64,000 nt of DNA. It comes from Halegenticoccus soli. GTDB lineage: Archaea > Halobacteriota > Halobacteria > Halobacteriales > Haloferacaceae. Made by a program: the position numbers and the translations under genes. Where the stretch lies: assembly GCF_002844195.1 (NCBI RefSeq), contig NZ_PEND01000007.1:62001-126000 (forward strand), read 5' to 3'. The notes below the pieces were generated by a model, which saw only the letters and a program-made list of their open reading frames with translations, searched no databases and was not told the origin of the DNA. This document shows, piece after piece, positions 1 through 64,000 of this stretch (within the stretch, counting starts at the first letter, position 1; every line of letters starts with the position of its first letter).

Positions 1-241
1 TCCCGACGTCAGTACCCGGACCTCTCGATGGGTTACGCCCGACGCTGTCGAAGGCGCGGGTTACGTCGTGACGACGCGTTGCTCGGTTGATCAGCACCGC
101 TCGGACGGCTGGAGCGCCAGGGTGCCGTCTGGGAACTCAAAACGTCCGATTCCGGTACCGACGGAACGAGCGCACTAATCGCGTCACAGCGGTGTTCGGC
201 GACCGGGAAGACGCCGCTGAGCGCCGCATTGCCGATCCCAC
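1..241. other. Left edge, no gene assigned
   Basis: No open frame here looks like a haloarchaeal protein with confidence. The forward frame starting at 87 runs across the end of the HxlR gene on the other strand and is arginine-rich, so it is probably a shadow. The segment may hold the 3' end of a gene lying to the left, but I see nothing recognisable. Confidence 0.4.
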
Positions 242-628
242 CTACGTCCCGTCCTCTCCCGGAACCCGCCCCGCCTCCTGTTCTTCAGCCCATTCGAGGA
301 TGGGATCTAATCGCTGACACAACTGTTCTCCGGACGCGGTGAGGTCGTACTCGACCCGCGGTGGGATCTCCGCGTACTGCTCCCGAGAGAGGTACCCGGC
401 CTCGACGAGTTCATCGAGGCGAGTTGACAGCGTCGAACTGCTCACCCCGCCGAAGGCGTCCTCTATCTCGCTGTATCTAGCTGGTCCGATCGCCCCCACG
501 ACGCAGATCACCTGCATCGCGTACCGGCGACTGAGGATGTCCATCACCCCACCTAACGGACAGTAGCAGACGATCTCGCGGTTCTGCGAATTCGGGGCGT
601 CAGTTGACGTGTCGGGTGTTTCTCCCAT
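242..628 (-). CDS. HxlR-family winged-helix transcriptional regulator
   Basis: The 128-residue protein has the HxlR layout: a short N-terminal segment ending in CYCPLGGVMDIL, then one winged helix. Its recognition part contains SSSTLSTRLDELVEAGYLSR, and the wing reads IPPRVEYDLTASGEQL. HxlR proteins bind DNA as dimers, and some sense aldehydes or redox state through a cysteine near the N-terminus. Here two cysteines (CYC) occupy that place, so thiol sensing is possible but only inferred. The gene is divergent from the small cysteine protein at 708, and the 79-bp gap probably carries the shared control region. Confidence 0.88.
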   Translation of the reverse strand: MGETPDTSTDAPNSQNREIVCYCPLGGVMDILSRRYAMQVICVVGAIGPARYSEIEDAFGGVSSSTLSTRLDELVEAGYLSREQYAEIPPRVEYDLTASGEQLCQRLDPILEWAEEQEAGRVPGEDGT

Positions 629-661
629 AGCTTTCGTTCACCGCACTTCGTTCGATACTTC

Positions 662-684
662 GGACTTGACAGTATAAACAGTCC
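662..684 (+). promoter_or_regulatory. TATA box inside a GGACT/AGTCC inverted repeat
   Basis: TATAAA at 673-678 lies 30 nt before the ATG at 708, the usual distance for a leaderless haloarchaeal promoter. It is flanked by GGACT (662-666) and AGTCC (680-684), a 5-bp inverted repeat centred on the TATA box. A repressor bound here would block transcription of 708. The divergent HxlR protein is the obvious candidate, which is inference. Confidence 0.5.
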
Positions 685-707
685 CGTATTCAAAGTAACA
701 GCGTCCC

Positions 708-1046
708 ATGAGTCGGAACGATACGTCACGAGATGTCGCGTGCACGCTGACTGAAGAACAGGAACGAGAGCGGAGCGAGGAGGTCCGCTCTCGTCTCATC
801 GCCAACTACGTCGGATTCGAGGAGTCCGGAGACGGCTTGAGAATTCGGTTCGACGGAACTGACGAGTCGCTCCTGGCGGTCGCTCGATTCGCGTCTTCCG
901 AGTTGAAGTGCTGTGCGTTCGCCGAGTACGGGATCACGGTATCGCCGCCGTACGAGGAGACGGTTCTGACGATCGCCGGCCCCGAAGGGACGCGGCAGAC
1001 GTTCCGCGGCGGTCTAGTCGACCGGCTGGAGGCGGGAGCCCCGTAG
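708..1046 (+). CDS. Small conserved protein with a CC motif, function unknown
   Basis: The 112-residue protein has an amphipathic N-terminal half rich in Glu and Arg and a C-terminal half ending GPEGTRQTFRGGLVDRL. The only striking residues are adjacent cysteines in SSELKCCAFAEYGITVSP. This resembles small bacterial proteins, often found in metal-resistance clusters, that carry a similar CC-F motif before a beta strand. I recall the resemblance from memory and cannot test it. Divergence from an HxlR regulator and the TATA box at 673 suggest a regulated pair. Metal or thiol handling is a guess. Confidence 0.65.
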   Translation: MSRNDTSRDVACTLTEEQERERSEEVRSRLIANYVGFEESGDGLRIRFDGTDESLLAVARFASSELKCCAFAEYGITVSPPYEETVLTIAGPEGTRQTFRGGLVDRLEAGAP

Positions 1047-1192
1047 ACGCCATCTCGTGCGGAAACGCGGTTTCGATTACGGAAAGTCACCGACCTCGAT
1101 TCCGAACCGACGGACGACATTTCCCTTTAGCTTCGGGGTCGTATGCGGAAGGGTAACATGGTTCGCCGGCGTAGTCTTCGGGTCGAAGAATA

Positions 1193-1990
1193 ATGGAGAC
1201 AATCACTTCAGCGGACGGGACTCCCATCGCGTTCGAACGGACGGGGAGCGGACCGCCGCTCGTACTCGTGCACGGAAGCGCCGGTGATCACACGCGGTGG
1301 GAACTGTCGGAAGTCCGTTCCGCCTTCGCGGAACACTTCACGGTCTACGCGGTCGATCGCCGTGGCCGCGGAGAGAGCGGTGACGCCGCCGAGTACGAAC
1401 TGGAACGGGAGTTCGAGGACGTGGCTGCGGTCGTCGGTTCGATCGACGACCCAGTGGTCCTGCTCGGCCACTCCTACGGCGCCCTCTGCTGCCTGGAGGC
1501 GGCCCTGCGAACCGATAATCTGCGCAAACTCGTCCTGTACGAACCGCCGCTTCCGGTCGGCGACCACGAACTCTACTCCGAGGACGTGCTCGCCGAACTG
1601 GCGGCCCTCTTGGACGACGGTGAGAACGAGCGGGCGCTCGTTCTGTTCCTGCGCGAGGTCGCCGAGATCCCGCCGGCGGAAATCGACGTGCTTCGCTCGG
1701 CACCGAACTGGCCGGACCGCGTGGCCGCGGCCCGCACACTGCCCCGCGAGACGCGGGCGCCCGCCGAGTACGAGTTCGATGCTGCTCGGTTCGCGGATCT
1801 GGTCACACCGACCCTGCTGTTGTCCGGTGGCGAGAGCCCGAAGTGGTTCAGGGAGGCGACAGACGCGGTTAACGACGCGCTCCCGAACAGTCGGATCACT
1901 ATCTTGGACGGTCAACAACACGTCGCGATGAACACCGCGCCGGACCTCTTCATCGACGAAGTACTCACGTTCGTCCGTGAGGCGAACTGA
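1193..1990 (+). CDS. Alpha/beta-fold hydrolase
   Basis: The 265-residue protein has a complete alpha/beta-hydrolase pattern. The oxyanion segment is VLVHGSAGDHTRWE, the nucleophile elbow is GHSYGA (Ser near residue 98), and the C-terminal TPTLLLSGGESP segment precedes the likely catalytic His in GQQHVAM. Length and order fit esterase- or peroxidase-like family members. There is no signal peptide, so it is cytosolic. The substrate cannot be read from the sequence. The gene stands alone between the small cysteine protein and a long intergenic region. Confidence 0.88.
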   Translation: METITSADGTPIAFERTGSGPPLVLVHGSAGDHTRWELSEVRSAFAEHFTVYAVDRRGRGESGDAAEYELEREFEDVAAVVGSIDDPVVLLGHSYGALCCLEAALRTDNLRKLVLYEPPLPVGDHELYSEDVLAELAALLDDGENERALVLFLREVAEIPPAEIDVLRSAPNWPDRVAAARTLPRETRAPAEYEFDAARFADLVTPTLLLSGGESPKWFREATDAVNDALPNSRITILDGQQHVAMNTAPDLFIDEVLTFVREAN

Positions 1991-2402
1991 CGGATCAACA
2001 ATCGGTCGCCCACCAGTTCATACACTCGTTTTGAGACGAGCGGCCTCGACTGGCTGGTTTAGCGCAGTCTTTCTCAAACGAAGGGATCCCTCGAGAGATA
2101 TTGTTTCTCACCACTCGCGTGTCCGTGATGACCCTCTGTAACACAACTCAGTGGAATAGAACCATTCTGGAGGAGTCATACCATCTAAAACAAGCGCCAG
2201 AGGCGATTTCACGAGCCCACATTTAAATGAGCGGTGGCCACCGGTGGTGACCCTCGTCGAAATTCTCCGTCGGTGAGGTATCACGCGGTGACACTGAATA
2301 CACGGCGTATATGGAGTAGCCTTCTTCCATCGCTGTTGTGGAAGACCGAGAGTGAAAACTGGGCGCCCAACATTGATTGACCGACCCGCAGAAAACCGTA
2401 CG
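1991..2402. other. Intergenic region with interleaved palindromes
   Basis: This 412-bp stretch has no convincing gene and lower G+C than the core genes. It contains ATTTAAAT (2221-2228), a possible TATA element, followed at 2233-2247 by two overlapping perfect 10-bp palindromes, GGTGGCCACC (2233-2242) and CCACCGGTGG (2238-2247). The position upstream of the exchanger gene suggests an operator, but its start is some 150 bp further on. An ATG at 2352 would extend the exchanger by 17 residues that do not resemble the family, so it was not used. Confidence 0.45.
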
Positions 2403-3389
2403 ATGGTTCAAGGCAGCCCGATTGTTCAAATTGGTGTAATTCTTCTCTCAATACTGGGATTGTGGATTGGCGCACGGCTTCTGGTCGACGCAGTTGTGCG
2501 GCTGGCTCAACGGTTCGGACTCTCAGACCTTACTATCGGACTGACGATCGTCGCGATGGGAACGTCAACACCTGAACTGGCGGTTTCGGTCGACGCTGCG
2601 CTCAAGATGTCGGGTGATATCGCGGTCGCTAACGTCCTCGGTTCGAACATCTACAATCTGGCGTTTATTTTGGGCATAATCTCCCTATTGAAGGTAATCC
2701 CGATTGCAGAATCACTCGTTCGTCGTGATGGCATCGCTCTACTGGCAAGTACTCTCATCGGCGGAATCGCGATTTTCGATCTTCGGGTTACGAGACTCGA
2801 AGGCGTACTCTTGGCAGGAGTGTTCGTCGCCTATACGGCCTATCTACTCCGCGCCAACCAGTCTAATTCGACGGTAGCCACCAATCAGTCACTCGGTGGA
2901 CGAGGAATAACTCGCCCAGTGACCGAACGGGTGGCTTTCCGCGGGCGCGATGTCGGACTCCTCCTGGGCGGATTAGCGTTGGTACTGGTGAGTGGCGACT
3001 ACATGGTACTGGCCGCTTCGGAGTTAGCCCGCAGCGTCGGCATTTCCGAGTGGATCATTGGCGGGACGATCGTCGCAGCAGGCACTTCGACGCCGGAATT
3101 CGCCGTCTCGCTGGTGGCGATCCAGCGGAGGAGCCTCGGTGTCTCGGTCGGTAACATCATCGGCAGCAACATCTACAATATCACGGGAATCCTTGGCGTT
3201 GCGGCGGTCGTTCGTCCACTCCTAGTGAGTGGCCTGGCACTGGAGACATTGGCATGGTTGGCCGGAATCTCTCTGCTGATGGTCGCTGCCCTCTGGACGG
3301 AACGAGTACTTTCTCGTTTGGAAGGCGCCTTATTTGCTACCTCTGAACTTATTCGGTGGATTCTGGGTATACTTGGACTGGTCGGGTAG
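2403..3389 (+). CDS. Sodium/calcium exchanger family protein (CaCA)
   Basis: The 328-residue membrane protein has the two inverted alpha repeats of the cation/Ca2+ antiporter superfamily. The first is GLTIVAMGTSTPELAVS followed by VLGSNIYNL; the second is GGTIVAAGTSTPEFAVS followed by IIGSNIYNI. The acidic residue of each TPE motif is the expected cation ligand. About ten hydrophobic segments are visible, as usual for YrbG-like exchangers. It probably exports Ca2+ (or a similar cation) against Na+ or H+. The ATG at 2403 puts the first membrane helix about ten residues in. Codon choice is less G+C-biased than in the core genes, which suits acquisition by transfer. Confidence 0.9.
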   Translation: MVQGSPIVQIGVILLSILGLWIGARLLVDAVVRLAQRFGLSDLTIGLTIVAMGTSTPELAVSVDAALKMSGDIAVANVLGSNIYNLAFILGIISLLKVIPIAESLVRRDGIALLASTLIGGIAIFDLRVTRLEGVLLAGVFVAYTAYLLRANQSNSTVATNQSLGGRGITRPVTERVAFRGRDVGLLLGGLALVLVSGDYMVLAASELARSVGISEWIIGGTIVAAGTSTPEFAVSLVAIQRRSLGVSVGNIIGSNIYNITGILGVAAVVRPLLVSGLALETLAWLAGISLLMVAALWTERVLSRLEGALFATSELIRWILGILGLVG

Positions 3390-3666
3390 CCCATTTACAC
3401 CCGTGGCGCATTGAGCGGGTAGCGGTTCCCGCTCGTAAACGGACCCGCGACCCCGGACGGCTATGAAACCGTGTCATCTGTACCGACCGAGGAACGAAAG
3501 CGCAACTGCCGGAAGAAGAGCTCGCTACCCGACCAGCAACGAAGGCTCTGAAACAGCCGAAGTCGGCCCCCGACTCTCCGCTGTCCCACCTTGTTTAACT
3601 AGGTGAAATTCGCCATATGAAACTGCGCACTTTACCGCTTCTTTTGTTCCGTCGAGAACGTCAGCG

Positions 3667-3775
3667 TTACATCGTGTCGGCTGATTCGATGAATTCGCCG
3701 GTTGTGAACGCTGGAACGGAGCTCTGTTCGTCGAAGTGGGAATGGCGTTCCATCATCCGAACGAAGGTTTTTAAC
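3667..3775 (-). pseudogene. Remnant of a PIN-domain toxin C-terminus
   Basis: Read on the minus strand, this segment encodes HFDEQSSVPAFTTGEFIES before a stop at 3667. It aligns with the C-terminus of the broken PIN protein at 4820-5204 (GFDEQDLVPMFTTSGVVES). A short RSDDG piece in another frame matches the upstream SDDSG part, so the copy is both truncated and frameshifted. It lies immediately upstream of, and opposite to, the intact vapBC pair. The rest of 3390-3800 has no gene I can support. Confidence 0.6.
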
Positions 3776-3795
3776 TGTACACACACAAGTGTGTA
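3768..3795 (+). promoter_or_regulatory. vapBC promoter with 7-bp operator inverted repeat
   Basis: TTTTTAA at 3768-3774 ends 26 nt before the vapB ATG at 3801 and can serve as the TATA box of a leaderless transcript. Between it and the ATG is a perfect inverted repeat, TACACAC (3778-3784), four spacer bases, GTGTGTA (3789-3795). Antitoxins of this class repress their own operon, and a repeat covering the start site is where a VapB-VapC complex would be expected to bind. Confidence 0.65.
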
Positions 3796-3800
3796 TTGAC

Positions 3801-4064
3801 ATGGCGACCAAGACCATCTCGCTCGACGAGGAAGCGTACGAGCGATTGAAAGCTCGAAAACGGGAAGGAGAGAGCTTCAGCGAGGTCGTCAAACGGCTCG
3901 CCGGAGAGCGGTCGTGGAAGGAGGTTGCCGGGATCCTCGACGAAGAAGAAGCGGACTCCCTCGAAGCCGCTATCGAGGAGGGCCGCTCTCGGTCTCGAAA
4001 GCGGAGCGACCGACTCGCAGGCGAGTTCGACGAGGCCGTTGGGAGCGACGAGAACGCGGAATGA
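3801..4064 (+). CDS. vapB: VapB-family antitoxin
   Basis: The 87-residue acidic protein begins ATKTISLDEEAYERLKARK, the N-terminal DNA-binding strand and helix typical of archaeal VapB (DUF217/UPF0330-like) antitoxins. The middle reads ESFSEVVKRLAGERSW. The C-terminal half is charged and probably wraps the toxin. The ATG at 3801 was preferred over one at 3789 because the latter lies inside the operator repeat. Its stop overlaps the toxin start (ATGA at 4061-4064), so the two are translationally coupled. Confidence 0.87.
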   Translation: MATKTISLDEEAYERLKARKREGESFSEVVKRLAGERSWKEVAGILDEEEADSLEAAIEEGRSRSRKRSDRLAGEFDEAVGSDENAE

Positions 4065-4453
4065 TTCAGGACACGTCGTTCATCATCGACCTCCTGCGAG
4101 GTAACGAGGACGCCGAGATGCTCCTCAATACTATAGAGAAGGAATCACGCCCGCAGAAGGTGTCTTCCGTAACGGTACTCGAACTCTACGAGGGTGTCGC
4201 TCGTTCAGGAACGCCGAGTGAGAAGCAAGAACGGATTCTCGGCGTACTGGAGAGCAAATTCGTCGTCGCCGCCGACAACGCCGTGATGCGGAAAGCGGGG
4301 AAACTTTCGGGTGAGCTGATCACCCGTGGAGAACAGATCGAGCGGGAGGACTGCATTATCGCCGCTACCGCTCTCCTGAACGACGAAGCAGTCGTCACGA
4401 GGAACACCAAGCATTTCGAACGCATCGAAAACCTCGAAGTGCGGTCGTACTAG
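4061..4453 (+). CDS. vapC: VapC-family PIN-domain ribonuclease toxin
   Basis: The 130-residue protein is a PIN domain of normal length. The metal-binding acidic residues are visible: Asp4 in IQDTSFIIDLL, Glu41 in VLELYEGV and Asp97 in REDCIIAA. The fourth position is Asn115 in VVTRNTKHF, a common variant. VapC toxins cleave RNA, often tRNA, when released from VapB. The coding sequence is uninterrupted, unlike the other PIN fragments nearby, so this pair is probably functional. Confidence 0.9.
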   Translation: MIQDTSFIIDLLRGNEDAEMLLNTIEKESRPQKVSSVTVLELYEGVARSGTPSEKQERILGVLESKFVVAADNAVMRKAGKLSGELITRGEQIEREDCIIAATALLNDEAVVTRNTKHFERIENLEVRSY

Positions 4454-4477
4454 TCAGGGGGAGGCGAACCGACGCTT

Positions 4478-4565
4478 ACTCGATGCGCTTGCGTGCGCCT
4501 CGTTGATTTCCGTCTTCCGCAGCTCATCGATCCCGAAAGTTCGCCGAATCTTATCGAGAATGCCA
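4478..4565 (-). pseudogene. Decayed copy of the 5214-5444 antitoxin gene
   Basis: The plus-strand sequence from 4484 to 4513 matches 5230-5260, inside the intact antitoxin gene, at about 27 of 30 positions with one gap. A weaker match continues to about 4565. Single-base losses break the frame (TEINEA is still readable), and most of the antitoxin is missing. The rest of 4454-4819 has no intact gene. A frame there reads VVDFSELNEVKF, which looks like another antitoxin scrap but cannot be proven. Confidence 0.6.
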
Positions 4566-4819
4566 TCTCTATTCTCTGAGGAGCGGCTAGAAGGTCTGCG
4601 TAGCGCGTCTTCTCAGAGGAAGTATCGGAGCCAGCTGGAGGTTCCAATGCCCGTCCTTGGGCGGCGTCTCTCGGTTCTTCGTCGAGAATCGCTGAACTCC
4701 TCCGATACTCCCTGTCAGTTACCTGCTCTCCCGGAACTTCACCTCGTTCAACTCGGAGAAATCCACCACGTTGGACGGCGCAATTTACCGCTCTTTCATT
4801 CGCTTCGAGAGGTGTCTAT

Positions 4820-5204
4820 TCACCTCGTGTCGAACGACTCAACCACCCCACTAGTCGTGAACATCGGCACGAGGTCTTGCTCATCGAAACCAGAATCGTC
4901 GCTCCACACACCTGCGTCACGAGCGAGCGCGCAGGCCACGTACAGCACGTCGTTGGGGTCGGTATCGCCTATCGCTTCATCCGCTTCCTTGATGTACGGG
5001 TAGAACTCGCTAGCTGGTACTGTCTCGATGTACTGGAACAAAAGGTCCATGAACTGATGGACTCTTTCCGCATCCATCCCCGATTTCGTCGTGGACGACT
5101 TCGGGCGTCATTAAGTCGAGTTCGAGCGTGACGATGAGTTCCCGGGTTTTCGAATCAGCGATGAGTGCGGAGATGACGACGTTCGCATCGACGACCAACT
5201 TCAT
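4820..5204 (-). pseudogene. PIN-domain toxin broken by a frameshift or small deletion
   Basis: The N-terminal part, starting at 5204, reads KLVVDANVVISALIADSKTR and continues to PEVVHDEIG, a normal PIN opening with its first catalytic Asp. The C-terminal part is in another frame: GMDAERVHQFMDLLF, then TDPNDVLYVACALARDAGVW and FDEQDLVPMFTTSG, which carries the later acidic residues. The frames meet near 5077-5090, where roughly ten residues also seem to be missing, so a short deletion with a frame change is likely. The start is 9 bp after the antitoxin stop, as in a working operon. No full toxin can be made unless ribosomes shift frame. Confidence 0.8.
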
Positions 5205-5213
5205 CCGTCAGAA

Positions 5214-5444
5214 CTACTCCGACTCCTCTTCGATGCGTTTCAGTGCGCTCTCGTTGATTTTGGCGGCGATTTCGTCCACGTCGGCTTCGGAGAGTTCGCT
5301 ATCGGCGGTCAGTTCGTCCATCAGTTCGAGCTTCTCGATTTTGTCTCGGATGGCCTGCCGAGTGACCTCGCTCCAGTTGATTTCCGGGTGCTTCTCCATC
5401 CGCTCTTTGAGCGCATCGTCTACGTTGACTGTGATGGTTGGCAC
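5214..5444 (-). CDS. VapB-like antitoxin, partner toxin broken
   Basis: The 76-residue protein starts PTITVNVDDALKERMEKHPE, a ribbon-helix-helix type N-terminus, followed by INWSEVTRQAIRDKIEKLEL and a long acidic C-terminal helix ending IEEESE. The start is GTG at 5444, since no ATG is available upstream, and it lies inside an inverted repeat that looks like its own operator. The gene is intact although its toxin at 4820-5204 is not. An orphan antitoxin can persist as a repressor or as protection against related toxins. Confidence 0.82.
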   Translation of the reverse strand: MPTITVNVDDALKERMEKHPEINWSEVTRQAIRDKIEKLELMDELTADSELSEADVDEIAAKINESALKRIEEESE

Positions 5445-5474
5445 AGAAGAACTGTGGAAGCACAGAATACTGTG
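5442..5474 (-). promoter_or_regulatory. Two CACAG-CTGTG inverted repeats at the antitoxin start
   Basis: CACAG (5442-5446) and CTGTG (5452-5456) form one inverted repeat with a 5-bp spacer. CACAG (5461-5465) and CTGTG (5470-5474) form a second with a 4-bp spacer, 19 bp further upstream. The second is flanked by GGAAG/CTTCC, which lengthens its arms with a one-base offset. The first covers the GTG start codon. Paired half-sites of this kind fit cooperative autorepression by a ribbon-helix-helix antitoxin. Confidence 0.6.
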
Positions 5475-5762
5475 TCTTCCGGTGGGCGGAAACTACGGGA
5501 TAGAACGAATCTGTTACGGCCTCAATCCGTGGGCAATAGAGAGGTCTGCGGATGGCAGTTCGAGGCCACCGGGAGGAAAAATATTTTTTACTGAACTTGA
5601 ATCGAAAGAATATTTTAAAGGCTAAAGGGGCGTCATACGGTCTGTATCGACAGATTACGGCTACCGCTTGCCCCTTTGCTCGACCTTGTTCAGGTCTCGG
5701 ACTGACGTTACAGATTCCGTCTCCTTTGCCGCTTTCTCCCCGACACAGAGGAACGACGATCG
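5445..5762. other. AT-rich intergenic region
   Basis: No gene is supported. From about 5575 to 5635 the sequence is far richer in A+T than the surroundings (AAAAATATTTTTTA and GAATATTTTAAAGG), which marks either promoter material or a junction of transferred DNA. Small frames across this region have no plausible protein character. Confidence 0.4.
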
Positions 5763-5790
5763 TTTACCACCGACCCACGAATAGGTCGGT
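5763..5790 (+). promoter_or_regulatory. Promoter and perfect 7-bp inverted repeat before the transporter
   Basis: TTTA at 5763-5766 lies 27 nt before the ATG at 5793 and could be the TATA element of a leaderless message. It is followed by ACCGACC (5769-5775), an 8-bp spacer and GGTCGGT (5784-5790), a perfect inverted repeat ending two bases before the start codon. A dimeric repressor bound here would cover the start site. An mRNA hairpin is the alternative. Confidence 0.55.
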
Positions 5791-5792
5791 AG

Positions 5793-6794
5793 ATGAACTC
5801 GAAGAGATGGCTTCAACGGCATCAAGTCGTCGTCTACGCAATCTTTGTTCTCCTCGCCGTCGGCGTCGGAATCGGTCGTCCGGACTCGGCCACCTTCTTC
5901 GAGCGACTCATCGACCCGGTGCTGGCCGTCCTGCTCTACGTCACCTTCCTCGAAATCCCGTTCGTTCGGCTCCGTCGCGCGTTTCGGAACGGACGGTTCA
6001 TCGCAGCGGCACTGGGGATTAACTTCCTCGTCGTCCCCGTCGTCGTCTGGGGACTCACACGATTCCTGCCCCGACGACCGGTCATCCTCGTGGGTGCGTT
6101 CATGGTTCTCCTGACGCCGTGCATCGACTACGTAATCACCTTCGCCGAACTCGCAGGCGGCGACTCCGAGCAGATTACTGCGACCACCCCCGCCCTGATG
6201 CTCGTCCAACTGCTGTTGCTCCCGGTGTTCCTGTGGCTGTTCATGGGTTCGGAGGTCGCGGAGGTTATCGAGCCGGGACCGTTCGTCGAGGCGTTCCTGA
6301 TAATCATCGCGCTTCCCCTGACGCTCGCGTGGCTTACCGAAATATGGGCAGAACGGTCGTCAAAGGGTGAAGCGTGGCAGGAGACGATGGGATGGTTACC
6401 TGTGCCGATGATGGGTGCGACGTTGTTCGTCGTCATCGCGTCGCAACTCCCACGGGTACAGAACTCGATCGAGCAGATCGCCGTCGTCGTTCCAGTGTAC
6501 GTCGCCTTCCTCGTCATTATGCCGATACTCGGGCGACTCGCGGCGGAAGTCTTACGGATGAGTACCGGTGAAAGCAGGGCACTCGTCTTCACATCAGTCA
6601 CTCGTAATTCGCTGGTCGTCCTGCCGCTCGCACTTGCGCTTCCGGCAGACTACCGACTGGCACCTGCCGTCGTCGTGACACAGACGCTCGTCGAACTGGT
6701 TGGGATGGTTACCCTCGCACGGGTCGTCCCGGCGTGGCTCGTCCCGGAGTCGCCGAAGCGAATCTCGCTTTCCGACCTAGTGACTCGAGAGTAA
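5793..6794 (+). CDS. ACR3/BASS-family transporter, arsenite-efflux-like
   Basis: The 333-residue protein has about ten hydrophobic helices and the overall form of the bile acid:sodium symporter/arsenical resistance superfamily. The fourth helix holds LLTPCIDYVITFAELAGGD, where Cys is in the place of the conserved Cys of ACR3 arsenite pumps. A later helix has VTRNSLVVLPLALALP, matching the crossover segment of this fold. Arsenite or another small anion is the likely substrate, but the ACR3 signature is not exact and the name is provisional. It stands alone, with an operator-like repeat and no arsenic regulator or reductase beside it. Confidence 0.8.
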   Translation: MNSKRWLQRHQVVVYAIFVLLAVGVGIGRPDSATFFERLIDPVLAVLLYVTFLEIPFVRLRRAFRNGRFIAAALGINFLVVPVVVWGLTRFLPRRPVILVGAFMVLLTPCIDYVITFAELAGGDSEQITATTPALMLVQLLLLPVFLWLFMGSEVAEVIEPGPFVEAFLIIIALPLTLAWLTEIWAERSSKGEAWQETMGWLPVPMMGATLFVVIASQLPRVQNSIEQIAVVVPVYVAFLVIMPILGRLAAEVLRMSTGESRALVFTSVTRNSLVVLPLALALPADYRLAPAVVVTQTLVELVGMVTLARVVPAWLVPESPKRISLSDLVTRE

Positions 6795-6832
6795 TGTCTC
6801 GGTCGAAACTGTTTTTATGGCCGAATTGAGTT

Positions 6833-7132
6833 TTAATCCCGATTTGAACGCTGGTGTACTTTGTTCAGTTCGATCAACAGCCGAAAGATCGCCTTCACGA
6901 GGTTGGCGTCGACCTCGAACCGCTCGGCGTTCTCCCCCGCCCGTTCCATCACGCGCTCCTCCTGCGATTCGTCCGTCGTCGGGAGGTCGCGCTCGACTTT
7001 CACCCGCGCGATGGTGTCCGCGACGTACGTCCGTCTGGCGATGAGTTCGACGATGTCCCGGTCGATCTCTTCGATCTCCTCGCGCAGTTCGTCGAGCGTC
7101 ATGCCCTCGGGTATCGGTCGGTCCTCGCTCAT
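6833..7132 (-). CDS. Chorismate mutase, AroQ type
   Basis: The 99-residue all-helical protein converts chorismate to prephenate on the phenylalanine/tyrosine branch. It has the AroQ pattern: TLDELREEIEEIDRDIVELI followed by ARRTYVADTIARVK, with the Arg and Lys that bind the substrate, and a last helix ending FRLLIELNKVHQ. Length matches a free-standing mutase domain. It lies 28 bp after the shikimate kinase stop on the same strand, so the two aromatic-pathway genes form an operon. Confidence 0.9.
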   Translation of the reverse strand: MSEDRPIPEGMTLDELREEIEEIDRDIVELIARRTYVADTIARVKVERDLPTTDESQEERVMERAGENAERFEVDANLVKAIFRLLIELNKVHQRSNRD

Positions 7133-7160
7133 GGGTTGTGCGTCTCCTGATTCGCGTCGT

Positions 7161-8087
7161 TCATAGCGTTCTTGCCCCGTCGTTTCGGGTCGTCGTCAAC
7201 CACGTCTGCCCCGGTCGCTCGTCCCAGCGTTCGCGGACCCGCGCCAGATCCGACCGCTCGCCGACGGCGACGACGCTCGGGCCGGTCCCGGACAGCGAGA
7301 CGCCGTCGGCGTGGGGCATCGCCTCCACCGCCGGGTCCGTCGGGTACCCGAGCGCGGCCGAGAAGGCGAGGCCGTTCACGGTCATCGCCTCGCCGTAGCG
7401 CCCGTCGAGGGCGAGTTCGGCGACGAGGCGGGCCATCGGCGCGACCAGCTCGCACCGGCTCGCGTCGGCGTCGGCGCTGAACGCCCGCTCCGGCGGGGTC
7501 CAGACGAGCGCGTCCCACTCGACCGCCTCCCGGCTGAGTAGCGCGTCCTCCGCGTTGTCCGTGACCGTGACGCCGCCCAGCATGCTCGCGCTGGCGTCGT
7601 CGAACGCGCCCGTCACGGCGACGCCGGTCTCCCTTGCGGCCCGGACGCCGAGTCGGCACGCGTCCTCGCGGGTGATCCCGGCCGTCTCGCCGTCGTCGGC
7701 CGCGCGACCGGCGTCGTTCGCGTCCGACGCCTCGTCTGCATCGGACGCGTCGGCGACCGGAACGCCCAGCGCGTCGAGGGTCGCGAGCACCGTCGCGTTC
7801 GCCGCGGCGCTCGAACTCTTGAGCCCCGAGGCCATCGGCACGTCGCTCTCGGTCCGAACGCGTCCGCCCTCGCCGTCGCCGTACCGCTCGGTGACGAGCG
7901 AGACGCACCGCTCGATCAGCCGGGTGTCCGCGTCCGGCGCGCCGTCGATCTCGCCGGTCACGTCGCCGCCCGGCGTCAGCTCGACCGTCGCCCGCGTCTC
8001 CGCGTCGATGGCGAAGGCGGACCCGACGCCGGTCGCCAGGGCGTTCAGCACGGTGCCCGCCCCGAGGGCGGCGGCGCGGCCGTTCAT
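7161..8087 (-). CDS. aroK: Archaeal shikimate kinase, GHMP family
   Basis: The 308-residue enzyme phosphorylates shikimate at the 3-hydroxyl using ATP. Archaea use a GHMP kinase unrelated to bacterial AroK, and this is that type. It begins RAAALGAGTVLNALATGVGS, has the ATP-binding PMASGLKSSSAAANA segment near residue 90, and ends with the GHMP motif SLSGTGPSVVAVG. A short Asp/Ala-rich insertion (DASDADEASDAND) sits after the ATP motif and is typical haloarchaeal padding. It is the first gene of the pair with chorismate mutase. Confidence 0.93.
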   Translation of the reverse strand: MNGRAAALGAGTVLNALATGVGSAFAIDAETRATVELTPGGDVTGEIDGAPDADTRLIERCVSLVTERYGDGEGGRVRTESDVPMASGLKSSSAAANATVLATLDALGVPVADASDADEASDANDAGRAADDGETAGITREDACRLGVRAARETGVAVTGAFDDASASMLGGVTVTDNAEDALLSREAVEWDALVWTPPERAFSADADASRCELVAPMARLVAELALDGRYGEAMTVNGLAFSAALGYPTDPAVEAMPHADGVSLSGTGPSVVAVGERSDLARVRERWDERPGQTWLTTTRNDGARTL

Positions 8088-8336
8088 ACCTGGTGAGGAA
8101 CGACGAGCCGTTTAGGTGTAGCGATCGCCGCCGATTTCGCTCGATTCCGGGGCTGATCGACGCGCCGGGATCGGTAGGCGCGCTGTCCTGGTCGACGCGC
8201 TGGAGGGTGGCCGAGGGCGACCGATGCCGATCGCCGTTGATCGCCGTCGACCGCCGCCGACCTGCCGATCGCGGCCGCACCCGCCGAACGCCCGCGAGAC
8301 GCGACCCTTTTCCCGCCGCCGGGGGTAGGTGCGACC

Positions 8337-8837
8337 ATGAGCGCGCGCAACGACGTGGCGCCGAGCACGCTCGGCGTCGAACTCCTCGAGTACGGCGTGC
8401 AGGTGGAGTACCTCGACGGGCGGCGGACGGTGTACCGCGGCGTCCCCGAGAAGGTGAACGGCACCCTCACGACCAGACCGGGCAAGGAGACGCACGTCCT
8501 CGTCACCGACCCGACCGAGACGGAGGGCGTGATGGTGTACGTGAACGACCTCAAGACCCACGACGAGATCCTGGAGGACACCGGCGTGGGCCGGATCATC
8601 CTGCGACAGGGCGAAGCGGAGGAACTGTTCCCCGGGGTGACCGTCCGCCGCGTCGGCGGCGAGCGGAACGAGGTCGAAGCCGACCCCGAGGTGGCTCGGG
8701 GCCGCGTGTTCGTCTTCGTCGAGGACGACTGGGGCGAGGAGAGCTTCGAGTTCGTGAGCGGGGGCGGCCCGGGCGAGAGCGGAGCGGTGTCCGAGGGCGG
8801 CGACGCGAACGAGGGCGACGACGCGGACCGCAGATGA
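8337..8837 (+). CDS. Uncharacterised haloarchaeal protein (DUF5796-like)
   Basis: The 166-residue protein has a beta-rich N-terminal half (GVELLEYGVQVEYLDGRRTV and ETHVLVTDPTETEGVMVYVN) and a variable acidic tail of glycine and aspartate. It resembles the haloarchaeal family I know as DUF5796, for which no function is established. Its stop overlaps the next start (ATGA, 8834-8837), so both are made from one message. It is probably cytosolic. Confidence 0.72.
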   Translation: MSARNDVAPSTLGVELLEYGVQVEYLDGRRTVYRGVPEKVNGTLTTRPGKETHVLVTDPTETEGVMVYVNDLKTHDEILEDTGVGRIILRQGEAEELFPGVTVRRVGGERNEVEADPEVARGRVFVFVEDDWGEESFEFVSGGGPGESGAVSEGGDANEGDDADRR

Positions 8838-9067
8838 GCCTCCGCAAGCGGTGGCGCGATCTCGACGGGGCGACGGTCCGGCGCGCGCCGGACCGATACG
8901 GCGTGTACGAACTCGGCGACGAGGAGGGGACGGTCGTCGACCTCGGCGTCGGCGTCCTGCGGGACGAACTGAAGGACGCGCTGGCGTACGGAACGGCCGC
9001 GAAGGTCCGGTGGGAGGAGGCCGCCTCGAAGGAACACGCCGAACGGATCGCGGACGAACACCGGTGA
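8834..9067 (+). CDS. Small haloarchaeal protein with GIY-YIG-like core
   Basis: The 77-residue protein reads RYGVYELGDEEGTVVDLGVG and then a helix, VLRDELKDALAYG. The order GVYEL, VVDLGVG, helix recalls the core of the GIY-YIG fold. The catalytic Arg and Glu of that family are not obvious, so nuclease activity is not claimed. The ATGA overlap with 8337-8837 ties the two genes together. Confidence 0.68.
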   Translation: MSLRKRWRDLDGATVRRAPDRYGVYELGDEEGTVVDLGVGVLRDELKDALAYGTAAKVRWEEAASKEHAERIADEHR

Positions 9068-9181
9068 GCGATCGTTCGACGCCCCCGTCGCGTCGCAGGC
9101 CGAGCCGGCAGACCGATGCCCGCCCGAGACGACCGGGGTTCCGCCGATCGAGCTGGACCGGTCGAGTTCACGCCGAACGGC

Positions 9182-9847
9182 TCACGCCGACTGATCCTCT
9201 ACGGGGCTCGGCTCCCGCGTCGGCAGCGCGTCGATAACCTCGTCGACCGCCTCCGTGACGATCTCGTAGGCCGTCCGGTACCGCTCGACGTCGGTGCTCG
9301 GATACGGATCCTCGATCTCGAACGCGTCGACGACGGCGGGGGCCAGGAAGTACGCCTTGTCCGCCGCCGACTCGAAGTCGCGTTCGAGCCGCCGGTAGTT
9401 CTTCACGTCCATGAGGAACACGACGTCGCTCCGACGGAGCTGTGCGGCCGTCACCCGCCTCGAAGCGTGGTCGGAGAGGTCGACCCCGTACGACCGGGCG
9501 GCTTCGACCGCAGGCTCAGGGCTCGGTCGACCCTCCTCCCTGACGAATCCGGCTGACTCGACCGACACGTCGGCCCTGCCGGCCTCGGCCAGCCGCGCTC
9601 TCGCGTACCGTTCGGCCATCGGACTCCGGCAGATGTTCCCGAGACAGAGAAACAGGAGCGTGGCGTCCGGCGGGAGGTCCCCGAGCGCCTCGGTCCCGCG
9701 GAGCGGCCGCGCGTCGGGGTCGAGGCGAAATCTCGCGCGGAGCAGTTCCCGGCGCAGCCGCTCCCCGGCGAGACGGGCGTACCGTTCGCCCCGCTCCGAC
9801 GCGTTCCGAAGCGCCGTCGGGATCCGAGTTGCGACCCGCACGATCAC
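9182..9847 (-). CDS. Low-molecular-weight protein-tyrosine-phosphatase-like protein
   Basis: The 221-residue protein has the LMW-PTP active site TLLFLCLGNICRSPMAERYA, with the nucleophile Cys and Arg in C-X5-R-S, and the general-acid region EIEDPYPSTDVERYR. The first 65 residues form an Arg-rich extension not seen in minimal family members. The start is inferred: GTG at 9847 makes a GTGA overlap with the stop of the upstream ATP-grasp gene, and another GTG lies at 9841. No ATG occurs before the catalytic motif. LMW-PTPs act on phosphotyrosine or on arsenate. Coupling with an ATP-grasp ligase points to a small-molecule or surface-polymer role. Confidence 0.82.
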   Translation of the reverse strand: MIVRVATRIPTALRNASERGERYARLAGERLRRELLRARFRLDPDARPLRGTEALGDLPPDATLLFLCLGNICRSPMAERYARARLAEAGRADVSVESAGFVREEGRPSPEPAVEAARSYGVDLSDHASRRVTAAQLRRSDVVFLMDVKNYRRLERDFESAADKAYFLAPAVVDAFEIEDPYPSTDVERYRTAYEIVTEAVDEVIDALPTREPSPVEDQSA

Positions 9848-10992
9848 TTCACCCGCCGATCGACGAACTGGTAGCCCGTCCGCGCCAGGAAGCCGACCGC
9901 GGGGCCGGGATCGGAGGCGGAGAGGATGTCGAAGCTCCGCGGTCCGGGGGCCGGTTCGAGGATCTCCCGGACGGCGACGCCGGGATCGGGGCGGTTGAGC
10001 ACGTGCGCGAGTTCGCCGAACGCGCGGCGGGCCTGAACGCCCTTGCGGTACGAGAGCGTCCGGTCGCAGTCGCCGTCGACCGCGAGCTGGTACAGGAGGT
10101 ACGGAAACTCCACGCCGGCGGCGACGGAGAGCGCGAGGCTCCCCCAGAACCGGGGGTTGATCTCCATGAGCTTCGGCACGCCCGAGTCGGCGTCCCGTCG
10201 GAACTCGACCATCGCGACGCCCTGCCACCCGATCTCCGACAGGAGCGCGTCGGCGTACTCGACGAGTTCCGGGTCCTCGTACGTCTCGCGGAGGGTGCTC
10301 GGTCCGCCCTCGGGCGGGTTCGAGCGGAGCCGACGCTGGACGGTGATGCCCGCGAGCTCCGAGGACCAGTCGTAGATCGTGTACACCCCCGCCTCGCCGC
10401 CGTTCGGGACGAACTCCTGGACGAGGAGCGGTCCGAACTGCTCGCGCGTCCGCTCGAAGGTCGATTCGAGTTTCTCGGCGGTTTCGCAGACGGAGACCCC
10501 CGACCGCCCCGCGGCGCGCTGGGGCTTTACGACCACGGGGTAGTCGAGTTCCGCCTCGACCTCGTCGAGATCGAGTTCGTCGCGGGCGAGCGTCCGCGGG
10601 ACGGGGACGCCGGCCTCCCGGGCGGCGTCGATGGTGCGAGCCTTGTCGAACCCGACGTCGAGGATCCCCTTCGGGGGATACGGAACCTCGACGTCGGGTT
10701 CGAACCGATCGCGGTGCTCGACGACGGTCGGAACCGTCACGTCGGTCATCGGAACGACGGCGTCGTAGTCGCGGGCGCGCAGCTCCGCCTCGACGGCGTC
10801 GAGAAACCCCGACTCGTCGGTCCGAGGATCGGGGTACCGCAGGCGTCGGGCCGCGTACCTGGACAGGCCGCCCGGGTTGACGTGCCTGTCGGAGGCCGCG
10901 GTGACCCGCAGGCCGTGCCGGCCGAGATTCCTGACCGCGACGATCCCCTGTCTCCGTTCCGTCTCGAGCACCAGGACGCGCTGCGACGTCAA
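9844..10992 (-). CDS. ATP-grasp ligase, carbamoyl-phosphate-synthase-like
   Basis: The 382-residue protein has the ATP-grasp layout: an N-terminal Rossmann part (RVLVLETERRQGIVAVRNLG), the ATP-lid segment YPVVVKPQRAAGRSGVSVCE near the middle, and the metal-binding LMEINPRFWGSLALS. Such enzymes join a carboxylate to an amine or thiol by way of an acyl phosphate. I chose TTG at 10992 because GGAGGT lies 5 nt before it and homology begins there. An ATG at 11091 would add 33 residues, very rich in Arg, and remains possible. The last bases overlap the phosphatase gene. Confidence 0.83.
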   Translation of the reverse strand: MTSQRVLVLETERRQGIVAVRNLGRHGLRVTAASDRHVNPGGLSRYAARRLRYPDPRTDESGFLDAVEAELRARDYDAVVPMTDVTVPTVVEHRDRFEPDVEVPYPPKGILDVGFDKARTIDAAREAGVPVPRTLARDELDLDEVEAELDYPVVVKPQRAAGRSGVSVCETAEKLESTFERTREQFGPLLVQEFVPNGGEAGVYTIYDWSSELAGITVQRRLRSNPPEGGPSTLRETYEDPELVEYADALLSEIGWQGVAMVEFRRDADSGVPKLMEINPRFWGSLALSVAAGVEFPYLLYQLAVDGDCDRTLSYRKGVQARRAFGELAHVLNRPDPGVAVREILEPAPGPRSFDILSASDPGPAVGFLARTGYQFVDRRVK

Positions 10993-11226
10993 CGGGCACC
11001 TCCGCGCGACGATTCGCACGAGGGCGACCGCTCGCCGCTGCCGTCGGCGTTTCTCTCGGACGACCGCGATCGACGTACCACGAACGCACACATGGATCGG
11101 GGTACCCGGTTCGCCTACCTTGTTAATCAGCCGTTATCACCGAGTACGGACACGCTACCGACGGGAGGCGTTCGGGCGCGCTCCCCGGTGGAGGCACCCC
11201 GCCGACCCCGTGAAGCCGGCAGCGCC

Positions 11227-11361
11227 CTACTGCAGGTACGAGGGCGAATCCGTATCGCAGTTCGCCTCGTGCTGTTTCGCGTCTTCGCGGTCGTCGAACA
11301 GCAGGCCGCACTTTTCGCACTCGTACCACGTCATCTCGTCCCGACGCGTCGTGGTGACCAT
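11227..11361 (-). CDS. Small zinc-finger protein
   Basis: This 44-residue protein contains one finger, WYECEKCGLLFDDREDAKQH followed by EANC, which can bind one zinc through CxxC and HxxxC. It resembles the haloarchaeal single-finger family I know as DUF7128. The start at 11361 (MVTTTRRDE) is one choice; an internal ATG ten residues in (MTWYEC) is the alternative. Many such haloarchaeal mini zinc-finger proteins exist and most have no known target. Confidence 0.75.
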   Translation of the reverse strand: MVTTTRRDEMTWYECEKCGLLFDDREDAKQHEANCDTDSPSYLQ

Positions 11362-11499
11362 AGTTCGAAGTGTGTTGCCGCGGGATAAATCGGTTACTCC
11401 GAACGCGACCGCCCCGCGCTTCGCGTGATTCTTGACGGCGACCCGCGCTCGCGGACGCCCGAAGGAAGCGTAAAGGTCCGCGCGCCCGAAGCGCGTGAC

Positions 11500-13668
11500 A
11501 TGAGCGACGAGACGGGCCTCGAACTCGCCGTCCGCGGCGCGGAAAAGCGCGACGCGGGGCGCGGTATCGCCCGCCTTCCCGAGTCCGCCCGCCGACGGCT
11601 CGGCGTCCTGAGCGGCGACACCGTCGTCATCGCGGGGGCGCGCGAGACCGTCGCGAAGGTCTGGCCCGCCCGGGGCGACGCCGTCGACGGCACGATCCAG
11701 ATCGACGCCGACACGCGGACGAACGCCGGGGTGAGGATCGGCGAGGCGGTCCGGGTCTCGAAGGTGTCCGTCCGCGAGGCGACCGCGGTGACGCTTCTCG
11801 CGCCCCCGGGGCTCGGGTCCGCCGATATCGGCCGCGAGACCGTCGTCGACGCCGCGAAACGCGACCTCCTGGACAGGCCGGTCCGCGAGGGCGAGCAGGT
11901 CCACCTCGAACGCCTCGGCGGGAGCGCCTTCGTCGTCTCCGAGACGGTGCCGGACGGAACCGTCCGCGTCGTCGACGACACGGACGTGAACGTCTCCTTC
12001 CGCGAAGAGAGCGACGCCCCGGCCCCGAACCGAGGCGTCCGGGCGACGGTCGGCCGGCCGAACGCGGACGCCCGAACGGGCGTCACCTACGAGGACATCG
12101 GCGGCCTCGACGACGAACTCGACCTCGTCCGCGAGATGATCGAACTGCCCCTCTCGGAGCCGGAGGTGTTCGCCCGCCTCGGCATCGAGCCGCCGAAGGG
12201 CGTGCTCCTGCACGGCCCGCCGGGCACCGGCAAGACGCTCATCGCAAAGGCCGTCGCCAACGAGGTCGACGCGACGTTCCTCACGATCTCCGGCCCGGAG
12301 ATCATGTCGAAGTACAAGGGGGAAAGCGAGGAGAAGCTCCGCGAGCGATTCGAGGAGGCGGCGTCGAACGCCCCGGCGATCGTCTTCTTCGACGAGATCG
12401 ACTCCATCGCGGGCAAGCGCGACGAGGGCGGCGACGTGGAGAACCGCGTCGTCGGGCAGCTGCTCACGCTGATGGACGGCCTCGACGCCCGCGGCGAGGT
12501 GATCGTCATCGGGGCGACGAACCGCGTCGACGTGCTCGACCCCGCGCTCCGCCGGGGCGGGCGGTTCGACCGCGAGATCGAGATCGGCGTCCCGAACGAG
12601 GGCGGACGACGCGAGATCCTCGACGTGCACACGCGGCGGATGCCGCTGGCAGGCGACGTCGACCTCGCGCGCGTCGCCGCCCGGACGCACGGATTCGTCG
12701 GGGCGGACCTGGAATCACTGGCGAAGGAGGCGGCGATGACCGCGCTCCGACGGACGCGGCGGGACGGCGAGCGGGTGCCCCTCGAAGACCTCGAAGTCAC
12801 GCGGGCGGCCTTCGAGGCGGCGCTCGCGGCGGTCGAGCCGAGCGCGATGCGCGAGTACGTCGCCGAGCAGCCGACCACGACCTTCGAGCAGGTCGGCGGG
12901 CTGGCGGAGGCGAAGGCGACGCTGGAGCGGGCGATCACCTGGCCGCTCACCTACGGCCCGCTGTTCGAGGCCGCGAACGCGTCGCCGCCGTCCGGCGTGC
13001 TGCTGTACGGCCCGCCGGGCACCGGCAAGACGCTCCTCGCGCGCGCCATCGCGGGCGAGAGCGGGGTGAACTTCATCCACGTCGCCGGCCCCGAACTGCT
13101 CGACCGGTACGTCGGCGAGTCGGAGAAGGCGGTCCGGGAGGTGTTCGAGCGCGCCCGGCAGGCCGCCCCGTCGATCGTCTTCTTCGACGAGATCGACGCC
13201 ATCGCCGGCAACCGGGACGCGGCGAGCGGCGACTCCGGCGTCGGCGAGCGCGTCGTCTCGCAGCTGCTCACCGAACTCGACGGGCTCACCGACAACCCGA
13301 ACCTCGTCGCTCTCGCGGCGACGAACCGCCGCGACGCGCTCGACCCCGCCCTGCTGCGCCCCGGACGGCTCGAATCGCACGTCGAGGTGCCGGCCCCGGA
13401 CGAAGAGGCGCGGCGGGCGATTCTGGGGGTCCACACCCGCGACAAACCCGTCTCGGAGAACGTCGACCTCGATTCGCTCGCCGTCCGGACGGACGGCTAC
13501 TCGGGGGCCGACCTCGCGGCCGTGTGCCGCGAAGCCGCGATGCGGGCCATCCGCGAGGTGGCGGAGTCGTACCCCGGCGCGGAGGCGAACGACCACGCCG
13601 ACGAGGTGCTGCTCCGCTCGGAGCACTTCGAGGCGGCCCTGGAAACGGTCGAACCGACGCTCGGGTGA
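11500..13668 (+). CDS. Cdc48/VAT-type AAA+ ATPase
   Basis: The 722-residue protein is a CDC48-type unfoldase. It has a double-psi-barrel N domain (residues 1-180), a linker [20 protein letters not shown], and two AAA domains. Both have intact Walker A GPPGTGKT (near residues 238 and 505), Walker B FFDEID and arginine-finger regions. It is slightly short for the family, and the C-terminal tail is brief. It extracts and unfolds proteins for the proteasome. The start ATG at 11500 follows a TAAAGG element 29 nt upstream. Haloarchaea carry several Cdc48 paralogues; which one this is cannot be told here. Confidence 0.95.
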
Positions 13669-13730
13669 GGTCGACCGCCGGCTACCGCCGTCTCCGTCTC
13701 CGTCTCCACCGCTCCCGTTCTCGCTCCGGC

Positions 13731-13795
13731 TCCCCGATCGGTGTCACCTCCACTCCCCGACCGGTGTCACCTCCACTTCCCGACCGGCGTCACTC
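13731..13795. repeat. 23-bp tandem repeat between two converging genes
   Basis: Two near-identical 23-bp units (13731-13753 and 13754-13776, beginning TCCCCGATCG and TCCCCGACCG) are followed by a partial third unit (13777-13795) that overlaps the last codons of the citrate synthase gene. A C+T-rich tract precedes them from 13685. The units lie in the gap between the converging cdc48-like and citrate synthase genes and may help end transcription, which is inference. Confidence 0.7.
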
Positions 13796-14935
13796 GCGCG
13801 CTTCGATCGGCGTCCACTCCCGCCCCGTCGCGCCGACGTAGCTCGACCGCGGTCGGATGAGGCGGTTGTCCTCCAGCTGTTCGAGGCAGTGAGCCGTCCA
13901 GCCGCCGACGCGGGCGACGCCGAACGTCGCCGAGAACAGCTCCCGCGGGACGCCCACGCCGTGGAGGAGGACCGCGGTGTAGAACTCGACGTTCGTCTCC
14001 AGGTCGCGGCCGGGTTTGTACTCGGCCAGCAGGTCGACGGCCGCCTCCTCGGTCTCCAGGGCGGTTTCGAAGAACGCCTCGTCGCCGCTCGAATCGGCCG
14101 CGTAGAAGCGCTCGGCGGCGTCGGAGAGGACCGCCGCCCGCGGATCGCGCACCCTGTACACCCGGTGGCCGAAGCCCATCAACCGCTCGCCGGCGTCCAG
14201 CTGCTGCCGGAGGTAGCTCTCGGCGTCGCCCGACTCGTGGACGTCGAGCAGCGTCTCCAGCACCGGTCCCGGCGCGCCGCCGTGGAGCGGCCCCTTGAGC
14301 GCGCCGACCGCGCCGGTGATCGCCGAGACCAGGTCGGACTCGGTCGAGGCGATCGTCCGGGCGGTGAACGTCGACGCGTTCAGCCCGTGGTCGACGACCG
14401 CGTTCAGGTACGTCTCAAGCCCGCGCACCTCCGCCTCGCTCGGCTCCTCGCCGGTCAGCATGTACAGGTAGTTCGCGGCGTGCGAGAGGTCGGGACGGGG
14501 ATCGACCGGCTCCCCGCCGCTCCGGACGCGCCAGTAGGCGGCGACGATCGTCGGGAAGGCCGCGACGAGCAGCAGCGAGTCCGCCTCCGGGTCCTCGTCG
14601 TCCCGAGCGAGGCTCAGCGACGCCGCGCCGATCCGGAGGGCGTCCATCGCGGACTCGGATTCGTCCTCGGCCGCCGCCCGCACCGCGTCGAGCGCGGCGT
14701 CGGGGATCGACCGGAGCGACGCGAGGCGCTCGCGGAACTCGTCGAGTTCGTCGGCGGTCGGGAGCCGATCGTTCCGGAGCAGGAACGCGGTCTCCTCGAA
14801 CGTCGCGTTCGGCGCGAGTTCTTCGAGCGGGTAGCCGCCGATGAGCAGTTCGCCCGCCTCGCCGTCGATCCTGCTGAGCCGCGTCTCGGCGACGACGACG
14901 TTCTCCAGCCCCTCTCTGAGTTCGTCCGTTCCCAT
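13790..14935 (-). CDS. Citrate synthase paralogue with altered active-site residue
   Basis: The 381-residue protein is a citrate synthase family member that would condense an acyl-CoA with a 2-oxo acid. The first catalytic His is in LKGPLHGGAPG and the second in GFGHRVYRVRDPRA, both intact. The third catalytic residue, Asp in the NVDFYS motif of the family, is Glu here (ETNVEFYTAV). The C-terminus RVGGWTAHCLEQLEDNRLIR is normal. The substrate may therefore differ from the standard citrate pair. The start at 14935 (GTDELREGLENVVVAETRLS) matches the usual N-terminus. Confidence 0.88.
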   Translation of the reverse strand: MGTDELREGLENVVVAETRLSRIDGEAGELLIGGYPLEELAPNATFEETAFLLRNDRLPTADELDEFRERLASLRSIPDAALDAVRAAAEDESESAMDALRIGAASLSLARDDEDPEADSLLLVAAFPTIVAAYWRVRSGGEPVDPRPDLSHAANYLYMLTGEEPSEAEVRGLETYLNAVVDHGLNASTFTARTIASTESDLVSAITGAVGALKGPLHGGAPGPVLETLLDVHESGDAESYLRQQLDAGERLMGFGHRVYRVRDPRAAVLSDAAERFYAADSSGDEAFFETALETEEAAVDLLAEYKPGRDLETNVEFYTAVLLHGVGVPRELFSATFGVARVGGWTAHCLEQLEDNRLIRPRSSYVGATGREWTPIEARE

Positions 14936-15077
14936 ACCCGGTATCGTTTCCGAAGGAAGGAAACAGTTCGCGTGGCAGCCCTCCCCGGTCGGTTCGACGG
15001 CGGCGTCGACGGGGTCACTTCGGGTCGGACTGTCGGCCCCGTCGGTTATATGTGGGTGGCACCCGGTGGCACGGACG

Positions 15078-15470
15078 ATGGAAAACGGGTTGCTCACGCC
15101 GCAGGCGAGGGACAGGCTCACGCGCACGTGCCGGACGGCAGCGGGGGACAGCCTCCGGTCGCTCACGTACTTCAACCGGTTCGACTACGAGCAGGTGTAC
15201 CTCCGCGAGGATCTGGAGCAGGACGCCGACCTCAACTCCTTCATCGGCAACGAGTGGCACGACTTCAAGACCACCCAGGACGCCTACCGCGGCTCCGAAC
15301 TCGGCGACTACCGCTACACCATACGGGTGTTCGAGAACGGTTACCTCGTCCGCATCACGATCGAGGACTCGGGCGTGTTCGTGACGACCGACGGGATCAC
15401 GATGCAGGACTTCGAGGCGCTGTCGGCGGCGGTGACGGAGGTGCTCGAAAACTGGATGTACTCCGACTGA
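15078..15470 (+). CDS. Conserved haloarchaeal protein, function unknown
   Basis: The 130-residue acidic protein shows a helical start (LLTPQARDRLTRTCRTAAGD), a middle with YEQVYLREDLEQDADLNSFI and a beta-rich C-terminal half ending EVLENWMYSD. It looks like a soluble haloarchaeal family of unknown function. I recall similar proteins labelled DUF7522 but am not certain. There is no signal peptide or metal motif. The ATG at 15078 is supported by conserved-looking sequence from the first residues. Confidence 0.7.
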   Translation: MENGLLTPQARDRLTRTCRTAAGDSLRSLTYFNRFDYEQVYLREDLEQDADLNSFIGNEWHDFKTTQDAYRGSELGDYRYTIRVFENGYLVRITIEDSGVFVTTDGITMQDFEALSAAVTEVLENWMYSD

Positions 15471-15705
15471 GTCGCCGGGCGCGTCGCGGCTATCGGAGGA
15501 ATCTGAGGAGACTCCTCGCCGCTGCGACCGTCCGAACACCACCGATCCCGCGGGTCCCCTTGATTCTCGTCTCTGCCAGCTGGGCAGCCGACGCAGGCGG
15601 AGCTTTCGACGTGAGGTATTCCCACTTGGCACGGAGGCTGGCTCGTCGGTACCGAAACGCCGCCTCCGAATCGTCGTCCGACCATCGAACCGACGGCGCG
15701 AGCCG

Positions 15706-16119
15706 TCACTCGGGGCCGACGATTTCGACCTTGATCCCCTCGGGATCCTCGCAGTAGAGCGCGTAGTAGCCCCCGGCGAAGGGGTGGCGGTCCTCGTAGA
15801 GCACGGTCGCGTCCTCGCGTTCGCGGACACCGGCTGTGATATCGTCGACCCGCTCGCGGGAGGCGGCGTGAAACGCGAGGTGGTTGATACCGGGAGCCCG
15901 CCGATCGAAGGGTAGATCAGGGCTGCCGGCCTGCACGAGCACGAGGTACGTGGGTCCTCGGACCCACGAGCGACCCCCCTCCCACTCGTCCTTCGGTTCG
16001 TACCCGAGTTCGCCAAGGAGCCAGCCCCAGAAGTCGGCCGACGCGTCGAGATCGGAGGCGTACAGTTCTACGTGGTGAAGGTGACCCGCGTGTTCGGGAT
16101 CTGCGTGGTCGTAACTCAT
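15706..16119 (-). CDS. VOC/glyoxalase-fold protein
   Basis: The 137-residue protein is one VOC unit with paired beta-alpha-beta-beta-beta modules. The first metal-ligand region is HLHHVELYASDLDASADFW, the middle is GINHLAFHA, and the last is YALYCEDPEGIKVEIVGPE with the expected Glu. The family includes glyoxalases, dioxygenases and antibiotic-binding proteins, and the substrate cannot be read. It lies alone between an unknown gene and the Lhr helicase. Confidence 0.85.
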   Translation of the reverse strand: MSYDHADPEHAGHLHHVELYASDLDASADFWGWLLGELGYEPKDEWEGGRSWVRGPTYLVLVQAGSPDLPFDRRAPGINHLAFHAASRERVDDITAGVREREDATVLYEDRHPFAGGYYALYCEDPEGIKVEIVGPE

Positions 16120-16231
16120 GGTACCAGTTTGACGGCCCTGCTACAGAAGTAGCTCCCGACGTCGAACGGTCCGGGACTGGACTCCGGGCAGGCTCGGCGC
16201 GGAACCGCCGAGCTTCGGCGGCTGCTACGCC

Positions 16232-19072
16232 TCAATCCCAGAACGACTGCGTCCGGGCGTACTGCCGCTCCTGTTCGAGGATGTCCCGGTAGAAGTCGTC
16301 CTCGTCCTCGCGGAGCCTGGCGATGATACGCGCGGCGTTCTGCGGGCCGACGCCGCGGGCGGCCATGGCGATCACCGCCCGCTTGCCGTGGCTCTGGACG
16401 AGGTTCGCGGACCTGTACGCCCGGCGGGTCAGCCGCTCCTGCTCCTCGTCTTTGTCCGGCGATCGGACGGCTTTCACCGTCTCCTCGTCCCACGGGTTCA
16501 GTGCGGCGATGCGCGTCGACCCGCACTCGGGGCACTCCGGGCGCTCGCGGACCCGCCGCACCTTCGTCTTGCGCGACCAGTCCTTGCAGTGGAGACAGAG
16601 GAGGATCACCCGGTCGTTCTCGATGCGCTCTCTCACGGTCTCGATGACGCTCGCGTCGGCGTTCTCCGGGACGAGCAACTCCCGCCCGCTCGACCGCCCG
16701 CCGCTTCCGATCGGCGTCCGGTCGCGGGCGACCGCGAGTTCGATCTCGCCCGCCCGGATCCGCCGGAGCACGTCAGCGGCCGCCTCGACCGCGAGGTCCC
16801 TGTGGAACACCTCGCGGACCGCCTCCTCGTAGACCGGCGTGTCAGAGAGCGCCGCGAGGAGGCGGTCCGCGCCGAACCGACCGCTGCCCTGGTACCGCTT
16901 CAGCGCGCCGAACTTGGCGGCGACCTGCGCCAGCGTGAACTTCAGCGCGTCGGAGTTCTTCAGCGCCAGTTCGAGCAGCGCCCCGACGTGGTCCGGCTCC
17001 GTCGTCTCCAGCGCCTCGACGAACGCCGCGACGCCCACTTTCGGCGGGACCTCGAACTCGATCCGGTACGGGTCGACCTCCATCGCGACGGACGACCCCG
17101 TGCGCTGGCCGATGAGCGCCGACAGGAGCCGACCGAGCGTTTCGTTCACCTGGTGGCCGAAGCAGGCGTTGACGACGACGGTCCGCCCCCGCCCCTCGAC
17201 GACGATCCGGTCGCGCGTCGGCGTCGGCGCGCCCGCCTCGACCTGCCGCTCCAGCGGCTTCAGCGCCTCGGCGATCGTGTACTCGTCGGTCGGGTAGCGG
17301 CCGACGAACTCCCGCGCGACCGACTCGACGTCGTCGCCGCGCTCGAACTGCGGCGCGGCGACCGCCCGCATCTCGCCGACCTCGCCCGCGACCGGCTCCG
17401 GCACCGGGATCTCCCGACCGACCCACGACGGCACCTCGCCGCCGGGGTCTTCGATCGGCGCGACGTTGACCCGGCCCTCGTCCTCGTCGATGTCGTTGAT
17501 CCGCCACATCTCCCCGCGCTGGACGAACACCTCCCCCGGCTCGGCGAAGTTGACGACGAACCGCTCGTCGAGGGTGCCGATCTGCCGCCGGGAGGACATG
17601 TCGTGGACGTCGTACGTCTCCTCGTCGGGGATCATCGAGAGGTTCGCGTAGAAGTACTGCCACGTTCCGCCGGACTTCTCCAGGAGGTCCTTCTCCTCGT
17701 CCAGCCACAGGAGGCGGTTGCCGGACAGCTCCCGGACCACCTCCCTGAACCGCTCCTCCGTCAGGTCGCGGAACGGGTAGGCGCTCGTGACGAGTTCGTA
17801 CGTCTCGCGGGCGCTCACCTCGCCGCGGTCCATGACGACGCCGACGATCTGGTTCGCCAGCACGTCGAGGCTGCCGTGGTGGATCCGCGCGGGTTCCACC
17901 TCGCCCGCGGCCCCGCGCCGGGCGATGGCCAGCGCCTCGAAGGTGTCGTCGGGGTGGCTCGTGACGATCGTCCCCTCGCTCGTCACGCCCCGTCTGTGCC
18001 CCGCGCGACCGACGCGCTGGAGCAGGCGGGCGACTTCCCTGGGGCTGTTGTACTGGACGACGTGGTCGACCCGGCCCACGTCGATGCCGAGCTCCATCGA
18101 GGAGGTGCAGATGAGGCCGTCGAGTTCGCCCGCCTTGAACCGGTCTTCGACCTCGATGCGGGCCTCCTTCGACAGCGACCCGTGGTGGACGCCGACGGGC
18201 TCGCCGAGCGCTTTAAAACGCGACCCGAGCGCCTCGGCCGTCTGCCGGGTGTTGACGAACACGAGCGTCGAGGTGTGCTCGCGGACGAGGTCCCGGATCG
18301 CCCGGACGTGGCTCGCGATCTCGGCGTCCGTCGCCAGCTTCCCGGCGAGGCGCTCGTCCTCCTCCGTGACCCGCGGCTGGCGGACGGCGAAGTCGACGCG
18401 GCTCCCCACGTCGACCTCGACGATCTCGAACGGTCTGCCCCCCGTGAGGAACTTCCCGACCTCCTCGGGGGAGCCGACGGTCGCCGACAGGCCGATCCGC
18501 TGGTACGGGCCCGCCAGCCGACGGAGGCGCTCCAGCGCGACCGTCAACTGCGCGCCCCGCTTCGAGGAGGCGAGCTCGTGGACCTCGTCGACGACGACGT
18601 GCTCCACGTCGGCGAGCGCCTTCCGGAGCTTCTTCCCCGTCAGCATCGCCTGGAGGGTCTCCGGCGTCGTCACCAGCACGTCCGGCGGCTCCTCCGCCTG
18701 CCGCTGCCGTCGGTACTGCGTGGTGTCGCCGTGTCTGACGTCGATGTCGAGGTCGAGGCACTCGCCCCACCACTCCAGCCGCTCGCGCATGTCGCGGTTG
18801 AGCGCCCGGAGCGGGGTGACGTAGAGCGCCGAGACGCCGAACCGCGGGCCGGACTCGACGATGGAGTCGAACACCGGGAGCATCGCCGTCTCGGTCTTGC
18901 CAGTCCCGGTAGGGGCGATGACGAGGGCGTTCTCCCCCGACGCGAGCGGCGGTATCGCACGCCGCTGCGGCTCCGTGGGCGTCGAGAAGCCGCGCTCCGA
19001 GAGCGCGGCGCGGACCCGGTCGCCGAGGTGCGTGAACGCCGCCGCACCCGACGCGGGCTCGCTGTCTGCCAT
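16232..19072 (-). CDS. Lhr-type superfamily 2 DEAD/DEAH helicase
   Basis: The 946-residue protein has all SF2 motifs: the Walker A IAPTGTGKTE at residues 52-61, TTPETLQAML, DEVH box VVVDEVHELAS, SATVGSPEEVG, VFVNTRQTAEALG and LQRVGRAGHRRG. The second half is the winged-helix and Lhr-specific region. Near the C-terminus CLHC and CPEC (20-30 residues apart) may form a zinc site. Lhr proteins unwind DNA or RNA-DNA hybrids in repair. It lies on the same strand as, and downstream of, the rpa-rpap-phosphoesterase operon. Confidence 0.92.
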   Translation of the reverse strand: MADSEPASGAAAFTHLGDRVRAALSERGFSTPTEPQRRAIPPLASGENALVIAPTGTGKTETAMLPVFDSIVESGPRFGVSALYVTPLRALNRDMRERLEWWGECLDLDIDVRHGDTTQYRRQRQAEEPPDVLVTTPETLQAMLTGKKLRKALADVEHVVVDEVHELASSKRGAQLTVALERLRRLAGPYQRIGLSATVGSPEEVGKFLTGGRPFEIVEVDVGSRVDFAVRQPRVTEEDERLAGKLATDAEIASHVRAIRDLVREHTSTLVFVNTRQTAEALGSRFKALGEPVGVHHGSLSKEARIEVEDRFKAGELDGLICTSSMELGIDVGRVDHVVQYNSPREVARLLQRVGRAGHRRGVTSEGTIVTSHPDDTFEALAIARRGAAGEVEPARIHHGSLDVLANQIVGVVMDRGEVSARETYELVTSAYPFRDLTEERFREVVRELSGNRLLWLDEEKDLLEKSGGTWQYFYANLSMIPDEETYDVHDMSSRRQIGTLDERFVVNFAEPGEVFVQRGEMWRINDIDEDEGRVNVAPIEDPGGEVPSWVGREIPVPEPVAGEVGEMRAVAAPQFERGDDVESVAREFVGRYPTDEYTIAEALKPLERQVEAGAPTPTRDRIVVEGRGRTVVVNACFGHQVNETLGRLLSALIGQRTGSSVAMEVDPYRIEFEVPPKVGVAAFVEALETTEPDHVGALLELALKNSDALKFTLAQVAAKFGALKRYQGSGRFGADRLLAALSDTPVYEEAVREVFHRDLAVEAAADVLRRIRAGEIELAVARDRTPIGSGGRSSGRELLVPENADASVIETVRERIENDRVILLCLHCKDWSRKTKVRRVRERPECPECGSTRIAALNPWDEETVKAVRSPDKDEEQERLTRRAYRSANLVQSHGKRAVIAMAARGVGPQNAARIIARLREDEDDFYRDILEQERQYARTQSFWD

Positions 19073-19180
19073 CGTTCCGTCTACCGGCGCGAGCGGATTA
19101 AGGACTCCGTTCTCCCCGCGGAACCGGGCCCGCTTGGCCCGCGATCGGCGGCCCCGTCGACGGAGCCGCGGGACGCGCGG

Positions 19181-19306
19181 CTACCGCCCGAGCAACCTGG
19201 CGACCCCGCCCGCGAGCAGGACCGCACCGCCGGCGACGAAGGTGCCGGGAATCGGAAGCACGAACAGCGCGAGACCGAGCACGAGTACGATAGTCGAGAG
19301 GCGCAT
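19181..19306 (-). CDS. Short single-span membrane protein
   Basis: The 41-residue protein starting at ATG 19306 is almost wholly hydrophobic: MRLSTIVLVLGLALFVLPIP, then GTFVAGGAVLLAGGVARLL. It would span the membrane once or twice. Related one- or two-helix proteins are frequent in haloarchaea, but none has a known job. A longer frame to 19441 is Arg-rich and overlaps the gene on the other strand, so the short start is preferred. Confidence 0.65.
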   Translation of the reverse strand: MRLSTIVLVLGLALFVLPIPGTFVAGGAVLLAGGVARLLGR

Positions 19307-19402
19307 CGTGTTCGATCCGACTCCCGGCTGTCGGGTAGGGGTTGCGGCCGAACGGTCCGACCGGACGTTCATTGCCCTCCGCCGCGTACCCTCCCGTTCG
19401 CC

Positions 19403-19702
19403 ATGCCCGTCATCCCCGTTCTCCGGAGGGTGAAGCCGCACGACTCCGTCGAACTCACGCTCGACACGGGCGACACGGTCGCCGCGCGCGTCACCGACGT
19501 GGACCGCGCGCGCGACGAGCGGATCCGCGTCGGTCTCGCGTCGCCGCGGTTCGACGGCCGGCTGCGAGTGACGGCGACGCGCGGGTTCGGAGAGTGGCGG
19601 CCGGCGTACCTCCAGCGGAACGCGCTGGCGGAGCCGGCCGAGGAGTGGTCGCCGGTCGGCGAGGTGGTCGAGGCGGAGATCGTCGGGACCGCGCCGGCGT
19701 GA
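19403..19702 (+). CDS. Uncharacterised small beta-rich protein
   Basis: The 99-residue protein begins PVIPVLRRVKPHDSVELTLD and has a run of beta-like strands (TGDTVAARVTDVD, DGRLRVTATRGFGEW). It is less acidic than its neighbours and has no signal peptide or cysteine motif. It lies on the plus strand between two minus-strand genes, and its start is close to the short membrane protein gene, so the two share a divergent promoter region. I do not recognise the family. Confidence 0.6.
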   Translation: MPVIPVLRRVKPHDSVELTLDTGDTVAARVTDVDRARDERIRVGLASPRFDGRLRVTATRGFGEWRPAYLQRNALAEPAEEWSPVGEVVEAEIVGTAPA

Positions 19703-19715
19703 CGCGGCCGGCCGT

Positions 19716-20510
19716 TCAAACGCGTCGGTAGTCGCCGAGGCGTGTCCCGTCGAGCAAGTACGCCTCGCCGCGGTCGAGGCCCTCGGGGAGGAACGGCGCG
19801 AGGAACTCCTGTCCCTCGACGTTGATCCACGTCCCGCCCGAGCGCTCGTTGAACGCCGGAAACACGATCAGCTCGGGGTCGCCCCACGGCAGGTCGGCCG
19901 GATCGACGCCGCGGGCCTCCGCGAACGCCTCGCGCCGGAGCGGCCCGCGGAGCCACGCCCGCTCGACGCGGCTGCCCCCGACCGCGTCGCGGAGCTTCAC
20001 CGCCGGGTGTTCGTGGCCGACGCAGACCGTCCCGGCGGCGAGCACGTCCGGGGCGGGCCACGTGTGGCCGTGGGCGAACCCGGCGTCCCCGATCAGCGCG
20101 CCGTCGCCCGGCGTCACCTCGATCCGGTCGCCGAACGCCTCGTCGACGCCGCCGTCGTGGTTCCCCCTGACGAGCGTCAGGGGGACGCGCGCGGTCACGG
20201 CGTCGACGAGCGCCTCGATCTCCTCGCGCTCCGCCCCCCTCGGCCCGCCGATGCGGTGGCCGAGGTCGCCGAGGACGATCAGCCGATCCGGGCGGGTCCG
20301 ATCGAGCAGCGAGAGCACCCGCTCCCGGCGCCGGTCGGCGTCGCTCGCGAGTTCGACGCCGCGCTCGTAGCGGAGGGCGTCCTCGATGCCGGCGTGGTAG
20401 TCCGCGATCACGAGCGCCCGTTCGACCGGCGGTTCGGGCGCTTCACCGCCCCCCGCGCGCAGTTCCGCGACGGCGGCCGGTTCGCCCGGAACCGGCTCGA
20501 CCGCCGGCAT
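19716..20510 (-). CDS. rpe: Metallophosphoesterase of the rpa operon (COG1407-like)
   Basis: The 264-residue protein has the five calcineurin-like metal motifs: IADYHAG, VLGDLGHRI, VRGNHDGG, FAHGHTW and VGHEHPAV. This set and the length match the COG1407 family, which also includes bacterial PdeM. In Haloferax volcanii the third gene of the rpa1 operon encodes such a phosphoesterase, named rpe. Its start overlaps the rpap stop (TGATG at 20508-20512). It is probably a nuclease or phosphatase acting on DNA ends. Confidence 0.88.
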   Translation of the reverse strand: MPAVEPVPGEPAAVAELRAGGGEAPEPPVERALVIADYHAGIEDALRYERGVELASDADRRRERVLSLLDRTRPDRLIVLGDLGHRIGGPRGAEREEIEALVDAVTARVPLTLVRGNHDGGVDEAFGDRIEVTPGDGALIGDAGFAHGHTWPAPDVLAAGTVCVGHEHPAVKLRDAVGGSRVERAWLRGPLRREAFAEARGVDPADLPWGDPELIVFPAFNERSGGTWINVEGQEFLAPFLPEGLDRGEAYLLDGTRLGDYRRV

Positions 20511-22318
20511 CAGATCGCCTTGAGACGACCCTCGCCCGGTTCGTAGCACTTGCCGCTCATCAGGGCGTCCTGGATCGCGTCCTCGACCGCTCCCGGGTCG
20601 GCGCCGTGTCTGTCGACGAGCGCCGCCACGACCGCCTCTCGATCCGCACCGTCGCCGTCGTCGAGTTCCTCCATCGCGTCGACCGCGGCGTCTTCGAGGT
20701 CGACGTCAGCCGCCGGTTCGGCGGACTCGGCCGCGGGGTCCGGCTCCGTCGCCGTCGACCCCGTCGCTTCCGGCTCCGACTCCGACTCGGCGTCGGCGGA
20801 ACCGGACGGGGACTCCCCCTCGGCGGGTTCGGATCCCGGCTCGGCCGCCGTCCGGTCGAGCCCGTCCGATTCGGAATCGGCTTCGAGCGGTTCGCCTCCG
20901 GGTTCGTCGCCGGCGATCGCGGGCTCGGCCTCCGTCACCGACTCCCCGGCGTCGCCTCCCTCGGCCGACTCGGCGGCCTCTGCGCCCCCGTCGAGCTCGT
21001 CAGCGCCGGGCACGTCGATGTCGGCCTCGCCGGGCTCGCCGACCTCCGACCCCGTGGAGAACTCGGTTCCGAACTCCTCTCTGACCTCGCGGCGCTCCTC
21101 CTCGTCGAGCTCGTAGAGGTCGCCGTCGTCGAAGTCCCCGAGCCCCTCCGCGGAGTCGAGGTCAGACCCGCCGCCGTCGAAGTCGCCAAGCCCGTCGTCT
21201 TCGGCGGACGACGGGGTCGGGTCGGCTCCGTTCGATTCGGTCGACGGTTCGCTCGTCGCGTCCGCCTTCGCCGTCCCTTCCGTCTCGCTCGCCGCGTCCG
21301 CATCGGTCGTCGCCTCGGTGTCGGTCGTCGCCGCTTCGTTTTCGGTCCCGGCGGCCGCGGTCACTTCCGCACCGGCGTCGGCCGCGGCGACCTCGGTCGG
21401 CTCCGACTCGGCGGCTTCGTCGTCGAAAGCGGGTTCGGCTTCGCCCGTCGCTTCCGCCTCGGCCGCTTCGGTCGCGGTCTCGGTCCCGGTCCCGATCTCT
21501 GTCTCGGACTCGATCGCGGACTCGGACTCGGTCGCGGCACCCGTCGGATCGTCGTCCCGGTCAGCGGTGGCCGAGCCGAGATCGAACTCGGCGGTCTCGG
21601 GGAGCGGTCCCAGCGTCGCCTCGCCGCCTTCGTCCGGCGCGAGTTCCAGCGGGCGGACGCCGTCGCGTTCGCCGGCCACGACGGCGAGCGCGTCCGCCGC
21701 GAGTCGCCTGACGGCCTCCAGGTACGCCGTGGTCGTCCCGTAGTGCTCGATGGCGAGCGGGATCCCCGCGGCGAGCGGCGCGGGAACGCCCCGGTCGAGG
21801 AGCGCCTCCCGGAGGTCGTCGCCGCGCAGGTCGGCGTCGAGCGCCGCGGCGAAGACGCCGACCCGGCGGAGCGTCGCCTCGGCGGCGGAGACGACCCAGC
21901 GGTCGCGCGTGCCGGCGTCGACCGCGTTCAGGCTCTCCGGGCGGACCGACGTGTACACGCGGTTCGAATCCTCCGGCTCGAAGGTCCGGGCCTTGCCGGT
22001 CAGCGCGACGAACGCGGGCGGCGACGTGCGGTCGAGGAAGGCCATCGCCTCGGGCTGGTACTGCCCGGCGTAGGTGACGAACGCCCCGGTGGGGTCGACG
22101 ACGCGGCCGCGGAGCACGTCCTCGCTCACCGATTCGACCTCCGTCAGCACGCCGACCGCGAACAGCCGGTTCACGCGCAGTCCCGTCGGGGTGACGACGT
22201 AGTTCGGCGCGCGCTCCTCGTCGCTCTCGGAGTACGACAGGGTGGCGTCGTCGTACTCGGCGGCGAACAGGCGGTAGGCCACCTCGCGCCGCCCCGGGCC
22301 GCTCCCGTCGGCGCTCAC
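20510..22318 (-). CDS. rpap1: RPA-associated protein with long acidic low-complexity tract
   Basis: The 602-residue protein matches haloarchaeal RPAP, the partner of RPA in single-stranded DNA binding. Residues 1-240 form the conserved N-terminal part (AYRLFAAEYDDATLSYSESD and later strands). Roughly 245-545 are low-complexity Glu/Asp/Ser/Thr/Ala/Gly. This tract is interrupted by a conserved-looking stretch DLYELDEEERREVREEFGTE. The last 50 residues resemble a winged helix (REAVVAALVDRHGADPGAVE). The start is GTG at 22318 in a GTGA overlap with rpa. No ATG fits. Confidence 0.87.
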   Translation of the reverse strand: MSADGSGPGRREVAYRLFAAEYDDATLSYSESDEERAPNYVVTPTGLRVNRLFAVGVLTEVESVSEDVLRGRVVDPTGAFVTYAGQYQPEAMAFLDRTSPPAFVALTGKARTFEPEDSNRVYTSVRPESLNAVDAGTRDRWVVSAAEATLRRVGVFAAALDADLRGDDLREALLDRGVPAPLAAGIPLAIEHYGTTTAYLEAVRRLAADALAVVAGERDGVRPLELAPDEGGEATLGPLPETAEFDLGSATADRDDDPTGAATESESAIESETEIGTGTETATEAAEAEATGEAEPAFDDEAAESEPTEVAAADAGAEVTAAAGTENEAATTDTEATTDADAASETEGTAKADATSEPSTESNGADPTPSSAEDDGLGDFDGGGSDLDSAEGLGDFDDGDLYELDEEERREVREEFGTEFSTGSEVGEPGEADIDVPGADELDGGAEAAESAEGGDAGESVTEAEPAIAGDEPGGEPLEADSESDGLDRTAAEPGSEPAEGESPSGSADAESESEPEATGSTATEPDPAAESAEPAADVDLEDAAVDAMEELDDGDGADREAVVAALVDRHGADPGAVEDAIQDALMSGKCYEPGEGRLKAI

Positions 22319-23601
22319 GCGCCCACCTCCCGGTCGCCGACCGCCGCGAGGAGTTCCCCGGCGCGTTCCGCGGCGTCCTCGTCGGACTCCTCGAACTCGG
22401 TCGTGTCGAGGTTCGCGCCGTACTCGTCGACCGAGAGGTTCCCGCGGACGCGGAACTCCCGGCCGACGATCGTCTCCGCGATGTCGTCGGTCACGACCTC
22501 CTTGTCCATCGCCTCGCGGGCCGCCTCCTTGGCCTCCGAGAGGGTGCCGCCGTACACCTCCTCGGTGAGGTCGGCGTCGAGGACGACGGTCACGGTGTCG
22601 GTGCCGTCGTCGAAGATCGCCTTCACGCGGAGGTCGTCCTCGCCCTCGACCGCGCCGTGGCTCCGACACTGGCCGTTCTGGATGACGCGGCCGCACTCGG
22701 GGCAGCGCTCGATGAGCCCGGAGCCGTCGCGGACCTCGAGCACGTTGCCGACGAGTTCGACGTCGAACATCCCGCCGCTGCCGACCGCCTCTGCGACGGA
22801 CAGCCGGGGCGCGGACTCCCTCACGTCGACCGGCTCGGACAGCGGCGTCACGGTCGTGAACTCCGAGAGGTTGACCGACGGGACGCCGCGGAACTCGCGG
22901 ACGTACACGCCTTCGAGCCGCAGGTCCGCGCCCTCGGTCACCTCGTCGTGGGGGTTCCAGTCGGTGAACGGCAGCCGCGCGGTCCCGTCGGCGACGACGC
23001 CGGAGAGGATCTCCGTCTCGCCGTCGCGGCCGTCGATGGTCCGCCGTTCGACCTCCAGCACCCGGACCTCGACGTTCCGGCCGCGGTCGCCGGGTTCGAG
23101 GTCGAGGAGCGTCGAGTCGCCGCCGACGGGGTACTCGACCTCGACGGGGTCCGACTCCATCGCCACGGAGGTGCTCTCGCCGAGGTTGAGCTCCGGTTCG
23201 CCGTCCCACTCGCGGACCGAGGCGTTGCCGACGGTGATCGAGTCGCCCGGCTCGAAGCCGAAGTCCTGCCACGCGGTGTAGGAGATCTTGCCGGTCGGAT
23301 CGGCCAGTTCGCCCTCCCGGATGACCCGCTCTTCGCCCTGGTACCGGATGGAGCGCCGTCCGACGGTGAGCACGCGGGCGGTGACGGTGACGTTGCCGCT
23401 CTCGGGCGTGATCTCGGCGACGTCCTTCGTCGACGGCGCCGCGCTCCCGGAGCTTCCGCCGCCGTGCTTCCGGCGGACGCTCTGTTTGGCTTCCTCGATC
23501 GGAACGCTGTACTGCAGTAGGTTCTGTAGGTCGCGTTTGACCTCCTCCTTGTCGACGCCGAGGTCGGAGGCGAGTTCCTCGGCATGATCGTCTACCTGCA
23601 T
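22315..23601 (-). CDS. rpa1: Replication protein A, single-stranded DNA-binding protein
   Basis: The 428-residue protein has three OB-fold regions (for example around SGNVTVTARVLTVGRRSIRY and RTIDGRDGETEILSGVVADG) and a zinc finger, CPECGRVIQNGQCRSHG, near residue 295. Size, finger and the following rpap and rpe genes match the rpa1 operon of Haloferax volcanii rather than the shorter rpa3 type. It binds single-stranded DNA in replication and repair. The ATG at 23601 is 24 nt from a clear TATA element. Confidence 0.93.
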   Translation of the reverse strand: MQVDDHAEELASDLGVDKEEVKRDLQNLLQYSVPIEEAKQSVRRKHGGGSSGSAAPSTKDVAEITPESGNVTVTARVLTVGRRSIRYQGEERVIREGELADPTGKISYTAWQDFGFEPGDSITVGNASVREWDGEPELNLGESTSVAMESDPVEVEYPVGGDSTLLDLEPGDRGRNVEVRVLEVERRTIDGRDGETEILSGVVADGTARLPFTDWNPHDEVTEGADLRLEGVYVREFRGVPSVNLSEFTTVTPLSEPVDVRESAPRLSVAEAVGSGGMFDVELVGNVLEVRDGSGLIERCPECGRVIQNGQCRSHGAVEGEDDLRVKAIFDDGTDTVTVVLDADLTEEVYGGTLSEAKEAAREAMDKEVVTDDIAETIVGREFRVRGNLSVDEYGANLDTTEFEESDEDAAERAGELLAAVGDREVGA

Positions 23602-23624
23602 CGCTTCGTGTTTCGTCGCCGCCG

Positions 23625-23630
23625 TTTAAA
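23625..23630 (-). promoter_or_regulatory. TATA box of the rpa-rpap-rpe operon
   Basis: On the minus strand CCTTTTTAAAC contains TTTAAA at 23625-23630, which ends 24 nt before the rpa ATG at 23601. The spacing implies a leaderless message that begins almost at the start codon. Confidence 0.7.
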
Positions 23631-23727
23631 AAGGATTGCGCGCCGAAGGAGCGCACGCAGGCCGAAGCGACGCGGGCGTCGCCGAGAGGGGCGTCGGTCG
23701 ACGCCGCCGGCCGAACCACCCACCGCG

Positions 23728-24063
23728 CTACTCGTGTCCCGGTTCGCTCCCCGCTTCGGGCGGCGCGACGAGGCAGACCACCCGCGCCGGCTCCCCGCCG
23801 AGCACCTCGTAGCTGTGCGGGACGCCGCCCGGCGTGACGATCGTATCCCCCGGTCCGGTCTCGCGGATCTCCCCGTCGACCCCCCAGCGCATCCGCCCGG
23901 AGCGCACGAAGACGACGTGGGTCTCCTCGTGGGTGTGATCGCCCCGCGCTTCGCCGGCGTCGTGGTGGACGACGTGCACCTCGCAGCCCCGGAGCCGGAC
24001 GCGCTCGCCGGGACTGTCGGGCGTGATGAACTTACTGTAGTTCGTACGGTCGGTCTGACTCAT
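23728..24063 (-). CDS. Cupin-domain protein
   Basis: The 111-residue protein is one small cupin barrel. The first cupin motif is DHTHEETHVVFVRSGRMRWG with the metal-binding His and Glu residues, and the second is GGVPHSYEV with the last His. Such proteins bind a metal and act as isomerases, dioxygenases or sensors. The substrate is unknown. It lies 86 bp after the LtrA gene on the same strand and may be transcribed with it. Confidence 0.87.
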   Translation of the reverse strand: MSQTDRTNYSKFITPDSPGERVRLRGCEVHVVHHDAGEARGDHTHEETHVVFVRSGRMRWGVDGEIRETGPGDTIVTPGGVPHSYEVLGGEPARVVCLVAPPEAGSEPGHE

Positions 24064-24149
24064 TCCCGATCACTGCGGAAGAGACGGCCCGTCCGGCGTT
24101 AACTCTTCTCGCGGAAAACCGACCGTTTCCGTCGCGGTCGGCGCGGCGC

Positions 24150-25352
24150 TCAATCGGTGCTGGACGCGACGGCCTCCGGCTCCCGCGCGCGGAGGTCCGC
24201 CCCGACCTGCGCGGCGCACGCGAGCGCGAGCAGGCCGACGAGCGCGACGGGCGGCAGCGATCCGCCGACGAGGGCGACGAGCAGGACGAACCCCGCGGCC
24301 CCGAACCGGTACAAGCTGGCCCCCGCGCCGGGCCGGAGGTCGCCCGCGCATTCGAGCGTCGTCCGGTGAAGCAGCCCCAGCGTGGCGAGACAGAGCGCGA
24401 GCGAGCCGCAGAGCAGCCAGCGCTCGGCGGGCGGCAGCGGCGCGGCGAGGTCGCCCGAGAGGACGTGAAGCACCCCGACGCCGGCGGCTGTGAGGCCGAC
24501 GACGAGCGGGAGGTGGAGGTAGAGCCACTCCTGGTACGTCCAGATCCGACCCTCGGCCTGCGCCGCCCGGACCGCCGAGCCGTCGTGGTTGTCGAAGTAG
24601 ATCCACCAGAGGCTGAACGCGATCGCCGTGCCGAACGCGCCGATCAGGACCGAGGTCGCCGTCCACTCCTGGGCGGCGATTCCGCCGACGACCCCGACGA
24701 TAGCCTCACCGAGCACGATGATCGTGAAGAGGCCGAACCGCTCCGGCAGGTGCGAGGGGTGCGGCGGGAGTTCGGCGTGGAGGGTGCCGGCGCTGATCGG
24801 CGTTCCGAAATCGACGGCCAGGCCGATCGCCCAGAGCCCGAACCGGTACGGCACTGGGACGAACGCCGAGGCGAACCAGATCAGGGCGGCGAGGCCGAAC
24901 CCCCGCGCGAACCGCGTCGTGAGCGGGCGAGCCTCCGGGATGTGCCGCATCGCCCGGTAGTACTTGAAGACCAGCACGCCGCGGACGCCCGCGTAGGCGA
25001 GCGCGAACCCCGCCGAGGTCGATCCGAGGCCGTCGTGGATGTTGACCGCCAGCGCGATCACGCCGAATATCTCGACGGCCGTCAGCAGCCGGTACTCGAC
25101 GTCGTCGGTGTCGAAGCGCGTCGCGTAGAAGGTTGAGCCGATCCACGCCCACCAGACGGGGACGAACAGCGCGACGAACCCCAGGACGCCCGCCACCGAG
25201 AGATGCGCGCTCAGCGTGTGCGCGAGTTCGGCGACGGCGACCACGAACACCAGGTCGAAAAAGAGCTCCAGCCACGTCGCGTGGCGGTCGTCGTCGACCC
25301 CCTCGCCCGACCGCAGCCGCGGCGGGCGGAGCCACCCGTCGAACGTTCGCAT
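24150..25352 (-). CDS. Low-temperature-requirement A family membrane protein
   Basis: The 400-residue protein has the LtrA signature near the N-terminus, WLELFFDLVFVVAVAELAHT, and about a dozen hydrophobic helices. A second typical segment is ERFGLFTIIVLGEAIVGVVG. Loss of LtrA in Listeria impairs growth in the cold; the biochemical role is unclear. The start at 25352 (RTFDGWLRPPRLRSGEG) leaves the usual short cytoplasmic N-terminus. Confidence 0.9.
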   Translation of the reverse strand: MRTFDGWLRPPRLRSGEGVDDDRHATWLELFFDLVFVVAVAELAHTLSAHLSVAGVLGFVALFVPVWWAWIGSTFYATRFDTDDVEYRLLTAVEIFGVIALAVNIHDGLGSTSAGFALAYAGVRGVLVFKYYRAMRHIPEARPLTTRFARGFGLAALIWFASAFVPVPYRFGLWAIGLAVDFGTPISAGTLHAELPPHPSHLPERFGLFTIIVLGEAIVGVVGGIAAQEWTATSVLIGAFGTAIAFSLWWIYFDNHDGSAVRAAQAEGRIWTYQEWLYLHLPLVVGLTAAGVGVLHVLSGDLAAPLPPAERWLLCGSLALCLATLGLLHRTTLECAGDLRPGAGASLYRFGAAGFVLLVALVGGSLPPVALVGLLALACAAQVGADLRAREPEAVASSTD

Positions 25353-25474
25353 GTGCGTACCAGGGCGGCGACCGAGTTAGCGCTGCCGTCGGATCACTCG
25401 CCGCCGTCGGTGCTCGGTTCGCCCTCGCGGTCGACGTTCGATTGCCCGCGTCCGGCGGCGGCCGCGAGGTTCAG

Positions 25475-25591
25475 GCGTTGAACGAGATCGACGCGTCGAT
25501 GTCGAAGTACGAGAATTGGTTCGATCAGTTCACACGCCTCGAAGGACGGTACGACCCGACTCGCGGTGAGATGAGCGTCGAGACGCATTGA
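25475..25591 (+). pseudogene. Possible remnant of a lost gene
   Basis: A short frame reads ALNEIDASMSKYENWFDQFT and ends GEMSVETH at a TGA at 25589-25591. It is acidic and uses less extreme codons, so it looks like a true C-terminus, not a shadow. Upstream of 25475 the same frame turns into Arg/Pro-rich nonsense. The ATG at 25499 would give only 30 residues. I do not know the parent family. The rest of 25353-25596 is empty. Confidence 0.3.
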
Positions 25592-25596
25592 CGTGC

Positions 25597-25947
25597 TCAG
25601 GGTGCCTTGACGTACCCGAACCCCTCGCTCTGAAGGCGGGCGAGTTCCCCGACTCCCGAAGGGACCGCCTCGACGCCCTCCAGCAGGTCTTCCGCGGTCT
25701 TTCCCGCCCCGCGCAGGGCGTTCGAGCAGGCGCGGAAGGCGATCCCGCGCTCCGCGAGCGCGGCGACCATCTCCGGGTCGGCCGCCGCTCCCTCGACGAA
25801 CATCCGGACGCCCCCGCCGTTGGCGACGACGACGATCTCGTCGCCCGGGGCCGAGACGGCGTCGTCGGCCCAGAGGTTCGCGGCGTTCGCCAGCGCGTGG
25901 CGCTGATCGCCGGGATCCGGACTCGACACGTGAAACACGGTCTTCAT
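25597..25947 (-). CDS. DsrE-family protein
   Basis: The 116-residue protein has the DsrE/F fold pattern: VFHVSSPDPGDQRHALANAA, then EIVVVANGGGVRMFVEG and a Cys in IAFRACSNALRGAGKTAEDL, the place where sulfur-relay members carry a reactive cysteine. The family shuttles sulfur or acts as peroxiredoxin-like adaptors. No sulfur-metabolism genes lie nearby, so the role is open. Confidence 0.87.
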   Translation of the reverse strand: MKTVFHVSSPDPGDQRHALANAANLWADDAVSAPGDEIVVVANGGGVRMFVEGAAADPEMVAALAERGIAFRACSNALRGAGKTAEDLLEGVEAVPSGVGELARLQSEGFGYVKAP

Positions 25948-26037
25948 GGGAGAGAGGAGGCGAACGCGGGGCTAAACGGTTGCGTCGACGTATCAGCGGG
26001 CGGGAAAGCTAAGTAGCGGGGCGGCCACACGGTCGGT

Positions 26038-26406
26038 ATGACCGAGGAGTTCGACTGCACGACGCACATCGAGGAGGGGCGCACCGAGATCACCGTCTCG
26101 GGGTCCCGCGAGGTCGCCGTCGTCGTCCGCTCGGCGTCGGGCGAGCGCATCTACCTGCCGCCGGAGGGGTTCGACCGCGATCGCGACGCCGACAGCCCGT
26201 ATCAGTCCGCCCGCGACGACAGCCCCTACCAGTCGGTGAAGAGCGACAGTCCGTACCAGTCGGTCAGCGACGACAGCCCGTACCAATCCGTCCGCGACGA
26301 CAGCCCCTACCAGTCGCTCACCCGGAGTCCCGGCGTCACGATGACCGAAAACGGGTTCCGGATCGTCCACCCGGAGGCGGTCGACGAGTTCCAGGTGTTC
26401 AGGTAG
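26038..26406 (+). CDS. Small protein with five DSPYQS repeats
   Basis: The 122-residue protein has a beta-like N-terminal domain (TTHIEEGRTEITVSGSREVA, then RIYLPPEG), followed by five 9-residue repeats of the form DSPYQSxxD (residues 52-96), and a conserved C-terminal strand ENGFRIVHPEAVDEFQVFR. The repeats are rich in Pro, Tyr, Gln and Ser, resembling a flexible sticky or binding tail. No function is known to me. It converges on a GT4 glycosyltransferase gene 57 bp downstream, which may be coincidence. Confidence 0.78.
   Translation: MTEEFDCTTHIEEGRTEITVSGSREVAVVVRSASGERIYLPPEGFDRDRDADSPYQSARDDSPYQSVKSDSPYQSVSDDSPYQSVRDDSPYQSLTRSPGVTMTENGFRIVHPEAVDEFQVFR
26191..26325 (+). repeat. Five tandem 27-bp units inside the DSPYQS gene
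   Basis: The units begin at 26191, 26218, 26245, 26272 and 26299. Each starts GACAG(C/T)CC and encodes DSPYQS plus three variable residues. Third-position differences between units (TAT/TAC, CAG/CAA, TCC/TCG) show that the peptide, not the DNA, has been kept. Confidence 0.9.
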
Positions 26407-26463
26407 CGAAAAGCAGGACGCGGCGACGATCGGGAGGGCGTTCGAGAACCCCGCCCCGGGGCG

Positions 26464-27516
26464 TCACGCCCGGTTTGCGACGTCCTCGTACACGTCTATC
26501 GTCTCCTCGACCACCTCGTCCCACGTCCGCGGTTCGTACTCCGGCGGGCCGTCGCGGGCGAGCGCCGTCCGGATGCCGTCGGCGATCGAGTCCGAATCCG
26601 GTTCGACCTCGACGAGACAGCCCTCCGGGAGGCACTCGGCCACGCCGCACTCCGTCGCGACGACGTGGGTGCCGGCAGCCAGGGCCTCGGTGATGGTGAT
26701 GCCGAAGGGCTCCGAGAGCGACGGCGAGACGAACACGTCGGCCGAGGCGTAGTAGTCGCCGAGTTCCTCCTCGGGGATGTAGCCGACGAACTCCACGCAG
26801 TCTTCGATCCCGAGCAGTTCGACGAACTTCTCCAGCTGCGCCGTCAGGTGCCCCTTGCCGCCGACGACGAGCGTCACGTCCGGGTCGCGGAGCTTCTTCA
26901 TCGCGTACAGGAGGTGCGTGATCCCCTTCTGGTCCGTGTGACGGCCGACGAAAAAGAGCATGCTCCCGTCGATGCCGAGGTCCGCCTTCACGTCCCGTCC
27001 CTCGATGATCGGCGTCGAGAAGCCGTTGTGGACGACGTGCGCCTCCCCGCCGTACTGCTCGCGGAGGTTCCCCGCGAGGAGGTGGCTCACGGCGACGAGG
27101 TAGTCCGAGCGCTCGACCACGCGGCGCTCGGTTTCGCGCTCGCGCCGCGGCGGCGAGACGTTCCGGTCCGAGCTGAGCGAGTGAAACGAGGTGATCCACC
27201 GCACGTCGGCGTTCGACTTCGCGCGCGAACCCGGGCCGTAGCCGAACCAGTCGTGGGTGTGGACGACGTCGAATTCGCCGGCCCGCTCCGCGAACCGCTT
27301 GCTGATGCGGCCGATCCGCGTGATGATGTCCCCGTCGCCGGTGGGCACGCCCTCGATCCCCTCGCGCCCCTCCGGCGCGTACTCGGCGGGCAGCATCAGC
27401 TCGACCTCGACGCCCGCCTCGCGCAGCCCGTCGAACAGCTCGCCGACGTGCGTGTCCAGTCCGCCGGTGACGTTCGGCGGAAATCCCCACCCCAGCATCA
27501 GCACTCTCGGTGGCAT
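26464..27516 (-). CDS. GT4-family glycosyltransferase
   Basis: The 350-residue protein begins RVLMLGWGFPPNVTGGLDTH, the glycine-rich N-terminal Rossmann loop of GT-B enzymes, and has the C-terminal EPFGITITEALAAGTHVVAT motif with the two Glu residues of GT4 transferases. The stretch SMLFFVGRHTDQKGITHLLY marks the donor domain. It probably transfers a sugar from a nucleotide donor to a glycan, glycolipid or storage acceptor. ATG 27516 is preferred over an upstream ATG at 27591 because homology starts there. Confidence 0.9.
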   Translation of the reverse strand: MPPRVLMLGWGFPPNVTGGLDTHVGELFDGLREAGVEVELMLPAEYAPEGREGIEGVPTGDGDIITRIGRISKRFAERAGEFDVVHTHDWFGYGPGSRAKSNADVRWITSFHSLSSDRNVSPPRRERETERRVVERSDYLVAVSHLLAGNLREQYGGEAHVVHNGFSTPIIEGRDVKADLGIDGSMLFFVGRHTDQKGITHLLYAMKKLRDPDVTLVVGGKGHLTAQLEKFVELLGIEDCVEFVGYIPEEELGDYYASADVFVSPSLSEPFGITITEALAAGTHVVATECGVAECLPEGCLVEVEPDSDSIADGIRTALARDGPPEYEPRTWDEVVEETIDVYEDVANRA

Positions 27517-27623
27517 ACCAGTTGAATTTCTCCAGACCCTACTTATGACTTGTCGCTGGCACAACGTCGGGTGCCTGGCACCGAAAGCCACATCTCCCGC
27601 CCGCCCGACGCGGCGGATAGGCC

Positions 27624-28283
27624 ATGCACGTCCTCGTCAACGCCGCGGTGAGCGTCGACGGGAAGCTCTCGTCCCGTCTGCGCGAGCAGGTGCGGATCAG
27701 CGGGCCCGACGACTTCGACCGCGTCGACCGGATCCGCGCGGCGGCCGACGCGGTGATGGTCGGCGTGGGGACAGTCCTCGCCGACGATCCCCACCTCACG
27801 ATAGACCTGGAAGACCGGCGCGTTCAGCGCCTCCGGAGCGGCCGGCCGGCGAACCCCGCCCGCGTCGTCGCCGACTCCCGCGCGCGGACGCCGCCGGACG
27901 CGCGGATCCTGGACGACGAGGCGACGACGCACGTCCTCGTCTCGGAGGCCGCCCCCGACGCCCGCCTGACGCCGCTCCGCGAGGCGGGCGCGGAGCTCGT
28001 CGTCGCGGGCGAGGAGCGGGTCGACCTTCCGGCGGCGCTGTCGGCGCTCGAAGACGCCGGAATCGACCGCCTGATGGTCGAAGGCGGCGGCGAACTGATC
28101 TTCTCGCTGTTCGAGGCGGGGCTCGTCGACGAACTCTCGGTCTACGTCGGCTCGATGCTCGTGGGCGGCCGCGACGCGCCGACCCTCGCCGACGGCGAGG
28201 GGTTCGTCGAGGGGTTCCCGCGGCTCTCGCTCGAATCGGCCGAGCGGATCGACGACGGGATCCTGCTCAGGTACGCGGTCTGA
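27624..28283 (+). CDS. arfC: 2,5-diamino-6-ribosylamino-pyrimidinone phosphate reductase
   Basis: The 219-residue enzyme belongs to the RibD C-terminal reductase family. In archaea it reduces the ribosyl side chain with NADPH during riboflavin (and F420) synthesis. Landmarks are VNAAVSVDGKLSSRLREQ, the MVGVGTVLADDPHLT segment binding NADPH and EGGGELIFSLFEAGLVDELS. Length fits the stand-alone archaeal enzyme without a deaminase domain. No other riboflavin gene is nearby. Confidence 0.9.
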   Translation: MHVLVNAAVSVDGKLSSRLREQVRISGPDDFDRVDRIRAAADAVMVGVGTVLADDPHLTIDLEDRRVQRLRSGRPANPARVVADSRARTPPDARILDDEATTHVLVSEAAPDARLTPLREAGAELVVAGEERVDLPAALSALEDAGIDRLMVEGGGELIFSLFEAGLVDELSVYVGSMLVGGRDAPTLADGEGFVEGFPRLSLESAERIDDGILLRYAV

Positions 28284-28417
28284 GCCGGGTGCGTCCGGCC
28301 TCGGCCGGGTGCGCTCCCGGCGGAATCCGCCGTCGAACGCGAGGCGGTTCTCGCCGAGGGCGGCGCCGGATCGAGGCGGCGTCGACGCGGTCGTGCGCTC
28401 GGCGGGCATAGCTGATC

Positions 28418-28449
28418 AATAGTTAAGCCGCTCCCACCACTACGGTGGT
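28418..28449 (+). promoter_or_regulatory. Promoter and short inverted repeat before thioredoxin
   Basis: CAATAGTTAA (28417-28426) is a TATA-like element about 26 nt before the ATG at 28452. CCACC (28434-28438) and GGTGG (28444-28448) form a perfect inverted repeat with a 5-bp spacer between it and the start codon. The repeat may be an operator or a small hairpin. Confidence 0.45.
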
Positions 28450-28451
28450 CC

Positions 28452-28793
28452 ATGAGCACGCCCGAAGCGAAGACCGGCGAGCCGATTCACGTCGAGAGCG
28501 AAGACCACCTGGCGGACCTCGTCGCCGAACACGACGTGGTTCTCGTCGACTACCACGCTGACTGGTGTGGGCCGTGCAAGATGCTCGAACCGACCGTGGA
28601 GGAACTCGCCGCCGAGACCGACGCGGTCGTCCTGAAGGTCGACATCGACGAACTGCAGGATCTGGCCCGCAGCGAGGGCGTCCGCAGCGTCCCGACGCTG
28701 CAGTTCTACGAGGGCGGCGAGCGCGCCGAGCGCGTCATCGGCGTCCAGGACAAGGCCGACCTCGCCGCGATCGTCGAACGGCTCTCCTCCTGA
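28452..28793 (+). CDS. Thioredoxin
   Basis: The 113-residue protein is a single thioredoxin fold with the active site DYHADWCGPCKMLEPTVEEL (WCGPCK) and the cis-proline loop VRSVPTLQFYEGG. A 15-residue polar N-terminal extension precedes the fold. It reduces protein disulfides in the cytosol. No reductase gene is adjacent. Confidence 0.94.
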   Translation: MSTPEAKTGEPIHVESEDHLADLVAEHDVVLVDYHADWCGPCKMLEPTVEELAAETDAVVLKVDIDELQDLARSEGVRSVPTLQFYEGGERAERVIGVQDKADLAAIVERLSS

Positions 28794-28833
28794 ACTCTCG
28801 GTCGCGTCCCGCCCGAAACCGTAGTCGAGCTCG

Positions 28834-29628
28834 TCACTCCGTCGCCGTTCCGAACGCCTCGACGAGCGCGTCGTGCGCCTCGCCGTTCGACGCGACGAGG
28901 CCCGTCGAGTCGTGCCGCCACGGCTCGCCGCGGGCGTCGGTGACCGTCCCCCCGGCCCGGCGGACGAGGTGGACGCCCGCGACGGTGTCCCAGGGGTCCA
29001 GTCGGACGGTCGACACCGCGGCGTCGAGTTCGCCGGCGGCGACCATCGAGAGCGCCGCCTGTCCGCTCCCGACGTGCCGGAGGTCGCCGAACTCGTCGAT
29101 GGTCGTCTCGACCGTCCGGGAGAGCTCACCCCGCGAGTGAGCGTCCAGCCCGAAGATCGCGTTCACGGTGAACTCCGCCGGCTCCGCCCGGTCGCTCACC
29201 GAGACCGCCTCGCCGTTTCGGGTCGTTCCGCCGTCGTCGGCCGCGTAGGTGTCCCCGAGAGCCGGGAGGTGATTCACCGCGGCGACCGGCTCCCCGTCGC
29301 GGACGGCGGCGACGCTGGTCGCCCACCGGCGGTTGCCCGCGACGAAGTTGTTCGTCCCGTCGATCGGGTCGACGATCCACGCCGGGCCCTCGGGCGGGAC
29401 GCGCTTTTCGGCGTCGTCCTCCTCGCCGACGACCGGGTCGTCCGGGTACGACTCGCCGACGCGCTCTACGACCCGCCGCTGCGCCGCGCGGTCGGCCGCC
29501 GTGACGGGGTCGAGCGGTCCCGCCTTCGTTTCGACGGGGACGTCCGTCCGGAAGGAGTCGAGGGCGGTCGCCCCGCCGTCGCGCGCCGCGTCGAGAAGAA
29601 CCGACAGCCTGCTGTCGGAATCGTCCAT
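28834..29628 (-). CDS. Inositol-monophosphatase-family phosphatase
   Basis: The 264-residue protein has the Mg2+-dependent lithium-sensitive phosphatase motifs: VVGEEDDAEK, IVDPIDGTNNFVAGNRRW and, near the end, LDPWDTVAGVHLVRRAGG. In archaea such enzymes act on inositol 1-phosphate or fructose 1,6-bisphosphate. The sequence alone does not separate these. The ATG at 29628 is supported by the family-like start SDSRLSVLLDAARDGG. Confidence 0.9.
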   Translation of the reverse strand: MDDSDSRLSVLLDAARDGGATALDSFRTDVPVETKAGPLDPVTAADRAAQRRVVERVGESYPDDPVVGEEDDAEKRVPPEGPAWIVDPIDGTNNFVAGNRRWATSVAAVRDGEPVAAVNHLPALGDTYAADDGGTTRNGEAVSVSDRAEPAEFTVNAIFGLDAHSRGELSRTVETTIDEFGDLRHVGSGQAALSMVAAGELDAAVSTVRLDPWDTVAGVHLVRRAGGTVTDARGEPWRHDSTGLVASNGEAHDALVEAFGTATE

Positions 29629-29657
29629 GCCCCTTCACTCGGAGGGCCGCCACCAAA

Positions 29658-29863
29658 GCTTTCCGCCTGTTCGATCCGGGCGAACGCGACTCGGTGCTCC
29701 CGCTCGGCCGCGTGCTCGTCCGCCAGCCGCTCGGCGGCCGTTCGCGTCCCGACCAGCGACTCGGTCCGACAGTCACGACACACCACGTGGAAGACGCCCT
29801 CGTCGGTACTCGTGTCTCCTTCGTCTGCGCTCGTCTCTCGGCGGCTACGAACCGCCCGCTCAT
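29658..29863 (-). pseudogene. Possible broken small zinc-finger gene
   Basis: A frame encoding EGVFHVVCRDCRTESLVGTR, then AAERLADEHAAEREHRVAFA, looks like a haloarchaeal mini zinc-finger protein (CxxC plus His). That frame has no ATG upstream and no stop before it runs into the next gene. An ATG exists at 29863 in a second frame and a TGA at 29637 in a third, so two small frame changes would restore a normal gene ending just before the phosphatase start. It may be decay or sequence errors. The rest of 29629-29972 shows nothing. Confidence 0.4.
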
Positions 29864-29972
29864 AGTTACGAACCCGCTACAACGGATCTTAACGGGGTCA
29901 AAACCGGATTTCCGGTTCGCCGCGGGGCGTGCGCCGCCCGAACGCTCTCGCCGCCGGTCGAAAAACCGGCTC

Positions 29973-30278
29973 TCAGAACGGCACGTCGGAGAAGTCGTCG
30001 GACCCGTACCCGTAACCGTAGTCGTCCCCGCCCGTCGAGGCGTGGACGATCTCGATCTCGTCGAACTCCGCGACCATCCGCGCCTTGAGCGCCTGGATGG
30101 TCATGGGGGAGATGCCGCAGCCGCTGCAGGCGCCCGCGAGCGAGATCCACACCTCGCCCGTCTCCTCGTCTATGGCGTCGATGCCGGCGGTGCCGCCGTG
30201 CATCTGGATCTGCGGGAAGTTGCGCATCATGAACAGTTCGATGCGCTCCTCCAGGCTCTTTTCGGCGGTCGCGCTCAT
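29973..30278 (-). CDS. NifU-domain iron-sulfur protein
   Basis: The 101-residue protein is a single NifU C-terminal domain. The cluster-binding motif is [20 protein letters not shown] (CxxC), preceded by [20 protein letters not shown]. Such proteins carry or deliver Fe-S clusters. The Gly/Tyr/Asp-rich C-terminus [17 protein letters not shown] is common in haloarchaeal members. The gene is divergent from the SBDS gene. Confidence 0.9.
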
Positions 30279-30391
30279 AGTCGTCCGGTGGCGGTCGACG
30301 GATATAGCGTTTCGCTATCGCGCGTCGGACGCGCGGCCTGCGCGCCGAACCGCGACGACGGCGACCCGGTCCTGTCAGGATCGGGGAGGGC

Positions 30392-30415
30392 TTTTAACGT
30401 CAGGGGTGTTACCCC
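30392..30415 (+). promoter_or_regulatory. SBDS promoter with GGGGT-ACCCC hairpin
   Basis: TTTTAA at 30392-30397 lies 23 nt before the ATG at 30421, a good TATA position. GGGGT (30403-30407) and ACCCC (30411-30415) form a perfect 5-bp inverted repeat with a 3-base spacer covering the expected start of the message. Confidence 0.55.
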
Positions 30416-30420
30416 GTCGT

Positions 30421-31146
30421 ATGATTTCGCTCGACGAGGCCGTGACGGCCCGGCTCGAATCCCACGGCGCGCGGTTCGAGGTGCTCATCGACCCCGACGC
30501 GGCGCTCGCCATCAAGCGCGACGAGTTCGACGGCGACCTGACGGACGTGATCGCCGCCGAGGACGTGTTCGAGGACGCCTCGCGCGGCGACCGCCCCGCC
30601 GAGGACGACCTGGAGAACGTTTTCGGCACGACCGACCCCCTGGAGATCATCCCGGAGGTCGTAACGCGGGGGGAGATCCAGATCACGGCCGAGCAGCGCC
30701 GCGAGATGCAGGAGCAAAAGCGCAGGCAGCTCATCGACCGGATCGCCCGCAACGCGGTCAACCCGCAGATGGACGACGCGCCGCACCCGCCCGAGCGCAT
30801 CGAGCGCGCGCTGGAGGAGGCCGGCTTCCGCGTCGATCCGATGCAGCCGGTGGAGACGCAGGTCGACGACGCCCTCGACGCCCTCCGCCCCGTCATCCCG
30901 ATCCGGTTTTCGGAGGTGACAATCGCGGTCCAACTGCCGGCCGAATACGCCGGCAGCGCCCAGGCGCGCGTCCGCCAGTTCGGCGACCTCGAACGCGAGG
31001 AGTGGCAGAACGACGGCTCCTGGGTCGGCGTCGTGACGTTCCCGGCCGGGATGCAGAACGACTTCTACGACCTGGTGAACGAACTCACGAGTGGCGAGGC
31101 CGAGACGCGGGTGATCAAGGACAAAGACGAGTTACGGAGGCGGTAG
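30421..31146 (+). CDS. Ribosome assembly factor SBDS
   Basis: The 241-residue protein is the archaeal SBDS orthologue, which helps free the large ribosomal subunit from eIF6-like factor. The N-terminal FYSH domain holds [20 protein letters not shown] and a run ending DVFGTTD-like ([15 protein letters not shown]). The middle domain has [20 protein letters not shown], and the C-terminal ferredoxin-like domain is complete. The length is normal. The operon that often contains SBDS with proteasome or exosome genes is not visible downstream. Confidence 0.95.
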
Positions 31147-31191
31147 GCGGGACGGAGGAGATCCGAGCACGGCGGGGCGAGAGCGCTCTGC

Positions 31192-31533
31192 TCACCCCTT
31201 TCTGAATCCGAGCAGGAAGCCCGCGGTGAACCCGCCGGAGATGGAGAGCGTCGAGAGGATCGTCATCGCCCAGTCCGGCGGCGCGCCGTCGGCGGCGTTT
31301 CGCCCGGTCTTCGCCACCCCGGCGGTGAGTCGCTCCCAGTCGACGCTGAGTACGCCGCGCGCCTCGAGGAACTTGAACAGGGCGAGTTCGAGGCCGACGA
31401 GGACCGCGAGCACCTTCGCGACTTTCTTCGCGGCGAAGCCGACGACAGCGCCGATCAGCGCGCCCGATCCGGCCTCGATGCCGAGCTGACGCAGATCGAC
31501 CGTCGCGAACGCCGGGACGATCGTATCGAACAT
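31192..31533 (-). CDS. FUN14-family membrane protein
   Basis: The 113-residue protein has the FUN14 pattern: a Gly-rich first membrane helix (GSGALIGAVVGFAAKKVAKV), a second (LAVLVGLELALFKFLEARGV) and a last Gly-rich helix (LSISGGFTAGFLLGFRKG). In eukaryotes FUN14 proteins act in mitochondrial autophagy; the archaeal role is unknown. It converges on the SBDS gene. Confidence 0.88.
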   Translation of the reverse strand: MFDTIVPAFATVDLRQLGIEAGSGALIGAVVGFAAKKVAKVLAVLVGLELALFKFLEARGVLSVDWERLTAGVAKTGRNAADGAPPDWAMTILSTLSISGGFTAGFLLGFRKG

Positions 31534-31881
31534 ACGATGACTGAGATACCAGATATTATGAATTTTTAGTTCGCTGTCATTTGTGTCGGCGGAAACGCCA
31601 CAAATACGGTTTTAAAGGATCAGAAAACCCCTTCCGATCCGGCCGTCGTGGTCGAATCCCCCACACTTATCAAAATTAGATACTAACGGTGACGGAACCG
31701 ACCGCCCAGCCAGGAACGTTCAAGAGTGCGCGCGTCTTACGTCCGCCCATGCGGTTCGAGGTGCAACGAGAGGTGAAGAACCCCCGCCCCTGAGGGGACG
31801 CGACGGCGATCCGCCCCGGACGTCGCGGAGGTCGTCGGAGTCGACATCAGCGGCCGACACGAGGAGGACGGCGGGTACCTG
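31534..31881. other. Intergenic region with a 14-codon frame and a lost N-terminus
   Basis: The left part is AT-rich, with TTTTAAAGG near 31611. A small frame with ATG at 31749 encodes 14 residues ending KNPRP before TGA at 31791-31793; whether it is translated is unclear. From 31822 the frame of the downstream DUF2209 gene is open and reads like its missing N-terminus (VAEVVGVDISGRHEEDGGYL) but has no start codon. Confidence 0.5.
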
Positions 31882-32196
31882 ATGGTCGCGGCCGCGGTCC
31901 ACGCCGCCGTCGACTCGGCGCGCATCCGCAGCGTCGAGGGGATGGGATTCGCCGTGAGCCGATCCCGGCCGACGCTCGACGCGACCCTCTCCGTCGTCGC
32001 GGAGGCCGTCGGCGAACTTCCGGCACTCCCCGCCGGGCCCGTCGTGGCCGAGCGGGGGGAGTTTTACGAACGACCAGCATCGACAGTGTCACTCGAATTT
32101 CAACCCGACTTCAAGTACATAGAGAGCATAGCCGAGCGCGAAACAGTGCGGATCGCACACCACGCCGCGTACGCGGCGCGGGAGCTGGTACGATGA
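31882..32196 (+). CDS. DUF2209-family protein, start codon apparently lost
   Basis: From ATG 31882 the gene gives 104 residues: MVAAAVHAAVDSARIRSVEG, then AVGELPALPAGPVVAERGEF and ESIAERETVRIAHHAAYAAR. This fits the archaeal DUF2209 family, of unknown function, but the family normally begins about 20 residues earlier with a GVDISGRHEEDG-like strand. That strand is present upstream in frame with no ATG, GTG or TTG. A GTC at 31822 sits where a GTG would be expected. The product is therefore truncated or uses an unusual start. The stop overlaps hflX (ATGA at 32193-32196). Confidence 0.7.
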   Translation: MVAAAVHAAVDSARIRSVEGMGFAVSRSRPTLDATLSVVAEAVGELPALPAGPVVAERGEFYERPASTVSLEFQPDFKYIESIAERETVRIAHHAAYAARELVR

Positions 32197-33497
32197 CCGA
32201 AAAGCGGGCCATCGTCGCCAAACGCGCGGATTTCGGGGCCGCAGATCTGAGCGAGATCGCGGACCTCGCGCGTTCCGCCGGGTACGAGGTCGTCGGCGAG
32301 CTCTCGCAGTCGCGCGAGGAGGACGCCGCCTACTACTTCGGCGAGGGAAAGGTCGACGAACTCGCGGCTCTCGTCGCCGAACGCGACGCCGACTGCGTCA
32401 TCGTCGACGGCCGGCTGGGGGCGTATCAGACGTACAACATCGGCCAGAAGCTCCCGGACGGGACCGAAGTCGTCGACCGCTTCACGCTCATCCTCGACAT
32501 CTTCGGCCAGCGCGCGCAGACCCGGAAGGCGCAGCTGCAGGTGGAGCTCGCCGAACTCAGGTACGAGCTCCCGCGCGCAGAGGCGAAGGCGAGCCTCGCC
32601 AAGCGGGACGAGCGCCCCGGCTTCATGGGGCTCGGCGAGTACGACGAGAGCCGCGAACAGGACATCAAGGCCCAGATCGCGAACATCAAGCGGGAGCTGG
32701 ACTCCATCGCCGACAAGGAGGAGACCCGCCGGGAGCAGCGCCGCGAGTCCGGGTTCGATCTCGTGGCGCTCGCGGGCTACACCAACGCCGGCAAGTCGAC
32801 GCTCCTGCGCCGGCTCGCCGCGGATCTCGACGTGGAGCAGAACGAGGATCTCCACCCCGACCTCGACGCGACGGCGGAGTCGGAGGACCGGCTCTTCACG
32901 ACGCTCGGGACGACCACCCGCCGGGCCGACACCGGCAAGCGGAACGTGCTGCTGACGGACACCGTCGGGTTCGTCTCGGACCTGCCGCACTGGCTCGTCG
33001 AGTCGTTCAGGTCCACGCTCGACTCCGTCTACCGGGCCGACCTCGTGCTCCTGGTCGTGGACGCCAGCGAACCCGTCGAGGAGATACGCGAGAAGCTCGT
33101 GACGTGCCACGACACGCTCTACGAGCGCAACGAGGCCCCCATCGTGACGGTGTTCAACAAGATCGACAAGGTGGGCGACGAGGAGCTGGCCGAAAAGGAG
33201 GCCGCGCTCACCGCGCTCGCGCCGAGCCCCGTCGCGGTGTCGGGGCTGACCGGCGAGAACGTCGACGAACTGAGCGCCCGGATCGAGGCGGAGCTGCCGC
33301 CGTGGCGCGAGGAGCGATTGATGCTCCCCATGACCGACGACACGATGCGCGTCGTGTCGTGGATCCACGACCACGGACACGTCGAGCGCGAGGAGTACGA
33401 GAACGACCACGTGCTGCTCGAATTCGAGGCCAAGCCCGACGTCGTCGAGAAGGCCCGGTCGAAGGCGGCCGATCTGGCCCCCGCGGAATCGGCGTAG
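32193..33497 (+). CDS. hflX: GTPase HflX
   Basis: The 434-residue protein has the HflX N-terminal domain (residues 1-190, with YYFGEGKVDELAALVAERDA and a long helical stretch) and a G domain. G1 is VALAGYTNAGKSTLLRRLAA, G3 DTVGFVSDLPHWLVESF and G4 FNKIDKVGD. HflX binds the large ribosomal subunit and can split stalled ribosomes. It is coupled to the DUF2209 gene by a 4-bp overlap. Confidence 0.95.
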   Translation: MTEKRAIVAKRADFGAADLSEIADLARSAGYEVVGELSQSREEDAAYYFGEGKVDELAALVAERDADCVIVDGRLGAYQTYNIGQKLPDGTEVVDRFTLILDIFGQRAQTRKAQLQVELAELRYELPRAEAKASLAKRDERPGFMGLGEYDESREQDIKAQIANIKRELDSIADKEETRREQRRESGFDLVALAGYTNAGKSTLLRRLAADLDVEQNEDLHPDLDATAESEDRLFTTLGTTTRRADTGKRNVLLTDTVGFVSDLPHWLVESFRSTLDSVYRADLVLLVVDASEPVEEIREKLVTCHDTLYERNEAPIVTVFNKIDKVGDEELAEKEAALTALAPSPVAVSGLTGENVDELSARIEAELPPWREERLMLPMTDDTMRVVSWIHDHGHVEREEYENDHVLLEFEAKPDVVEKARSKAADLAPAESA

Positions 33498-34517
33498 CTA
33501 CGCGGACGCGCCGGCGAGCCGATCGAGCGTTTGTTCCGTTTCGTCCACGAGGTCGGCGACGATCCGGCCGGCCGGTCGCGCGTCTCCGACGAGTCCGGCG
33601 CTCTGTCCCGCGAACAGCGCCATTGCCTCGACATCGCCCGTCACGTCTGGCGTCGCCAGCGCCTCGTCGTACCGCTCGATGGCGTTTCCCTCGGCATCCG
33701 TCGCGACGACGCCGTCCTCGTCGGGTCGATCACCCGGAGCCGGTTGCCCCGCGGCCTCCCACCGCTCGACGGTGCTGTTCCTGAGAACCCGGTGCGGCAT
33801 CCCCGGCCAGCCTTTATCGAACAGATCGGAGTAGTACGTCCCCGTCTCGTCCGTCTCGGCGACCCGGCGGCGGTACCTCCCGTGAACGACCGCCTCCTCG
33901 CTCGCCACGAACCGCGTTCCGAGCCAGGCCCCGTCGGCGCCGAGCGCGAGCGCCGCCGCGACCCCCCGGCCGTCCGCGATGCCGCCGGCCGCGACGACCG
34001 GAGTCTCCGGAACTGCGTCGACGACGCGCGGAACGAGTGGCATCGTCGCGACCTCACTCTGCACGTGACCCCCGGCCTCCCAACCCTGTGCGACCACGAT
34101 GTCTACCCCGGCGTCGACGGCCGCCCGCGCCTCCGCGGCGCTCCCTACGGTCTGCAAGGCGACGCCCCCTGCGTCGTGGACCGCGTCGACGTAGGATGAC
34201 GCGTCCCCGAACGAGAAGGAGAATATCTCGGCTCCGGCGTCGAGACAGGCGTTGAGGTGCGTCGCGGTGTCGATCCGCTTCGTGCGCTCGTCGAGGACAA
34301 GGTTCACCCCGAACGGACTGTCGGTTCGTTCCCGGGTGCGACGGATGACCGCCTTCGTCTCGTCAAGCTCGCGCCACGTAACCGCGAGCGTACCGAGCCC
34401 GCCCGCGTCGGAGACGGCGGCGGCGAGTTCGGGACACGTCGCGCTCCCGATGGGCGCTTGGACGACGGGGGAATCGACTCCGAGCGCGTCGCAAAATGGT
34501 GTATCGAGCGCTGTCAC
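33498..34517 (-). CDS. Nitronate-monooxygenase-like flavoprotein
   Basis: The 339-residue TIM-barrel protein is of the 2-nitropropane dioxygenase family, which binds FMN. Landmarks are DSPVVQAPIGSATCPELAAA, DIVVAQGWEAGGHVQS and PVVAAGGIADGRGVAAALAL with GADGAWLGTRFV. These enzymes oxidise alkyl nitronates or act as related reductases. The true substrate is unknown. The start is GTG at 34517, giving TALDTPFCDALG. The gene ends one base from the hflX stop, convergent. The 242 bp upstream to moaC are empty. Confidence 0.9.
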   Translation of the reverse strand: MTALDTPFCDALGVDSPVVQAPIGSATCPELAAAVSDAGGLGTLAVTWRELDETKAVIRRTRERTDSPFGVNLVLDERTKRIDTATHLNACLDAGAEIFSFSFGDASSYVDAVHDAGGVALQTVGSAAEARAAVDAGVDIVVAQGWEAGGHVQSEVATMPLVPRVVDAVPETPVVAAGGIADGRGVAAALALGADGAWLGTRFVASEEAVVHGRYRRRVAETDETGTYYSDLFDKGWPGMPHRVLRNSTVERWEAAGQPAPGDRPDEDGVVATDAEGNAIERYDEALATPDVTGDVEAMALFAGQSAGLVGDARPAGRIVADLVDETEQTLDRLAGASA

Positions 34518-34759
34518 GGGACGGCGTTCGCGCCAACCCGAGTTAGCTTCTCGGTTCGTCGCCGCCGACGCGAGCGATCCCGTCGGGGGCGAGGGTTCAA
34601 GTACCGAGACGGGACCACTCGGTCCCGTGCGGTGAACGCGGCCGCGAAGCGCTCCGCGGGAGTACGGCACGCCGCTTCGCGCGTGTCGAGTGCCGTCTGT
34701 TCGCACCGGTTCTCCCTCGGACAGGGACGCGACTCGGAATCGGCGACGGAGCGGCCGGG

Positions 34760-35305
34760 CTACTCCGGCGTCCGTTTCTCCTTCTCTACGACCCGAACGT
34801 CCGAGATTCGCGTGCCCGGATACTGCCCCTCGTCGTCCTTCTCGGCGGCCTTCACCATGTCCCACACCACGTTCAGGCCGGTCGTGACGCCCTCCAGCGC
34901 CTCCATCTCGCAGCCGGTCTTCCCGGTCGTCTCGACCGCGACGGTGAGGACGACCCGGTCGTCCCGCACCTCGAACTCGGTGTCGACGTTGGTGATCGGG
35001 ATCTGGTGGCACATCGGGATCGTCTCCCAGGTGTGTTTGACCGCCTGGATCGCGCCGATCCGGGCCGTGGCGAGCACGTCGCCCTTCTCGATCTCGGCGG
35101 CGGACGGCGTTTCGCCCACCCTCCCGTCGTTCCGCTTTACCGCCTCGATCGTCTCGGGCCGCAGGCGGATCTCTCCCCGCGCGACGGCCCGCCTGGCCGT
35201 GTCGGGCTTCCCGCCCACGTCGACCATCTGGACGTTACCGCGGTCGTCGGTGTGAGTGAGCTCCGCGTTCGGCTCAGAGTCGCCGGACTCCGTCCCCTCA
35301 GACAT
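34760..35305 (-). CDS. moaC: Molybdenum cofactor biosynthesis protein MoaC
   Basis: The 181-residue enzyme forms cyclic pyranopterin phosphate from the MoaA product. The family motifs are present: VQMVDVGGKPDTARRAVARG, MCHQIPITNVDTEF and KTGCEMEALEGVTTGLNVVW. The start at 35305 is preceded by the nnr stop, with an 8-bp overlap, so it is translated with the metabolite-repair enzyme. An upstream ATG at 35314 is possible. No other Mo-cofactor gene is here. Confidence 0.94.
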   Translation of the reverse strand: MSEGTESGDSEPNAELTHTDDRGNVQMVDVGGKPDTARRAVARGEIRLRPETIEAVKRNDGRVGETPSAAEIEKGDVLATARIGAIQAVKHTWETIPMCHQIPITNVDTEFEVRDDRVVLTVAVETTGKTGCEMEALEGVTTGLNVVWDMVKAAEKDDEGQYPGTRISDVRVVEKEKRTPE

Positions 35306-36737
35306 CAGTCTCACCTCCGAGCGCGAGGGGGAGTTCGTCCACCATCTGCGACGCGGTGAAGCCGTAGCCCCGCTTCTCGAACGCGAGATCCCCGGCGCGT
35401 CCGTTAGCGTAGGAGGCGATGGCCGCCGCCTCGAACGGTTCGTGCACGGCGGCGAGTGCGGCGGTCGCGCCGGCCAGCACGTCGCCGGTTCCGCCGACGG
35501 TCATCCCCGGGTTGCCGGACCGCGAGACGCGGGTCCGCTCGCCGTCGGAGATGACGTCGTAGGCGCTCTTCACGAGCAGAACGTGTCCCAGTTCGGCGGC
35601 GAACGCCTCGACCAGGTCCGTCCGCTCGCGCCAGTCGTCGCTCGTCTCGCCGCCCATATCCCGGAGTTCGCCCTGGTGCGGCGTACAGATCAGCTCCGCC
35701 TCGGTGCTGACCTCGGGGACGACCCTGAGCGCGTCGGCGTCGACGACGGCCGTCCCGTCGAACTCCGAGAGGAATCTCCGGACGGCGTCCGTCGTCTCGG
35801 CGGCGTCTCCGAGTCCGGGGCCGATGACGACGACGTCCTTTCCGTCGGCCATGGACAGGAGGCTCTCAACGTGGTCCGGGACGAGGTGGTCGCCGTCGAG
35901 CGGATGGACGATGAGATCCGGCTCGTAGCCCTTGATCGCCTCGGCGACCGACTCGGGGCAGGCGACGTTCGCCAGGTCGCCCCCCGCACGGAGCACCGCC
36001 ATCGCGGACAGGGCGGGCGCGCCGGAGAACGGACCGCCCCCGATCACGAGCACGTCGCCGTTTTCGCCCTTGTGGCTCTCCGCCTCTCTGCCGACGCGTC
36101 GGAGGTCGCCGGGACCGACGAACAGCTCCGCGGCCGCCGGGATGCCGATGTCGGCGACGGTGACCTCCGCGTCGAGGTCCGCGAGTCCGGGTTTCGCGTC
36201 GTGGAACGTGACGACGCGATCCGCTTCGACCGCCGCGCCGTCCGCCGCGCCGGTGTCGGCGTCGACGCCCGAGGGGACGTCGACGGAAACGACGGTCGCG
36301 TCGCTTCCGTTGATCGCCGCCGCGGCGGTCGCCTCCGGCTCGCGGAGGGATCCTTTCACCCCCGTCCCGAGCATCGCGTCGACGATCACGTCGGGGGAAC
36401 CCAGGTCCAGGCTCCGCGAATCCGTGACGGTGCGGAGGTCGTACTCGGCCCGCTCCAGCGCGTCCCAGTTCTCGCGGGCGATAGTCGTCGAGATCGTCTC
36501 CGGGCGGCCGAGGAGGTGAACCGTCACGTCGTACTCGTCGAGGAAGCGGGCCGCGACGAAGGCGTCGCCGCCGTTGTTTCCCCTCCCGGCGACGATCGCG
36601 ACGTTCGCACCCGGCTCGGCCGCGTCGCGGATCGCGCGGGCGACGGCGTTGCCGCTCGACTCCATGAGCTGCTTCCGGGGGACGCCCAGCGCCTCGGCGT
36701 TCTCGTCGACCGCGGCCATCCGTTCGGAGTGGATCAT
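35298..36737 (-). CDS. nnr: Bifunctional NAD(P)H-hydrate epimerase and dehydratase
   Basis: The 479-residue protein has two domains that repair hydrated NAD(P)H. The N-terminal epimerase (1-215) has IVAGRGNNGGDAFVAARFLD and DVPSGVDADTG. The C-terminal ADP/ATP-dependent dehydratase has GDVLVIGGGPFSGAPALSAM and the ribokinase-like SGNPGMTVGGTGDVLAGATA, with the catalytic Asp in GTGD. Length and order match the fused form common in archaea. It overlaps moaC by 8 bp. Confidence 0.94.
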   Translation of the reverse strand: MIHSERMAAVDENAEALGVPRKQLMESSGNAVARAIRDAAEPGANVAIVAGRGNNGGDAFVAARFLDEYDVTVHLLGRPETISTTIARENWDALERAEYDLRTVTDSRSLDLGSPDVIVDAMLGTGVKGSLREPEATAAAAINGSDATVVSVDVPSGVDADTGAADGAAVEADRVVTFHDAKPGLADLDAEVTVADIGIPAAAELFVGPGDLRRVGREAESHKGENGDVLVIGGGPFSGAPALSAMAVLRAGGDLANVACPESVAEAIKGYEPDLIVHPLDGDHLVPDHVESLLSMADGKDVVVIGPGLGDAAETTDAVRRFLSEFDGTAVVDADALRVVPEVSTEAELICTPHQGELRDMGGETSDDWRERTDLVEAFAAELGHVLLVKSAYDVISDGERTRVSRSGNPGMTVGGTGDVLAGATAALAAVHEPFEAAAIASYANGRAGDLAFEKRGYGFTASQMVDELPLALGGETDV

Positions 36738-36845
36738 ACGCGATCTTCTACCGGGCGGGCGTTAACGTATGTGGTGGCGGTCGACGACCGATCGCCGCCG
36801 GGCCGATTCGCAACGCTTGAACACCCCGTCGACGAACGACCGAGC

Positions 36846-38045
36846 GTGACACGACGGCTCTTCGGGACGCTCTGCGGGCTCGTCTTCCTCGTCAACTTCG
36901 GGCGGACAGCGTTCGCGCCGCTCGTGGAGACGTTCCAGGGCGCGTTCGGCGTGGGGCCCGCCGCCGTCGGCCTCGTCACGACGCTCGTCTGGGTGGGAAC
37001 CGCCGTTCCCCGCATCCCGGTTGGATACCTGCTGACGCGCGTCCCGCGACACCACGTCGTCCTCGGAACCGGCGCGCTGCTCGCGGCTGCTGCGGCGTTC
37101 ACCGCCGCGGCGACTTCGCTGTTCGCGCTCCGCGTCGGCGCGTTCGCCATCGGCGTCGCGTCGGGGGCGTACTTCGTCGCCGCCGTCCCGCTGGTCGGCG
37201 AACTCTATCCCGACGCGCTCGGTCGGGCCGTCGGCGTTCACGGCACCGCGAGCCAGCTCGCGGCCGTCGTCGCCCCGGTCGTCACGGTCACCCTGGTCGC
37301 GTCGTACTCCTGGCGCGCCGTCTTCTGGCTGCTCGCCGCCTTCGCGGTGCTCCTCACGCTCGCGCTCGTCGGCGTGCTTCGGGCCCGCGGCGGGGCCCCG
37401 GCTGAAGCCGCCGCTGACCGCGATTTCGTCGGCGCGCTCGCGCACTGGCGGATCATCCTCCTGGGCATCGTGATGGTGGGCGCGATGGGGTTCGTCTGGC
37501 AGGGTCTGTTCAACTTCTACGTGTCGTACATGGTGGACGGGAAAGGGCTCTCGGGGGCGGCGGCCGGAACGCTTCTGACGGTGATTTTCGCGGCCGGCGT
37601 GCCCGCGTTCTGGTTCAGCGGCCGGCTCGCGGATCGCCTCCCCCACGTGCCGTACATCCTCGCGATCCACGCCGCCTTCGTCGTCTGCCTGTTCGCGCTC
37701 ACGAGCGCCTCCTCGTTCGCCGCGCTCGCCGTCGTGACGGCGATCACGGGGTACGTCGTCCACAGCCTGTTTCCGGCCCTCGACACGTACATGCTCGATT
37801 CGCTGCCCGCGTCGAACCGCGGCGCCGCCTACGCCGTGTTCAGCGGCAGCGCCCTCCTGATCGAAGCCAACGGGAGCGGCGTCGTCGGCGTCCTCCGCGG
37901 ACTCGGATTCGCGTTCGACGACGTGTTCGCGGGGTTCGCGGTCTGTCTGCTCGTCGTCCTCGCGGCGCTCACCGGGCTGTACCTGGCGGGTCGGATCCCC
38001 GAGACGCGCGCCGATCAGCCCGACTCGGACGCGCTGAACCCTTGA
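36846..38045 (+). CDS. Major facilitator superfamily transporter
   Basis: The 399-residue protein has 12 predicted membrane helices in two halves. The first half contains RTAFAPLVETFQGAFGVGPA and GYLLTRVPRHHVVLGTGALL, the loop 2-3 region of MFS carriers. A central polar loop follows residue 175, and the second half has GLFNFYVSYMVDGKGLSGAA. The substrate is unknown. The start GTG at 36846 is the one that lets the first helix begin a few residues in. It is divergent from nnr. Confidence 0.88.
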   Translation: MTRRLFGTLCGLVFLVNFGRTAFAPLVETFQGAFGVGPAAVGLVTTLVWVGTAVPRIPVGYLLTRVPRHHVVLGTGALLAAAAAFTAAATSLFALRVGAFAIGVASGAYFVAAVPLVGELYPDALGRAVGVHGTASQLAAVVAPVVTVTLVASYSWRAVFWLLAAFAVLLTLALVGVLRARGGAPAEAAADRDFVGALAHWRIILLGIVMVGAMGFVWQGLFNFYVSYMVDGKGLSGAAAGTLLTVIFAAGVPAFWFSGRLADRLPHVPYILAIHAAFVVCLFALTSASSFAALAVVTAITGYVVHSLFPALDTYMLDSLPASNRGAAYAVFSGSALLIEANGSGVVGVLRGLGFAFDDVFAGFAVCLLVVLAALTGLYLAGRIPETRADQPDSDALNP

Positions 38046-38099
38046 GCTCGGACGCCTCGACGCAATTATTGTCAGCGTTCGTCAACTATTTCCGAAGGG

Positions 38100-38106
38100 T
38101 TTAGTA
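38100..38106 (+). promoter_or_regulatory. TATA-like element of the regulator gene
   Basis: TTTAGTA at 38100-38106 lies 22 nt before the ATG at 38129, a usual distance for a leaderless start. GGAGG at 38113-38117 might act as a ribosome-binding site if the message starts further upstream, but its 11-nt gap to the ATG makes that weaker. Confidence 0.4.
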
Positions 38107-38128
38107 CGCCTCGGAGGAACGATCCAAT

Positions 38129-38731
38129 ATGTCAGGGCTGCTACCGTCTGACACGGACACCACGCAGTCGCAGGGCGGCGATCTCCGCGTGCTCTGGCTC
38201 GACGACGAGGAGTCCGAACGGCTCATCAGTTCGCTGTCGTCGGACACAGCCCGATCAATCCTCACGGCCCTCCACGACCATCCCGCGACCGCCTCCGAAC
38301 TCGCCGAGGAGATCGACACCTCGCTTCAGAACGTCCGTCACCACCTGAAGAACCTCCAGGAGGCGGGGCTCGTCCGGATCGCCGACACGCGCTACTCGGT
38401 GAAAGGACGCGAGATGAACGTGTACGGTCCGGCGGACGACTCGCTCGTCGTGTGCGTGGGCCGCGAGGACGATCGGTCGACGTTTCTCGACTCGCTGCAG
38501 CGGCTCATCGGCGCGGTCGCCCTGCTCGGAATCGCGAGCCTCGTCGTTCAGGCCGCGTTCGGTCCCGCGGTCGCAGATCTCGGCGGGCCCGGGACGGCGC
38601 CGCGCGTCGGCGACAGCTTCGGATCCGCCGCGGACCCCGTGCTGGGGCTCCTCCCGCCCGGCGCGGCCTTCTTCGCCGGCGGGCTGCTCGTGCTGGCGCT
38701 CGTGGCCGCCTGGGACGCCTTCCGACGGTGA
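38129..38731 (+). CDS. Winged-helix regulator with two membrane helices
   Basis: The 200-residue protein has an ArsR-like winged helix (residues 30-110) with ATASELAEEIDTSLQNVRHH as recognition part and a wing around ADTRYSVKGREMNVYGPADD. Two hydrophobic helices follow (LIGAVALLGIASLVVQAAFG and PGAAFFAGGLLVLALVAAWD). It is a membrane-tethered DNA-binding protein, so it may sense a surface signal or a membrane-bound partner. The S8-like protein gene follows after 42 bp in the same direction, which suggests a linked pair. Confidence 0.86.
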   Translation: MSGLLPSDTDTTQSQGGDLRVLWLDDEESERLISSLSSDTARSILTALHDHPATASELAEEIDTSLQNVRHHLKNLQEAGLVRIADTRYSVKGREMNVYGPADDSLVVCVGREDDRSTFLDSLQRLIGAVALLGIASLVVQAAFGPAVADLGGPGTAPRVGDSFGSAADPVLGLLPPGAAFFAGGLLVLALVAAWDAFRR

Positions 38732-38773
38732 CGCGATGACAGTTCCCGTCCGCTCCGCCGCGGAGGTGCGGCG

Positions 38774-40438
38774 ATGAGCCGTCGGCGCGGATCGATCGCC
38801 GTCGCGGTCGACCTGGCGTTCGTCGCGCTGCTCGTCGCGGCTTCGGTCGTCACGGGGTTCGGCGGCCTGATAGTGTACGCGGTGCCGACCGAACCGGCGG
38901 GGGACGGGTACGGGCTCGACTCGCTGTACGTCCTCGAACCCCCCGGCGCGGACGGCGCGACCGTACCGCCGCCCGGAAGCGGCGGGAATCCGGGCGCGGA
39001 GCGGCGGTTCGTCGCCGGCCTCGAAGCGATCGGGGCGACCGAGCTCCACGAGCGCGGCGTCACCGGCGAGGGCGTGAAAGTCGGCGTCATCGGCAGCGGC
39101 TTCGATCCCCGACACCCGTCGATTGCGGGCAACGTGGCCGCCCGCGATCGTATCGACGCGGACGCGTCGGACGCGGCCGACGAGACCGCCCACGACACGG
39201 CCGTCGCCGAGATCGTCTCCCGGACCGCGCCGGGCGCGGACCTCTACCTCGTGGAGATCGGAACGGAGCCGACGCCGGAGCGGTACGCCGCCGCGATCGA
39301 GTGGCTCCTCGCGAACGACGTCGACGTGATCGTCGACTCCGGGAGCTACTTCCCCCCGACGATGGAGGGGATGGACCGGATCACCGACGCCGCCGACAAC
39401 GCGTCGGCGCAGGGAGTCGTGTTCGTCACCTCGGCCGGGAACTACGCCGAGCGACACTGGGCCGGGACGGACGCCGGGGAGGGATGGGCGTCCTTCGCTT
39501 CCGGAATCGAGGCGAACCCCCTCGCCGGCGGCGATCCGGTTCGGGGACGCGTCTCGCTCCGCCTCTACTGGAACTCGTCGGCGGATTACGACCTGTACCT
39601 CTATCGCCACGTCCGGGGCGGAGAGGACCCCGTCGTCGCGAAGTCGACCCGGCGGCAGTCCCGAAACGACAGCCTCCCGGCCTCCGAAGCGATCGACGCC
39701 GCGGTGCCGAAGGGGACGTACTACGTCGCCGTGTACGCCCGCGCCGGCGCGGCGAACGACACCCACACCCACCTCCGCCTGTTCTCGACGCGCCACTCGC
39801 TCGGATACGCGACGCCCGAGGGGAGCCTGGTCGCGCCGGCGACGAGCGATCGGGTCATCGCGGTCGGCGCGTTCGACGCCGACGGCGGCGCGACCCGCGC
39901 TTACAGCTCCCGCGGCGCGTCGGCCGGCGAGGTCGACGTCGGCGCGCCCGACGGCGTCGAGACGGCCGTCGCGGGACGGTTCTACGGCACGTCGGCAGCC
40001 GCGCCCTTCGTCGCCGGAACCGCGGCGCTGATGGAGGCGAGCGCCGGCGATCTCTCCCCCGAGGAGACGCGGCGAATCCTCCACGAGACGGCCCGCGCGT
40101 CGGACGGCGCGAAGCGGATCGACGCGCTCGCCGCCGTCGAGGCGGCGTCGGGTGCGGTCCGGCGACCGGCCGAAGCGTACGACGCGACGTCCGACGGGAA
40201 CGGGACCGCCGCCTCGACGGCCGCCTCCGACGGGAACGAGACCACCGCCTCGACGGCAGCCTCCGACGAGAGCGAGACCGCCGGCGCGAACGCCGACGCG
40301 AATACCGCGGACGGCGCGCCGGAGAACGAGTCAGCCCGCGATTCGGCGAAGACGACCGCAGAGCGGCGGGCGTCCGCGGGCGAGTCTGCCGCCCCGGAGC
40401 ACGGAACGGGATGCGACGGAACGGCGGCGTCCGGCTGA
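38774..40438 (+). CDS. S8 (subtilisin-like) peptidase homologue lacking the catalytic Asp
   Basis: The 554-residue protein has an N-terminal membrane helix (VDLAFVALLVAASVVTGFGG) and a subtilase domain from about residue 85. The catalytic Ser motif YGTSAAAPFVAGTAALM (near 406) and the oxyanion Asn in VFVTSAGNYAE are present. The His region is AHDTAVAEIV, with His140 but not the usual HGTH. The D-T/S-G motif reads VGVIGSGFDPRHP, where Gly replaces Asp. It may be inactive or use Asp111. The last 90 residues are a low-complexity tail with 12-residue repeats. It follows a membrane-bound regulator. Confidence 0.85.
   Translation: MSRRRGSIAVAVDLAFVALLVAASVVTGFGGLIVYAVPTEPAGDGYGLDSLYVLEPPGADGATVPPPGSGGNPGAERRFVAGLEAIGATELHERGVTGEGVKVGVIGSGFDPRHPSIAGNVAARDRIDADASDAADETAHDTAVAEIVSRTAPGADLYLVEIGTEPTPERYAAAIEWLLANDVDVIVDSGSYFPPTMEGMDRITDAADNASAQGVVFVTSAGNYAERHWAGTDAGEGWASFASGIEANPLAGGDPVRGRVSLRLYWNSSADYDLYLYRHVRGGEDPVVAKSTRRQSRNDSLPASEAIDAAVPKGTYYVAVYARAGAANDTHTHLRLFSTRHSLGYATPEGSLVAPATSDRVIAVGAFDADGGATRAYSSRGASAGEVDVGAPDGVETAVAGRFYGTSAAAPFVAGTAALMEASAGDLSPEETRRILHETARASDGAKRIDALAAVEAASGAVRRPAEAYDATSDGNGTAASTAASDGNETTASTAASDESETAGANADANTADGAPENESARDSAKTTAERRASAGESAAPEHGTGCDGTAASG
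40190..40282 (+). repeat. 36-bp tandem repeat in the S8 gene tail
   Basis: Units at 40190-40225 and 40226-40261, with a partial third to 40282, encode SDGNGTAASTAA, SDGNETTASTAA and SDESETA. The repeat makes a Ser/Thr/Asp-rich stalk that could be glycosylated if outside the cell. Confidence 0.85.
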
Positions 40439-40460
40439 CCGGTCCGCGAGTTTATACCCG

Positions 40461-42998
40461 ATGACGGGACCAGTCTCCGACACCGATAAGCGTGACCGGG
40501 AGCGAGGACTGGACGTGAGCTGGCGCACCGTCTTCGGACACGGAGAGCCGTATCCCGAGCAGGCAGACGGCATCGAAGCCGCGATCGAGGCCGCCGACGC
40601 GGGCGGATTCGTCGTCGTCGAGGGAGCCTGCGGGACCGGCAAGACGATGCTGGCGCTCACCGCCGGCATCGACCGCGTGCGCGACCCGGAGTCGCCGTAC
40701 GAGCGGGTGCTCGTGCTGACGAGCGTCAAGCAGCAGCTGCGCCAGTTCGAGGACGACCTCCGGACGATCAACGGGAACTTGCCCGACGACTGGCGGCCGG
40801 TGTCCGGACTCACGCTCGTCGGGAAGGCGGACGTGTGCCCGTACAGCCGCGAGCGGACGGCCGGCGTCGACGAGTCGACGGTGTACGACCGGTGTGAGGG
40901 GCTCCGCGAGCGCACGCGGAATCTGACGGGCGAGGGCGGATCGACGACGGCCGCGGCGCTCGCCTCGCGGGCCCGACGGGCGCAGACGGGACTCGCGGAC
41001 TCGGGCCGCGGAGGAGGGGTGACGTACCTCGAAACGGCCGGGGAGCCGACGCCGTACCTCCCCGAGACGCCGGAGCACGGCGACGTCGAGTACTGCCCTT
41101 TCTACGCGCAGTTCCTCGACGACCTGCCGGAGGACGGCGACCCGGTCGAGGCCGTCCCGTTCGACGTCGAAGAGCGGGGGCTCCTCGAACCGGACGACCT
41201 CGTTTCCCTCGCGGCGGGCCGCGGGACGTGTCCCCACTCGGCGATGGGCGCGGTCCTGCCGCACGTGGAGGTCGTCATCGGCAACTACTACCACGCGTTC
41301 GACCCGACGACGGTTCGGACGTTCACCGGCGCGCTCGCGGACGAGACGACGTTCGTCGTCTGCGACGAGGCGCACATGCTCGAACCGCGCGTCCGCGACC
41401 TCGTCAGCGACGGCGTGGGGGACGCCACCCTCGGGGACGCCGAGGCCGAACTCACACGGGTGATCCAGCCGGTCGAGTTCGACGACGGCGGCGGGCGGAC
41501 CGCGGCCGACGCCGACGAGATCCGAAGCGAGCTCGCGGACTCCGACGTGACGCTCGCGGAGCTGAAGGAGACGCGGCGCTTCGTCCGCGACCTCCGAGAG
41601 GAGCTCGACCGCCGCGTGAAGGCGCACCTGGACCGCGTCCGCCCCGACTGGCGGGCCGAACTCGCCGGTGATGAATCGGCTCGCTCCACTGATCACACCG
41701 GTGGTGGATCGGCTCGGACAGGCGATCTCGCCGGCGATGGGCCGACTCGTGCCGGGAATCCCGCCGACGAGCCCCCGGCCCGTTCGGCGGGCAGCCCCTC
41801 GCTCGAAGACGCAGAAATCCCGCTGCGCGACCCCGAACAACCCGGCCCGGACGCGCTCTCGGAGTGGGCCGTCGAGGCGGGGTACGACGGCGGAACCTGG
41901 GCGCGGGCCGAGGCCGTCGGATCGCTCGTCGCCCGGGTTCTGAACGCGGTCGAAGGGGAGGACAGGCGGCGGGCAGCCCCGGCCGTCGGCCGCTTGCTCG
42001 GCGAGTGGTACCGGCTGGACCACGAGCGCTACTTCCGGGAGATCGAACTGGAGCGGACGTGGGACCGGACGGAACCGCCTGACTCCTGGCGGCGGGCGTA
42101 CAACGCCCGCCTCGCGCTGCACAACTGCGTCCCGAGCGACGCCATCGGGGAGCGCCTCGCCGAGTTCGGCGGCGGCGTCCTCATGAGCGCCACGCTCGCG
42201 CCGCTCGACGTGTTCCGGACGGTGACCGGGCTCGACTACCTCGAATCCGAGGGGCGTCCGGTCGTCGAGCGGACGTACGGCCTCTCGTTCCCGGCCGCGA
42301 ACCGCGCGAGCTTCGCAGTCGATGCGCCGAAGTTCACCTACGGCAACCGAGGCCGCCCGGGCGAGGACACCGAGGCGCGGCGCGTCCACGCGGACGCGGT
42401 CGTCGCCGTCGCCCGCTCACCCGGCAACGTCCTCGTCGGGATGCCGAGCTACGGCGAGGCCGAGTGGATCGCCGGCGTCCTGGAGCGGCGGATCGACAAG
42501 CCGGTCCTGCTCGACTCGTCGAGCGACGACGGGGAGACCGAGTCGCTCAAGGCCGACTTCTTCGGCGGCGGGGACAAGGTGCTCGTGACGAGCCTCCGCG
42601 GGACGCTGACGGAGGGCGTCGACTATCGCGGGGATCGGCTGAGCGCCGCCGTCGTCTGCGGCGTCCCGATCATCAACACGTCGAGTCCGCGGACGAAAGC
42701 CGTCCGGACGGCGTACGACAGGGAGTTCGGGTCGGGATTCGAGATCGCCCTGACGATTCCGGCGGTCCGGAAGGCGAGACAGGCCGTCGGCCGCGTCATC
42801 CGGGGTCCGGGCGAGGTCGGCGTCAGGGTGTTCGTCGACGCCAGGTACGCCCGCGAGTCGTGGAACGGCGTCCGGGAGTACTTCCCGGAGGAAGAGCGGG
42901 AGGAGTTCCAGCCGGTGAGTCCGGACATGCTCTCGTTCGGGCTCGAACGGTTCTGGGAGACGCACCGGGAGTCGGAGTCCGAATCCCGGTCCGAGTGA
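40461..42998 (+). CDS. XPD/DinG-type iron-sulfur DNA helicase
   Basis: The 845-residue protein is a superfamily 2 helicase with Walker A VVEGACGTGKTMLAL, DEAH box FVVCDEAHML and motif VI QAVGRVIRGPGEVG. Between motifs I and II it has four cysteines in ADVCPYSRER, YDRCEGL, EYCPFY and GTCPHSAMG, the pattern of the XPD/DinG 4Fe-4S cluster. It would unwind DNA 5' to 3' in repair. A repeated low-complexity linker (ARSTDHTGGGSARTGDLAGD) sits near residue 410. The start at 40461 is supported by the N-terminal SWRTVFGHGEPYPEQADGIE. Confidence 0.92.
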   Translation: MTGPVSDTDKRDRERGLDVSWRTVFGHGEPYPEQADGIEAAIEAADAGGFVVVEGACGTGKTMLALTAGIDRVRDPESPYERVLVLTSVKQQLRQFEDDLRTINGNLPDDWRPVSGLTLVGKADVCPYSRERTAGVDESTVYDRCEGLRERTRNLTGEGGSTTAAALASRARRAQTGLADSGRGGGVTYLETAGEPTPYLPETPEHGDVEYCPFYAQFLDDLPEDGDPVEAVPFDVEERGLLEPDDLVSLAAGRGTCPHSAMGAVLPHVEVVIGNYYHAFDPTTVRTFTGALADETTFVVCDEAHMLEPRVRDLVSDGVGDATLGDAEAELTRVIQPVEFDDGGGRTAADADEIRSELADSDVTLAELKETRRFVRDLREELDRRVKAHLDRVRPDWRAELAGDESARSTDHTGGGSARTGDLAGDGPTRAGNPADEPPARSAGSPSLEDAEIPLRDPEQPGPDALSEWAVEAGYDGGTWARAEAVGSLVARVLNAVEGEDRRRAAPAVGRLLGEWYRLDHERYFREIELERTWDRTEPPDSWRRAYNARLALHNCVPSDAIGERLAEFGGGVLMSATLAPLDVFRTVTGLDYLESEGRPVVERTYGLSFPAANRASFAVDAPKFTYGNRGRPGEDTEARRVHADAVVAVARSPGNVLVGMPSYGEAEWIAGVLERRIDKPVLLDSSSDDGETESLKADFFGGGDKVLVTSLRGTLTEGVDYRGDRLSAAVVCGVPIINTSSPRTKAVRTAYDREFGSGFEIALTIPAVRKARQAVGRVIRGPGEVGVRVFVDARYARESWNGVREYFPEEEREEFQPVSPDMLSFGLERFWETHRESESESRSE

Positions 42999-43017
42999 CG
43001 CCGGGATCGCCGAACGA

Positions 43018-43236
43018 TCAGCCGTCGTCCTCGCCCTCTCCGTTTCCCTCGCCTTCGCCGTCCCATCCGTCGCGGCACTCGTCGCCGCAGAAGTGGCGGT
43101 GACGGACCCGTTCGTCGTCGATCCAGGTGACGACCCGGTGGGTCGGCGACTGAACGATCTTCTCCCCACAGGTCGCACACTCCGGAGCGCTGCTCTCGTC
43201 TACGTCCTCGCCGAGATCCGATGTGGGGTCCACCAT
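43018..43236 (-). CDS. Small zinc-binding protein (DUF7576-like)
   Basis: The 72-residue protein has CATCGEKIVQSPTHRVVTWI followed by HFCGDECRDGW, two CxxC-like pairs able to bind one zinc. The C-terminus is Gly/Glu-rich. It resembles a haloarchaeal family I know as DUF7576, function unknown. The start MVDPTSDLGED at 43236 is chosen over an upstream ATG at 43269 with a basic leader. Confidence 0.72.
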   Translation of the reverse strand: MVDPTSDLGEDVDESSAPECATCGEKIVQSPTHRVVTWIDDERVRHRHFCGDECRDGWDGEGEGNGEGEDDG

Positions 43237-43395
43237 GTTCTCTGCATCTCTTCCCCCGCGGCACTTCAATCCGTCTTCCTCGGCAGGTGTGACTCTCGAC
43301 GGGCGGCCGGCATCGGCGGGGCGTCTCGGCGGTCGGCGCTCCGCTCCGTGTCCACGAGTCGGTCCGCTTCGGGCGGCTCGGTCGGGGTGACGGAC

Positions 43396-43719
43396 TCAGT
43401 CGGGTCGACGGAACACATATCGAAGGCCGCCGCCGCCCTTCACGAGAATCGAGCCCCCGGCGTGATCGAAGCCGAGGGCGTCGATCCCCTGGTGGCCGAA
43501 CTCGTGCAGCGGCATGCCGGCGTCGACGCTGCCCTCGCGGGTGACGGCGAACGTCGCGCCGCCGGTCCGGCACTCGAACCGCTCGTCGGTGACCGCGAAC
43601 TCCCCCTCGCAGAAGCGTTCGAGGTGCGCGCCGACCTCGTCCCAGTCGTCGAGCGACACCAGCGTGTACCCGCCGCCGTCTCCGTCTTCGCCGCCGTCGC
43701 CGTCGGATCTGTCTTCCAT
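43396..43719 (-). CDS. Uncharacterised haloarchaeal protein
   Basis: The 107-residue acidic protein has a Gly/Asp-rich start and a globular part with GYTLVSLDDWDEVGAHLERF, then ERFECRTGGATFAVTREG and PLHEFGHQGIDALGFDHAGG. Its end is ILVKGGGGLRYVFRRP. The fold looks like a small alpha/beta domain. I do not recognise the family. It is the middle of three small minus-strand genes with gaps of 126-159 bp. Confidence 0.65.
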   Translation of the reverse strand: MEDRSDGDGGEDGDGGGYTLVSLDDWDEVGAHLERFCEGEFAVTDERFECRTGGATFAVTREGSVDAGMPLHEFGHQGIDALGFDHAGGSILVKGGGGLRYVFRRPD

Positions 43720-43844
43720 ACTCGGATCCGCGTTCGGCCCGTTTCGGCAAACCTCCTGCGGCCGCCGGCGACAGAGGGGGCCGTCTCGGCGCTCCGCCGA
43801 TCGCTCGGCCGTTCGGCCGTTCGGCCGTTCCGTCGTCCACCCCG

Positions 43845-44294
43845 TCAGTCGCGGACCCGCTCGACCATCCCTCTGAGCTCGTCGCTCAGCCCCAGTTCCT
43901 CGATCTCGGCGTCGACGTCGAGCGCCGCGAGGGCGTGCTTCCCCTCAGGCGTGCGCTTCGTCGTCAGCGCCCGGTACAGGTACGACAGCCGGAGCAGCCA
44001 CCGCGCCCGCTCCACGTCGGCCTCCGACGCCACGTGGAACGTCGTCCACCCCGACTCCGGAACCACGTGGTGTTCGCCGGTTTTCCCCGCCGCGATCAGG
44101 GCGTCGCGCATCCGCCTCGGGAAGTTGATGTCGACGATCCCGACGCAGTGGACATGGCCGACCTCCCGCGGCCCGAGCAGGAACTCCGTCCCCCCGAACC
44201 GGTGCGGCTCCGCGTCGATCCCGGTCCACGCCGACACCTGGTCGACGATCCGGTCCACGTACTGTTCTCTGTCCTCTTTCGTTGTCGTCGTCAT
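43845..44294 (-). CDS. DUF5519/luciferase-domain-like protein
   Basis: The 149-residue protein matches the small family around DUF5519: AWTGIDAEPHRFGGTEFLLG, GHVHCVGIVDINFPRRMRDA and HHVVPESGWTTFHV. Functions of relatives are unknown despite the luciferase label. It is cytosolic. The C-terminal helices, ALDVDAEIEELGLSDELRG, are more variable. Confidence 0.75.
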   Translation of the reverse strand: MTTTTKEDREQYVDRIVDQVSAWTGIDAEPHRFGGTEFLLGPREVGHVHCVGIVDINFPRRMRDALIAAGKTGEHHVVPESGWTTFHVASEADVERARWLLRLSYLYRALTTKRTPEGKHALAALDVDAEIEELGLSDELRGMVERVRD

Positions 44295-44610
44295 CGAGCG
44301 CTCCGTTCGTGACGGTACGGGGGCCGACCGACGCGATCAGAACGTCGTCTCGCCGGCCGCCGCCGTCCGTCCGCCTCTATATATTCGAGACGCCGTGGCG
44401 GCATAAGCGCGCCGTCGGAAGTGTTCGACTGACGGAATACCGACGAGAACGGCGGCGAAAGCGGAGATTCCTGACGATCGGGCGGTCGCGCTCGAGCGCC
44501 CCTCTCGCGCGTCTGCCGATACGATCACTCGCGACCGGTATGTTGAGCTATGGAGCCCTCTTAGCAGGCGTTATGTATTCGACACCTCATCTCAATACCT
44601 GACGGTCACC
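44295..44610. other. Divergent intergenic region
   Basis: No gene is supported. CTATATATT near 44376 is a TATA-like element for the minus strand gene or for an unrecognised message. GTTATGTATTC (44570-44580) is a likely promoter element for the plus-strand gene at 44611. Confidence 0.4.
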
Positions 44611-44835
44611 ATGTCAGAAGTCGACGTCAACGCCGGGTCGCGGTCACGCGGTGAACGGGCGAGCGAACGCCGGATCGACGGGCGAGACTTCGATCTCCAC
44701 AGCGTCGTCGTCAGTTACGAACGGGGCCCGGACCGGTGCACGATCTACCCCCGTTACAAGCGCTGTCACGAGCGCGTCGAAACGTGGCTCACGGCGAACC
44801 TCGACGCGTTCGTCGGCCTGGAGGAGATGCGGTAG
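44611..44835 (+). CDS. Small haloarchaeal protein (DUF7511-like)
   Basis: The 74-residue protein has the pattern RDFDLHSVVVSYERGPDRCT, IYPRYKRCHERVETWLTANL and a C-terminus FVGLEEMR. It resembles a haloarchaeal family I know as DUF7511, function unknown. A Cys appears in each strand (RCTIYP and KRCHE). It has its own promoter. Confidence 0.72.
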   Translation: MSEVDVNAGSRSRGERASERRIDGRDFDLHSVVVSYERGPDRCTIYPRYKRCHERVETWLTANLDAFVGLEEMR

Positions 44836-45123
44836 TCCCCGCCGTCTCACCCCCGAACCCCCATTTCCGCTACTTCGGCCGGATCGACCGCGATCCGGTG
44901 GGCGTCCCACGCGTGTTCCATCAACGCCTCGACCGGCGTCCGCTCGTCCTCCGACCCCGTGGCGGAGTCGCCGCCGGGCCGACGCGGGACGCGTCCCGTC
45001 ACTGCGCTTCTCGTTTCCGGGCCCACGAAGACTGACGCCGTCGCAGCCGTTTTCGCGAAAACGGGGCGGTTTTCGACGATACAGACGGCTCCGACGGCCG
45101 TCTCGTCTACGCTACCCTGCCTT

Positions 45124-46875
45124 TCAGGGACGCCAGCGGGCGTCGGACAGCGTCCGCTGCACCGCCTCCTCGCCGACGGCCGCGGCGAGCGCCTCGAACC
45201 CCCCTCGCTCCGCCCTGTTCCGCGCGTTGGCGACGAGCCGCGAGACGATGAACTCCGGCGTCGACTTGCCGACCGTTCCGAACCGCGGCTGGAAGTCGAC
45301 CCGGAGTTCGAGCTCCGGCGTCAGCCCCTCCGCGAAGATGCCGTCGATCCGCGCCTGCGAGGGCAGGGGGCTCAGGTCGTCCGCGAGGTGGGTCACGTAG
45401 ACGCCGAGCGCGCCGCGGTCGACCGTGAGCCGGACCAACCCGTTGAGCAGGTCGGCGGCCCGCCCCGGCTCCGTGATCGCCTCGAACTCGTCGACCAGCA
45501 TGAGCACCCGCCCCTCGCCCGTCAGCGGCGGGACGATGGATCGCAGCGTCGATTCGAGCACGCCCGCGTTGAAGCTGGCGTGCCGGCGGTGGAAGACGAC
45601 GGCGTCGAACCGGCCGACCTCCGCGCGGTCGGCCGGGACCGGAAGCCCCATCGCGGCGAGCAGCGCCGTCTGACAGAGCGTCTCCAGGAGGGTCGTCTTG
45701 CCCCCGGAGTTCGCCCCCGTGAGCACCGCCACGCGGTCGCCCGACGGCGGCGTTTCCGCGCCCTCCTCGTCGCCCGGCGGCAGCGAGTGCTCGCCGACCG
45801 CGTAGGTGACCGGCTGGACCTCGCCGCTCAGAAAGAGGTTCCGAGCGCCCGAGACGGCCAGGCCGTCCTCGACGAGTTCGGGTCGGGAGAGGTCGTGCGC
45901 CGCGGCGAAGCGCGCGAGCGAGAGGGCGACGGCGATCTCGTCCACCGCCGCGACCGCGGCGTCGACGTCCTCGCGGGCCGCCTCGACGGACTCCCGGAGG
46001 TCGGCGGCGACCTCCCTCTCCCGCTCGTCGACCCGCTCGCGGAGATCCGCGGCGAGCGTCCGCAGGGTGGTGCTGACGAAGTCCGCCGCGTCCGCGGCGT
46101 CGTCGGCCGCGGCGCTCCGGATCTCGCCCCGCGTCAGGCCCGTCTCGCGGGCGACGTACTCGACCGTCGCGGCCTCGAAGTCCTCGAGGCTCGATACTCC
46201 GGCGCCCCTGACCTCGTCGAGCACGTCGAAGGCGCTGTTCGCGAGCCGCTCCGCCTCGGCGAGGCGCGCGCGCAGCCCGTCGAGGCGATCGTCCGCCCCT
46301 TCCAGCACCGCGTCGCCGTCGACGTAGCCGAGGGCCCCCGCGGCGGCTTCGAGCGCCTCCTCGTCGACCTCGTCGAGCGCCGCGAAGGTGTCGCCCCGCA
46401 GTCCCGCCTCCCGGAGCGCGAGCGCGCACCGCACCGCCGCGCGCTCCGTGCCGCCAGCCTCGTCGTAGGCCGAAAACGCGTCGAGGACGGCCTCGCGGGC
46501 CTCGTCGTCGAGGGCGGTCCACGCCTCGCGCGCCGAGCGAACGTCGTCCAGTCGGTCCGCCGCCTCCTCGCGGTTCGGCAGCGGCGTCAGCACCCGGATG
46601 CGGTCGGCCGCGTGCCGGGAGACGGCGAAGTCGCTCGCGAGCCGCAGCAGGTCGTCGTAGACGCTCCGCGCGTCTCGGGTGCCGAGCATCGCCATGCCGG
46701 CCTCGCCGTTGGCGCGGCGCAGAATCCTCGTCGCCCGGCCGCGACTCAACCCCGCGTCGACCAGCGTCCGGATGTCCGCCGACTCGATGGCCGCGACGGC
46801 CGCCTCCACCCCGAGGGAGTCGCGCAGTAACTCGCTCGTCTTCGGGCCGACTCCCCAGTACTCCTCCAGTCGCAT
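45124..46875 (-). CDS. MutS-family ATPase with helix-hairpin-helix start
   Basis: The 583-residue protein starts with a HhH-like segment (EEYWGVGPKTSELLRDSLGV). A long helical middle follows. The MutS ATPase part has Walker A VLTGANSGGKTTLLETLCQT, Walker B MLVDEFEAITEPG and a switch region GVYVTHLADDL. The mismatch-recognition domain of MutS1 is absent, so it belongs to the MutS5-like/MutS2-like archaeal group. It may act on recombination intermediates. It has no Smr nuclease domain. Confidence 0.88.
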   Translation of the reverse strand: MRLEEYWGVGPKTSELLRDSLGVEAAVAAIESADIRTLVDAGLSRGRATRILRRANGEAGMAMLGTRDARSVYDDLLRLASDFAVSRHAADRIRVLTPLPNREEAADRLDDVRSAREAWTALDDEAREAVLDAFSAYDEAGGTERAAVRCALALREAGLRGDTFAALDEVDEEALEAAAGALGYVDGDAVLEGADDRLDGLRARLAEAERLANSAFDVLDEVRGAGVSSLEDFEAATVEYVARETGLTRGEIRSAAADDAADAADFVSTTLRTLAADLRERVDEREREVAADLRESVEAAREDVDAAVAAVDEIAVALSLARFAAAHDLSRPELVEDGLAVSGARNLFLSGEVQPVTYAVGEHSLPPGDEEGAETPPSGDRVAVLTGANSGGKTTLLETLCQTALLAAMGLPVPADRAEVGRFDAVVFHRRHASFNAGVLESTLRSIVPPLTGEGRVLMLVDEFEAITEPGRAADLLNGLVRLTVDRGALGVYVTHLADDLSPLPSQARIDGIFAEGLTPELELRVDFQPRFGTVGKSTPEFIVSRLVANARNRAERGGFEALAAAVGEEAVQRTLSDARWRP

Positions 46876-47090
46876 ACGCGATGCTGTCGGGGAACGGTCT
46901 TAGTGGTTGTCGGTCTCCGCGACGGTCGCGGGGTCCGACTTCTCTCGGGTGTGACGTCGCGGTAGTGTGCCGGAAGAGAGTCCGGTCCGCGGACCGGAAA
47001 AGAGAGAGACGCCGAGCTAAGCGGGACAGATAACGTTTCGAGGGGTCGCGGAAGTCGGGCGGGGCATCGGTCCCCGGCGGGGTCGAGGTG

Positions 47091-47330
47091 TCACCCTTCG
47101 ACGAGTTCGGGGTGCGCCTTCGGTTCCCGCTCCGACAGGGAAGCGAGAATTCCGGCGAGCGTCGTCACCGCCTCCTCGTGGCGGTCACGGGATGCGGTGA
47201 GCGTCATGGGGGTCACGCCGCGTTCGCGGTACGGGTCGAAGTCCCCCTTGCCCGCGATGCCACGCTTCACGTAGTCCTCCGCGATGATCGTGAGCAGCGT
47301 GTGAAGGTGGATCAGTTCGTTCTTCTTCAC
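47091..47330 (-). CDS. UPF0058-family protein
   Basis: The 79-residue helical protein begins KKNELIHLHTLLTIIAEDYV and continues DPYRERGVTPMTLTASRDRH. It matches the archaeal UPF0058 family, function unknown. The start is GTG at 47330. A TTTACC element at 47358-47365 (minus strand) sits at TATA distance. Confidence 0.85.
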   Translation of the reverse strand: MKKNELIHLHTLLTIIAEDYVKRGIAGKGDFDPYRERGVTPMTLTASRDRHEEAVTTLAGILASLSEREPKAHPELVEG

Positions 47331-47632
47331 CGTGCGTATGATACGCGTTCGTTACGGGTAAACCACACGGTGGACGAGTGCTGTAAATTAGTACTGAGAG
47401 GCGCACGAACGGCCAAATAAGGGCGGATAACCCGTCGAAATTCAACCCTTCTACTCGACTGATTAATACGGCGGCGGCGTACGATACCGTTACCCCCGTT
47501 CGGTCGGATTCGAACGTCCGGCCCGCGGCGTTCGGCCCGTCGCCGTCCCCGCTCGCGGTCTCGTCGCTCCGGGCGGTCCCGCGACTGCGACTCGATCTCC
47601 CGGGGCGGTCCCGCCCCTCCGAGACGATCCCG
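47331..47632. other. Intergenic region
   Basis: No gene is supported. It contains the promoter of the UPF0058 gene near 47358-47365. A GTTCGAATCC-like string (minus strand, about 47504-47514) recalls a tRNA T-arm, but no matching anticodon or acceptor stem exists around it. Confidence 0.4.
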
Positions 47633-48433
47633 TCACCCCCACCCGCCGTCGAACGACTCGAACCGTTCGAGGTCGTGGCCGTACAGCACGTCCGCGTCGT
47701 GGACGCGCTCTTCCTCCTTCAGTTTCCTGACGGTGTCGAGCCACCGCCGCTCGCACCAGAGGAGCCCCGGTCCCATCGGGAGCTCGTCGGCGTAGTTGGC
47801 GTCCACGTACGCCGCGTCGCCGGCGAGGAGCACCGTGCCGCCGTCGCGGTCGATCCGGGCGGCGAGGAGGCCGGGTGTGTGTCCGGGCGCGCGGATCAGT
47901 TCGAACCCCTCGGCGAGCGTCCGACGGTCGCGGTGGATCACGTTCCAGTTCAGGTCGCGGTCGAAGTCCGACGCCAAGTACGCGACCGATCCCTCCGTCG
48001 TCTTCGCGCTGTAGTAGGCGTACTTGAGCTCCTCCCGGTGGACGTAGATCGGGACGCCGCTCCCGTCGAAGTTGTACAGCCCCCCGGCGTGGTCGAGGTG
48101 GAGGTGGCTCGTCACGACCGCGTCGAGGTCGGACAGCGAGTAGCCCGCGGCGTCGAGGTCGTCCTCGAGGCGGTGCTCGTCGGCGTCGACGTGCTCGAAG
48201 GCACCGTAGAGGGGCTCGGGCCAGTAACCGCTCCCGGCGTCTGGGTGGGAGCCGGTGTCCCAGAGCACCGTCATCTCGGGGTGGTCGACGACGGCGTTCC
48301 AGACGACGAACTCCCCGATCTCGTGTTCGGGGCGCGGGTTCTCGGCGTCGGCCATGACGTACCCGTCGACGACGTAGTTCACGTCCGCGCGGACCCGGCC
48401 GCGGTCGAGGAGGTGGACGCTGGCGTCTGTCAT
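47633..48433 (-). CDS. Metallo-beta-lactamase-fold hydrolase, lactonase-like
   Basis: The 266-residue protein has the zinc motif VVTSHLHLDHAGGLYNFDG (HxHxDH) and further metal ligands in GHTPGLLAAR and LLAGDAAYVDANY. It resembles the AHL-lactonase branch of the superfamily. Quorum quenching is possible but only one of many roles for this fold. It lies 49 bp after the SDR gene on the same strand. Confidence 0.87.
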   Translation of the reverse strand: MTDASVHLLDRGRVRADVNYVVDGYVMADAENPRPEHEIGEFVVWNAVVDHPEMTVLWDTGSHPDAGSGYWPEPLYGAFEHVDADEHRLEDDLDAAGYSLSDLDAVVTSHLHLDHAGGLYNFDGSGVPIYVHREELKYAYYSAKTTEGSVAYLASDFDRDLNWNVIHRDRRTLAEGFELIRAPGHTPGLLAARIDRDGGTVLLAGDAAYVDANYADELPMGPGLLWCERRWLDTVRKLKEEERVHDADVLYGHDLERFESFDGGWG

Positions 48434-48482
48434 ACCGACGGTTGGAACGGCGAGGGGATAAACCTCGGCTCACCGACGCCGC

Positions 48483-49298
48483 TCAGATCACGTTCTGCGT
48501 GATCCCTCCGTCGACGTTGACCGCCTCGCCGGTGACGTTCCGGTTCGTGGCGAAGAAGACGGCGAGTCGGCCCATGTCCTCGGGCGTCTGATCCCGACCG
48601 AGCGGGATGACGCGCTCTATCGTGTCCGCGTAATCCTCTTCGAGCGTCGGCGTGAGCGCCTTCTCCCACATCGGCGTGTTCACGATGCCCGGGCAGACGG
48701 CGTTCACCGTCACGTCGTCGGGCGCGAGTTCGAGCGCCAACACCTTCGTCAGCCCGATCACGGCGTGCTTAGAGGCGCAGTAGTGGCCGAGACCGGCCGC
48801 GCCGATGGTGCCCGCGATGGAGGCGACGTTGACGATTGTCCCACGCGACTCTCGAAGGTGCGGAATCGCCGCCCGCGAACAGAGGAAGACGCCCTTCGCG
48901 TTCACGTCCATGATCGCGTCCCACGCGTCCTCCTCGAGCTCTTTGACCGGCGCGACGGTGATGACGCCCGCGTTGTTGACCAGCACGTCGAGGCTCCCGA
49001 ACGCCTCCACCGTCCGATCAACCATCGACCCGACCTCGTCGGCCTTCGTCACGTCACACTTGATCACCATCGCCTCCCGCCCGAGCGACTCGATCTCCTC
49101 GACGACCGACGTCGCCCTCGTCGCGCCGCCGACCTCCGCCGATCCCTGCTGGTTGTGTGCCGATTCGAGGACGTCCACGTCGGCGACGACGACATCGCAC
49201 CCCCCTTTCGCTAATTCCCTCGCGATGCCGTGACCGATCTCACCGCCGGCACCGGTGACGACCGCGACCTTCCCGTCGAGCGAACGTTCGACTGACAT
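48483..49298 (-). CDS. Short-chain dehydrogenase/reductase
   Basis: The 271-residue protein is a classical SDR. The cofactor loop is VVTGAGGEIGHGIARELAKG, the NNAG motif VLVNNAGVITVA, and the catalytic triad is Ser in NVASIAGTIG with Tyr-Lys in HYCASKHAVIGL. Asp in VVVADVDVLES after the second strand suggests NAD preference. Substrates of this group include 3-hydroxyacyl and sugar alcohol compounds. The start at 49298 removes a basic leader. Confidence 0.9.
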   Translation of the reverse strand: MSVERSLDGKVAVVTGAGGEIGHGIARELAKGGCDVVVADVDVLESAHNQQGSAEVGGATRATSVVEEIESLGREAMVIKCDVTKADEVGSMVDRTVEAFGSLDVLVNNAGVITVAPVKELEEDAWDAIMDVNAKGVFLCSRAAIPHLRESRGTIVNVASIAGTIGAAGLGHYCASKHAVIGLTKVLALELAPDDVTVNAVCPGIVNTPMWEKALTPTLEEDYADTIERVIPLGRDQTPEDMGRLAVFFATNRNVTGEAVNVDGGITQNVI

Positions 49299-49412
49299 GA
49301 TCCGACGTGACGTACGACGCACGTTAGCATATCAGGTGACATCGTCTCGATCGCGGACAGGTGTCGAAAAAGCGGCGCGAGACCGCGTGAACCGACGAAT
49401 CGCCGCCTCGAC

Positions 49413-50561
49413 TCACCGCGACTGCCGGTAGATCAGGTTCCGCTGGATCTCGTTCGCGCCCTCGTAGATCACGGGGATGCGAACGTCGCGGTAGACGCGG
49501 GAGATGCGGCGGTCCGCGAGGACCGAGCGGCCGCCGTGGAGCTGCATGCCGCGCTCGGCGCAGAAGTTCGCCACCTCGGTCGACTTCGTCTTCGTCGCCG
49601 CCGCCCAGAAGCCGGCGTTCTCGCCCGCCTCGACCTTCTCGGCGGCCCGCCAGTTCAGCGCGCGGGCCGCCTCGAACTCCGTGCGCATGTCCGCGAGGAT
49701 GTGCTGGACCGACTGGAACTCGTTGACGCGCCGGCCGAAGGCCTCGCGGTCGTGGACGAACTCCCACGCCTCCTCGATCGCCGCCGCGGCGAGCCCCAGG
49801 CCGTGGCCGCCGACGACGACCCGGCCGTGGTTGAAGAAGTCGGCGAGCATGTAGAAGCCGCCGCCCTCCGCGCCGACGAGGTTCTCCTCCGGGACGGCGC
49901 AGTCGTCGAAGACGACGTGGCCCTGCTTGGAGGCGCGCATGCCCATCTTCTCCGGGATGTGCTCCGCGTCGTAGCCGTCGGCGTCCGTCGGGACGACGAA
50001 GAGCGAGTAGTTCGAGTAGCGGTCGTCCAGATCGCCCGTCTTCGCGTAGACCGTGAGCCAGTCGGCCTCGACGGCGTTGCCGATCCAGTACTTCTCGCCG
50101 TTGAGGACGTAGCCGTCGTCGGTCTTCTCCGCCGTCGTCGTCATTCCGGCGAGGTCGCTCCCCGTGTCGGGCTCGGACACCGCGAGGCCGGAGATCTGCT
50201 CGCACTCGGCGACCGGCCGGAGGTACTCCTCCTTCTGCTCTTCGGTGCCGTACTTCTCGACGATCTCGCAGCCGAAGCTCGCGAGCTGGAGCGTCAACGC
50301 GATGCCGGCGTCCGCGCGGTAGAACTCCTCCGCGATCGCCAGGATCTGCCGGAGGTCGTAGCCGGCTCCGCCGTACTCCTCGCCGATGTCCTGGGCGACG
50401 AGGCCGGCGTCCTGCCCGGCTTCGAGCACCTCCCACGGGTACTCGCCGCTCCGGAAGTACTCCTCCGCGTTCGGTGCGATGTGCTCGGCCGCGAACTCCC
50501 GGGCCTCCCGCTTGACCCCGCGGGCGTGCTCCGGCACGATGCTTTCGTCGAGAAGTTCCAT
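49413..50561 (-). CDS. Acyl-CoA dehydrogenase
   Basis: The 382-residue FAD enzyme oxidises acyl-CoA to enoyl-CoA. Typical parts are GLAVSEPDTGSDLAGMTTTA (flavin and substrate binding), AFGRRVNEFQSVQHILADMR and the catalytic Glu in VIYEGANEIQRNLIYRQ near the end. It follows the MenE-like gene by 61 bp and precedes the SDR gene, so it is likely part of an acyl-CoA degradation run. Confidence 0.93.
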   Translation of the reverse strand: MELLDESIVPEHARGVKREAREFAAEHIAPNAEEYFRSGEYPWEVLEAGQDAGLVAQDIGEEYGGAGYDLRQILAIAEEFYRADAGIALTLQLASFGCEIVEKYGTEEQKEEYLRPVAECEQISGLAVSEPDTGSDLAGMTTTAEKTDDGYVLNGEKYWIGNAVEADWLTVYAKTGDLDDRYSNYSLFVVPTDADGYDAEHIPEKMGMRASKQGHVVFDDCAVPEENLVGAEGGGFYMLADFFNHGRVVVGGHGLGLAAAAIEEAWEFVHDREAFGRRVNEFQSVQHILADMRTEFEAARALNWRAAEKVEAGENAGFWAAATKTKSTEVANFCAERGMQLHGGRSVLADRRISRVYRDVRIPVIYEGANEIQRNLIYRQSR

Positions 50562-50622
50562 AACGCACCTCCGAGGGCCGTGCTAAAATATCTCGTGGAA
50601 CTCCGAGTTCCGGAACCGCCGT

Positions 50623-52506
50623 TTACTCGGTCGACGACGGCTCCGGCCCGTCGTCGCTCTCGTCGGTGTTTCCGTCGTCGCCCTCGTCGGCGCTGTCGTC
50701 GCCCCCAGTGGCACCCTCGTCGGCGATCGCGTCGTCCCCCTCGTCGATTCTGCCGGCTCCGTCTCGGTTCGCGTCCGGGTCGCCCCCGCGGTTTCCGCCC
50801 TCCGGGCCGCTTCCGTCTCCGCCGATTTCCCGGCCGTCTTCGCCATCACCGTCCTCGACGCTCTCTACGTCTTCGCCGCTCTCTTCGCCATCGCCGTCCT
50901 CGCCGCTCTCTACGTCTTCGCCGTCTTCGCCGTTCGTCTCCCCCGACTCGGCGGCCGCCGCGACCCCGTCCGCGGTGTCCGCCTCCGCGACCCCGTCCTC
51001 GCCGTCCGCCTCCCGAGCTTCGACGAGCGAGACGATGCGCTCTCGGACCGCCGGACGCTCGACCGTCCCGGAGGCGGTCCGCGGCAGCTCCCCCTCCTCG
51101 AAGGCGATCGTCCGCGGGAGCTTGTAGCCGGCCAGCCGCTCGCGGCAGTGCGCCTCGACCGCGTCGGCGGTCAGGTCGGGGTCGTCGCGGACGACGAGCG
51201 CCGCGACCCGCTCGCCCCACTCGTCGTCCGGGAGCCCCACGACCGCGGCCTCGGCCACGCCGGGGCAGTCCCGGAGCGCCTCCGCGACCTCGCCGGGATC
51301 GACGTTCTCGCCGCCCGTGATGATCCGGTCGTCGATCCGGCCGAGCACGTACACGCGGCCGGCCTCGTCGCGGTAGCCCACGTCGCCCGTCCGGAGGCCG
51401 CGAGGCCCGAAGGCGTCCGCCGTCGCCTCCGGGTTCCCGTAGTAGCCGGGCGAGACCGTCGCCCCCGAGACGACGAACTCGCCGATCTCGCCGGGAGCGA
51501 CCTCGTCACCCTCGTCGCCGACGACGGCGAGGTCGGTCCACAGGAGCGGCCGGCCGACGGTCCCCTCGAACTCGAACGCCTCCCCGGGCGAGGCGGTGGC
51601 AATCTGCGACGCCGTCTCCGTCATCCCGTAGGTCGGACACACCGGGACGGAGTAGTCGCGGCACCGCCGGACGAGCGACCGCGGCGCGGGCGCCCCGCCG
51701 AGCAGGACGAACCGCAGCGAGTCCGAGAGCGTCCCGCGGCTGTCCAGCATCCGCCGGAGCATCGTCGGCACGAGCGAGATCCCCGTCGCGCCGTACGCGC
51801 CGACGTCGTCCGCGGTTCCCCCCGGGTCGAACGACGTGCGGAGGACGACCGCCGTGCCGTAGAGCGCCGACCGGTACAGGGGGGCGAGCCCGCCCATGTG
51901 GTACAGCGAGAGCGCGACGAGCCAGCGGTCGTCGGGCGCGACGCCGAGGCGGAACGCCGAGGCGACGGCGCTGTGAAAGACGTTGCCCGCCGTGAGCACG
52001 ACGGCCTTCGGGGCTCCGGTCGTCCCCGAGGTGAAGAGCATCGCCAGCGGGTCGTCGTGCTCCCACGACGCGGGGTCGAACGCGACCGGCTCGGCCGCCG
52101 ACAGCGACGCGACTCCCCCGCTTTCCGGGTCGTCCACCGACGCCGCGGGCACGCCGCCCGCGGCCTCGACCGCCCGCGCCTCCGTCTCCGCCCCGCAGAC
52201 GAGCGCCGTCAGGTCCGCGGTCTCGATCTGATCGGCCAGTTCGGTCGCGGTGAGCCGATCCGAGAGGGGAACGAGCGTCGCGCCGAGGCGCATCGCCGCG
52301 TGGACGAGTCGGACGTAGACCACCCGCGACGGCAACAGCACCCCGAGATGATCCCCGGCGGTCACTCCGAGCGCGGCGAGCCGACCGGCCGTCCGCTCGA
52401 CCGCGGCGTCGAGTTCGGCGTAGTCCCACTCCCGACCGGTGTCGGCCGCGACGAGCGCCGTCGAATCCGGCGTCGCCCGCGCCCGGTGAGTGAGCCAGTC
52501 GTTCAT
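50623..52506 (-). CDS. menE: MenE-like acyl-CoA ligase with long acidic tail
   Basis: The 627-residue protein is an AMP-forming adenylating enzyme. Motifs are AMLFTSGTTGAPKAVVLTAG, YGMTETASQIA and LRTGDVGYRDEAGRVYVLGR, with the last Lys in GYKLPRTIAFEEG. Haloarchaeal annotation usually calls this o-succinylbenzoate-CoA ligase, for menaquinone. No other men gene is visible, so the substrate is uncertain. Residues beyond about 497 form a 130-residue acidic low-complexity tail with a 15-residue repeat, unusual for the family. Confidence 0.82.
   Translation of the reverse strand: MNDWLTHRARATPDSTALVAADTGREWDYAELDAAVERTAGRLAALGVTAGDHLGVLLPSRVVYVRLVHAAMRLGATLVPLSDRLTATELADQIETADLTALVCGAETEARAVEAAGGVPAASVDDPESGGVASLSAAEPVAFDPASWEHDDPLAMLFTSGTTGAPKAVVLTAGNVFHSAVASAFRLGVAPDDRWLVALSLYHMGGLAPLYRSALYGTAVVLRTSFDPGGTADDVGAYGATGISLVPTMLRRMLDSRGTLSDSLRFVLLGGAPAPRSLVRRCRDYSVPVCPTYGMTETASQIATASPGEAFEFEGTVGRPLLWTDLAVVGDEGDEVAPGEIGEFVVSGATVSPGYYGNPEATADAFGPRGLRTGDVGYRDEAGRVYVLGRIDDRIITGGENVDPGEVAEALRDCPGVAEAAVVGLPDDEWGERVAALVVRDDPDLTADAVEAHCRERLAGYKLPRTIAFEEGELPRTASGTVERPAVRERIVSLVEAREADGEDGVAEADTADGVAAAAESGETNGEDGEDVESGEDGDGEESGEDVESVEDGDGEDGREIGGDGSGPEGGNRGGDPDANRDGAGRIDEGDDAIADEGATGGDDSADEGDDGNTDESDDGPEPSSTE
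50861..50922 (-). repeat. 45-bp repeat in the MenE-like tail
   Basis: The 17-base string beginning CTCTCTACG occurs at 50861 and again at 50906, a period of 45 bp. On the coding strand the units encode GEDVESGEDGDGEES and GEDVESVEDGDGEDG. The repeat lies in the acidic tail and shows recent slippage. Confidence 0.8.
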
Positions 52507-52604
52507 CGACCGCCCTTCTCGGCCGATCCACTACTCTTTTTGCATCGTTCGGCCCCCGGTTCGTCACCGGCGCGTCGAGCGGGTCGGGTCACCGACCCGT
52601 CCGC

Positions 52605-52988
52605 TCAGTGCTGCACGAACTCGACGAGGACGCCGCCGGTCGACTCCGGGTGCAGAAACGCGACGTCGTGGCCCCACGCGCCGGGACGCGGCCGCTCGTC
52701 GATGAGATCGAGTCCGAGGTCGCGGGCGCGATCGAGCGCCGCCTCTATGTCGTCGGTGGCGAGCGCGACGTGGTGGATTCCGGGGCCGCGGCTGTCGAGG
52801 AACCGCGAGATCGCACCCTCGGCGTGGGGTTCGAGGAGTTCGAAGTAGCCGTTTTCGAGTTCGAGGAAGACGACCGTCATCCCCTCGAACCGCTCCTCGT
52901 GCGCCACCGGCGCGCCGAGCAGATCGGCGAACAGGTCCGCGAGCGCCGCCGCGTCGGTCGTTGCGATTCCGGCGTGATCGAACTGCAT
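52605..52988 (-). CDS. mce: Methylmalonyl-CoA epimerase
   Basis: The 127-residue VOC-fold enzyme interconverts (S)- and (R)-methylmalonyl-CoA. Typical parts are FDHAGIATTDAAALADLFAD, FLELENGYFELLEPHAEGAI and GIHHVALATDDIEAAL with metal-binding His and Glu. The C-terminus EFVQH is usual. The mutase large subunit lies 3.5 kb further on (56446-58128), in the same direction but separated by other genes. It heads a minus-strand run with the MenE-like ligase. Confidence 0.92.
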   Translation of the reverse strand: MQFDHAGIATTDAAALADLFADLLGAPVAHEERFEGMTVVFLELENGYFELLEPHAEGAISRFLDSRGPGIHHVALATDDIEAALDRARDLGLDLIDERPRPGAWGHDVAFLHPESTGGVLVEFVQH

Positions 52989-53207
52989 GTGTCGGCACTC
53001 GGGAGGCGAGGTGATAAATCCGAGCGGAGGAGGAAACGGCGCTCACGTCCGCCGATTTCGCCGGACCCGCCGAACAGAAAACATATACCCGGACGTACGT
53101 CTCTGGTCGTAACGACTGTCTCGAAATATGATCTATACGAACGAATTTACCAACCATCCCGTCGGGAGTGGCGGGGAGCGGCCGTCAAATCGGCACGGAC
53201 GCGTCCG

Positions 53208-55100
53208 ATGACCGTATCACGGATATTGTACGTGGGAGAAGGTGTCCGGGTACCGTCACGGCTTCCGGCCGAACGACCGCACACCGTGGTCAGCGCGGCG
53301 GCCGGACCGGACGCGGCGACGGCCGAACTGCTCGCCGGCCCGGTCGACTGTCTCGTCTGCGGCCGTCCGATCGGGGACGAGCGCGTCGGGGACTTCCTCC
53401 GTTTCGTGCGCGAGGCGGCCCCCGATGTGCCGATCGTCCTGGCGGCCGAAGCGCCCGGAGCGGCGCGGGACGTCGCTCCCGGTCTGTACGACGAGTGGGT
53501 TCCCGCCACGGACGACCGGCGGGCCGACGAGCGGTCGCTCGTCGAGGCGGTCGAACGGTGCCTCGATCGACGGGCGGGGACGGGGAGCGCGGACCCGTCG
53601 AGCGGAGCGTCGACGGATCGAGCCGTCGAAGCGACCGGCGACGCGGTCCTTCGGCTCGACGCCGACGGCGCGATCAGCGCCGCGAACGCCAGGATGGCCG
53701 CCCACCTCGGCGTCCCGCGCGAGGAGGCGCTCGGGCGGGCGCTGTGCGACGTGCTGGACGCGGACCGCGGGTGCGAGCGGTGGCTCGAAGCCGTCGACGC
53801 CGCCGTCGAGGAGGGGCGGCCGGTCGAACTGCGCGAGTCGATCGACGGGCGGGTGTACCTGCTGCTCGTCGTGCCGCTCGACGACGGCGGCGCCCAGATC
53901 CTCCGGCGGGACGTCACGGAGCGCGTCGAGACGCGCCGCGCGCTCGAACGGGAGCGGGCGTTCATCGACGGCGTCCTCGACAACCTGACGGACATCTTCT
54001 TCGTGATGAACACAGACGCCGAGTTCGTCCGGTGGAACGAGCGCGTCGGCGCGGTGACCGGCTACGGGGCGGACGAGATCGCGGCGATGAGCCCGTTCGA
54101 CCTCATGGCCGCCGAGGACGTCAGCCGGGCCGCCGCCGCGGTTTCGAGGATCGTCGAGGACGGGGAGGCGACCGAGGAGATCAGGATCGAGACGCGCGAC
54201 GGCGAGCGCATCCCCTACGAGTTCACGGGGTCGCTCGTCCGCGATTCGGCGGGCGATCCGCTGTACATCTGCGGCATCGGACGCGACGTCACGGAGCGGA
54301 AGCGACACGAGGAGCAGTTGCGTCGCAAGCGGGAGGAGCTGGACCGCAAGAACGCCGAGCTCGACCGGAAGAACGCGGAGCTCGAGCGTTCCAACGCGGA
54401 GCTCGAACGGTTCGCGTCGGTCGCCTCGCACGACCTGAAGGAGCCGCTTCGCGTGGTGTCGAGCTACCTCGAACTGCTCGAACGGCGCTACGGGGAGGAT
54501 CTCGACACCGACGCGCGGGAGTTCGTCGCGTACGCGGTCGAGGGGGCCGACCGGATGCGGGAGATGATCGAGAACCTCCTGCACTACTCGCGGGTGAGCC
54601 GCCGGGACGAGTCGCGCGCGCCGGTCGACTGCGAAGTGGTCGTCAAGACGGTGCTCGAAAACATGCAGGTGACCGTCCGGCGGGCGGACGCCGAGGTCGC
54701 GGTCGACGAGCTGCCGACGGTCGTCGGGATGGAGACGCTCCTGGTGCAGCTGTTTCAGAACCTCATCGGCAACGCGATCGCGTACGCCGGGGACGCGCCG
54801 CCGCGCGTCCGAATCGGGGCTGAGCGGCGCGGGGACGAGTGGCTGTTCGCCGTCGCCGACAACGGCGTCGGGATCCCCCCGGAGCGACACGACCGCATCT
54901 TCGACCTCTTTTCGGGTTCCGGCACCGACGGCGGAACCGGGATCGGCCTCGCGACGTGCGAGCGCATCGTCGAGCGGCACGGCGGCGACATCTGGGTCGA
55001 ATCGGAGCCCGGCGAGGGATCGACGTTCTACTTCACGCTCCCCGCGGCGTCGGCCGCCTCCGGGCCGCTCGCCGATCCGACGGCCGGCGAGCGAGAGTAG
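53208..55100 (+). CDS. PAS-domain sensor histidine kinase with degenerate receiver
   Basis: The 630-residue protein begins with a receiver-like domain (RILYVGEGVRV, VDCLVCGRPIGDERVGDFLR, DVPIVLAAEA) in which the phosphate-accepting Asp position is Gly. Two PAS domains follow (about residues 140-250 and 260-375). A heptad-repeat coiled coil leads into the H-box ERFASVASHDLKEPLRVVSS. The ATPase has NLIGNAIAYAGD, DNGVGIPPERHDRIFDLF and GTGIGLATCERIVERHGGDI. It has no membrane helices, so it senses inside the cell. The start at 53208 is the first ATG before the receiver fold. Confidence 0.9.
   Translation: MTVSRILYVGEGVRVPSRLPAERPHTVVSAAAGPDAATAELLAGPVDCLVCGRPIGDERVGDFLRFVREAAPDVPIVLAAEAPGAARDVAPGLYDEWVPATDDRRADERSLVEAVERCLDRRAGTGSADPSSGASTDRAVEATGDAVLRLDADGAISAANARMAAHLGVPREEALGRALCDVLDADRGCERWLEAVDAAVEEGRPVELRESIDGRVYLLLVVPLDDGGAQILRRDVTERVETRRALERERAFIDGVLDNLTDIFFVMNTDAEFVRWNERVGAVTGYGADEIAAMSPFDLMAAEDVSRAAAAVSRIVEDGEATEEIRIETRDGERIPYEFTGSLVRDSAGDPLYICGIGRDVTERKRHEEQLRRKREELDRKNAELDRKNAELERSNAELERFASVASHDLKEPLRVVSSYLELLERRYGEDLDTDAREFVAYAVEGADRMREMIENLLHYSRVSRRDESRAPVDCEVVVKTVLENMQVTVRRADAEVAVDELPTVVGMETLLVQLFQNLIGNAIAYAGDAPPRVRIGAERRGDEWLFAVADNGVGIPPERHDRIFDLFSGSGTDGGTGIGLATCERIVERHGGDIWVESEPGEGSTFYFTLPAASAASGPLADPTAGERE
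54336..54409 (+). repeat. 21-bp heptad repeat before the H-box
   Basis: Units at 54336, 54357 and 54378, with a partial fourth at 54399, encode ELDRKNA, ELDRKNA, ELERSNA and ELERFAS. The 7-residue period is a coiled coil that would join PAS output to the kinase. Unit number sets the phase of signalling helices. Confidence 0.85.
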
Positions 55101-55217
55101 CGTCGCCGCGGGCCGAACGTCGCTCCGCGGCGACCCCCCGGCGTCCCCCGTTCCCTTTTCGCGGGCGACTCCTCCCTCTCCGCGGAAGTCTTCCTCTTCG
55201 CGGCGGAACGCCTCCCG

Positions 55218-55949
55218 TCAGGCGGTCGGTTCGACCGCCGCCGCGGCTCGCCGGGCGAGAACCTCCTCGTAGTAGTGGGTCATGATCTCCGCCGCGCGCT
55301 CCCAGTGGCGGCGGGTGTGCATGTCGTGGAGTTCGGTTCCGACGAGGTAGTACGACGCGAGGTGGCCGAATCCCGACCGCCCGAACGTCGGCTTTTTCGG
55401 GTGCCCGGCACCCCCGAGCGCGGCCGCGATCTCGTGGCGCTGTGCGGCCATCGTCGGGGTCCAGTAGTCGCCGCCGACCTTGTGCTTCCGCCACGCCTCG
55501 GTCGTCCTCGTCGCGTACTCGCGGTCCGCGCCGACGACCTCGGCGCGGCGGGCGAGCCGCGCTTCGACCGGACTCCAGTCGGCGGCCGCGAGCGCCCTGC
55601 GGTCGAGTTCGCCCCCGCGGACGTGCGGGTCCTCGACCCGGTCCTTCTCCCAGAGGGCGGCGGCGTACGCCCGCGCCGCCGCGTGGGCCTCCGCGTCGTC
55701 CAGGTGGGCGAACTGCCGCCTGTCGACCTCGTAGAACGCCTCGACCGCGCCCTCCCAGTCGCGGTCGTCGTGGGCCACGAAGCCCCGGCAGATCCGGCGA
55801 GCCATGTACCTCGCCCGTTCGCGCAGCCCCTCGGTCCTCCCCGGATCCGCGGCGCCGACGGGTGCGGTTCTCGGGCGATCTGTGCGTCCTGTCGCCGTGC
55901 CGGTCGTCGTACGGATCGAGCGGGCGGACGTTCCTTCCTCGGAGCTCAT
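55218..55949 (-). CDS. Uncharacterised His-rich haloarchaeal protein
   Basis: The 243-residue protein has a 45-residue Thr/Arg-rich start, likely disordered, then a helical body: RYMARRICRGFVAHDDRDWE, QFAHLDDAEAHAAARAYAAA and, near the end, GFGHLASYYLVGTELHDMHT with HWERAAEIMTHYYEEV. The cluster of His residues could bind metal or nucleotide. I do not recognise the family. An internal start near RYMARRI cannot be ruled out. It is divergent from the YbjQ-like gene. Confidence 0.68.
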   Translation of the reverse strand: MSSEEGTSARSIRTTTGTATGRTDRPRTAPVGAADPGRTEGLRERARYMARRICRGFVAHDDRDWEGAVEAFYEVDRRQFAHLDDAEAHAAARAYAAALWEKDRVEDPHVRGGELDRRALAAADWSPVEARLARRAEVVGADREYATRTTEAWRKHKVGGDYWTPTMAAQRHEIAAALGGAGHPKKPTFGRSGFGHLASYYLVGTELHDMHTRRHWERAAEIMTHYYEEVLARRAAAAVEPTA

Positions 55950-56120
55950 CTCTCCTACCCCCGTCTGGCTCTGACTGTCCGCCTCCCATATACGTTCCCT
56001 AACGGCGGCGTTACCTCCGTGGTTACTGGTCGGTTACTCGGGGAGAGGGAGGTGCCGACCGATACGGGGTGATTTCGCCGCGGCGCAAGACGTATATCGG
56101 GCCCATTCGTTCGGCGCGAC

Positions 56121-56435
56121 ATGTTCGTCACGACGACAGACGCGGTCGCCGGCCGCGATGTCGCGGAGACGCTCGGCGTCGTCCGCGGCAACACCGTTCG
56201 CGCCCGGAACGTGGGAAGCGACGTGGTGCAGGGGCTCCGAAACATCGCGGGCGGGGAGCTGAAGGGATACACGGAGCTACTGTCGGACGCGCGCGACGAG
56301 GCCGTCGCCCGGATGGAAGCCGAAGCGGACGAACTCGGCGCGGACGCCGTGGTCAACGTCCGGTTCGAGACGGGGAGCATCGCCCAGGGCGGCGCGGAGA
56401 TGCTCGCGTACGGTACCGCGGTGAGACTGAAGTAA
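56121..56435 (+). CDS. YbjQ/UPF0145-family protein
   Basis: The 104-residue protein matches the YbjQ family: TTTDAVAGRDVAETLGVVRG, NVGSDVVQGLRNIAGGELKG and ADAVVNVRFETGSIAQGGAE. Members form pentamers and are sometimes labelled heavy-metal-binding, but the role is unproven. It converges on the mutase gene, with stops 10 bp apart. Confidence 0.9.
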   Translation: MFVTTTDAVAGRDVAETLGVVRGNTVRARNVGSDVVQGLRNIAGGELKGYTELLSDARDEAVARMEAEADELGADAVVNVRFETGSIAQGGAEMLAYGTAVRLK

Positions 56436-56445
56436 AGGGAGGGGC

Positions 56446-58128
56446 TCAGACCGCGCTTCCGGGGTGGTACTCGCCGAACTCGTCGCGGAGCACGTTGCAG
56501 ATCTCGCCCACCGTCGCGTACGCCTTCACCGCCTCGACGATCGGGGGCAGGAGGTTGCCCTCCCCCCGCGCGGTGTCGCGGAGCGCGGCGAGCGCCGCTT
56601 CGACAGCCTCGTCGTCGCGCTCCGCCTTGACCGATTCGAGCCGTTCGATCTGTCGGCGCTCGTCCTCCTCCGTCACCTCCTCGATGTCGATGTCCGCCTC
56701 CTCGTCGACCCGGTACTCGTTGACCCCGACGATGATCCGCTCGCCGTCTTCGATCTCCCGCTGGCGCTCGAAGGCGACGTCGTGGATCTGCCGCTGCACC
56801 CACTGGCTCTCGACGGCGTCGAGCATGCCGCCGCGCTCGTCGACCTCCGCGACGATCCCGCGCGCCTCCTCCTCGATCGCGTCGGTCAGCGATTCGACGT
56901 AGTAACTCCCGGCGAGCGGGTCGATGGTGTCGGCCGCGCCGGACTCGTGGGCCAGGATCTGCTGCGTCCGCAGGGCGGTCCGGACGCTCTCTTCCGTCGG
57001 CAGCGACAGCGCCTCGTCCTTCCCGTTCGTGTGGAGGCTCTGGGTGCCGCCGAGCACCGCCGCGAGCGCCTGGTAGGCGACCCGGACGACGTTGTTCTCG
57101 ACCTGCTGGGCGGTGAGCGTCGACCCTCCGGTCTGGGTGTGGAACTTCAGCTGCTTCGACTTGGGGTTCTCCGCGCCGAAGCGCTCCTCCATGATCCTGG
57201 CCCACATCCGCCGGGCCGCCCGGAACTTCGCCACCTCCTCCAGCACGTTGTTGTGGGCGTTGAAGAAGAACGACAGCTGCGGCGCGAACTCGTCCACGTC
57301 CAGGCCGGCGTCGACCGCGGCTCGCACGTACTCGATCCCGTTACCGAGGGTGAACGCGACCTCCTGGGCCGCGGTGGAACCCGCCTCGCGGATGTGGTAC
57401 CCCGAGATGGAGATGGTGTTGAACTTCGGCGTCTCCGCCGCGCAGAACTCGAAGGTGTCGGTGATGAGCCGCATCGACTGCTCGGGGGGGTAGATGTAGA
57501 GGTTGCGGGCGATGTACTCCTTCATGATGTCGTTCTGGACGGTGCCCCGGAGCTTCTCGCGGGGAACGCCCTGTTTGTCGCCGACGGCGACGTACATCGC
57601 GAGCAGCACCGAGGCGGGCGCGTTGATCGTCATGCTGGTCGACACCTCGTCCAGCGGGATGCCGTCGAAGAGCGTCTCCATGTCCCGCAGGGTGTCGATG
57701 GCGACGCCGGACTTGCCGACCTCGCCCTGCGCCATCGTCGCGTCGGAGTCGTAGCCCATCTGCGTCGGCAGGTCGAACGCCACCGAGAGGCCGGTCTGGC
57801 CGTTCTCGATGAGGTACTGGTAGCGGTCGTTCGTCTCCTCTGCCGTGCCGAACCCGGCGTACTGGCGCATCGTCCACAGCCGCCCGCGGTGCATCGTGGG
57901 GTAGACGCCGCGGGTGTACGGCTCCTCGCCCGGGAACCCCAGATCCTCCAGGTAGTCGAGGTCGGAGACGTCGGCCGGCGTGTAGAGCCGCTTCACCTCC
58001 TGGCCGCCGGTGTCGGTGGTGAAGCGCTCCTCGCGCTCTCCGAACCGCTCCAGGGTGGGCGAGAGCGTCTCCTCCTCCCACTCCTCCTTCGCGGATCGTA
58101 TTCGCTCCAGGTCGTCCCGATCGAACAT
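56446..58128 (-). CDS. mcmA: Methylmalonyl-CoA mutase large subunit
   Basis: The 560-residue protein is the catalytic TIM-barrel part of the B12-dependent mutase that converts methylmalonyl-CoA to succinyl-CoA. Landmarks are [60 protein letters not shown] and [20 protein letters not shown]. The B12-binding small subunit is normally separate in archaea and is not in this window. The epimerase is at 52605-52988. TATA-like CTTAAG lies at 58154-58159. Confidence 0.94.
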
Positions 58129-58153
58129 GGTCGAAGATGAAGGTAGGGGCCGA

Positions 58154-58159
58154 CTTAAG
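58154..58159 (-). promoter_or_regulatory. TATA-like element of the mutase gene
   Basis: CTTAAG at 58154-58159 lies 25 nt before the mutase ATG at 58128. The spacing fits a leaderless haloarchaeal promoter. Confidence 0.5.
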
Positions 58160-58252
58160 CGTTTGATTCGAACGGAAATACGTGACAGAATTTCGCCATC
58201 TCCGGAGTTACTTCGCGCTCACTGATACGCTCCGAGCGCGTGGATTCGGTCG

Positions 58253-58410
58253 ATGGATCGCGGTCGACGGCGCGTTCTCGAACTCGCGGGCGTCGGCACC
58301 GGCCCGGCGCTCGCCGGGTGCGCGGGCGGATCGAGCACGGAGGCGACGGATCGGACCGGGACGACCGATGTCGAGGAGGCCGTCTCCGTCGTCAACTCAC
58401 GGGGGCGGCG
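58253..58410 (+). pseudogene. Remnant of a Tat lipoprotein gene
   Basis: A frame starting at ATG 58253 reads RGRRRVLELAGVGTGPALAG and then CAGGSS, which is a twin-arginine signal with a lipobox Cys. After about 50 residues it runs into the end of the ABC transporter binding-protein gene on the other strand and loses protein character. It is probably the first part of a lipoprotein gene cut by rearrangement. Confidence 0.45.
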
Positions 58411-60180
58411 TCACGTCCGCCGGGCGATCCGCACGTGGTTGTACTTGTGCTTGTCGAACCCCGCGGCGCCGGTCTTGGGCACGTCGACCCACCGGTAGTA
58501 GAAGCCCTCGCCGACGGGGTGGTACTTCGGGACGATCACCGCGTCCTCCCAGTTCGCCCGCTCCATGGCCAGACAGGCCCGTCTCCGAGCCGTCCGGTCC
58601 GCGTCGCTCTCCGTCCGGTGGGCCTCTATCGCCTTCCACGCCTCCGCCGCCCGCTTCGACGCGTCGGTCCCCTTCCACGCGACTCTGGAGGCCTCGGCCG
58701 TCGGCGAGAGCAGCTGGAGGAAGTTCTCGGGGGCCGGGTAGTCCATCGACCAGCCGAACGAAAACATCTCCAGAGCGCCGTTCTCGCGGCGCTTCGCCAG
58801 CGCCGGAAACGGCGCCTCCTCCAGGGTCAACTCGACGCCGACGGCCGCGAGCTGGTCGCGGAGCCGCTCGCCCGTCGTCCGCCAGTTCGCCCCCTCGTAC
58901 ACCGTGAACGTCAGCTCGGCGGGATCGCCCGGGTCGTACCCCGCCTCCCGGAGCGTCCGCTCCGCCGCGTCGAGGCGCGTTTCGCCGACTCCGTACGGGT
59001 AGTGGCCCCTCGCGTGCCGGTCGTACGCCTCCGGGCCGCCGGGGAAGAGGCTGGGCGGCGTCAGGTGGGTCGCCGCCAGCCCCCGGCCCTTGTGGACGTC
59101 GCGCAGCTGCCGCTCCTGGTTCAGCGCGTACGCGACCGCCCGACGGACGGGCCTCGGCACCAGCTCGGCGTTGAACCCGACGTACATCGTCGTCGCCTGC
59201 GGCACCTGCACGTACCTGACCGTCTTCCCGTTCTCGGGGAGCGGGCCGTAGGTGCCGACCTTCCGACCCCGCTCGTCGACCGCCCGGATCGAAACCAGCT
59301 CGGGGTCGAAGCGCGCGTCCGGGACCCAGAACGCGTCGGCGTTGCCGTTCGTCGCGTACTCGTACGCGCTGTTCGGGTCGCTTATCACCTGCCAGTGGAT
59401 CCCGGCCACCGTCGGCGCGTGACCGTGGTAGTCCTCCCGCGCGTTCACCCGGTACTCGGTCCCCTGCTTCCAGTAGTCGAGCGCGAACGGGCCGGCCCCG
59501 ACGGGACGGCGCGCGGCGAACTCCTCCCGTTTCACTTCGCCGTCGTACCCCTCGACGTCGCCGACGATCCCCTCGGGGACGATCCCGAACGACGGGTGCG
59601 CGAGGACGGCGGTCGTCGCGTGGAACGGCTCCGACAGCCGGAGCCTGACGGTGCGCTCGTCAGCCGCCTCGACGCCGAGGCTGCCGGGGACGTACTCCTC
59701 CCGCGTCCCCGAGTCGGTTTCGACCGTTCGCGTCTCGTGCGTCACGCCCACGAGGTCCAGGAGCGTCGACGCCCAGGCGGAGACGGGCGAGGACGCCAGC
59801 CGTTCGAAGGTGTAGACGACGTCGGCCGCGCGGACCGGGGAACCGTCGCTGAACGTCGCGTTCGGCTTCAGCGCGAACGCGTACTCCCTCCCGTCGTCGG
59901 AGACCGAGAGGTCCTCGGCGAGCAGGAGCTCGGGCGTCGGAGTCCCCTTCGGATAGTACGTCAGGCCGTCGTACAGCTGGCTCACGATCTTGGCGGACGC
60001 GGTGTCGATAGACTGCGCCGGATCGAGCGTCCTGATCGGCTGGCCGATCATCCGGAGGGTTCGGTCAGTCGGGCGGTCCCCGGCGCTCGGCGCGTCCGTA
60101 CAGCCGGCGAGCGCGAGCCCCGATCCGAGGCCCGTCGCCGTTCGGAGAAAGCTCCGCCGCGAGAAAGCGTGTCGAGTCAT
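58411..60180 (-). CDS. ABC transporter substrate-binding lipoprotein, peptide/nickel type
   Basis: The 589-residue protein starts with a Tat signal, HAFSRRSFLRTATGLGSGLA, and lipobox LAGC, so it is exported folded and anchored by lipid on the cell surface. The mature part is family 5 extracellular solute-binding: IGQPIRTLDPAQSIDTASAK, FALKPNATFSDGSPVRAADV and a C-terminal GFYYRWVDVPKTG. The substrate may be peptides, nickel or opines. No permease or ATPase genes are in the window. Start ATG 60180 was chosen for the signal sequence; an upstream ATG at 60348 adds unrelated residues. Confidence 0.9.
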   Translation of the reverse strand: MTRHAFSRRSFLRTATGLGSGLALAGCTDAPSAGDRPTDRTLRMIGQPIRTLDPAQSIDTASAKIVSQLYDGLTYYPKGTPTPELLLAEDLSVSDDGREYAFALKPNATFSDGSPVRAADVVYTFERLASSPVSAWASTLLDLVGVTHETRTVETDSGTREEYVPGSLGVEAADERTVRLRLSEPFHATTAVLAHPSFGIVPEGIVGDVEGYDGEVKREEFAARRPVGAGPFALDYWKQGTEYRVNAREDYHGHAPTVAGIHWQVISDPNSAYEYATNGNADAFWVPDARFDPELVSIRAVDERGRKVGTYGPLPENGKTVRYVQVPQATTMYVGFNAELVPRPVRRAVAYALNQERQLRDVHKGRGLAATHLTPPSLFPGGPEAYDRHARGHYPYGVGETRLDAAERTLREAGYDPGDPAELTFTVYEGANWRTTGERLRDQLAAVGVELTLEEAPFPALAKRRENGALEMFSFGWSMDYPAPENFLQLLSPTAEASRVAWKGTDASKRAAEAWKAIEAHRTESDADRTARRRACLAMERANWEDAVIVPKYHPVGEGFYYRWVDVPKTGAAGFDKHKYNHVRIARRT

Positions 60181-60347
60181 GGTTCGAATCTGAGCGTTCG
60201 TGGTCGAGCCGACGAGCTGAAACGGAACGGTCTCGGAGCCCGTCGGTTTCGCTTGATCACCTCCCGCGAGCGCGGATAAAAAGCCAGCTAAGTGCTCTCC
60301 CCTCGGGTACCGTGATATCAATTGCCGCGTCGGCCGCCGAACGCACA

Positions 60348-60355
60348 TTTAGATA
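60348..60355 (+). promoter_or_regulatory. TATA-like element of the O-methyltransferase gene
   Basis: TTTAGATA at 60348-60355 lies 22 nt before the ATG at 60378. It falls inside a longer open frame from 60312, which supports the shorter start. Confidence 0.5.
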
Positions 60356-60377
60356 CCCACGACTCGATCCCTCCCGC

Positions 60378-61103
60378 ATGGTCCTACCCGACGACGTGTC
60401 CCGGTTCGTCCGCGCGACCGGTCCCGAGCACGACGAGATTCAAGCGGAGATGGCGGCGTACGCCCGCGAGAACGGATTTCCCGTCATCGGTCCGGAGGCC
60501 GGCGGCGTCCTCCGGCTCCTCGCCCGCCTGACCGGCGCCAAGCGCGTGTTCGAGTTCGGGTCCGGCTACGGCTACTCCGCGTACTGGTTCCTCCAGGGGA
60601 TGAGCGCGGACGGCGAGGTCGTCCTCACGGAGTTCGACGGGGACGAACTCGCCATGGCGCGGGAGTTCTTCGAGCGCGCCGGGATCGACGACCGCGCGAC
60701 CTTCGAGGAGGGCGACGCGGTTTCCATCGTCGACGACTACGACGGCCCGTTCGACCTCGTGCTCGTCGACCACCAGAAGCACCGCTACGCAGAGGCGTTC
60801 GAGAAGGTCCGGGCGAAAGTCCGGGTCGGCGGCGCGGTCGTCGCGGACAACGTCATGCGCGGGCCGATCGACTTCGACGCGCTGCTCGCGTCCGTGGAGG
60901 GCGTGGACGGAGAGGGAGGGGACGGTGACGGCGTGGACGAGGCCGAAAACGCCGGAGGCGACGGCGCCTCCGCGCGCGCCGACCTGGACCGGGACACCCG
61001 CGGCATCGCGGCGTACCTCGCGACCGTCCGCGCCGATCCGTCGTTCGAAACGCTCGTTCTCCCGGTGGGCAACGGAATCGCGGTGAGCTGTCGGACCGCC
61101 TGA
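60378..61103 (+). CDS. Class I SAM-dependent O-methyltransferase
   Basis: The 241-residue protein matches the family 3 O-methyltransferases (catechol and caffeoyl-CoA type). The SAM loop is RVFEFGSGYGYSAYWFLQGM, followed by EVVLTEFDGDELAMAREFFE and the metal-binding LVLVDHQKHRYAEAFEKVRA, where the usual Asp-Ala is Asp-His. A 30-residue Gly/Asp/Glu-rich insertion (GEGGDGDGVDEAENAGGDGA) follows residue 180. The acceptor is unknown. Confidence 0.9.
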   Translation: MVLPDDVSRFVRATGPEHDEIQAEMAAYARENGFPVIGPEAGGVLRLLARLTGAKRVFEFGSGYGYSAYWFLQGMSADGEVVLTEFDGDELAMAREFFERAGIDDRATFEEGDAVSIVDDYDGPFDLVLVDHQKHRYAEAFEKVRAKVRVGGAVVADNVMRGPIDFDALLASVEGVDGEGGDGDGVDEAENAGGDGASARADLDRDTRGIAAYLATVRADPSFETLVLPVGNGIAVSCRTA

Positions 61104-61277
61104 GAGGGCGGTACCACCGTCGGATTTCCGGCGGAGCGCTGCGACCCGGCTGCGTGAAACGGCCGGGCGTCGAGCGGTCGAACGATCCGCGGCGTCGGCC
61201 GCGGTCGCGCGGTCGGCCGCCAGTCACACCGACGCATGGCGGACGCCCTCGGTTGTAGTCGTGAGGGGAGTCGGACG

Positions 61278-61583
61278 CTAATCGGAGAGCGCCTCCCGTT
61301 CGGATCGCTCCCCGACCGATATCCTGACAGTCCCGGAACGGTTGCTGCGGACGGTGACGGAACAGCCGTCGTAGGGAAACGAAACGAAAACGTCCGGACG
61401 CGGGTGCGGGTCCTCTATCGTCGTGAAAAGGTCGTCGAGCGCGTCGGGATTTATCGCCTCCGAGAGGGGAAGTTGAAGCTCCATCTGGTCGCATCCCTCG
61501 CGGCGTGAAACCGCCACCAGCACTCCATCGCTTATCCGCTCCACCGGAGAGGGCTCGTAAACGACCCGGCCGTGCTTGCTCAT
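61278..61583 (-). CDS. HalOD1 output-domain protein
   Basis: The 101-residue protein is one HalOD1 domain: VERISDGVLVAVSRREGCDQ, then MELQLPLSEAINPDALDDLF and FVSFPYDGCSVTVRSNRSGT. HalOD1 is a haloarchaea-specific domain proposed to act at the output end of signalling proteins. It stands alone, with a TATA box at 61610-61615, and is probably a partner for a separate regulator. Confidence 0.85.
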   Translation of the reverse strand: MSKHGRVVYEPSPVERISDGVLVAVSRREGCDQMELQLPLSEAINPDALDDLFTTIEDPHPRPDVFVSFPYDGCSVTVRSNRSGTVRISVGERSEREALSD

Positions 61584-61609
61584 CTCACACGCGGTTCTTG
61601 GCGGCGGGG

Positions 61610-61615
61610 TAAAAA
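61610..61615 (-). promoter_or_regulatory. TATA box of the HalOD1 gene
   Basis: TTTTTA on the minus strand at 61610-61615 ends 26 nt before the ATG at 61583. The nearby sequence to 61700 is strongly AT-rich. Confidence 0.55.
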
Positions 61616-61684
61616 CATATCGTGTCGTTGAAAAAGTGTGAAGATAAATGGAAGATTTAATGAAATTTCCTCACCACCGTGAGA

Positions 61685-61696
61685 TACTAATTAGTA
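61685..61696. repeat. Perfect 12-bp palindrome
   Basis: TACTAATTAGTA is fully self-complementary and lies in the AT-rich gap between the HalOD1 and NAC genes. It is 102 bp from the HalOD1 start and 155 bp from the NAC start, so its target is not clear. The rest of the 268-bp gap has no gene. Confidence 0.5.
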
Positions 61697-61851
61697 ATCG
61701 TTCGACTACGCTACTCCGTTCCATTTGATGCCGGCCGACCGGCGCTCCCTCGATCGCTCGTGGTCCCACGCGCGACAGCGACCGGAGCGGAAGACGGACG
61801 GCCGTCGCGTCCTTCGCCATACTTTTGCCGCCGGACCGCGACCGTCCGGGT

Positions 61852-62241
61852 ATGTTCGGAGGCGGCGGAATGAACCCGCGGAAGATGAAACAGATGATGA
61901 AGCAGATGGGCATCGACGTGACGGAGCTCGACGCCGAGGAGGTCGTCATACGGACCGCCGACGAGGAGCTCGTCTTCACCGACGCCCAGGTCACCCGCAT
62001 GGACGCGCAGGGGCAGCAGACCTACCAGATCGTCGGCGAGCCCGAGGCGCGCGAGCGCGGCGCGGCGGGGGCGGTCGAGGGCGAGTCGGGGGCCGACGCC
62101 GCCGAGGCGGGCGGCGCGGAGATCCCCGACTCGGACGTGCAGATCGTCGCCCAGCGCGCCGGCGCGAGCGAGGACGAGGCCCGCGAGGCGCTCGAAGCGG
62201 AGAACGGCGACCTCGCCGCGGCCATCTCTCGGCTGGAGTGA
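61852..62241 (+). CDS. nac: Nascent polypeptide-associated complex protein
   Basis: The 129-residue protein is the archaeal NAC homologue. It has the N-terminal [20 protein letters not shown], the NAC core [20 protein letters not shown] and a C-terminal UBA helix set ([20 protein letters not shown]). An acidic linker (residues 70-95) joins them. Archaeal NAC binds nascent chains as a homodimer at the ribosome. It overlaps trmI by GTGA, a pairing I believe is conserved in haloarchaea. Confidence 0.95.
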
Positions 62242-62957
62242 TACTCCTCGTCCGCGGCGACCGGGAGTACCTCCTCGCGCCGGGCGACGAACTCCAGACC
62301 GACCTCGGCGTGCTCGAAGTGCCCGAGGACGCGACGCCCGGACAGCGGCTGGAGACGCACCTCGGCGAGGAGTTCGTCGTGCGCGAACCCCGCGGCCCCG
62401 ACCTCTTCAACCACTTCGAGCGGACCGGCGCGCCGATGATGCCCCGCGACGTGGGGCTCATCGTCGGCCACACCGGCGCGGCCGCCGGAGATCGCGTCCT
62501 CGACGCGGGCACCGGAACGGGCGTCCTGTCCGCGTACCTCGGTCGCCTGGGTGCGTCAGTCGTCACCTACGAGCGGAACCCGGAGTTCGCCGAGGTCGCC
62601 CGGCGGAACGTGAAACTCGCCGGCGTCGAAGATCGGGTCGAGGTCCGGACCGGCGATCTCACCGACGAACTCGAAGGCGTCGACGGGTTCGATCTCCTCA
62701 CCCTCGACACGGAGGACGCGGCGACCGTCGTCGAGCGCGCCCCGGACCTCCTCGTCTCCGGCGGTTTCGTCGCCGTCTACTCGCCGTTCGTCGAGCAGAC
62801 CCGCGCGGCGGTCGAGGCGGCCCGCGGAGTCGGGCTGTCCGGCGTCGAGACGTACGAGACGATCCAGCGCCGCATGGACTTCGGCGAGCGCGGCTCCCGC
62901 CCGTCGACGGCGGGCGTCGGCCACACCGGGTATCTGACCTTCGCCAGGAACGAGTAG
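62238..62957 (+). CDS. trmI: tRNA (adenine-N1) methyltransferase, TrmI-type
   Basis: The 239-residue protein has an N-terminal beta domain ([20 protein letters not shown]) and a SAM domain ([20 protein letters not shown], then [20 protein letters not shown] and [20 protein letters not shown]). TrmI methylates A57/A58 in archaeal tRNA. The start is GTG at 62238 in a GTGA overlap with the NAC stop. No ATG is present at the right place. Confidence 0.92.
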
Positions 62958-63036
62958 CTCGGCCGCGCTTCTTCTTTCACCTCGCTTCGACCCGTACGAA
63001 CCTCTATGGTCGTGGCGGACGAACGTTCGGCGACGC

Positions 63037-63258
63037 ATGAGTGCCGAAGACAGGCCGACCGAGGTCGAGGAGACGCGCACGTGGCCCGAACTCGCCATGG
63101 GGCTGTACGAGCGCCTGACCGGTCGCGGGGCGGAGATCACCTACGAGTTCGAGGACATGGAGGTCGACGTCCCGAACAAGACGGGCGACGACGCCGAACA
63201 CGCCCACTGGCGGCTGAACGGGACGCTCCGGATCAGAACCCGCGAGCCCGAGGAGTGA
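63037..63258 (+). CDS. Small conserved haloarchaeal protein
   Basis: The 73-residue protein reads TRTWPELAMGLYERLTGRGA, then EITYEFEDMEVDVPNKTGDD and HWRLNGTLRIRTRE. The pattern is one helix followed by four strands. I do not know a function. Its stop overlaps the next start (GTGA at 63255-63258), so the two form a coupled pair. Confidence 0.7.
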   Translation: MSAEDRPTEVEETRTWPELAMGLYERLTGRGAEITYEFEDMEVDVPNKTGDDAEHAHWRLNGTLRIRTREPEE

Positions 63259-63617
63259 TCCCGGCCGAGGGCGGACGAGGGCTCGCCGTCGACGCCGATC
63301 TCTCGCTGACGATCGACGGCGCGGACGTGCGCGTCAGGGGGTACGGCGACCTGCTCGTCGTCGACGCGCCGTCTCTCCGCGTCGCGCGATCGCTCCTCCG
63401 CGGGATCGCCGCCGCGCCCGCCGGCCCGTCCGCGCTGGATCGGCACCCGAAGTCGGGTTTGACGGTCGACGTCAGGGTCGGCGGCGGAAGCGTCGCGCGG
63501 ATCGAACCCGGCGTCCGCCCCGGCGCCGTCTCCCGGCTCCTCGGCGTCTCGCCCGCGCGGATCTCCCTCGCGGGCGCGGTCCTCGCGCTTCTGCTTTCGG
63601 ACGGGGTCGACGATTAG
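63255..63617 (+). CDS. Uncharacterised protein coupled to 63037
   Basis: The 120-residue protein starts at GTG 63255. It has beta strands LSLTIDGADVRVRGYGDLLV and LTVDVRVGGGSVARIEPGVR, and a C-terminal hydrophobic end (ARISLAGAVLALLLSDGVDD) long enough for one membrane span. I do not recognise the family. It ends convergent to the next gene, with stops overlapping by a few bases. Confidence 0.65.
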   Translation: MIPAEGGRGLAVDADLSLTIDGADVRVRGYGDLLVVDAPSLRVARSLLRGIAAAPAGPSALDRHPKSGLTVDVRVGGGSVARIEPGVRPGAVSRLLGVSPARISLAGAVLALLLSDGVDD

Positions 63618-64000
63618 CGACCCGCGGTCCCCGTCGCCCGGATCAACCCGAACAGCTCGTCGCGGAACGCCTCCGGACGGAGCAGTTCGCCGAGCGCCGC
63701 CGCCGTCGCGTCGTCGGCCTCGCGAACGGCCGTCGGATGCGCCCCGCCGGCGAACAGAAACTCACCCCCGTCCCGCCAGACCGCGACCTGCGCTTCGACT
63801 GCGAGCGTCGCGTCGCCGGTCTCGCAGACGGCGTCGTACGCGGTGAGCCGCGCCTCGACCCCGTCGACGGGGAACGATCGCGCGCCCGTCCGCCTCACCG
63901 ACGAAAACCCGCGATCGCGGAGCTGTCGGGCGAATCCCTCGGCGGTCCGGGAGGCGACGAGGCGTTCGAGGGCGGCGGTGACGGGGATGGGCGGCGTCAG
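63614..64000 (-). CDS. Partial gene of unknown function, cut by the window end
   Basis: The frame is open from the right edge to the TAA at 63614-63616, giving 128 visible residues. They include AALERLVASRTAEGFARQLR near the edge, then VEARLTAYDAVCETGDATLA and LFAGGAHPTAVREADDATAA. The start lies beyond 64000, since the protein character continues to the edge; a GTG at 63898 is internal. The fold cannot be identified. Confidence 0.7.
   Translation of the reverse strand: MTPPIPVTAALERLVASRTAEGFARQLRDRGFSSVRRTGARSFPVDGVEARLTAYDAVCETGDATLAVEAQVAVWRDGGEFLFAGGAHPTAVREADDATAAALGELLRPEAFRDELFGLIRATGTAGR

Follow-up and report, generated by a model that had tools for sequence, protein, structure and literature searches.

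The window analysed here is a 64,000-nucleotide stretch of the genome of the haloarchaeon Halegenticoccus soli. It carries a short open reading frame with five DSPYQS repeats, which converges with a gene for a glycosyltransferase of family GT4 lying 57 bp away (Table 1). The DSPYQS cores begin at residues 52, 61, 70, 79 and 88, and Tandem Repeats Finder (TRF) reports a 27-nt unit present 4.7 times (26190-26315, score 152). An earlier note on this DNA had claimed that the five repeats keep their peptide and vary in third codon positions. This was borne out by TRF and by pairwise comparison of the five cores (10 pairs), in which we counted 24 synonymous differences over 33.3 synonymous sites (pS 0.72) and 0 nonsynonymous differences over 146.7 sites. 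Since the differences are all synonymous, the codon comparison indicates that the DSPYQS peptide is under selection and that the copies are not the product of a recent DNA duplication. The back-translated DSPYQS pattern has seven exact matches in the 4.6-Mb host genome, five of them in these repeats, and the reversed control pattern has 0 in the same genome. The other two matches are one identical 17-mer (C1:895665-895681 and C12:16249-16265 of host genome G000), whose occurrence on two contigs perhaps reflects a mobile element.

Repetitive tails were seen in two further frames of the window, both named by eye. A subtilase-like frame (38774-40438, + strand) ends in a tail rich in Ser, Thr, Asn and Asp with a 36-nt tandem repeat (40190-40283), and an acyl-CoA-ligase-like frame (50623-52506, - strand) has a long acidic C-terminal tail of Gly/Glu/Asp repeats (50648-51013).

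Table 1. Features of the DUF7510-GT4 locus, with positions in the window
Feature	Position	Strand	Basis
DUF7510 gene, 122 aa	26038..26406	+	Pfam PF24350, E 6.8e-40, 136.1 bits, cut-off 27
Predicted beta-sandwich, N-terminal half, residues 1-45, ending IYLPPEGF	26038..26172	+	AlphaFold2; Y39 and T16 identical in 64/64
Predicted disordered loop, five DSPYQS units, spacing 9 residues	26191..26316	+	TRF, pLDDT, codon comparison
Predicted beta-sandwich, C-terminal half, residues 99-122	26332..26403	+	AlphaFold2; H111 identical in 64/64
CTAAGTA box, 29 nt before ATG	26009..26015	+	TAA[GA][TC] enrichment and upstream alignment
Convergent GT4 glycosyltransferase gene, 350 aa	26464..27516	-	PF00534 1.2e-31 and others; co-occurrence

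The repeat protein belongs to the Pfam family DUF7510, whose profile matches it over residues 6-122, well above the family cut-off; the Pfam entry gives the function as unknown. Beside DUF7510, no other Pfam family matched the protein at E<=0.1, and NCBIfam gave no match at E<=1. Protein searches found the family in 28 of 60 relatives, and a profile search found it in 118 of the 292 genomes of the class, distributed over 25 of 78 genera. Additional matches of 18.5-19.1 bits appeared in five genomes; the one that was inspected (L140 in G054) is a different-looking frame of 223 aa without [ST]PY repeats, and it was set aside. A literature search by family name, by accession PF24350 and by the repeat returned no paper about the family. 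Of 85 distinct sequences upstream of DUF7510 genes, 61 contain TAA[GA][TC] between -33 and -21 relative to the start codon, 47 of them in the form TAAGT; none of the 85 has it in a control stretch from -50 to -38. The upstream set contains only M starts, and its start codons were chosen by rule, some probably wrongly; 24 of the 85 sequences have no box. A distance of this size between box and start fits a near-leaderless archaeal transcript, and the spacing therefore supports both the start codon of DUF7510 and a promoter of its own. We infer that CTAAGTA is the TATA-type element of such a transcript.

The structure was predicted with AlphaFold2 from 64 sequences (mean pLDDT 69.1). The strands of residues 6-39 and 100-121 come together in a single domain predicted with confidence, and the repeats form a loop of low confidence that connects the two parts. 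Block means of pLDDT are 82-92 for residues 1-40, 42-44 for residues 51-90 and 87-92 for residues 101-122; the predicted strands span residues 6-12, 15-21, 27-32 and 35-39 in the N-terminal part and 100-102, 106-111 and 115-121 in the C-terminal part. The repeats had been described before as lying between a beta-like domain and a conserved end. Their position agrees with this, but the flanks are predicted to be one domain rather than two separate parts. The same architecture was obtained in a second model, for a Halorubrum member with a short loop (53 sequences, mean pLDDT 74.1). In structural comparison with VIA-align, the two models reached best Z scores of 6.0 and 5.9, and the top rows were a mixture of designed Ig-like proteins, cytokine receptors, antibodies, the carbohydrate-binding module CBM56 and a chitin-binding domain. 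Foldseek found no match for the DUF7510 model in the PDB or among viral models at E<=0.001, and the family profile matched solved structures with a best E of only 0.58. We therefore read the predicted fold as a small Ig-like beta-sandwich and nothing more specific.

Conservation within the family was examined in 64 aligned members. In the folded part T16, Y39, P41, G99, G106 and H111 are invariant, and so is the loop tyrosine column Y91. Y39 (26152-26154) lies in the folded strand IYLPP and could itself be functional. The repeats themselves follow a looser rule. If orthologues had lacked them, the earlier note would have counted this against its claim; on the contrary, each of 60 nonredundant linkers contains 2-8 tyrosines, and of the 256 tyrosines in these linkers 88% have Pro at -1 and 94% have Ser or Thr at -2. 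The linker set was obtained from 86 sequences by a 90% identity filter (domain parts), with the fragment L108 excluded and L095 and L096 missing. L101, in which the motif was unrecognised, was lost from another set before counting. What varies is the sequence and the number of the units, with SPYQS, SPYEGI, TPYDRQ and SPYST in different lineages and 1-8 [ST][PSA]Y units per protein in the 64 proteins. Because the units vary by lineage, the family constant is [ST]PY and not DSPYQS. By these counts, the tyrosine repeats are a trait of the whole DUF7510 family.

The preference for tyrosine in the loop is nearly exclusive. In 76 distinct loops, 279 residues follow [ST]P in a unit-like setting; 264 of these are Tyr and none is Phe or Trp. 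In L009, which has His at this position, a unit is plainly without its Tyr; the remaining 14 non-Tyr positions, judged by eye, seem to fall outside or between units. The aromatic residues of the 64 loops are 278 Tyr, 2 Phe and 0 Trp when the conserved PED-F junction is excluded; the linkers of the 60-linker count include this junction and thereby contain 49 Phe. The folded part shows an exchange of this kind at column 107, with Phe in 35 members and Tyr in 24. The near-exclusive use of Tyr in the loop, set against this exchange, suggests that the tyrosine hydroxyl is needed.

Two readings of the loop bear directly on these counts. Repeated tyrosines within a loop of low predicted order could act as stickers and spacers in phase separation, the condensation suggested in the earlier note; the near-absence of Phe and Trp argues against a merely aromatic sticker, the number of tyrosines per loop (2-8) also speaks against condensation, and we regard this reading as very unlikely. 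The hydroxyl could also serve as a site of phosphorylation or of another switch that regulates an enzyme, and the almost complete failure of Phe to replace Tyr would be expected in this case, with [ST]P-Y offering Ser or Thr sites in addition to Tyr. However, no protein kinase was found among the annotated neighbour genes, which represent a minority of the neighbour clusters (a kinase could be encoded elsewhere), and regulation of this kind appears unlikely.

If the loop tyrosines serve a partner, which protein might this be? The earlier note had proposed a search for co-occurring genes, and this search led to the convergent gene. Orthologues of the GT4 glycosyltransferase (E<=1e-60, the weakest at 2.5e-131) are present in 118 of 292 genomes, and these are exactly the genomes that carry DUF7510. 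In 114 of the 118 the two matches start within 3 kb of each other. The exceptions are G035 (3.6 kb), G010 and G105, which keep both genes at distances of 169 kb and 230 kb, respectively, and G303, in which a DUF7510 fragment and GT4 both lie at contig starts. We prefer this figure to that from the segment collection, in which GT4 was near DUF7510 in 68 of 73 segments, because some segments represent one genome from two collections. The pair is also jointly absent within genera that otherwise have it: 14 genomes of g46 carry it and G247 does not, four of g62 carry it and G165 and G169 do not, and one of g72 carries it and G147 and G202 do not. The family Bac_rhodopsin, used as a yardstick, has a distribution that differs from that of DUF7510 in 23 of 60 genomes. 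A naive figure for the co-occurrence, with a log10 of about -84, takes no account of relatedness and cannot serve as a P value, since the genomes are not independent. One may ask whether common ancestry or a shared niche would produce such a pattern without joint function, since the genomes are related and the glycoside hydrolase genes described below mark sugar-using lineages. The exact identity of the two sets, the proximity of the genes, the retention of both in the two unlinked genomes and their joint absence within three genera make this very improbable. We consider it highly probable that DUF7510 acts in the same pathway as GT4. The earlier suggestion that the repeats may bind a partner many times has thus gained a candidate partner, and the binding itself is putative.

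The GT4 protein has the Pfam domains PF00534 and PF13439, which place it in the GT1/GT4 group. Residues G18-G19, R192, K197, E269 and E277 are shared by at least 97% of 64 orthologues, and E269 with E277 gives the E-x7-E motif of GT4 glycosyltransferases. Because residues of catalytic type are kept, the enzyme looks active. Its top NCBIfam model is glgA_Coryne. GlgM/GlgA-type synthases (TIGR02149, PDB 6tvp) are among its nearest named models, yet the glycogen synthase model TIGR02149 scores 97.7 bits against a cut-off of 302.4, and TIGR02095 scores 49.4 bits against 328.45. A partial match to PF08323 (28.7 bits over 43 of 239 positions) is above its cut-off of 22.7 bits. Among PDB entries, Tll1590 comes first and 6tvp, an alpha-maltose-1-phosphate synthase, second, with PimA and MshA at similar strength. 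With TIGR02149 below its cut-off and Tll1590, PimA and MshA as strong as 6tvp, the donor and product of GT4 are not fixed by these matches.

More specific information comes from the genes with which the pair occurs. The 4-alpha-glucanotransferase GH77 is present in 125 of 292 genomes, namely the 118 pair genomes and seven others. The amylase MalA is present at E<=1e-150 in 140, the 118 and 22 others, and 120 genomes pass its curated cut-off. Both overlaps with the 118 were judged by reading the lists, with which the GH77 total of 125 agrees. GH15 was found in 33 of 60 relatives, including all 28 with DUF7510. DUF7510 is flanked by GH15, MalA, GT4 and GH77 in L038, L093, L096, L097, L103 and L105 (with one extra gene between in L103), and at least one of GH15, MalA and GH77 is near DUF7510 in 13 of 73 segments, where neighbour clusters are named from their representatives. 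These 13 include L120 and L122 from the host's own family (G005, G019) and L093, L096, L097, L103 and L105 from family f4. The host genome has its MalA and GH15 genes side by side on contig C6, at about 24-31 kb, and its GH77 gene at 62 kb of that contig; DUF7510 and GT4 are on another, C7. Control searches covering DUF7510, GH77, MalA and GH15 found all four in Haloferax volcanii; our guess at the locus tags in that species is HVO_1339/HVO_1340. GH77 and MalA are present, with neither DUF7510 nor GT4, in G087, G165, G169, G201, G253, G262 and G273.

Two other neighbours were considered and rejected. An ssDNA-binding RPA-like gene (22315-23601, - strand, PF21473), a possible link to DNA replication, belongs to a cluster present in 41 of 73 segments and is divergent; the cluster is missing from f4, f6 and f12 loci and from some loci of the host's family (for example L120, L122 and L128), so that we set it aside as local synteny. 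Adjoining the gene is a frame (20510-22318, - strand) with a long low-complexity middle rich in Ala, Thr, Glu and Asp and with no Pfam match at E<=0.001. An NTP_transferase neighbour (L093) was considered as the donor enzyme, but it has a homologue in 292 of 292 genomes (E<=1e-75), and its presence is uninformative.

Known glucan-building enzymes were searched for in the 60 relatives. The full GT5 synthase domain PF08323 (E<=1e-10) and the branching enzyme GlgB (TIGR01515, E<=1e-40) were each found in 0 of 60, and GH57 in 3 of 60, all without DUF7510; no known branching enzyme was found. Because a GT5 synthase is absent from this set and GT4 is nested in the GH77/MalA genomes, GT4 is the most promising candidate for the absent synthase. 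Its polymer may lack branches, or these may be made by an enzyme outside those found. Since the DUF7510 and GT4 sets are identical, the genes usually adjacent, nested in GH77/MalA genomes and clustered with them in some loci, DUF7510 is very probably the partner of GT4 in alpha-glucan metabolism; that the pathway is one of alpha-glucan synthesis is probable. An excerpt of PMC11239784 describes the MalA of Haloarcula japonica as an alpha-amylase, intracellular according to a title cited there, that acts also on glycogen. According to a 2019 survey, glycogen storage had been reported for no halophilic archaeon (PMC6355812), and a review speculates that a GT4 enzyme may be an uncharacterised glycogen synthase in another archaeon (PMC11046441). 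No title or abstract returned by searches on haloarchaeal glycogen concerned a DUF7510-GT4 pair of this kind. A GT4 that glycosylates proteins or small solutes and has no part in storage glucan, with DUF7510 as its substrate or regulator, would be compatible with the breadth of the GT4 family and with the even strength of the structural matches. Both the nesting in GH77/MalA genomes and the joint cluster with GH15, MalA and GH77 in some loci argue against it, and we think it rather unlikely.

What could the tyrosine-bearing loop do for an alpha-glucan synthase? In the model that we propose, DUF7510 would act together with the retaining glycosyltransferase GT4, as is strongly supported, and would do so in alpha-glucan (maltodextrin- or glycogen-type) metabolism, as is well supported. 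The further steps are conjectural. GT4 would bind DUF7510 and be the alpha-glucan synthase; it would move glucose onto the loop tyrosines, each [ST]PY unit providing one start site, and then lengthen the chains, and the folded domain would hold the loop in position. DUF7510 would seed several chains together and remain in the core of the polymer. Taken as a whole, the statement that the loop tyrosines are glucosyl acceptors, and hence a primer, is our best guess but a tentative one, with a chance well below even. It would account for the strict use of Tyr, for a disordered loop whose unit number varies, and for the one-to-one pairing. Several points count against it: the glycogen-synthase score of GT4 far below its cut-off and the equally strong matches to Tll1590, PimA and MshA, the failure to find a known branching enzyme, the statement of the 2019 survey, the placing of GH15, MalA and GH77 on another contig of the host genome, and the presence of GH77 and MalA in genomes that lack the pair (7 and 22, respectively). 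In the linker comparison the Asp, Ser, Pro and Gln residues of the repeat unit are conserved as well as Tyr, which suits a docking motif equally; moreover, Ser could be the acceptor.

Docking is indeed the chief rival of the acceptor model. The [ST]PY motifs would bind several GT4 molecules with their tyrosines unmodified, and the sandwich would hold glucan or another enzyme. Starch- and glycogen-targeting proteins, which are CBM-bearing scaffolds, hold a glucan or an enzyme in this manner, and DUF7510 resembles them in having a small sandwich and a docking region beside a glucan synthase. The evidence for a partner is the same as for the primer, the range in unit number is what avidity predicts, D-S-P-Y-Q-S is conserved around the Tyr, and carbohydrate-binding modules appear among the best structural matches (CBM56, 6a6c, Z 5.5 and 5.3; chitin-binding domain, 2cwr, Z 5.9 and 5.5). 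However, these scores are tied with those of antibody, cytokine-receptor and designed domains, which points to an Ig-like sandwich only; the fold resemblance is unspecific, and no Pfam CBM family matched the protein at E<=0.1. Docking would account for the disorder, the copy number and the pairing, but not for the near-absolute preference for Tyr, since strict Tyr over Phe is not predicted for every docking motif. We consider a docking arm possible, though on balance doubtful and slightly less probable than the acceptor model.

Returning to the acceptor model, a known parallel is the eukaryotic glycogenin of family GT8, and the likeness lies in the proposed role only: a tyrosine acceptor that seeds an alpha-glucan beside a synthase. 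The acceptor of human glycogenin is given as Tyr195 in an excerpt of PMC11046441. Glycogenin has a GT8 catalytic domain; by contrast, the DUF7510 protein has no glycosyltransferase domain in Pfam searches, offers several tyrosines and would owe the catalysis to GT4. DUF7510 is therefore not a glycogenin, and by analogy it may work like the acceptor part of one. It is conceivable, though rather less than likely, that DUF7510 is the archaeal counterpart of glycogenin in the sense of a non-enzymatic multi-tyrosine primer, glucosylated in trans by GT4, whose roughly 1-8 units would determine how many chains a particle contains. A second parallel is found in the serine-rich-repeat adhesins, secreted proteins modified on Ser and Thr with GT4 glycosyltransferases encoded next door. 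They share with DUF7510 a repeat substrate and an adjoining GT4, but the conserved residue of DUF7510 is Tyr, and its N-terminus (MTEEFDCTTHIEE...) has no hydrophobic stretch.

The DUF7510 family was already catalogued, and what is new here is the proposed function. The seven genomes that have GH77 and MalA without the pair are natural controls for its role, and the strict pairing of DUF7510 with GT4 gives a gene to delete in the genetically tractable Haloferax volcanii. If the primer model holds, it would answer a question posed in PMC11046441.
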